Below are positions 1 through 20,390 of a stretch of DNA of 20,390 nt, in pieces. The notes beneath the pieces are model-generated. The model was not told the origin of the DNA, made no database searches, and was given only the letters and a program-made list of their open reading frames with translations. The stretch comes from Geosiphon pyriformis (Eukaryota > Glomeromycota > Glomeromycetes > Archaeosporales > Geosiphonaceae), in contig JAAOMT010000097.1 of NCBI GenBank assembly GCA_016748015.1, positions 199,104-219,493 of the forward strand. Direction: 5' to 3'. The translations under genes were made by a program, and so were the position numbers. Position 1 is the stretch's first letter; each line of letters starts with the position of its first letter.

Positions 1-179
1 TTTTTTTTTTTTTTTTTTTTTTTGGTCTCTATTTTTTTTACGAAAAGAAAAAAAAAATTTTTCTCACGAGTATTTCTAATTATTTCCTTTTAATCTCATG
101 ATTAAGATTATGAGTAACATAAAAAAAAAAAAAAAAACTTTTTGATAAAATTTGTATCACACACATATAAAAATTTTTC

Positions 180-224
180 GGGGGAGGTGGGAGGTGGGAG
201 AGGGGAGAGGGGAGAGGGGAGGGT
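180..224 (+). repeat. G-rich purine tract, possible G-quadruplex
   Basis: Seven runs of three to five G lie within about 45 bases, separated by A or T and partly as a GGGGAGA repeat. This satisfies the usual four-run pattern for a G-quadruplex on the plus strand. A weaker purine tract (GGGAGAGAGGGAGA type) lies at about 562-612. No gene is adjacent, so a regulatory role is not supported. Confidence 0.6.
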
Positions 225-806
225 TTTTTTTTATATAATTTTGTTTTTGGAATACTCTCGCTAAATGAAATCCACATATTTATTGTAACAATAAACTCTT
301 ATCTCGTATTGTTTCTAATTTATCATTTATAGTTTATAATTTATAATTTATAATTTATCTTTTATCACATATTGTTTACCATTTTTTTTTACCTTTGTAA
401 AAATCTGTTTGTAAGAACGTACAAATAAATAAATAAATATTTTTGGCATAATCATGATCATTTGATCTTTTTGATAATAAAAAAAAATTTTTAAAGTTAT
501 CATTTCTTGAATCAAGATCATCTAATCATATCTAATATTAGATTGTTCCCTATTTGGATTAGAGGGAGAGAGGGAGAAAGAGAATTTATCATTTAGGGAG
601 GGGGAGAGAGGTCTTTCGTACCACAAATGGTATTTCTATATTATTATTCTTTCTTTCTTTAAAAAGTACTCTTTTTCATTAAGCCGTCCTTATATAAAAA
701 TCATTTTTTAAACCTTTTTTTTTTAATAGTATTAATAAAAAATATTTATTGAATCTTTTCAACTCTCTCACCCAAAAAAAAGTTTCATTAATGTTCACTA
801 TAATTG

Positions 807-807
<1 letters not shown>

Positions 808-852
<45 letters not shown>
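808..852 (+). repeat. (TAA)15 microsatellite
   Basis: Fifteen uninterrupted TAA units, read directly from the sequence, in non-coding AT-rich DNA. Likely length-polymorphic between strains. Confidence 0.95.
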
Positions 853-853
<1 letters not shown>

Positions 854-2319
854 GACTTATTTGTTTACCCCAGATTTTCAATATTACCATATTTAGAAAA
901 CTAAAATCCAAGCCAAAAAGGTCGGAAATTTTCAAATTTCCTTTTTCATCATTTTCATTTTAAAATAGTGTACAAAACTAAATGAGGATCTAGAAAATTA
1001 CGTTACTCGAAAATTCTATGCAATGACTCAGAGATAATATTTTTATCCTATATACTTCATTGATAATGCACCTTGCCTCTCTGCCAAGGATCTTTTACCA
1101 TTCAGACTTTGCACACATAAATTGTAATTCTTGCATCATAATTGTTGCGACACATTACTCGAAATGGCATATAAGAAAGGTGGGGTAACATATTATTGGC
1201 TAAAATAAAACTAACTGTAATAGGAAGATTACTTTGTGTGTTAATCAGTGACTGGATCGTGAGAATAATTTGAATCGCGCGCGCGTTTCAAGAGTTTGAT
1301 CATTCGGATACTTTAGTCTAAATAAAAAAAGATAGCTAATACATATTTTAAATACATTAATCCCTATTTTAAATACAATCAATCCCTATTTTAATTACTA
1401 TTTTAATTACATTAATCCATCGAGTTTTCCAATTTGTGTTATTATAAACTTGAACCGATTAATCGCATAACGAAAAAAACATTGTGCCCTAGTAACTGAG
1501 CGGAGGATCTCGAGAACAAAGATTAGATTTCTTGATGGATAAATTATTAAGTTTAAATAATAGATAAACCTCCCCTTTTCCACATTGACTTTCTCATCAT
1601 GACTCAAAAAAAAATTTATTACGTTACAATCAACTTACTTCTTTAACAAACTTGTCTACCTTCTATAATAAATTCAACCAATAGAAAGTTTATAAAATAG
1701 GTTTAATCGCAATGGCTCCAATCACATTGTCCAAGATTTCGCGTGAATCCTCCACTCGTTTGTCAATTTTATAGTACTACATCATTAAAAAAAAAAGAGA
1801 ACTATTAATCTCTTCAAACCAAAAGAAAAGAATTATAAAAGAAAATTAACTAAAGTCAAACCTTTCTCACTGCAGAAAGTTCGACCAACTCCGAGAATTT
1901 ATCAAGCGTTGTTAACTCTCCTTTGATCAGAGTTGAAAGATGTGCTTTTACCTTGATAATGTATAAATAATTCGATATCCGGTTAAGTACACTATATAAA
2001 ACCAAAAGAAGTTTGTTTGATTTATATAGAAATTCTTCACCTCGTTAACATCCCTACCAACTTTGATCGTAACAAGGCCTGTGGTCGTATTCGAAATACC
2101 AAATCGTCGCAAAGATTCTGTAATCTTTGTCTTTAATTAGTTACCAACAAAAAATTCATCAAAATAAATATTCAGGAATGAATCTTCGTCATGGACTACA
2201 TACATTTGTTGTGGGTGAAAGGCTATAAACAATTTCAGAATGCAGATTGTGCGTTTTCAACTTGTTTTGTTGTTCATAATAAACAGCTGTGTTCACAGCA
2301 ACCAAGATTTGAAAGACGT

Positions 2320-2344
2320 CTAAAACCTATAAAATAGGTTTTAG
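2320..2344. repeat. Perfect 11-bp inverted repeat, 3-nt loop
   Basis: The arms CTAAAACCTAT and ATAGGTTTTAG are separated by AAA. Related words occur at 1691-1705 (TATAAAATAGGTTTA) and, in opposite orientation, at 2622-2636 (AAAACCTATTATAAA). They could be ends of a small non-autonomous element or chance in AT-rich sequence. Confidence 0.7.
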
Positions 2345-3233
2345 AGAAAAAAATAACATAGTTTCAACAAATACCAACCTGAATTAGAAATCAAGACGTT
2401 TTATAACTATTAGGAAAAGTCCTTTTATATTTTACACAATTTAGTAGCCCCAAGTTCAAATGATACATACAACTCTAGCGTCAATAAAACCATAGGAAAG
2501 TTCTTCGTCTCGCGCTATCAACCTTTCTCGAAGTTCTGCTGCATTAGAAACATTTTTAAATAACGCGACATGGACTAAACCTCGGGTGGGGAATAGGTCT
2601 AAAGGAAAAGACTCCATTTTTCTAAAACCTATTATAAATCGTTCAGGTGAATTAATTTAGAAATTGATTGACAAAAAATTTTATCTGAAAATTTTATTTT
2701 TATTGCATTAATTAAGTGTGATCTAATATACACTACATTAGATTTAATAAATGAACCTTTAGCATCCATCTTAACAAAATCACTTAACCAAATCCTGGTT
2801 CTCTTTCTGGATTCCTTTACATACAGTTTTTAACATAAGCCAACTTAATTTTAATAGTTTTATTAAGAACTAGAATAAAAAACTATATTTACTTGAAAAA
2901 ATTTTATTGTTTTTAAAATATTACCAAAACCAATAGTATATTTTTTTTTTAAAAAAAAATTGTTTTGGTTTCTATTTTATCAACTTAATCTTTGGAATCA
3001 AATAATTCAATAAATAAATTAATTAAAATTACATGTAAAAACATAACTTTTTTTTTTTTTAGAATTGGCAAAAATTAATGTATTAAATAATTTAATTATA
3101 AATTAATTCAAATTAATTTTGGCAAAAATATTACTATTGTTAATATTTAAAACAAAAAAAAAATTTTTTTATAACCAAATTGAAATTAAGTATTATAATT
3201 GGTACAATTGTATTTTTTTTACAAAAAAAACAG

Positions 3234-4503
3234 GGTTCGTCAGTACGCACCTTTGGACTATGTTAGGGATGATGCTTTTTTAGGTGTTATGAGTGCAATC
3301 AGTATGGGCGAGTTACTTTCTGTTGTTGGTGGTCTTCCTGATGGCAAGACTGCTGGTTTGTCTGGTGTTCCTAATGAATTATGGAAACATGGTGGTGAGG
3401 TAGTTTTGGGGTGTCTGCTGGCGCTGTTTAATAAATGTTTGTCGGGTGGTGTGATGCCTGTTTTGTGGAAGAGGGCTTGGGTGTCTATGATTCCTAAGCC
3501 TTATGACTGGGATGGAGTTCTTACGAACACTCGGCCCATTGCTTTGATTGAGACTGCCAGGAAGATTTTTTCCAAGATTCTGTCTGACCGTATTTTAATG
3601 GCTTGTAGCAAGTTCAATATTCTTCAGGGTGACAACTTTTCGGTGCTGAAGGGTATGTCAACACAATCTCTGGTGTTTGCTATTAGTTCGGTAATTAAGG
3701 ATGCCATTGAGAAGGATAGGGAGTTATGGTTGGTCTTGCAAGATATGCGGAAAGCTTACAATTCAGTTGGGTGGCATCATTTAAGAGCTAGTTTGCAGCG
3801 TGTCAAGATGTGTGAAAGGTTCATAAGGTTTTTTGGTGGTATTCATGAGGATAGAGTTAATAGGGTGATGACTGACTTTGGTTTGTCTGGTGGTTATAAG
3901 GTGCATGATGGGCTGGACCAAGGTGAGATCTTTTTACCACTTCTTTGGAGGATTTTTTATGATCCGCTTTTGTGTGAGGTTAAAAGGCACGAACAATTAT
4001 GTGGGTACCAGATTGATACTAAGTTTGTTTCGAAATCTGGCAGGATTAAGGGCAGTGGTGGTTTGACATTGTATTTTTCGGCTGGTGCGTTTGTCGATAA
4101 TACGATCTGGGTTGGAAATTGTCAGGCTTCTACTCAATATGCTCTGAACATTGCCAGTGAATTTTTTGTGATCAATGACATTTCTATCAATAGTGAGAAG
4201 ACGGTGGCTATTCCCATCAATCAGGGCGTTAAAGTTGCTTCACTGAACATTTGTGGTCAGCCAATCTCTATTGCCAAGAAAGGGGAAGCACATCGATATC
4301 TGGGTATTTTTCTGTCGACTGAGGGGCTCTCCAAGCCGAGTGTTGCCAAGGCTCATGCGGATGTACGTTTCTTCGTCAATGTTGTGCTTAGGAAGGCTAT
4401 TACAGACAAACAATTCTCGTATCTGGTGTCAGCTGTTTTGCAGCCTATTGTTAGCTATTGTACTCAGTTCAGTTTTGTCTCATCTAATGTTTGTCGCAAA
4501 TAG
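3234..4503 (+). pseudogene. LINE reverse transcriptase domain (truncated, inactive)
   Basis: This part of the frame carries the LINE reverse transcriptase domain, which copies element RNA at a nicked target. Visible in order are a finger segment with NTRPIAL (about 3526-3546), motif A in LQDMRKAYNSV with the catalytic Asp codon at 3742, motif B in GLDQGEIFLPLLW, motif C as AFVDNT, and a motif D/E region ending near HRYLGIFLS. Motif C normally ends in two Asp residues; the second is Asn here (AAT at 4099), which should abolish catalysis. The frame begins at the element junction with no native start. It ends at TAG 4501-4503, beyond which the same frame continues directly into the RNase H half, so the stop is a nonsense mutation and not a natural end. 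LINE assignment is confident; the clade is not assigned. Confidence 0.9.
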
Positions 4504-6471
4504 GATGTCTTGGTTAGAAAGGGTCTTAGGTCCAAAGCTTGTCTCCCCTGTGATTTTCCTGACGCTGCTTTGCATCATCCCTCATTGTATGGCCTAAAGC
4601 TTTTTGAGCAGATGCAGTCTGAAGGGAAGGTTGCTGCTTTGATGGCATTCTCTAATGCTTTTGGCATTCTTGGGCATTTGTTTAGACATAGGTTTTTGGA
4701 CCTACAGGTTCTTGGTTGGGCTCCTTTGGATCCTTTGCAGTTTCCAGTCAGGTTGCGTGTTAGTCCGGTGAACAATTTTTTGGCTGGGATGGTGAAGATC
4801 TTTCTGGGCAGTAAGCTTACTTTGGTGAACAACCTCCCTACTGCATTTCATAGTCCTGGTCGGTTCCCGTTGTCCTCTGTTCTTGGAAAGTCTCTGTATT
4901 TTGATTTGGTCAAATCTCTTAAGTGTTTTGGTGTCGCTTTTGGTGATCGGCTTTTTGATAAGAAAGGTGTTTTGTTGGATTGGAAAACTTTTTGTCATTG
5001 GAAGAGGTTGGATCCACGTGGCCTTGTGCCTCACTGGTTCATGGTTTCTTCTGAGTTTTTGAAAGGTCAGGGTTACTCATTTTCTGGTTTTGTTGGCTCA
5101 GCAAAGAAGCTGGGTTTGGACATTTTGGGGTCTGGAGAATTTTCTGCGGTTAAAGATGGATTGCATGACATTTGGTCAGACTCTTTTGAAGTTTTCACGG
5201 ATGGGTTTTTGAGGAATGCAGGCTCTGCTGAGGTCGCCTGTGGTGCTGCTGCATACTTTCCAGTCTTAGATATGAGTATTGGTGTCGCTGTTTGTGGTCT
5301 TTTGTCATCTACTATGGCCGAGTTACAGGCTGTCACTTTGGCTTTGGAGTGTGTTCCTTCTTCAAGTACTGTGGTGTTGCGTTTTGACAGCCAGGCTGCC
5401 ATTGACGCATGTGTGTCTGAGATGTCTTTGGTTGCTTCTGATTTCCGTAATCAATGCTGGCTGGAAAGGCATCATATTTTCAATTTGGTCAGGGATAAGG
5501 ATCTTAGTGTGAGTTGGGTTAAGGTAAAAGGACACTCTGGGATTCCTGGTAATGTGAGAGCTGACTTGGCTGCTGGGGCTGCCTCTGGGTCTCCCTTTTC
5601 CCTTTGTGCCGATGTGCGTGAACATTTTTTGGTTGCTGAGGGTGTTGCTGTTTCTGGTAATATCCATCATTTTGTCAGAAATATTTTTCGATCAATTCAT
5701 TGTGCTCGTTGGGAAGCTGGGCCTGGTTGTGATGTAGTTCCGGATGCAATGGTTGGTTGCATAGACTGGGTTGTCACGGTGAAGGTGTGGCATCCTGATT
5801 TTTATATGCTTGCTGGTTTCACTAGCCGCGCATCCTCATCACTTTGCACTTATGTTATGAAGGCTGTGCACAGGAGGTTGCTGGTGGCCATTAGGAAGAG
5901 GTTGTATGATAAATGCTACCCTAGTGTGTTGTGTTTGCTTTGTGATGAGGTGGAGTTCTCTGACCATGTTTTTACTTGTGTTCATGAGTCTGGCATTTGT
6001 GGTGAGATTTTGGCGGAGGCTTCTGCTCGTTGGTCAGCTTTGTCTGGTGGTTCCTCTGCTTCTGCTGTGTTGTGGGTTTTGTCTCAATGTTCCATTGATG
6101 TTGGGCTGTACACTTTGGTATGCAAAGGGTTTGTGCTGGAGGAGTGATATGAGGAGGCTTGCGATGTTTTTGAGGATAGAAAAGTGGCCACTGCTAGGAT
6201 TGTTGAGTATGTCAGGTTCGTTGTTGGTTTACATCGTGCTAAGGTATGGTTGGCTAGAGCCAGCCACCGGGTGGTGATAGAGAAGACTGGTCTGGTCTGT
6301 GATGTTGGTATTGTTTCTGGGCTCCCTTGTGGTGTGTCTTCGGTTTTGTCTGACGGTGTTGTGAGATTGCTTGGTTTGGCCAATTCCTTTGCTGTTAGCT
6401 TTGGTCGTCAGAAGCCTTTTTGTTTCTTTTCTGGTCTGGGTGGCAGTGTGCGGGTAGTTATAGCTGTGTAG
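4504..6471 (+). pseudogene. LINE connection, RNase H and zinc-knuckle region
   Basis: This continues the RT frame after TAG 4501. After a long connection region comes a type I RNase H domain with all four expected acidic residues: Asp in FTDG (5200), Glu in MAELQA (5320), Asp in RFDSQAA (5386) and Asp in NVRADLAAG (5563), the last following the KGHSGIPGN segment. RNase H degrades the RNA strand after first-strand synthesis. A C-terminal CLLC...DHVFTC cluster (about 5935-5985) matches the zf-RVT zinc knuckle typical of such LINEs. An in-frame TGA at 6145-6147 interrupts it, and the same frame then stays open to TAG at 6469-6471 with matching amino-acid character. The RNase H active site is intact although the RT site is not. 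Confidence 0.88.
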
Positions 6472-6617
6472 TGTTGCCTTGTCTGGCCTGAGTGGCTAGC
6501 CATATGTAGAAAGTGCATGAGTCGCGTTTAGTTTGAGCCTCTTAGTTTGGTTCTATGTACTAGATAGCAATTGGGCTACACTCGTTAAATGCGTTAATAA
6601 AAAAAAAAAAAAAACAG
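6472..6617 (+). other. LINE 3' UTR and poly-A tail
   Basis: About 125 bases of non-coding sequence of the same G/T-rich character as the LINE body, ending in 16 A (6599-6614). CAG after the tail restores the left-junction word. Confidence 0.75.
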
Positions 6618-7601
6618 ATTTTAAACCAAAAGCCATAACTTAAAAAATATTATTTAGTTTTTTACTTTAAAAAAACTTTTTAAGTATTAAAACTATTAAA
6701 AACAATAAAAAAAAATTTATTTTATTTTTTATTTTAGTTGTAAACATAAAAATATATATATAATATTAAAAATAAAATAAATATTATATTTATTAAAACT
6801 TTGATTTTGTTCTTTTATAATTCCAATTTATTAAATTAACTCTATAATTTAAAAAATTAGTTTGTTTTTAACTTGTTCAAAAATGTAAAAAAAAATATTT
6901 AATAATAATAAAACTTTAAAATACAATTTACGTAATTATAGTTACAAATAATATTTAAAATATTTTTAATTAATAATTTTACAAATAAATAAATATTAAT
7001 TTAATAAATTAATTGTTTATTATATATTATAAATTTTTATACAAATTTTTTCATAAGTTAAAATTATTTTATAATAGCAACTAATATTTAATATAATAAC
7101 AGTAAACATTATTTAAAAATATCAAAAAAAAGTATTATAATATGTTTTTTTATAAAAATATAAATATATATATATATATATAATAGTTTTAATATTAAGA
7201 AAAAAAAATTTTATATTATTTGTTTTATTTTGAACTAAATATTTAAATAAACTTTTAATTAATTAAAAAAAATTAAAATTAAAATTAAAAACCAAATTAT
7301 TACAATAAATTTTATTTGTAACTATTTATTAAATAAAATTGTTATTTATTAGCTAAATTTTTAAAAAAAAATAATTTTTGATTAAAATTATTTATATTAT
7401 TAATAATTATTTAAACCTTTATTGTAAAATTAGAAAAAATACTAAAAAATTATTAATATTTTATGTTTTTAAATTAGAAAAAAACTTTAAATAATTGTAA
7501 AAATAATTTTAAAGAAAACTTTAACAACAGCAAATAAATTTTAGATTAATTTTTAAGAAAAAATACATAAACCACATTATAATATCAACAAAAAATTTTT
7601 C
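6618..7601. other. AT-only spacer
   Basis: Almost pure A+T with short (AT)n runs (for example about 7164-7183) and TTAAAA-type words. I see no coding, RNA or mobile-element signal. Confidence 0.8.
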
Positions 7602-9603
7602 TCAAAATATTGCTCCAATGAGGTAAAGATCCACTGTTCTCTCCGATTGCACATTCCCGCCATAGTCACAAACCCAGCGATCCCTAGTATAATCGCTATG
7701 ATATTAGGCAAAAGAAATATAACACAGATTAATTGAAAACATAGGCGGAACTTACGCGGCGGAAAAACATTCTCCAATATATCCCGTGTCATCGTCAGCT
7801 GGATTAACATCTTTAAGAGAGTTCCAGATCTGATTCGTTTCATCGACGACATCGTCGCGTTCTTCAAGAAGACGTGATAAATGTGCGCAGAGCGTCTTCG
7901 CATTGCTGAAATCGGATCTGGCAACCGAATCGCATATGCTTCCACATATGCTTTCGGACACCTCTCCGATCGACGTGACGTTGCTGGCAGTAGTCTTCAG
8001 AAGCTCTGAAATCCCAACGATGCCCCTTGTACGGTACTCCTTCCCGAGGACATGAAGGCTTAGAATATCGGATGTTGAGATAGCCTCAAGGATCGCATTG
8101 ACGGATGGATTTAAGGCAGATTCAGCAGAGACGATATTGACGGCGAACTGTTCTAGTCGTTTGAACTCATCAGGTTGTAATAACTCCTTAGCACGGGGCA
8201 AATCTGGACATGGAGAAATCTTTTCTGGCCGCAAATCAACAATTCCCCACCAGAGTGGGCTATAGCAATGGCTGATGTATTAGGTCTCCATAACAAGATG
8301 CTACAGCGAACAAAAATGCCTTACTTTGTGTGGGCGGCCGCATCGTCCCTCCGTATGATATTGATCGCATCAATCACAGCCGTATACGATGGTTCTGTCC
8401 ATATGGAAGTAAATCACTAGTGGGTTTATGTTACCAATAATGATCACACCCTCACATTTCTCACCTTCATCCTCAACGTTTGCAGCCAGCTGCTTGCCGC
8501 TAGTAGATACTTCTGTTACGCATTTATCTTCAATTTCTTCAGATTCGTTGACCGGATCGCCTGCGACATCTCCATCGCTGCTAGTGTCACTGTCGTACTC
8601 ATGTCCTGTTTCGCTCTCTCCTCGGCGCCGCTTATGAGTCGGAGCGAAACGAGTCGTTGCTGCCGTGGCCGTAGCTTGAACTGCCACATTATCAATTTTG
8701 CGCTACGTTTATATGTATAAGCTATGTATAAGCGGAGAATATTTGCGCATCAAGTCAAGGAGGAAAAGGGAAGGACATACGTTTCCGACTCTGTTATCGA
8801 TCGCGAGATCTACTAGTGTTGTGTGGTTTCTTTTCCAAATCGCATTGATAACAGGATCTTTTTTATTTTTTTGTCGCTGCCAGAGATATGGAAAAAAAAC
8901 GTAAGTATGCATCAAATCATAAAGTAAATCATAAAGTATCAATGTGCGCAGCCGCGCACACGATGATGGAATCCGAAAGTCCAGATCGTAGTTCATGCTT
9001 CCCACTTCGGGCAATCAGACAATTGCCTTGTGCAAACAAGATTGCTCGACAGACATCGCAGGGTATGGCTCGCGCGCTCCCAGCATAACGACACGTGCAT
9101 GGTGCGGTAAGATGATAATTGTAACCTTGACCGCAACACCTTCTTCCCCACCCGAGTAGACGGACGAAAACTCGAGTAATCAACATGACGTTGCGGGGCG
9201 TAGCACTAATCGCAGAGGCCGAGCTTTTTACCAAAGAGGATTTCGGAGGAAAAACTGACCTTCAGTTCGGCTTTGAATGCATTCGCCTTATGCCATGCCG
9301 GACTTTTCTCTGGCAGGTGGCTGATAAGAATTTGGATATCCATTGCCAGTGTTGTGTGCGCTTGCTGGTGCGATGCACCAGGCACTTCGTCGATAAAATT
9401 CAAGTCCCAGTCTGCTACGCTCCCCCACTTTGCGAAAGGCTGACTCCAGTACTCTGGGCGAGAGATATTCGTGTTAGTTAGTGTCCACTAGCTAATGGTG
9501 AAATGAGAATGAGCCAGGTTACATGATAGATAGGCTGCTTACTGGGGTACTGGAGCCTTCGCGTGACTTCAGCAGATAGGATAAAGATTGGGTTGGACGA
9601 CAT
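7602..9603 (-). CDS. Eight-exon gene, 502-residue protein of unknown family
   Basis: I do not recognise the family. A consistent minus-strand model is: exons 9603-9543, 9453-9232, 9170-8962, 8876-8781, 8702-8450, 8394-8325, 8259-7756 and 7695-7602. The seven introns are GT-AG, 55-89 bases, phases agree throughout, and the total is 1509 nt with one terminal TGA. Most donors are strong (GTAAGC, GTATGT, GTAAGG, GTAAGT). The second intron (GTAAAA, 9231) and the fifth (GTGTGA, or GTAACA at 8434) are the weakest. The predicted protein has a cysteine cluster near residues 106-135 (CC, C-x-C, then CDVC) that could bind zinc, a basic KRRR motif near residue 220 followed by an acidic Ser/Asp/Glu stretch (nuclear-protein style), and a helical C-terminal 170 residues beginning with PLWWGIVDLRPEK. 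No signal peptide or membrane segment is evident. The gene is much GC-richer than the Zrg17 and GET4 genes here, hinting at a different origin. Confidence 0.7.
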
Positions 9604-9777
9604 TGATATCAGTGCCAGCTTGTAAAGTGAAGCCAAGAGTGGTGGCAAAAGGCAAAGGAGAAAAAAAAATCACAAGGTCACTGTTGTGACTGGATTTGTG
9701 GGATCGTTTCTCAATTAAAGGCACGCCAGATCACACAGTTTTTACGCATTGTTTATTACTACGTGAGTCTCTCTGGC

Positions 9778-9786
9778 TATATAAAG
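9778..9786 (+). promoter_or_regulatory. TATA box (TATATAAAG)
   Basis: A textbook TATATAAAG lies in an otherwise GC-richer stretch and points right. It would initiate about 30 bases downstream, toward the region around 9810-10400. It faces away from the minus-strand gene that starts at 9603. Confidence 0.5.
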
Positions 9787-9962
9787 GAAAACATTGACCG
9801 ACGTCACGCATTCTGACACGTGAACATACAAGACTCCAACAGTCACGAGCAAGCGGTAACACCAGCCCCCGCATAGCAGTCATCTTCGCGCGTACCGAGT
9901 TTACTGTATCATCCTACCCACCCACCCTCACCTATAGTGTACATATGTACCATATCAACAGA

Positions 9963-10026
9963 TTGGCCCTCCGCGTGTCACGCGAGCGGCCCAGAAGACC
10001 GCCTTCCAACCAGCACACCGCGTCCT
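9963..10026 (+). repeat. Degenerate direct repeat, copy A
   Basis: This copy aligns with 10267-10330 at roughly 75-80% by eye with small gaps; both contain TTGGCC-TCC, GCGAGCGGCCC, CTTCCAA and CACACC-CGTCC. Read from ATG 9945, copy A encodes a RERP...SNQHT segment and copy B an RERP...SNHHT segment. This suggests duplication of a once-coding piece. Confidence 0.65.
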
Positions 10027-10266
10027 AGCTCCCTCAAGCAACAAAATCACAAGAAAAATTCCTCTCCCAGCTGCTCAGCGGAACAAGAGACTTTCCACCC
10101 TGTGGCCGTTCCTCACGTATTGCCTGTCGTCCAGTCACAATTGTCAACATTAGCTATAGACTTTTCAACAGTTGATTAACCTGTCGTTCTGCAACCCCAA
10201 TGGCTCCGTGACACCATTCCGGCCAGCAATGCCCTTTCCCTATTCACCACGGCCGATCGGCGGGTG

Positions 10267-10330
10267 TTGGCCTTCCCCGCGTTGCGCGAGCGGCCCGAAA
10301 GCCTAGCTTCCAATCACCACACCACGTCCC
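10267..10330 (+). repeat. Degenerate direct repeat, copy B
   Basis: Partner of copy A, 304 bases downstream. It lies inside the 5' part of the reading frame that continues into the hypothetical protein at 10399. Confidence 0.65.
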
Positions 10331-10398
10331 TCACGTGTAGCCAGGTACGATTGCTGTCCTTCAACAAGAGCCACGATGCGCTAGAAGTCTCCCCGGAA

Positions 10399-10899
10399 AT
10401 GACAAGCGTAGCACTTCCTTCTATCGATGAGTTTATGTTGTGGTTCAAAATGGCATATGTAGGATTATCCCCATATAAAAATAATTTTATGAGACTAATT
10501 TACATCAAATCTACAATGGAACCAAAAAACTATAGTACCATCAGAAGCATTTTAAAAAAAGAACAAGGCGAGAAAATTGCTCCTTACGTTTTTAAGATAT
10601 CTGATACGAAAGCTATAAAAGAATATTTGGATAAAGAGAGAATAACCTATGAAATCTACCAGCAATTGCATATCATTTCTAATAGAAGTATAAATACCGC
10701 TTACCAAGATATTTCTGGACGAAATCAGCAGGAATTAAATTCTAAGAAACGAATATCGTCAGAAGCCCTTCAAGAACCAAGGAAAAGGAGAAAAGTATCA
10801 GAAGTATATAGGATTAACCCTATATATTTTAACACACTGCATAGAAGAAGTTTTACAAAACCAGACAAACTGAAAATAAAATATATTATATGGTTATGA
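10399..10899 (+). CDS. Hypothetical protein
   Basis: I do not recognise it. The frame is open from at least 10264; ATG 10399 is the first ATG in a plausible context and gives 166 residues to TGA 10897. The protein is Lys/Ile/Glu-rich, with a probable helical middle (around KEYLDKERITYEIYQQLH) and a basic RKRRK cluster near residue 133, which could be a nuclear localisation signal. Composition changes within the frame at about 10435, from GC-richer upstream DNA to AT-rich downstream DNA, so it may be a fusion across an insertion junction. The last 30 residues look like translated spacer and overlap the start of the transposase frame at 10890. It could be a real exon, an accidental frame or an N-terminal relic of the adjacent element. 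Confidence 0.35.
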   Translation: MTSVALPSIDEFMLWFKMAYVGLSPYKNNFMRLIYIKSTMEPKNYSTIRSILKKEQGEKIAPYVFKISDTKAIKEYLDKERITYEIYQQLHIISNRSINTAYQDISGRNQQELNSKKRISSEALQEPRKRRKVSEVYRINPIYFNTLHRRSFTKPDKLKIKYIIWL

Positions 10900-12618
10900 T
10901 GACCGAATACGAAAAAGCAATTGAATTTTTGAAAGTAGGTTGTGGCTGCGGTTGCTCTTCCAAAGTTCCCACGGAAGCGTTTGCCGAGATGCGCGAGGCT
11001 TTCCAAGCCAGAACAAGACATCTTTTTAATGGCCCAACTTAAGGCCATGGATGGTGGATCCATAAGTGCTAGTCGCCGTCTTAAGAAAAAGGTCCGCGTC
11101 AATAAAAGGACTTTATACTGCTGAGACAGCAATACATCTCTTTGTCAGAAAACCTATTTGAATATGCTAGGCATTGGTCGATCTCATTTTGAGAATGTAC
11201 GAGATCATCTGCTAAATAACGGCCTTCTTTCCAGGGTTCATGGTAATGTAAAAAGAATGCCGCGGTGAAAAACCAAGATGGTTATTGATAAAGACGTGAC
11301 TACCGCAGTGAAAAATTTTCTCTTAAATTATGCCGAAGTCCATGGTTTACCTAGCCCAGTCAGAAATGTTAATCGCGTGACTCAATCAATTACCTTTTTA
11401 CCAGCGGAAATGAGCTACAAGTCCGTTCACAGTGATTTTTTATCCGGACTAGAAGATGGTAGTACTCTGTGCGCACTCAAATATGATGCTTTTCGCAAAC
11501 TATGGCATCACCTAACTCCATATACCCAAATCATGAGTCCTCGAACCGATTTATGTGATACCTGTCAACACTTGCGGAATGACTTGCAATTCAAAGCTCG
11601 CAAAGAAGAAGAGGCCCGGGATTTATTAAAAAAATATAAAGAGCATCTTGCCAAAGCCAAGTTAGAGCGTGACTATTACAATAGAAATACTAGGCTAGCC
11701 GGAGAACAAAGGAAACTTGTTGATCAGAACTATTCTATGCTGAAAGGCAAGCCATTGCACTGCAACATTAACGCGGTCGCGCATTACAGTTATGACTGGG
11801 CCCAAAACGTCCACGTACCTCATTCTGATCAACAGATTGGCAAAATATATTACCTTAGTGCTCGTAAAGTGCACCTGTTTGGTATCCAAGATGAAGCGGT
11901 GCATGAGCAAATTAATTACGTTCTTGACGAGAACGAACTTCTTGGAAAGGGTCCGAATGGTACGTTAAGCCTGGTTTTCGATGGAATTAAGCAATTGAAT
12001 AAAGGCGAAAAGCATTTGAAAGTCACTTGCGACAATGCAGGCGGACAAAACAAAAACAATACCACTCTTTGATTTTACCTGTACCTGGTAATTGTTGGCT
12101 ATTATGAAAGTATTGAATTGAACTTCATGGTTCCGGGCCACACTAAATTCAAGTGTGATGGTAGTTTTGGTTTGATCAAAAGACTCTATCGCAAAACTAC
12201 AGTAGATTGTGTTGATCACATTGTAGATGTGGTGAAAAGGTCCAGTATTGCAGGACTAAATAAAGCTCAGCGTTACAATGGCAGAGACGGCTTTCAATAT
12301 TTTGACATCATAAGTGGTCTGGAAACCTACTTTAAAAAACTGCCTGGTCTGCAAAAGTTTCAGCATTTCCTCTTTACCAGTGCTAATCCCGGTGTAGTAA
12401 ATGCCCAAGGAGTTGCTAACGGACCTTTCCAAGAATTCAAATTATTAAAGGCTGAGAAATCAGATGCTCCAAGAGTGATAAAGAAAATCAAGACCTTGTC
12501 ATTTCCAGTGCTAATGCCTCCTGCTATGGAATTGAAACGCCAGGAATACCTTTATCACAATATTCGCCCCTTTGTTCGAGATGAATTCAAAGATATTACT
12601 TGTCCAAGACCAATCTAA
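10890..12618 (+). pseudogene. Eukaryotic-type transposase-like ORF with in-frame TGA codons
   Basis: The N-terminus starts in one frame (ATG 10890: EYEKAIEFLK, then a GCGCGC cysteine cluster, to about residue 38) and continues from about 11000 in another frame to TAA 12616-12618. That frame is interrupted at 11122, 11266 and 12070, each time by TGA and never by TAA or TAG. Recognisable blocks are SKPEQDIFLMAQLK, CQKTYLNMLGI, RVHGN, NYAEVHGLPSP, a LWHHLTPY...MSPRTDLCDTC segment with a CxxC (codons 11554 and 11563), YDWAQN (Asp 11794), CDNAGGQNKN (Asp 12031) and GHTKFKCDG (Asp 12157). From memory this set resembles a broad eukaryotic DDE-type transposase family seen in animals and fungi; the three Asp are candidate catalytic residues. 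No clear terminal inverted repeats were found. Under the standard code it is broken; under code 4 only the frameshift remains. Confidence 0.7.
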
Positions 12619-12630
12619 TCTACACTGTCA

Positions 12631-12648
12631 ATAAATAAAATTATTTAT
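12631..12648. repeat. 8-bp AT inverted repeat between two ORFs
   Basis: ATAAATAA and TTATTTAT are separated by AA, in the 39-bp gap between the transposase-like and HAD-like frames. It has no GC stem, so it would be a poor terminator. Confidence 0.5.
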
Positions 12649-12657
12649 ATTGCCAAT

Positions 12658-13599
12658 ATGAATAATCAAAACCAAATTTCATGTCTCCACTGCTTTATCA
12701 AAGAACAGGCAAAAGTCAAAGGGAGAAAGTTAAAAATTATTTGCGATTGGGATGAATGTTTAACACCTTCTAAGCCTTTCCTTCTGTGGGAAATTGGAAA
12801 CAGAAATATGTCTTTTAAAAGTTATTTTCAAAGTTTTTGAGAGAAAGCAGAAATTATGCTCTATGATCCCGATGGTTTTACTTTAAGTCCCAAGAGTAAA
12901 ATAAATGATAACCAAGACTGGTGAAACTATTCTTACATTGATAAGAGTGACGTTAATGAGATAATCAATATAAAATCACTAAGTGATCGAAAGGAAAGGT
13001 GGAAAATGAAGCAAAAGAATCATTATAGTGATCAGCCTGATTTCTATGATCGGGCTCCTTCCCTTTCTATAGCCAGAGAATTGCTATTGGCTTTAAAGGA
13101 GGATCTGGTTGAAGAATTGATCATTTTAACTGCTGCTATGAAAGGAAGATATCCTAATGATGGTGGTAATCCCAAAAAAATTAAGAAGATTGAGGAAACT
13201 TTCGGTCATTTTCCTCAGTGTAAATTGAAATTCATCCCAACTGTCAAAGAGAATGATGGTTATTTTCCTCTAAGATGGGTGTGAATGAAAGAAAATACAC
13301 CGGATTTCGATATTTTTATTGATGATAATCCAGTTATAGTGCAAAAAGCGAAGGAAACTTTCCCCGAGAAAATTTATATTCTACCTAATTATGCTCCGAA
13401 CAGACACAACAAAGCCCCGAACATTTATCATCTAAAAACCAGTGTCAATGATTTAAAAAATCAAGATTTCGCCATTGCTGCCTTAGAACTAAAAAATAAA
13501 CAATTAGAACAAAAACTAAAAGCTCTGCAAACACGAGAGAGTTTTTTGGATGATAATCAGTGGATCACTACTTTTTCTCTTAGTTGTTTTAGTGTTTAA
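12658..13599 (+). CDS. HAD-phosphatase-like ORF readable only with TGA as Trp
   Basis: A single frame runs from ATG 12658 to TAA 13597-13599 with three TGA codons (12838, 12922, 13282) and no TAA or TAG. Read as tryptophan it gives 313 residues; under the standard code it stops after 60. HAD-superfamily features appear in order: motif I DWDEC (residues 30-34, nucleophile Asp30 in a DxD), motif II Thr158 in IILTAAM, Lys-rich motif III in PKKIKKIEETFG, and motif IV IFIDDNP (Asp222/Asp223). A CxxC (C9, C12) precedes the domain and a coiled coil follows at about residues 275-300. A phosphohydrolase role is a family inference; the substrate is unknown. No Shine-Dalgarno is obvious. Near 13540 the frame probably slips, because the next frame ends in a hydrophobic LLFLLVVLVFKRKKK tail (stop TAA 13613-13615). 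The native protein was therefore probably membrane-anchored. A Mollicutes (code 4) origin is inferred. Confidence 0.75.
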
Positions 13600-13615
13600 A
13601 AGGAAAAAGAAATAA

Positions 13616-14429
13616 AAGTGCAAAAGAAAAGAGAAAGAGAGGTTGAAAAACAAAGAACAGTAGGCTATATTTTGAGCTGTTTACTCTGATTATCTTATAT
13701 GGTGGATATTGAATCATTAAGCGAAAATAAAATCTTCAAGCCTGATGACCGAGTGACGTCACATGTTCACTTTGTCTGGTTTTGTTGCAGCACGCCCCAT
13801 ATTTATTAATAAATTTCTAAAATTTGGTATAGTCGTTAGGCTAGCCGGTTAAACGCGACAGTTTTATCCAGCGCCGGTTTAGACAAGTTTCACTTGTACA
13901 GTTAGATAGATACAATATCACATGCAAATAAAGCCTGTTTTAAAGTCACAGCTGTGAATAATAATAACAAATTAGTTAATCTTAACCACACCAGCATCTT
14001 GGAGTTTATTTAAAACATAAAGTTGAATCCAAAAATCAAATTTTCTATAATTAATATTTTTTAATAAAAACCATTATTGTATTTGTTCACTTCGAAAAGT
14101 ACTAATTGTTTCATTTTTTTTTGTTAATTATATAAACAAATAAAAATCATTTAAGCTTATTAAATATATTTTATATATAATAAATATTACTCATTTTAAG
14201 CGCAGCTTCAATTTTAAAAACAAAAATAAAGACTGTTCCAACATGTTTCAACTAGAATGGCAAGAGAAATAGTTTGTTTATAACATAACATTTGCTCATT
14301 TTGTAATAATCCAGTAAAATATAAAGAAAATGAAAGTAACTTACAATATGTATTGTATTTTTTGATGTTTTATATGTATTAGACTTCTTAAAAATAATTC
14401 TGAACTGTATTTAGAGAATTCGGATTTTG
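13616..14429. other. AT-rich spacer right of the TGA-containing ORFs
   Basis: No supported gene. One notable site is a perfect palindromic CRE, GTGACGTCAC, at 13753-13762. A short GC-richer island at 13740-13880 may mark the return to host sequence; beyond it is AT-rich DNA without domain-like frames. Confidence 0.5.
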
Positions 14430-15197
14430 CTAACCATAAGTTGAAATTTGACCAACACCCATCTCACCCCACCCACCGAGATCTTCAGACCTATCGTTGG
14501 AATCATCAACGATTGACTCTTGTTGAATATCAGTTGGCTTTTTTATTGAGGGGGAGGTACTTTGAATGGATTGGGGAATTAGCTGAATTTTGGGAACTTG
14601 GTCATTTTCATCATTTTCGGGATCAGTATCCGAATCTTCAGTTGACCATTCGTCATCTTCCAGTATCATCAAAATATCTTCTTTTGTAGGCGAATGAGTT
14701 GTTTTGAAGACCTCATGGCTATTTTCATCATCCTTAAATTCCATTTCAATGCTCCCCTTATTTTAAAATTCTTTTACTTCTGAATGTTTAGCAGGCCATT
14801 CCCCATTTTGTATATTCGTACTGGACAAGCTTTTGTTAACCTTTGCACCTTCGTCACCCATTTCTTCCCAACCACCTAGCTCTTCTTGGACTGAATCTTC
14901 ATCGAAATTATTCCCAGAGGATGAATTATCTTCATTTTTATCAAGTTCAGACGAAAGAAATTTGATATTTTTAGGTAGAGAAGGCTTCGTGGATGTTGTG
15001 GTACTGTTACTCGTGTATAATTGCGGGATGTGCTTCGGCCATAGTGAGAGCCGATGTTTGAATTTTTGATTCAACCAGAGTTTGTTTTATGGGGTCTAAC
15101 GTTCCAGTTGGTTATTGCAAGGTTTTAGATCATTCACCACCTCCCCTCCAGGGGGCATTCGAGATTCTTCACAGGGAGATTGATCAGGGAGTCTAGG
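14430..15197 (-). pseudogene. Decayed acidic protein frame with duplicated LGGW-EMG motif
   Basis: Reading leftward, one frame spans the interval with stops at 15098-15096 (TAG), 15089-15087 (TAA) and 14765-14763 (TAA), ending at TAG 14432-14430. The two longest open pieces are 15074-14763 and 14744-14430. They are Ser/Asp/Glu/Asn-rich, apparently disordered, and each ends in a similar block, EELGGWEEMG and EDLGGWGEMG, preceded by a Pro-Lys/acidic stretch. This looks like an internal duplication of a low-complexity protein. No splice pair removes the stops convincingly, so I call it a pseudogene; a spliced gene remains possible. Function unknown. Confidence 0.4.
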
Positions 15198-15328
15198 GGA
15201 GTGGGGCTACATGGCGTTGCTGTATGATTTTCGTGCGTTGCTCGGCAATGCAAAGGAAAAAAAAAGTTAAGATGGAAAATTTTGCAGTTAATCAAACAAC
15301 TACTGAAGAGAGCCGTCGTTCACACAAG

Positions 15329-15397
15329 GCCGGCCATCCACTAGACGATGACTTGCCATTCCTGGCTTCCGAAAGACCTAAACTCTGCCGCAGACGC
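15329..15397 (+). repeat. 69-bp direct repeat, copy 1
   Basis: Matches 15441-15509 with two mismatches over 69 bases and no gaps. It begins GCCGGCC and ends CAGACGC, and is GC-richer than its surroundings. The copies fall in different reading frames, so coding is not what preserves them. Confidence 0.93.
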
Positions 15398-15440
15398 CCT
15401 GCATGCTCGACAAACCCAATAATTTTGTATCCCGAAGACA

Positions 15441-15509
15441 GCCGGCCACCCACTAGACGATGACTTGCCATTCCTGGCTTCCGACAGACCTAAACTCTGC
15501 CGCAGACGC
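15441..15509 (+). repeat. 69-bp direct repeat, copy 2
   Basis: Second copy, 112 bases downstream of the first (start to start). Such close spacing and near identity indicate a recent tandem duplication of a unit of about 112 bp, or two copies of a dispersed short repeat. Confidence 0.93.
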
Positions 15510-15731
15510 TTACCTTCGTTCTTACAAAATTATCTAATAAGTTGTAATAAGTAAATTAAACGCCAACTAACCTGATTGTGAATTTTACCACCGCGCTCAG
15601 CGACTATATGAAAGACTTCCGCTGTTTACAGCTTAGAAATTTAGAAATTTCTTAACGTAATCGATAGATCAGGTGATATGCGAACAATTGCCTATTTGGA
15701 AATTAAATAAACAATTGCTTTTGTGAAATCA

Positions 15732-16025
15732 ATGGACTCACTTTGTCTTATTCCCGATCTTCCAGACCTTAGTCCAGTCGAACCATTAGCTTGGACTCTT
15801 TTGATTCTGGGGTCCTATTATTTATAATCCAAAAAGAGTAATATATAAAAACTTAATTGGATTACCAAAGCCAGATTGCAATTGATCTTGAGTGACGCTT
15901 AAGATTTTACTGCTACTCGAGCAATCATTTCATTAGGATTAATGTTTATTGCTTTCTTCAAAGTTTCTAAGAAAGGTGGAGACGCTCTCCAGAACTTGTC
16001 AACCTGGACTGAATTTGTTTCTTCC
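15732..16025 (+). pseudogene. Remnant of a small two-helix membrane protein
   Basis: Three adjacent open pieces read like one short protein: from ATG 15732 an N-terminus with DLSPVEPLAWTLLILGSYYL (stop TAA), then YNPKRVIYKNLIGLPKPDC in the next frame (from 15823), then from about 15903 ATRAIISLGLMFIAFFKVSK followed by a polar tail and TAA 16023-16025. Two hydrophobic helices flank a basic loop, as in small ER or mitochondrial membrane proteins. I do not recognise the family. One frameshift and one TAA (15900-15902) must be explained; I found no convincing introns, so decay is favoured. Confidence 0.3.
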
Positions 16026-16568
16026 TAAATGAACAAAACAGAGGAAAAAGCCCATTCAGACGTATCCAGTGAGTTGTCAGACGTATCCCTAGCACCTCTT
16101 GGGCTAGACGCCCTCTTTGCGATTAACATATAATATGACAGAGTTGTTGTCAAACCTTAAATTTCTCTAAAACCTCTTGCGCCAATTTTCAAACTGTCTC
16201 ATTACTGCGGGACTCTATTAAGCTCAGATCTTTCCAAATAGCCCAAGTATGTCTTGTAAACACGATGCTCACTGGCTTTGTCACTAAAATCGGGAGCATA
16301 GAACATACTCCATTGTAAAAACTTTTCTAAACACCATGATATACTGTTTTCAAAATAGCAGGTCAGACATTTATATCAACAAAGTTCGAGTTTTCGCGAC
16401 GCGTGCCAGGGGAAATTTGCAAAAAGTGTTAGTCCCGTGATTGCTTAATCATAAATTGAGCGTGACCCACGTGAGAAAGCCTCTCGTGATTCATTATTAT
16501 TACTTATTAGTTTAAAAGATTCCTCTAATAAGCATTTCCGGCGTGCTGTTTCACCCGTACCGTCAGGA
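16026..16568. promoter_or_regulatory. Intergenic and probable promoter/5' UTR of the Zrg17-like gene
   Basis: No TATA box of note. A CACGTG E-box lies near 16468, and GC content rises locally (16395-16480), as expected near a fungal promoter. A short frame from ATG 16029 (about 35 codons) has no recognisable features. Confidence 0.35.
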
Positions 16569-18512
16569 ATGCAACCTAAGAGTTTAGATATTCCGAATTT
16601 ACCTGCACTAAAAAGTGTCACTCTTCAACGTTCTGGCTCCAGTTCTTCCTCAAAAGCACTTCCGCCAGTTCAAAAAGACGATTTGTTTAGACAAGATGCC
16701 ATTCTAAATGATACTGAAGTTGATAATGTTACTCCCAATCACCTTCACTTTAACAGTCCCAAAATCATAGAGAAGCCAGGGAATTATGAACATCCTGAAC
16801 ATCCCCCAAAAAATGGTGTGAAAAATCATTATCTTCAACCAAATATTGAAAGTTCTCATGAAACTGAGAAGAATCATCATAGTCACCATGATCATGATGA
16901 ATCAAATCTTCATTTATCTCATACATCAAATCATGAGAATCACCATGGAAATAATCATCACAATCATAGCCCTCATTGTAATCATGACCAACCTATTCAT
17001 TCTCGGAAAAATTCCGCGCCCACACAATTTCCATCTTTAGGCTATATATTTTCGAGTTTGCCACCATCTCAAAAGACTATGTTTACATGGGCGTTTATTC
17101 ATCTAATTTTAGGGACAACGGTATTCCTAAAAGGACAATGGGATGATAGATTAGGTTGGTCATATTGTTAAGTTGAGAATTTTATCAAATCGAACTAACT
17201 ATTCCATACCTTCGTGCACAAAGCTTTGACAGCATTTGGATGTATAATAACTTTTGATGCCCTTGGTGTATTTACGACATTTATTTCAACTGTTCTCTTA
17301 ACTTATAAATCTCTTCAAGAACCATCAATTAAGTATCCCTTCGGGTATGCCATCTTCTATTCATCTTTGATCACCTTTCCTATGAATATTTGCTAATCTG
17401 CTTTTTTATTGTGGTATAGTGTTCAGCGATATGAGATTCTCTTTGGCTTTGTCAGCACAATATATTTATTATTTGTAGCAATGTATAATATGAAGGAAAG
17501 TTTGGAACATTTAATTCTCGAAACTACTCAAGAGCACTATGATGAAGATAGGTACGAGTTAATTTAGGAAATGTGACAACTTGATGATAAACAGCTTAAA
17601 TAAATAATCTAATTCTTAATTTTTTCTTTCCAGCCCACCCTTTCCTTTATTTTTAGTAATAATATCAATAGGAGTCACATTAATATCCGCTATAGCCTAC
17701 CAAAATCACAAAGCTTTTTGTGCATGTTGGTATTATATTTTTTTAATCACCTTTGTTCTGGTTGTTTTACATTTTATATACTTATATTGAGTATTTGACA
17801 GTGCTTACCTCAAATTCACAATTCGGTGTCACATTCCCAAATTATAATTTTGAACGAAAAAGCCAAATCCCGAAATTTATGAGAAATTCGTTTACGTTAA
17901 TAACTTTATCTTGCGGGGGTGCAGTTATCGCAGCCGGAATACTTGCCGAAATGAAGTGAGAGAATATTTGTCATCATCTCAAATGCCATTAACTCTTATC
18001 TAAATTAACTTGAATTGGCAATTTTGCACCAAACATTACCTAACAAGTCCAGATTTGGGTTGGCTAGATGTTTTAATATCATTGCTAGAGTCTTTTCTAA
18101 TGTTTTATCTTGCGAAGCCAGTCGCCATGTTATTAGGTAAAATCTTGTTACAGACAACTCCGAATATGGCAGTCCTGAGTTTGGAAATCTGTCTAAGAGA
18201 GGTAGGGTAATTCTCTGAATAAAAGTTAATGTTAAGCATAATATATAATATTGGCTCACAATTAACCTATACATTAAGATCGAACATCATCCATCAATAA
18301 TTGCGATAATTGCTGTTCATGTTTGGCAAAATTCGTACAACCATTTGGTGGGTACATTATCCATACGGGTCAAAGCTGATGCTAATGAACAGGCAGTTTT
18401 AGCGCATGTGTATCAACGATTAGGCCCACTCTTAGATATTGGGAATACAAGTCCAGTTTTTCGAAATGCCAGGATCAGCATTGGAGAATTAACAGTGCAA
18501 ATTGTTAAATGA
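16569..18512 (+). CDS. ZRG17: Zrg17-like cation diffusion facilitator (zinc transporter subunit)
   Basis: Seven exons: 16569-17166, 17224-17344, 17420-17551, 17634-17719, 17802-17955, 18048-18201 and 18279-18512. All introns are GT-AG, 57-92 bases, with phases agreeing (492 residues). The exon 4 donor is uncertain by 6 bases (17719 or 17725). The N-terminal 170 residues are polar, with a His-rich stretch (HHSHHDHD, NHHNH) likely to sequester zinc. Six hydrophobic segments follow, including the family-like KYPFG-VQRYEILFGF and MKESLEHLI blocks and WLDVLISLLESFLMFYL. The cytosolic C-terminal domain ends in ELTVQIVK. CDF proteins exchange zinc for protons; Zrg17 pairs with an Msc2/Cis4 partner to load the early secretory pathway. 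The canonical HxxxD zinc site is missing in the helices where it should lie (CIITFD and LISLLE instead). This fits the Zrg17/ZnT6 non-transporting subunit better than Msc2. Confidence 0.88.
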
Positions 18513-19019
18513 AGACGGTGACCAAAACAGAACTTTGAATATTTCGAACACCAAGATATTGCCACTAAGGAACATGAGATCTTATCTTCCTAGTCTTTCT
18601 TGTATGCCTACCAAATATTGTATGTAAATTCTTTTATTTTCTTGTTGATTAGAACATACCTTCTGCTTTTAACTTTATTTCTCCTGATCTTCCTTTAGCT
18701 TTCTTAATCAAGCCTATACGGAACATCAAATCCTCATGTACCATATTTTAAAAGCCTCTAAAATAATCAAAGAACGTGAATCTCTTTAAAACACGTTCAA
18801 TTGTACATATATAATTAACCAAATCTAATTCCTGGTGGGTTGCGATAATTCGAGAAATTTTTTTTAAATATGAACTGTCGAGTCAGAATTTTTAGTACGA
18901 GAAGCACAAAATTCTAATACTGATAAACAAAAATTTGCCCACAGATATGACCTAAAATTTCTCATTTTCATTTTGGTATTAAAATTGGTCATACCATTTT
19001 TAATAGTGATTGACACCAG
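18513..19019. other. Intergenic region between ZRG17-like and GET4
   Basis: AT-rich and non-coding as far as I can see. It must hold the 3' UTR of the upstream gene and the promoter of the downstream gene, both on the plus strand. Confidence 0.7.
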
Positions 19020-20390
19020 ATGAAAGCATCAAATAAGTTGTTCAACCCATCTTCCTTTAATTCCCTTCCTAGTAAAGAAGCAATAATGGGGTCAAGGGGA
19101 ACCGATAAAGTCCTCGAAAAAATCCAAGAGGCGCTAGATAGACAAAACTATTATGAAGCTCACCAAATGTACCGTACTGTATGCAGACGGTAAGTTATTT
19201 TGGACATGATCAATAAAGTACGTGTTTTCTGCAACTTTTTCATAACCCTTTCCTAAGCATCTGACTTCCAACCTTGCTCACAAAATGCTCCATTGCTGTA
19301 GATTAATAAAGCAAAAGCAGTACAGTAAAGCAATAGATTTGTTGTATACTGGTGCGCGTTCTTTGTTGGAGCATAAGCAAAGTGGCAGTGCAACCGACCT
19401 TTCATTATACATGATCGATGCATATTCTGAGGGAGAACTGCCTGTTACGGATGAGTCGAGAGGTTTTTTGTTCATTTTTAATTTTTTATTACTGAAACAT
19501 TGTCGTCTATTTGGACTAATCAAAGATATATAAAATATAGATCGATTGATTCAACTAATGAAATTATTTCCGTATGACGAACCTGGTAGAAAAAGATTTT
19601 TTGATACCGCCATAGGGTAATTTAAGGGATTTAATGTGTTTCCTGGCACAATATTCATGAAATATTAACATTTTTTGCCCCTTCTAAACCCATCGTTAGT
19701 TGGTCTGTCAAATTCGGGGAAAGTCCTGCTGGTGATCCAGAGCTACATCATTGTGTCGCAAAATTGTTTTGGAAAGGTGACGATATAATTAAACGCCAAC
19801 TACGATATATCTATTAAAATCAACTTGGGCCCCCAATTCTAAGGAAAATTAAATTTACTTGCAGACAAAATATACCAGGAAGCAGAATCCCATTTTCTCG
19901 CCGGTACATCTGAAAGTAGTGCTGCATATGGCCAGATGTTGGGAGAATGGGCAGCTCAAGATCAGCCGCATAAATGCGGTGCTTATCTTGCCCGCGCTGT
20001 ATTACAGTAAGTAAATTTATCTCAAAATAAATACGTTCTTTTAATTGCTGGAAATTTTGATTAAATTCTTATCATTGACAGGTATTTATGTCTGCGAAAT
20101 ATTCATGACGCAAAAATTGCGTTTAATAGCTTTGAAGCAGCCATATCTGCAAAACATGTCGGTCAAAATATATTTTCTGGAACCTCTTCCTATCGACAAA
20201 CCGTGAACGGTGATAGCATCGAATTGCCAATCTATAATATACCCTTACTAAATTTTTTGCAGTTTTTGATCTTAACAGTACAACGTGACGCATCTGATTT
20301 ATTTGTCACGTTGCGTAATAAATACAAAAGTGAATTAGAGATTGAGCCTACTTTTGAAGATGTAAGTGGTTATTTTTACCTTTTTCGCTT
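19020..20390 (+). CDS. GET4: GET4 (TRC35), guided-entry-of-tail-anchored-proteins subunit, 5' part
   Basis: Six exons are visible: 19020-19189, 19302-19462, 19541-19616, 19700-19776, 19865-20006 and 20082-20361. All introns are GT-AG with matching phases, giving 302 codons so far. A strong donor (GTAAGT, 20362) shows that at least one more exon lies beyond the window. ATG 19020 is the only plausible start before the conserved helix with YYEAHQMYRT. Further family landmarks are YSKAIDLLYTGA, DLSLYMIDAY, RFFDTAI, WSVKFGESPAGDPELH and LLNFLQFLILTVQRD. The protein is an all-helical TPR-like repeat protein of about the usual length (roughly 310-330). Get4 bridges Get5 and Get3 in the cytosol, handing tail-anchored proteins from Sgt2 to the Get3 ATPase for ER insertion. 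Exon 2's donor (GTTTTT, 19463) is weak but is the only one keeping phase. Confidence 0.93.

What the first reader, a model, noticed from the sequence alone, without database searches (positions are those of the whole stretch)
12658..13599. HAD-like ORF intact only if TGA means tryptophan: Mollicutes code inside a fungal contig
The sequence shows a 313-codon frame with coherent HAD motifs (DWDEC, IILTAAM, IFIDDNP) on both sides of three stops, all TGA and none TAA or TAG, in AT-rich DNA where TAA should be the easiest stop to acquire. The contexts (QSF-TGA-EKAE, DW-TGA-NYS, WV-TGA-MKEN) suit Trp. Established knowledge: Mollicutes read TGA as Trp, and mycoplasma-related endobacteria (Candidatus Moeniiplasma) live in arbuscular mycorrhizal fungi, where gene exchange with the host has been reported. 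I infer an endobacterial gene. Under the host's standard code only 60 residues could be made.
Basis: partly seen in the sequence, partly recalled or inferred. Interest (0 to 1): 0.9.

Follow-up and report, generated by a model that had tools for sequence, protein, structure and literature searches.

The report
Fungal transposon in foreign genetic code
The odd gene is passenger DNA in a jumping element, present in dozens of copies in a fungal genome, whose jumping enzyme and passengers only make sense if the codon TGA means tryptophan, as it does in the mycoplasma-like bacteria known to live inside such fungi but not in the fungus's own genes that were checked.

Summary
The 313-codon ORF is the cargo of a DNA transposon. 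Just upstream on the same strand is a 558-codon transposase-like gene (DUF7869), also interrupted only by TGA. The 124.7-Mb host assembly has 91 matches to it. In 33 fetched copies, Trp columns hold TGA 78, TGG 53, TAA 5, TAG 0; the 15,621 other cells hold TGA 21, TAA 40, TAG 18. TGA and TGG interchange at least 18 times on the tree; dN/dS is 0.05-0.18. So TGA was read as Trp while the family evolved, and decay is excluded. Inverted termini occur 82 times (control 0); 3 of 7 paired elements have TATA on both sides. Cargo varies: HAD-like, a coiled-coil plus Zn-ribbon-like operon, a HIT protein with 15 TGA and no TGG. One element also encloses a standard-code Crinkler domain, so two codes lie between one pair of termini. 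Mollicutes-related endobacteria (code 4, low GC) are the likely source, but none of their genomes could be searched and no homologue was found elsewhere: origin is inferred. None of the 32 copies read at Trp columns could make transposase under the standard code.

The parts
10896..12618 (+). Transposase-like gene (TP), Pfam DUF7869; code-4 ORF 10942-12618 of 558 codons with TGA at codons 61, 109, 377; its first part lies in another frame in this copy
   Evidence: PF25273 E=2.5e-17; two tblastn pieces, 10896-11018 and 10999-12612, in different frames
12658..13599 (+). Cargo gene: HAD-like ORF, 313 codons under code 4, TGA at codons 61, 89, 209; 39 nt between TP stop and its ATG; C-terminal hydrophobic tail lost by a frame change in this copy
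13763..13799 (-). Right terminus (terminal inverted repeat) ending CACTTTGTCTGGTTTTGTTGCAGCACGCCCCA; flanks of the copies differ directly after it
10855..10877 (+). Internal inverted copy of the terminus core (ACAAAACCAGACAAACTG), 18 nt before the TP ATG at 10896; the outer left terminus was not found in the window (best match 14 mismatches of 37, at this internal copy)
   Evidence: (I23, 91%)
10450..10896 (+). Small ORF without Trp or TGA, with a basic QEPRKRRKV stretch; homologous module lies in either orientation in other copies
19285..19533 (+). Host gene exon (GET4): shows eukaryotic nuclear context; not part of the element
   Evidence: PF04190 E=8.1e-16

Best explanation
The ORF is the cargo gene of a DNA transposon family that inserted many times into a fungal nuclear genome. 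Shown: the transposase-like gene and the cargo genes behind it form a close-packed, same-strand block in which TGA stands for Trp; the block is bounded by inverted termini, with identical TATA flanks in some copies; the cargo differs between copies. Inferred: this half evolves and is translated in the Mollicutes-related endobacteria (Candidatus Moeniiplasma type) of the fungus, and copies pass into the nucleus, where they cannot be translated and slowly gain TAA and TAG. Also inferred: the transposase that moves copies inside the nucleus is not made from the nuclear copies.
For: Codons at Trp columns: TP 33 copies TGA 78/TGG 53/TAA 5/TAG 0 of 138 cells, non-Trp columns TGA 21/TAA 40/TAG 18 of 15,621; HAD 15 copies TGA 52/TGG 11/TAA 8/TAG 0 of 82; ORF3 3 copies TGA 10/TGG 1 of 12. 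At the two Trp columns that are TGG in the reference copy: TGA 29, TGG 27, TAG 0 of 58. At least 18 TGA/TGG changes on the tree of 30 copies. dN/dS 0.05-0.18 among 12 chosen TP copies where dS was measurable. Termini 82 vs 0 in the reversed control, 7 inverted pairs within 12 kb, TATA on both sides in 3 of those 7. TP stop to HAD start 39-51 nt in the copies looked at; ORF2 stop to ORF3 start 2-9 nt in 3 of 3 copies; HIT cargo 15 TGA, 0 TGG. Endobacteria of such fungi were annotated under code 4; recovered assemblies 29-33% GC, two Linnemannia ones 22.8 and 24.7%; cargo GC 0.29-0.34 in four genes. Host Cpn60/TCP1 genes show no TGA excess (4 TGA, 11 TAG, 10 TAA in 47 matches).
Against: No endobacterial genome was available, so the donor is not shown. 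DUF7869 is absent from 14 control prokaryotes, and the prokaryote-contig scan found no relative (two patterns, one of them containing Trp). TP GC is 0.40-0.42, above the cargo and above endobacterial genomes. No Shine-Dalgarno-like motif is apparent before the starts (by eye). 4 of 7 paired elements lack identical 4-bp flanks. A 2018 survey of Rhizophagus irregularis found bacterial genes but none from known endobacteria (PMC5982333, passage).
Confidence: 0.72

Rival explanations
1. The element comes from a eukaryote or organelle that reads TGA as Trp (a protist, or fungal mitochondria) and moved into the nucleus from there.
For: DUF7869 is absent from the 14 prokaryote controls and TP GC is higher than endobacterial GC; table 4 is also a mitochondrial code.
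Against: Spacing of 2-9 nt between ORF2 and ORF3, several unrelated cargo genes, cargo GC close to that of endobacteria; endobacteria live inside such fungi (literature passages).
Confidence: 0.13
2. The fungus itself decodes UGA as Trp for these messages (suppressor tRNA or programmed read-through), so the family is an ordinary resident transposon.
For: Low dN/dS is also expected for an element active in place; short non-autonomous pairs with TATA on both sides show activity in nuclear DNA.
Against: Host Cpn60/TCP1 genes show no TGA excess; up to 15 TGA in one ORF would need near-complete decoding; no tRNA gene found in the window or 13 element loci; the HAD cargo prefers TGA over TGG, 52 to 11.
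Confidence: 0.1
3. Ordinary pseudogene: the TGA codons arose by decay from CGA or TGG.
For: Many copies do carry TAA, TAG and non-Trp TGA (5 of the 21 non-Trp TGA stand at Arg).
Against: 78 of 99 TGA fall on 5 Trp columns; decay of TGG would give TAG as often as TGA, yet TAG is 0 of 138 there; 15 of 33 copies have TGA as their only stop in the aligned codons; strong purifying selection.
Confidence: 0.02
4. Assembly artefact: endobacterial contigs joined to fungal contigs.
For: Fungal assemblies are known to contain endobacterial contigs (PMC11423566).
Against: Copies lie on many contigs, some over 2 Mb, at graded stages of decay, with eukaryotic genes just outside the termini of two copies. 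A bacterial SSU search gave one match (5 of 277 candidates scored), which by eye is a nuclear 18S.
Confidence: 0.01

Closest known systems
Candidatus Moeniiplasma / Mollicutes-related endobacteria and their gene exchange with Mucoromycota hosts (PMC10507103, PMC11423566)
   Same: Code 4, low GC, live inside such fungi; gene transfer between host and endobacterium reported
   Different: The transfers described in the section read are genes from fungus to bacterium; here a multicopy element written in TGA=Trp code lies in the nucleus. Presence in an endobacterium is untested
Cut-and-paste DNA transposons with terminal inverted repeats
   Same: Inverted termini, flank repeats in part of the copies, transposase-like gene, short non-autonomous copies
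   Different: The nuclear copies' own transposase gene cannot be read by the standard code
Endosymbiont DNA inserted into host nuclear genomes (e.g. Wolbachia inserts; seen only in the search listing)
   Same: Genes of bacterial type in the nuclear genome
   Different: Here inserts are bounded by transposon termini, recurrent and of diverged lineages
Crinkler (CRN) nuclease-kinase proteins linked to transposable elements (PMC5289972 section 11, read)
   Same: Standard-code Crinkler domain and kinase piece inside element C376
   Different: Linked here to a code-4 transposase and code-4 cargo

Membership tests
DUF7869 (PF25273) | Match above the curated cut-off | tested here: met
   63.5 bits vs cut-off 26, E=2.5e-17; also the C355 and C309 copies
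TIR DNA transposon | Inverted terminal repeats at both ends | tested here: met
   7 inverted pairs, each end 0-3 mismatches to the 32-nt terminus; the window copy keeps only the right one
TIR DNA transposon | Target-site duplication | tested here: inconclusive
   TATA/TATA in 3 of 7 (C355, C81, C370); 3 of 4 bases alike in C309 and C330; poor in C294 and C280
TIR DNA transposon | DDE-type catalytic core in the transposase | tested here: inconclusive
   Only a weak DDE_Tnp match, E=0.083, in one copy; AlphaFold model unusable, pLDDT 32.6
Code 4 (TGA=Trp) gene | TGA at Trp columns, interchanging with TGG | tested here: met
Mollicutes-related endobacterial gene | Homologue in an endobacterial genome | not testable with these tools
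   No such genome reached: a 16S primer pattern recalled from memory gave 0 hits in genome contigs
Mollicutes-related endobacterial gene | Low GC together with code 4 | tested here: inconclusive
   Cargo 0.29-0.34 fits, TP 0.40-0.42 does not; reference values
HAD superfamily (cargo) | Profile or fold match plus the four motifs | tested here: inconclusive
   Motifs seen by eye, their meaning recalled; no match over cut-off in Pfam/NCBIfam, none significant in PDB; phrog_420 E=6.8e-5, function unknown
Crinkler (left part of element C376) | PF20147 N-terminal domain | tested here: met
   E=2.4e-18; one of 4 matches in the genome

The most novel reading that the evidence does not exclude
A two-host, two-code transposon: between one pair of termini it carries a standard-code, eukaryote-type Crinkler/kinase gene for the fungal nucleus and a TGA=Trp transposase-cargo operon for the endobacterium. 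It shuttles between the two, so that the nuclear copies depend on transposase made in the bacterium (or on an enzyme of the other half).
Probability: 0.3. Interest if true: 0.97.

Novelty: new variant of a known kind. Interest (0 to 1): 0.86.

Why it matters
A transposon family spread through a nuclear genome while its own transposase gene is unreadable there would show that mobile DNA can enter a eukaryote's nucleus repeatedly from a cell with another genetic code, and be driven by an enzyme made elsewhere. It would give a sequence-level record of traffic between fungi and their endobacteria and a direct test of how symbiont DNA and protein reach the nucleus. In practice, annotation by the standard code breaks such genes, so they may be missed in other fungal genomes.

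Tried and rejected
CGA or TGG decay: rejected by the codon table. Selenocysteine or another meaning for TGA: rejected because TGA alternates with TGG. Element-borne suppressor tRNA: none in the window or 13 loci. Mitochondrial code of this fungus: could not be checked, no COX1 match in the assembly. Endobacterial contigs in the assembly: one SSU match among 5 scored of 277 candidates, by eye a nuclear 18S with changes at sites that I recall as conserved. Structure: both AlphaFold models unusable, so no fold search was made. Relatives outside the genome: six viral-contig scans, phages, plasmids, PDB; nothing beyond HIT-domain similarity in 8 plasmids and an insignificant phage hit, E=0.6. The genome-contig scan used only two patterns, one with Trp (TGA there may not have been covered). 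Shine-Dalgarno motifs: none apparent. The left parts of C355, C309, C294 and C280 gave no Pfam match over cut-off for the pieces sent, so the standard-code half rests on C376, with a kinase frame upstream of TP in C397, for which no left terminus was found in the 2.2 kb fetched beyond L005; C280 has a piece resembling C397 by eye only. C404, with a left terminus and a degenerate right one, has only about 0.4 kb before TP, which speaks against a left half in every element. The left/right TGG:TGA contrast (11:0 vs 10:28, P=1.2e-5) is biased: left pieces were chosen as open under the standard code, and the right counts include non-Trp TGA. The small module was not resolved. The window's left region gave no Pfam match over cut-off (6 pieces).

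Full report
Observation. The frame 12658-13599 is as described: 313 codons, three TGA, no TAA or TAG. Shuffles do not give this (0 of 5000 for the ORF). Directly upstream on the same strand, 10942-12618 is a second code-4 frame of 558 codons, again with three TGA only. It matches Pfam DUF7869 (E=2.5e-17). The two frames use 6 TGA and 8 TGG for Trp. A 23-nt inverted repeat lies at 10855-10877 and 13763-13785.

Many copies. The assembly that holds the window (124.7 Mb, 406 contigs) has 91 matches to the upstream protein and 34 to the HAD-like one; several matches can belong to one copy. The seven best-scoring matches of the upstream protein hold 24 in-frame stops, all TGA. All 35 DUF7869 matches in the genome lie at loci listed, so no separate standard-code version was seen. 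I fetched part of the matches as 34 merged intervals; 33 align to the transposase and 15 to the HAD-like protein. Matches not fetched are not in the counts below.

TGA means Trp. Using one intact copy (contig C355) as reference, its five Trp columns hold TGA 78, TGG 53, TAA 5, TAG 0 and two other codons in 138 cells. The other 15,621 cells hold TGA 21, TAA 40, TAG 18. Because three of the five reference Trp are themselves TGA, the fair test is the two that are TGG in the reference: TGA 29, TGG 27, TAA 1, TAG 0, other 1. Decay of TGG by G-to-A change would give TAG as often as TGA. The HAD columns give TGA 52, TGG 11, TAA 8, TAG 0, other 11 of 82, with 21 TGA at non-Trp columns. On a tree of the 30 copies with at least 300 codons, Trp columns left out, TGA and TGG changed at least 2+3+7+4+2 = 18 times (some changes may lie in dead copies). 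Of the 33 copies, in the aligned codons, 15 have TGA as their only stop, 1 fragment has none and 17 carry TAA or TAG. 32 of 33 have TGA at one or more Trp columns; the other one covers none. As control, Cpn60/TCP1 genes of the host, read through introns, show 4 TGA, 11 TAG and 10 TAA in 47 matches.

Selection. Nei-Gojobori estimates under code 4 for 12 transposase copies that I chose give dN/dS 0.05-0.18 wherever dS was measurable, from dS 0.18 upwards; most pairs between the two subfamilies are saturated. Eight chosen HAD copies give 0.23-0.71 in 27 of 28 pairs and 1.25 in one pair with dS 0.026. The copies therefore diverged mostly while the protein was made with TGA as Trp. This does not by itself tell where.

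Anatomy of the element. The terminus CACTTTGTCTGGTTTTGTTGCAGCAYGCCCCA occurs 82 times with up to 3 mismatches (42 on one strand, 40 on the other), against 0 for the reversed control. Seven inverted pairs lie within 12 kb, 423 to 8594 bp long. Flanks are TATA on both sides in C355, C81 and C370, 3 of 4 bases alike in C309 and C330, and poor in C294 and C280. The window copy keeps the right terminus (13763-13799); no outer left one was found. In five whole copies (C355, C309, C294, C280, C376) the order is terminus, left part of 2.2-5.0 kb, transposase, cargo, terminus. C404 has only about 0.4 kb before the transposase.

Cargo varies. HAD-like in the window and others; in C355, C309 and C294 a coiled-coil ORF2 followed after 2-9 nt by ORF3, a cysteine-rich coiled-coil protein without a confident family match; in C330, with no transposase match, a 436-codon frame with 15 TGA and no TGG that matches the HIT domain (E=1e-7) and has 24 matches in the genome. 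ORF3 has 11 matches with 27 TGA, 1 TAG and 2 TAA. Cargo GC is 0.29-0.34 in the four genes measured, transposase 0.40-0.42 in two copies.

Two codes in one element. In C376, between a left terminus at 174654 (7 mismatches to a 37-nt form) and the right one (6 mismatches), the left part holds a standard-code Crinkler N-terminal domain (PF20147, E=2.4e-18) and a kinase piece (PF00069, E=4.3e-10), while the transposase and HAD pieces to the right use TGA. A kinase frame of 431 codons lies upstream of the transposase in C397 (E=6.6e-16), where no left terminus was found. The genome has only 4 Crinkler matches, and the best is this one. Whether the left part is a stable half of the element or host DNA captured once is open; the pieces of C355, C309, C294 and C280 sent to Pfam gave no match over cut-off.

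Source. Eukaryotic nuclear context is shown by GET4 in the window and by an aminotransferase gene (C309) and an HMG-box gene (C294) outside the right termini of two copies. Papers: endobacterial genomes of such fungi were annotated under translation table 4 (PMC10507103, passages), and host-to-bacterium gene transfer is described there (section 10, read). Recovered assemblies have 29-33% GC (PMC11423566, section 3 part 1, read); two Linnemannia ones 22.8 and 24.7%. That fits the cargo and the operon-like layout. Against it, a survey of R. irregularis found bacterial genes, but none from known endobacteria (PMC5982333, passage). No endobacterial genome could be searched: the genome-contig scans gave nothing, and viral, phage and plasmid collections gave no relative beyond a generic HIT domain. 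So the donor is inferred.

Mechanism. Shown: transposon anatomy, code, selection, nuclear insertion, variable cargo. Inferred: the code-4 half is maintained in the endobacterium; insertions reach the nucleus repeatedly; nuclear copies are dead on arrival and gain TAA and TAG with age. The short pairs with TATA on both sides (C81, C370) imply transposase activity in the nucleus, although none of the 32 copies read at Trp columns could encode the enzyme there under the standard code. This is the most interesting consequence, and it leaves three choices: enzyme from the bacterium, UGA decoding in the fungus, or another enzyme.

Prior reports. None seen in ten library searches (listings and starts of abstracts); the two 2015 PNAS papers on these endobacteria were not held, so novelty is relative to that library.

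Noticed in passing
window 3199-6471: LINE-type element: reverse transcriptase frame and RNase H frame, the latter open to 6471 only through one TGA; looks like an ordinary retroelement.
   Followed up: no
window 10450-10896: Small ORF without Trp, with a basic QEPRKRRKV stretch (QEPRKKRK in C355 and C294) that resembles a nuclear localisation signal; readable in both codes; the module lies in either orientation in different copies.
   Followed up: partly
L055 (C81:37600-38200) and L056 (C370:2169430-2170150): Short terminus pairs of 423 and 541 bp with TATA on both sides: non-autonomous copies in nuclear DNA.
   Followed up: partly
G000 C96:242829-243059 and C96:248407-248990: A Crinkler match lies about 5.3 kb from fragments of the code-4 HIT cargo, possibly another two-code element.
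   Followed up: no
L023 (C320:1044776-1046602): The only SSU rRNA match returned for the assembly; by eye a nuclear 18S with C-to-T and G-to-A changes at sites I recall as conserved.
   Followed up: partly
window 15329-15397 and 15441-15509: 69-nt direct repeat, 97% identical, starts 112 nt apart.
   Followed up: no
window 6501-7500: Tract of only 11% GC between the LINE and the region left of the transposon.
   Followed up: no
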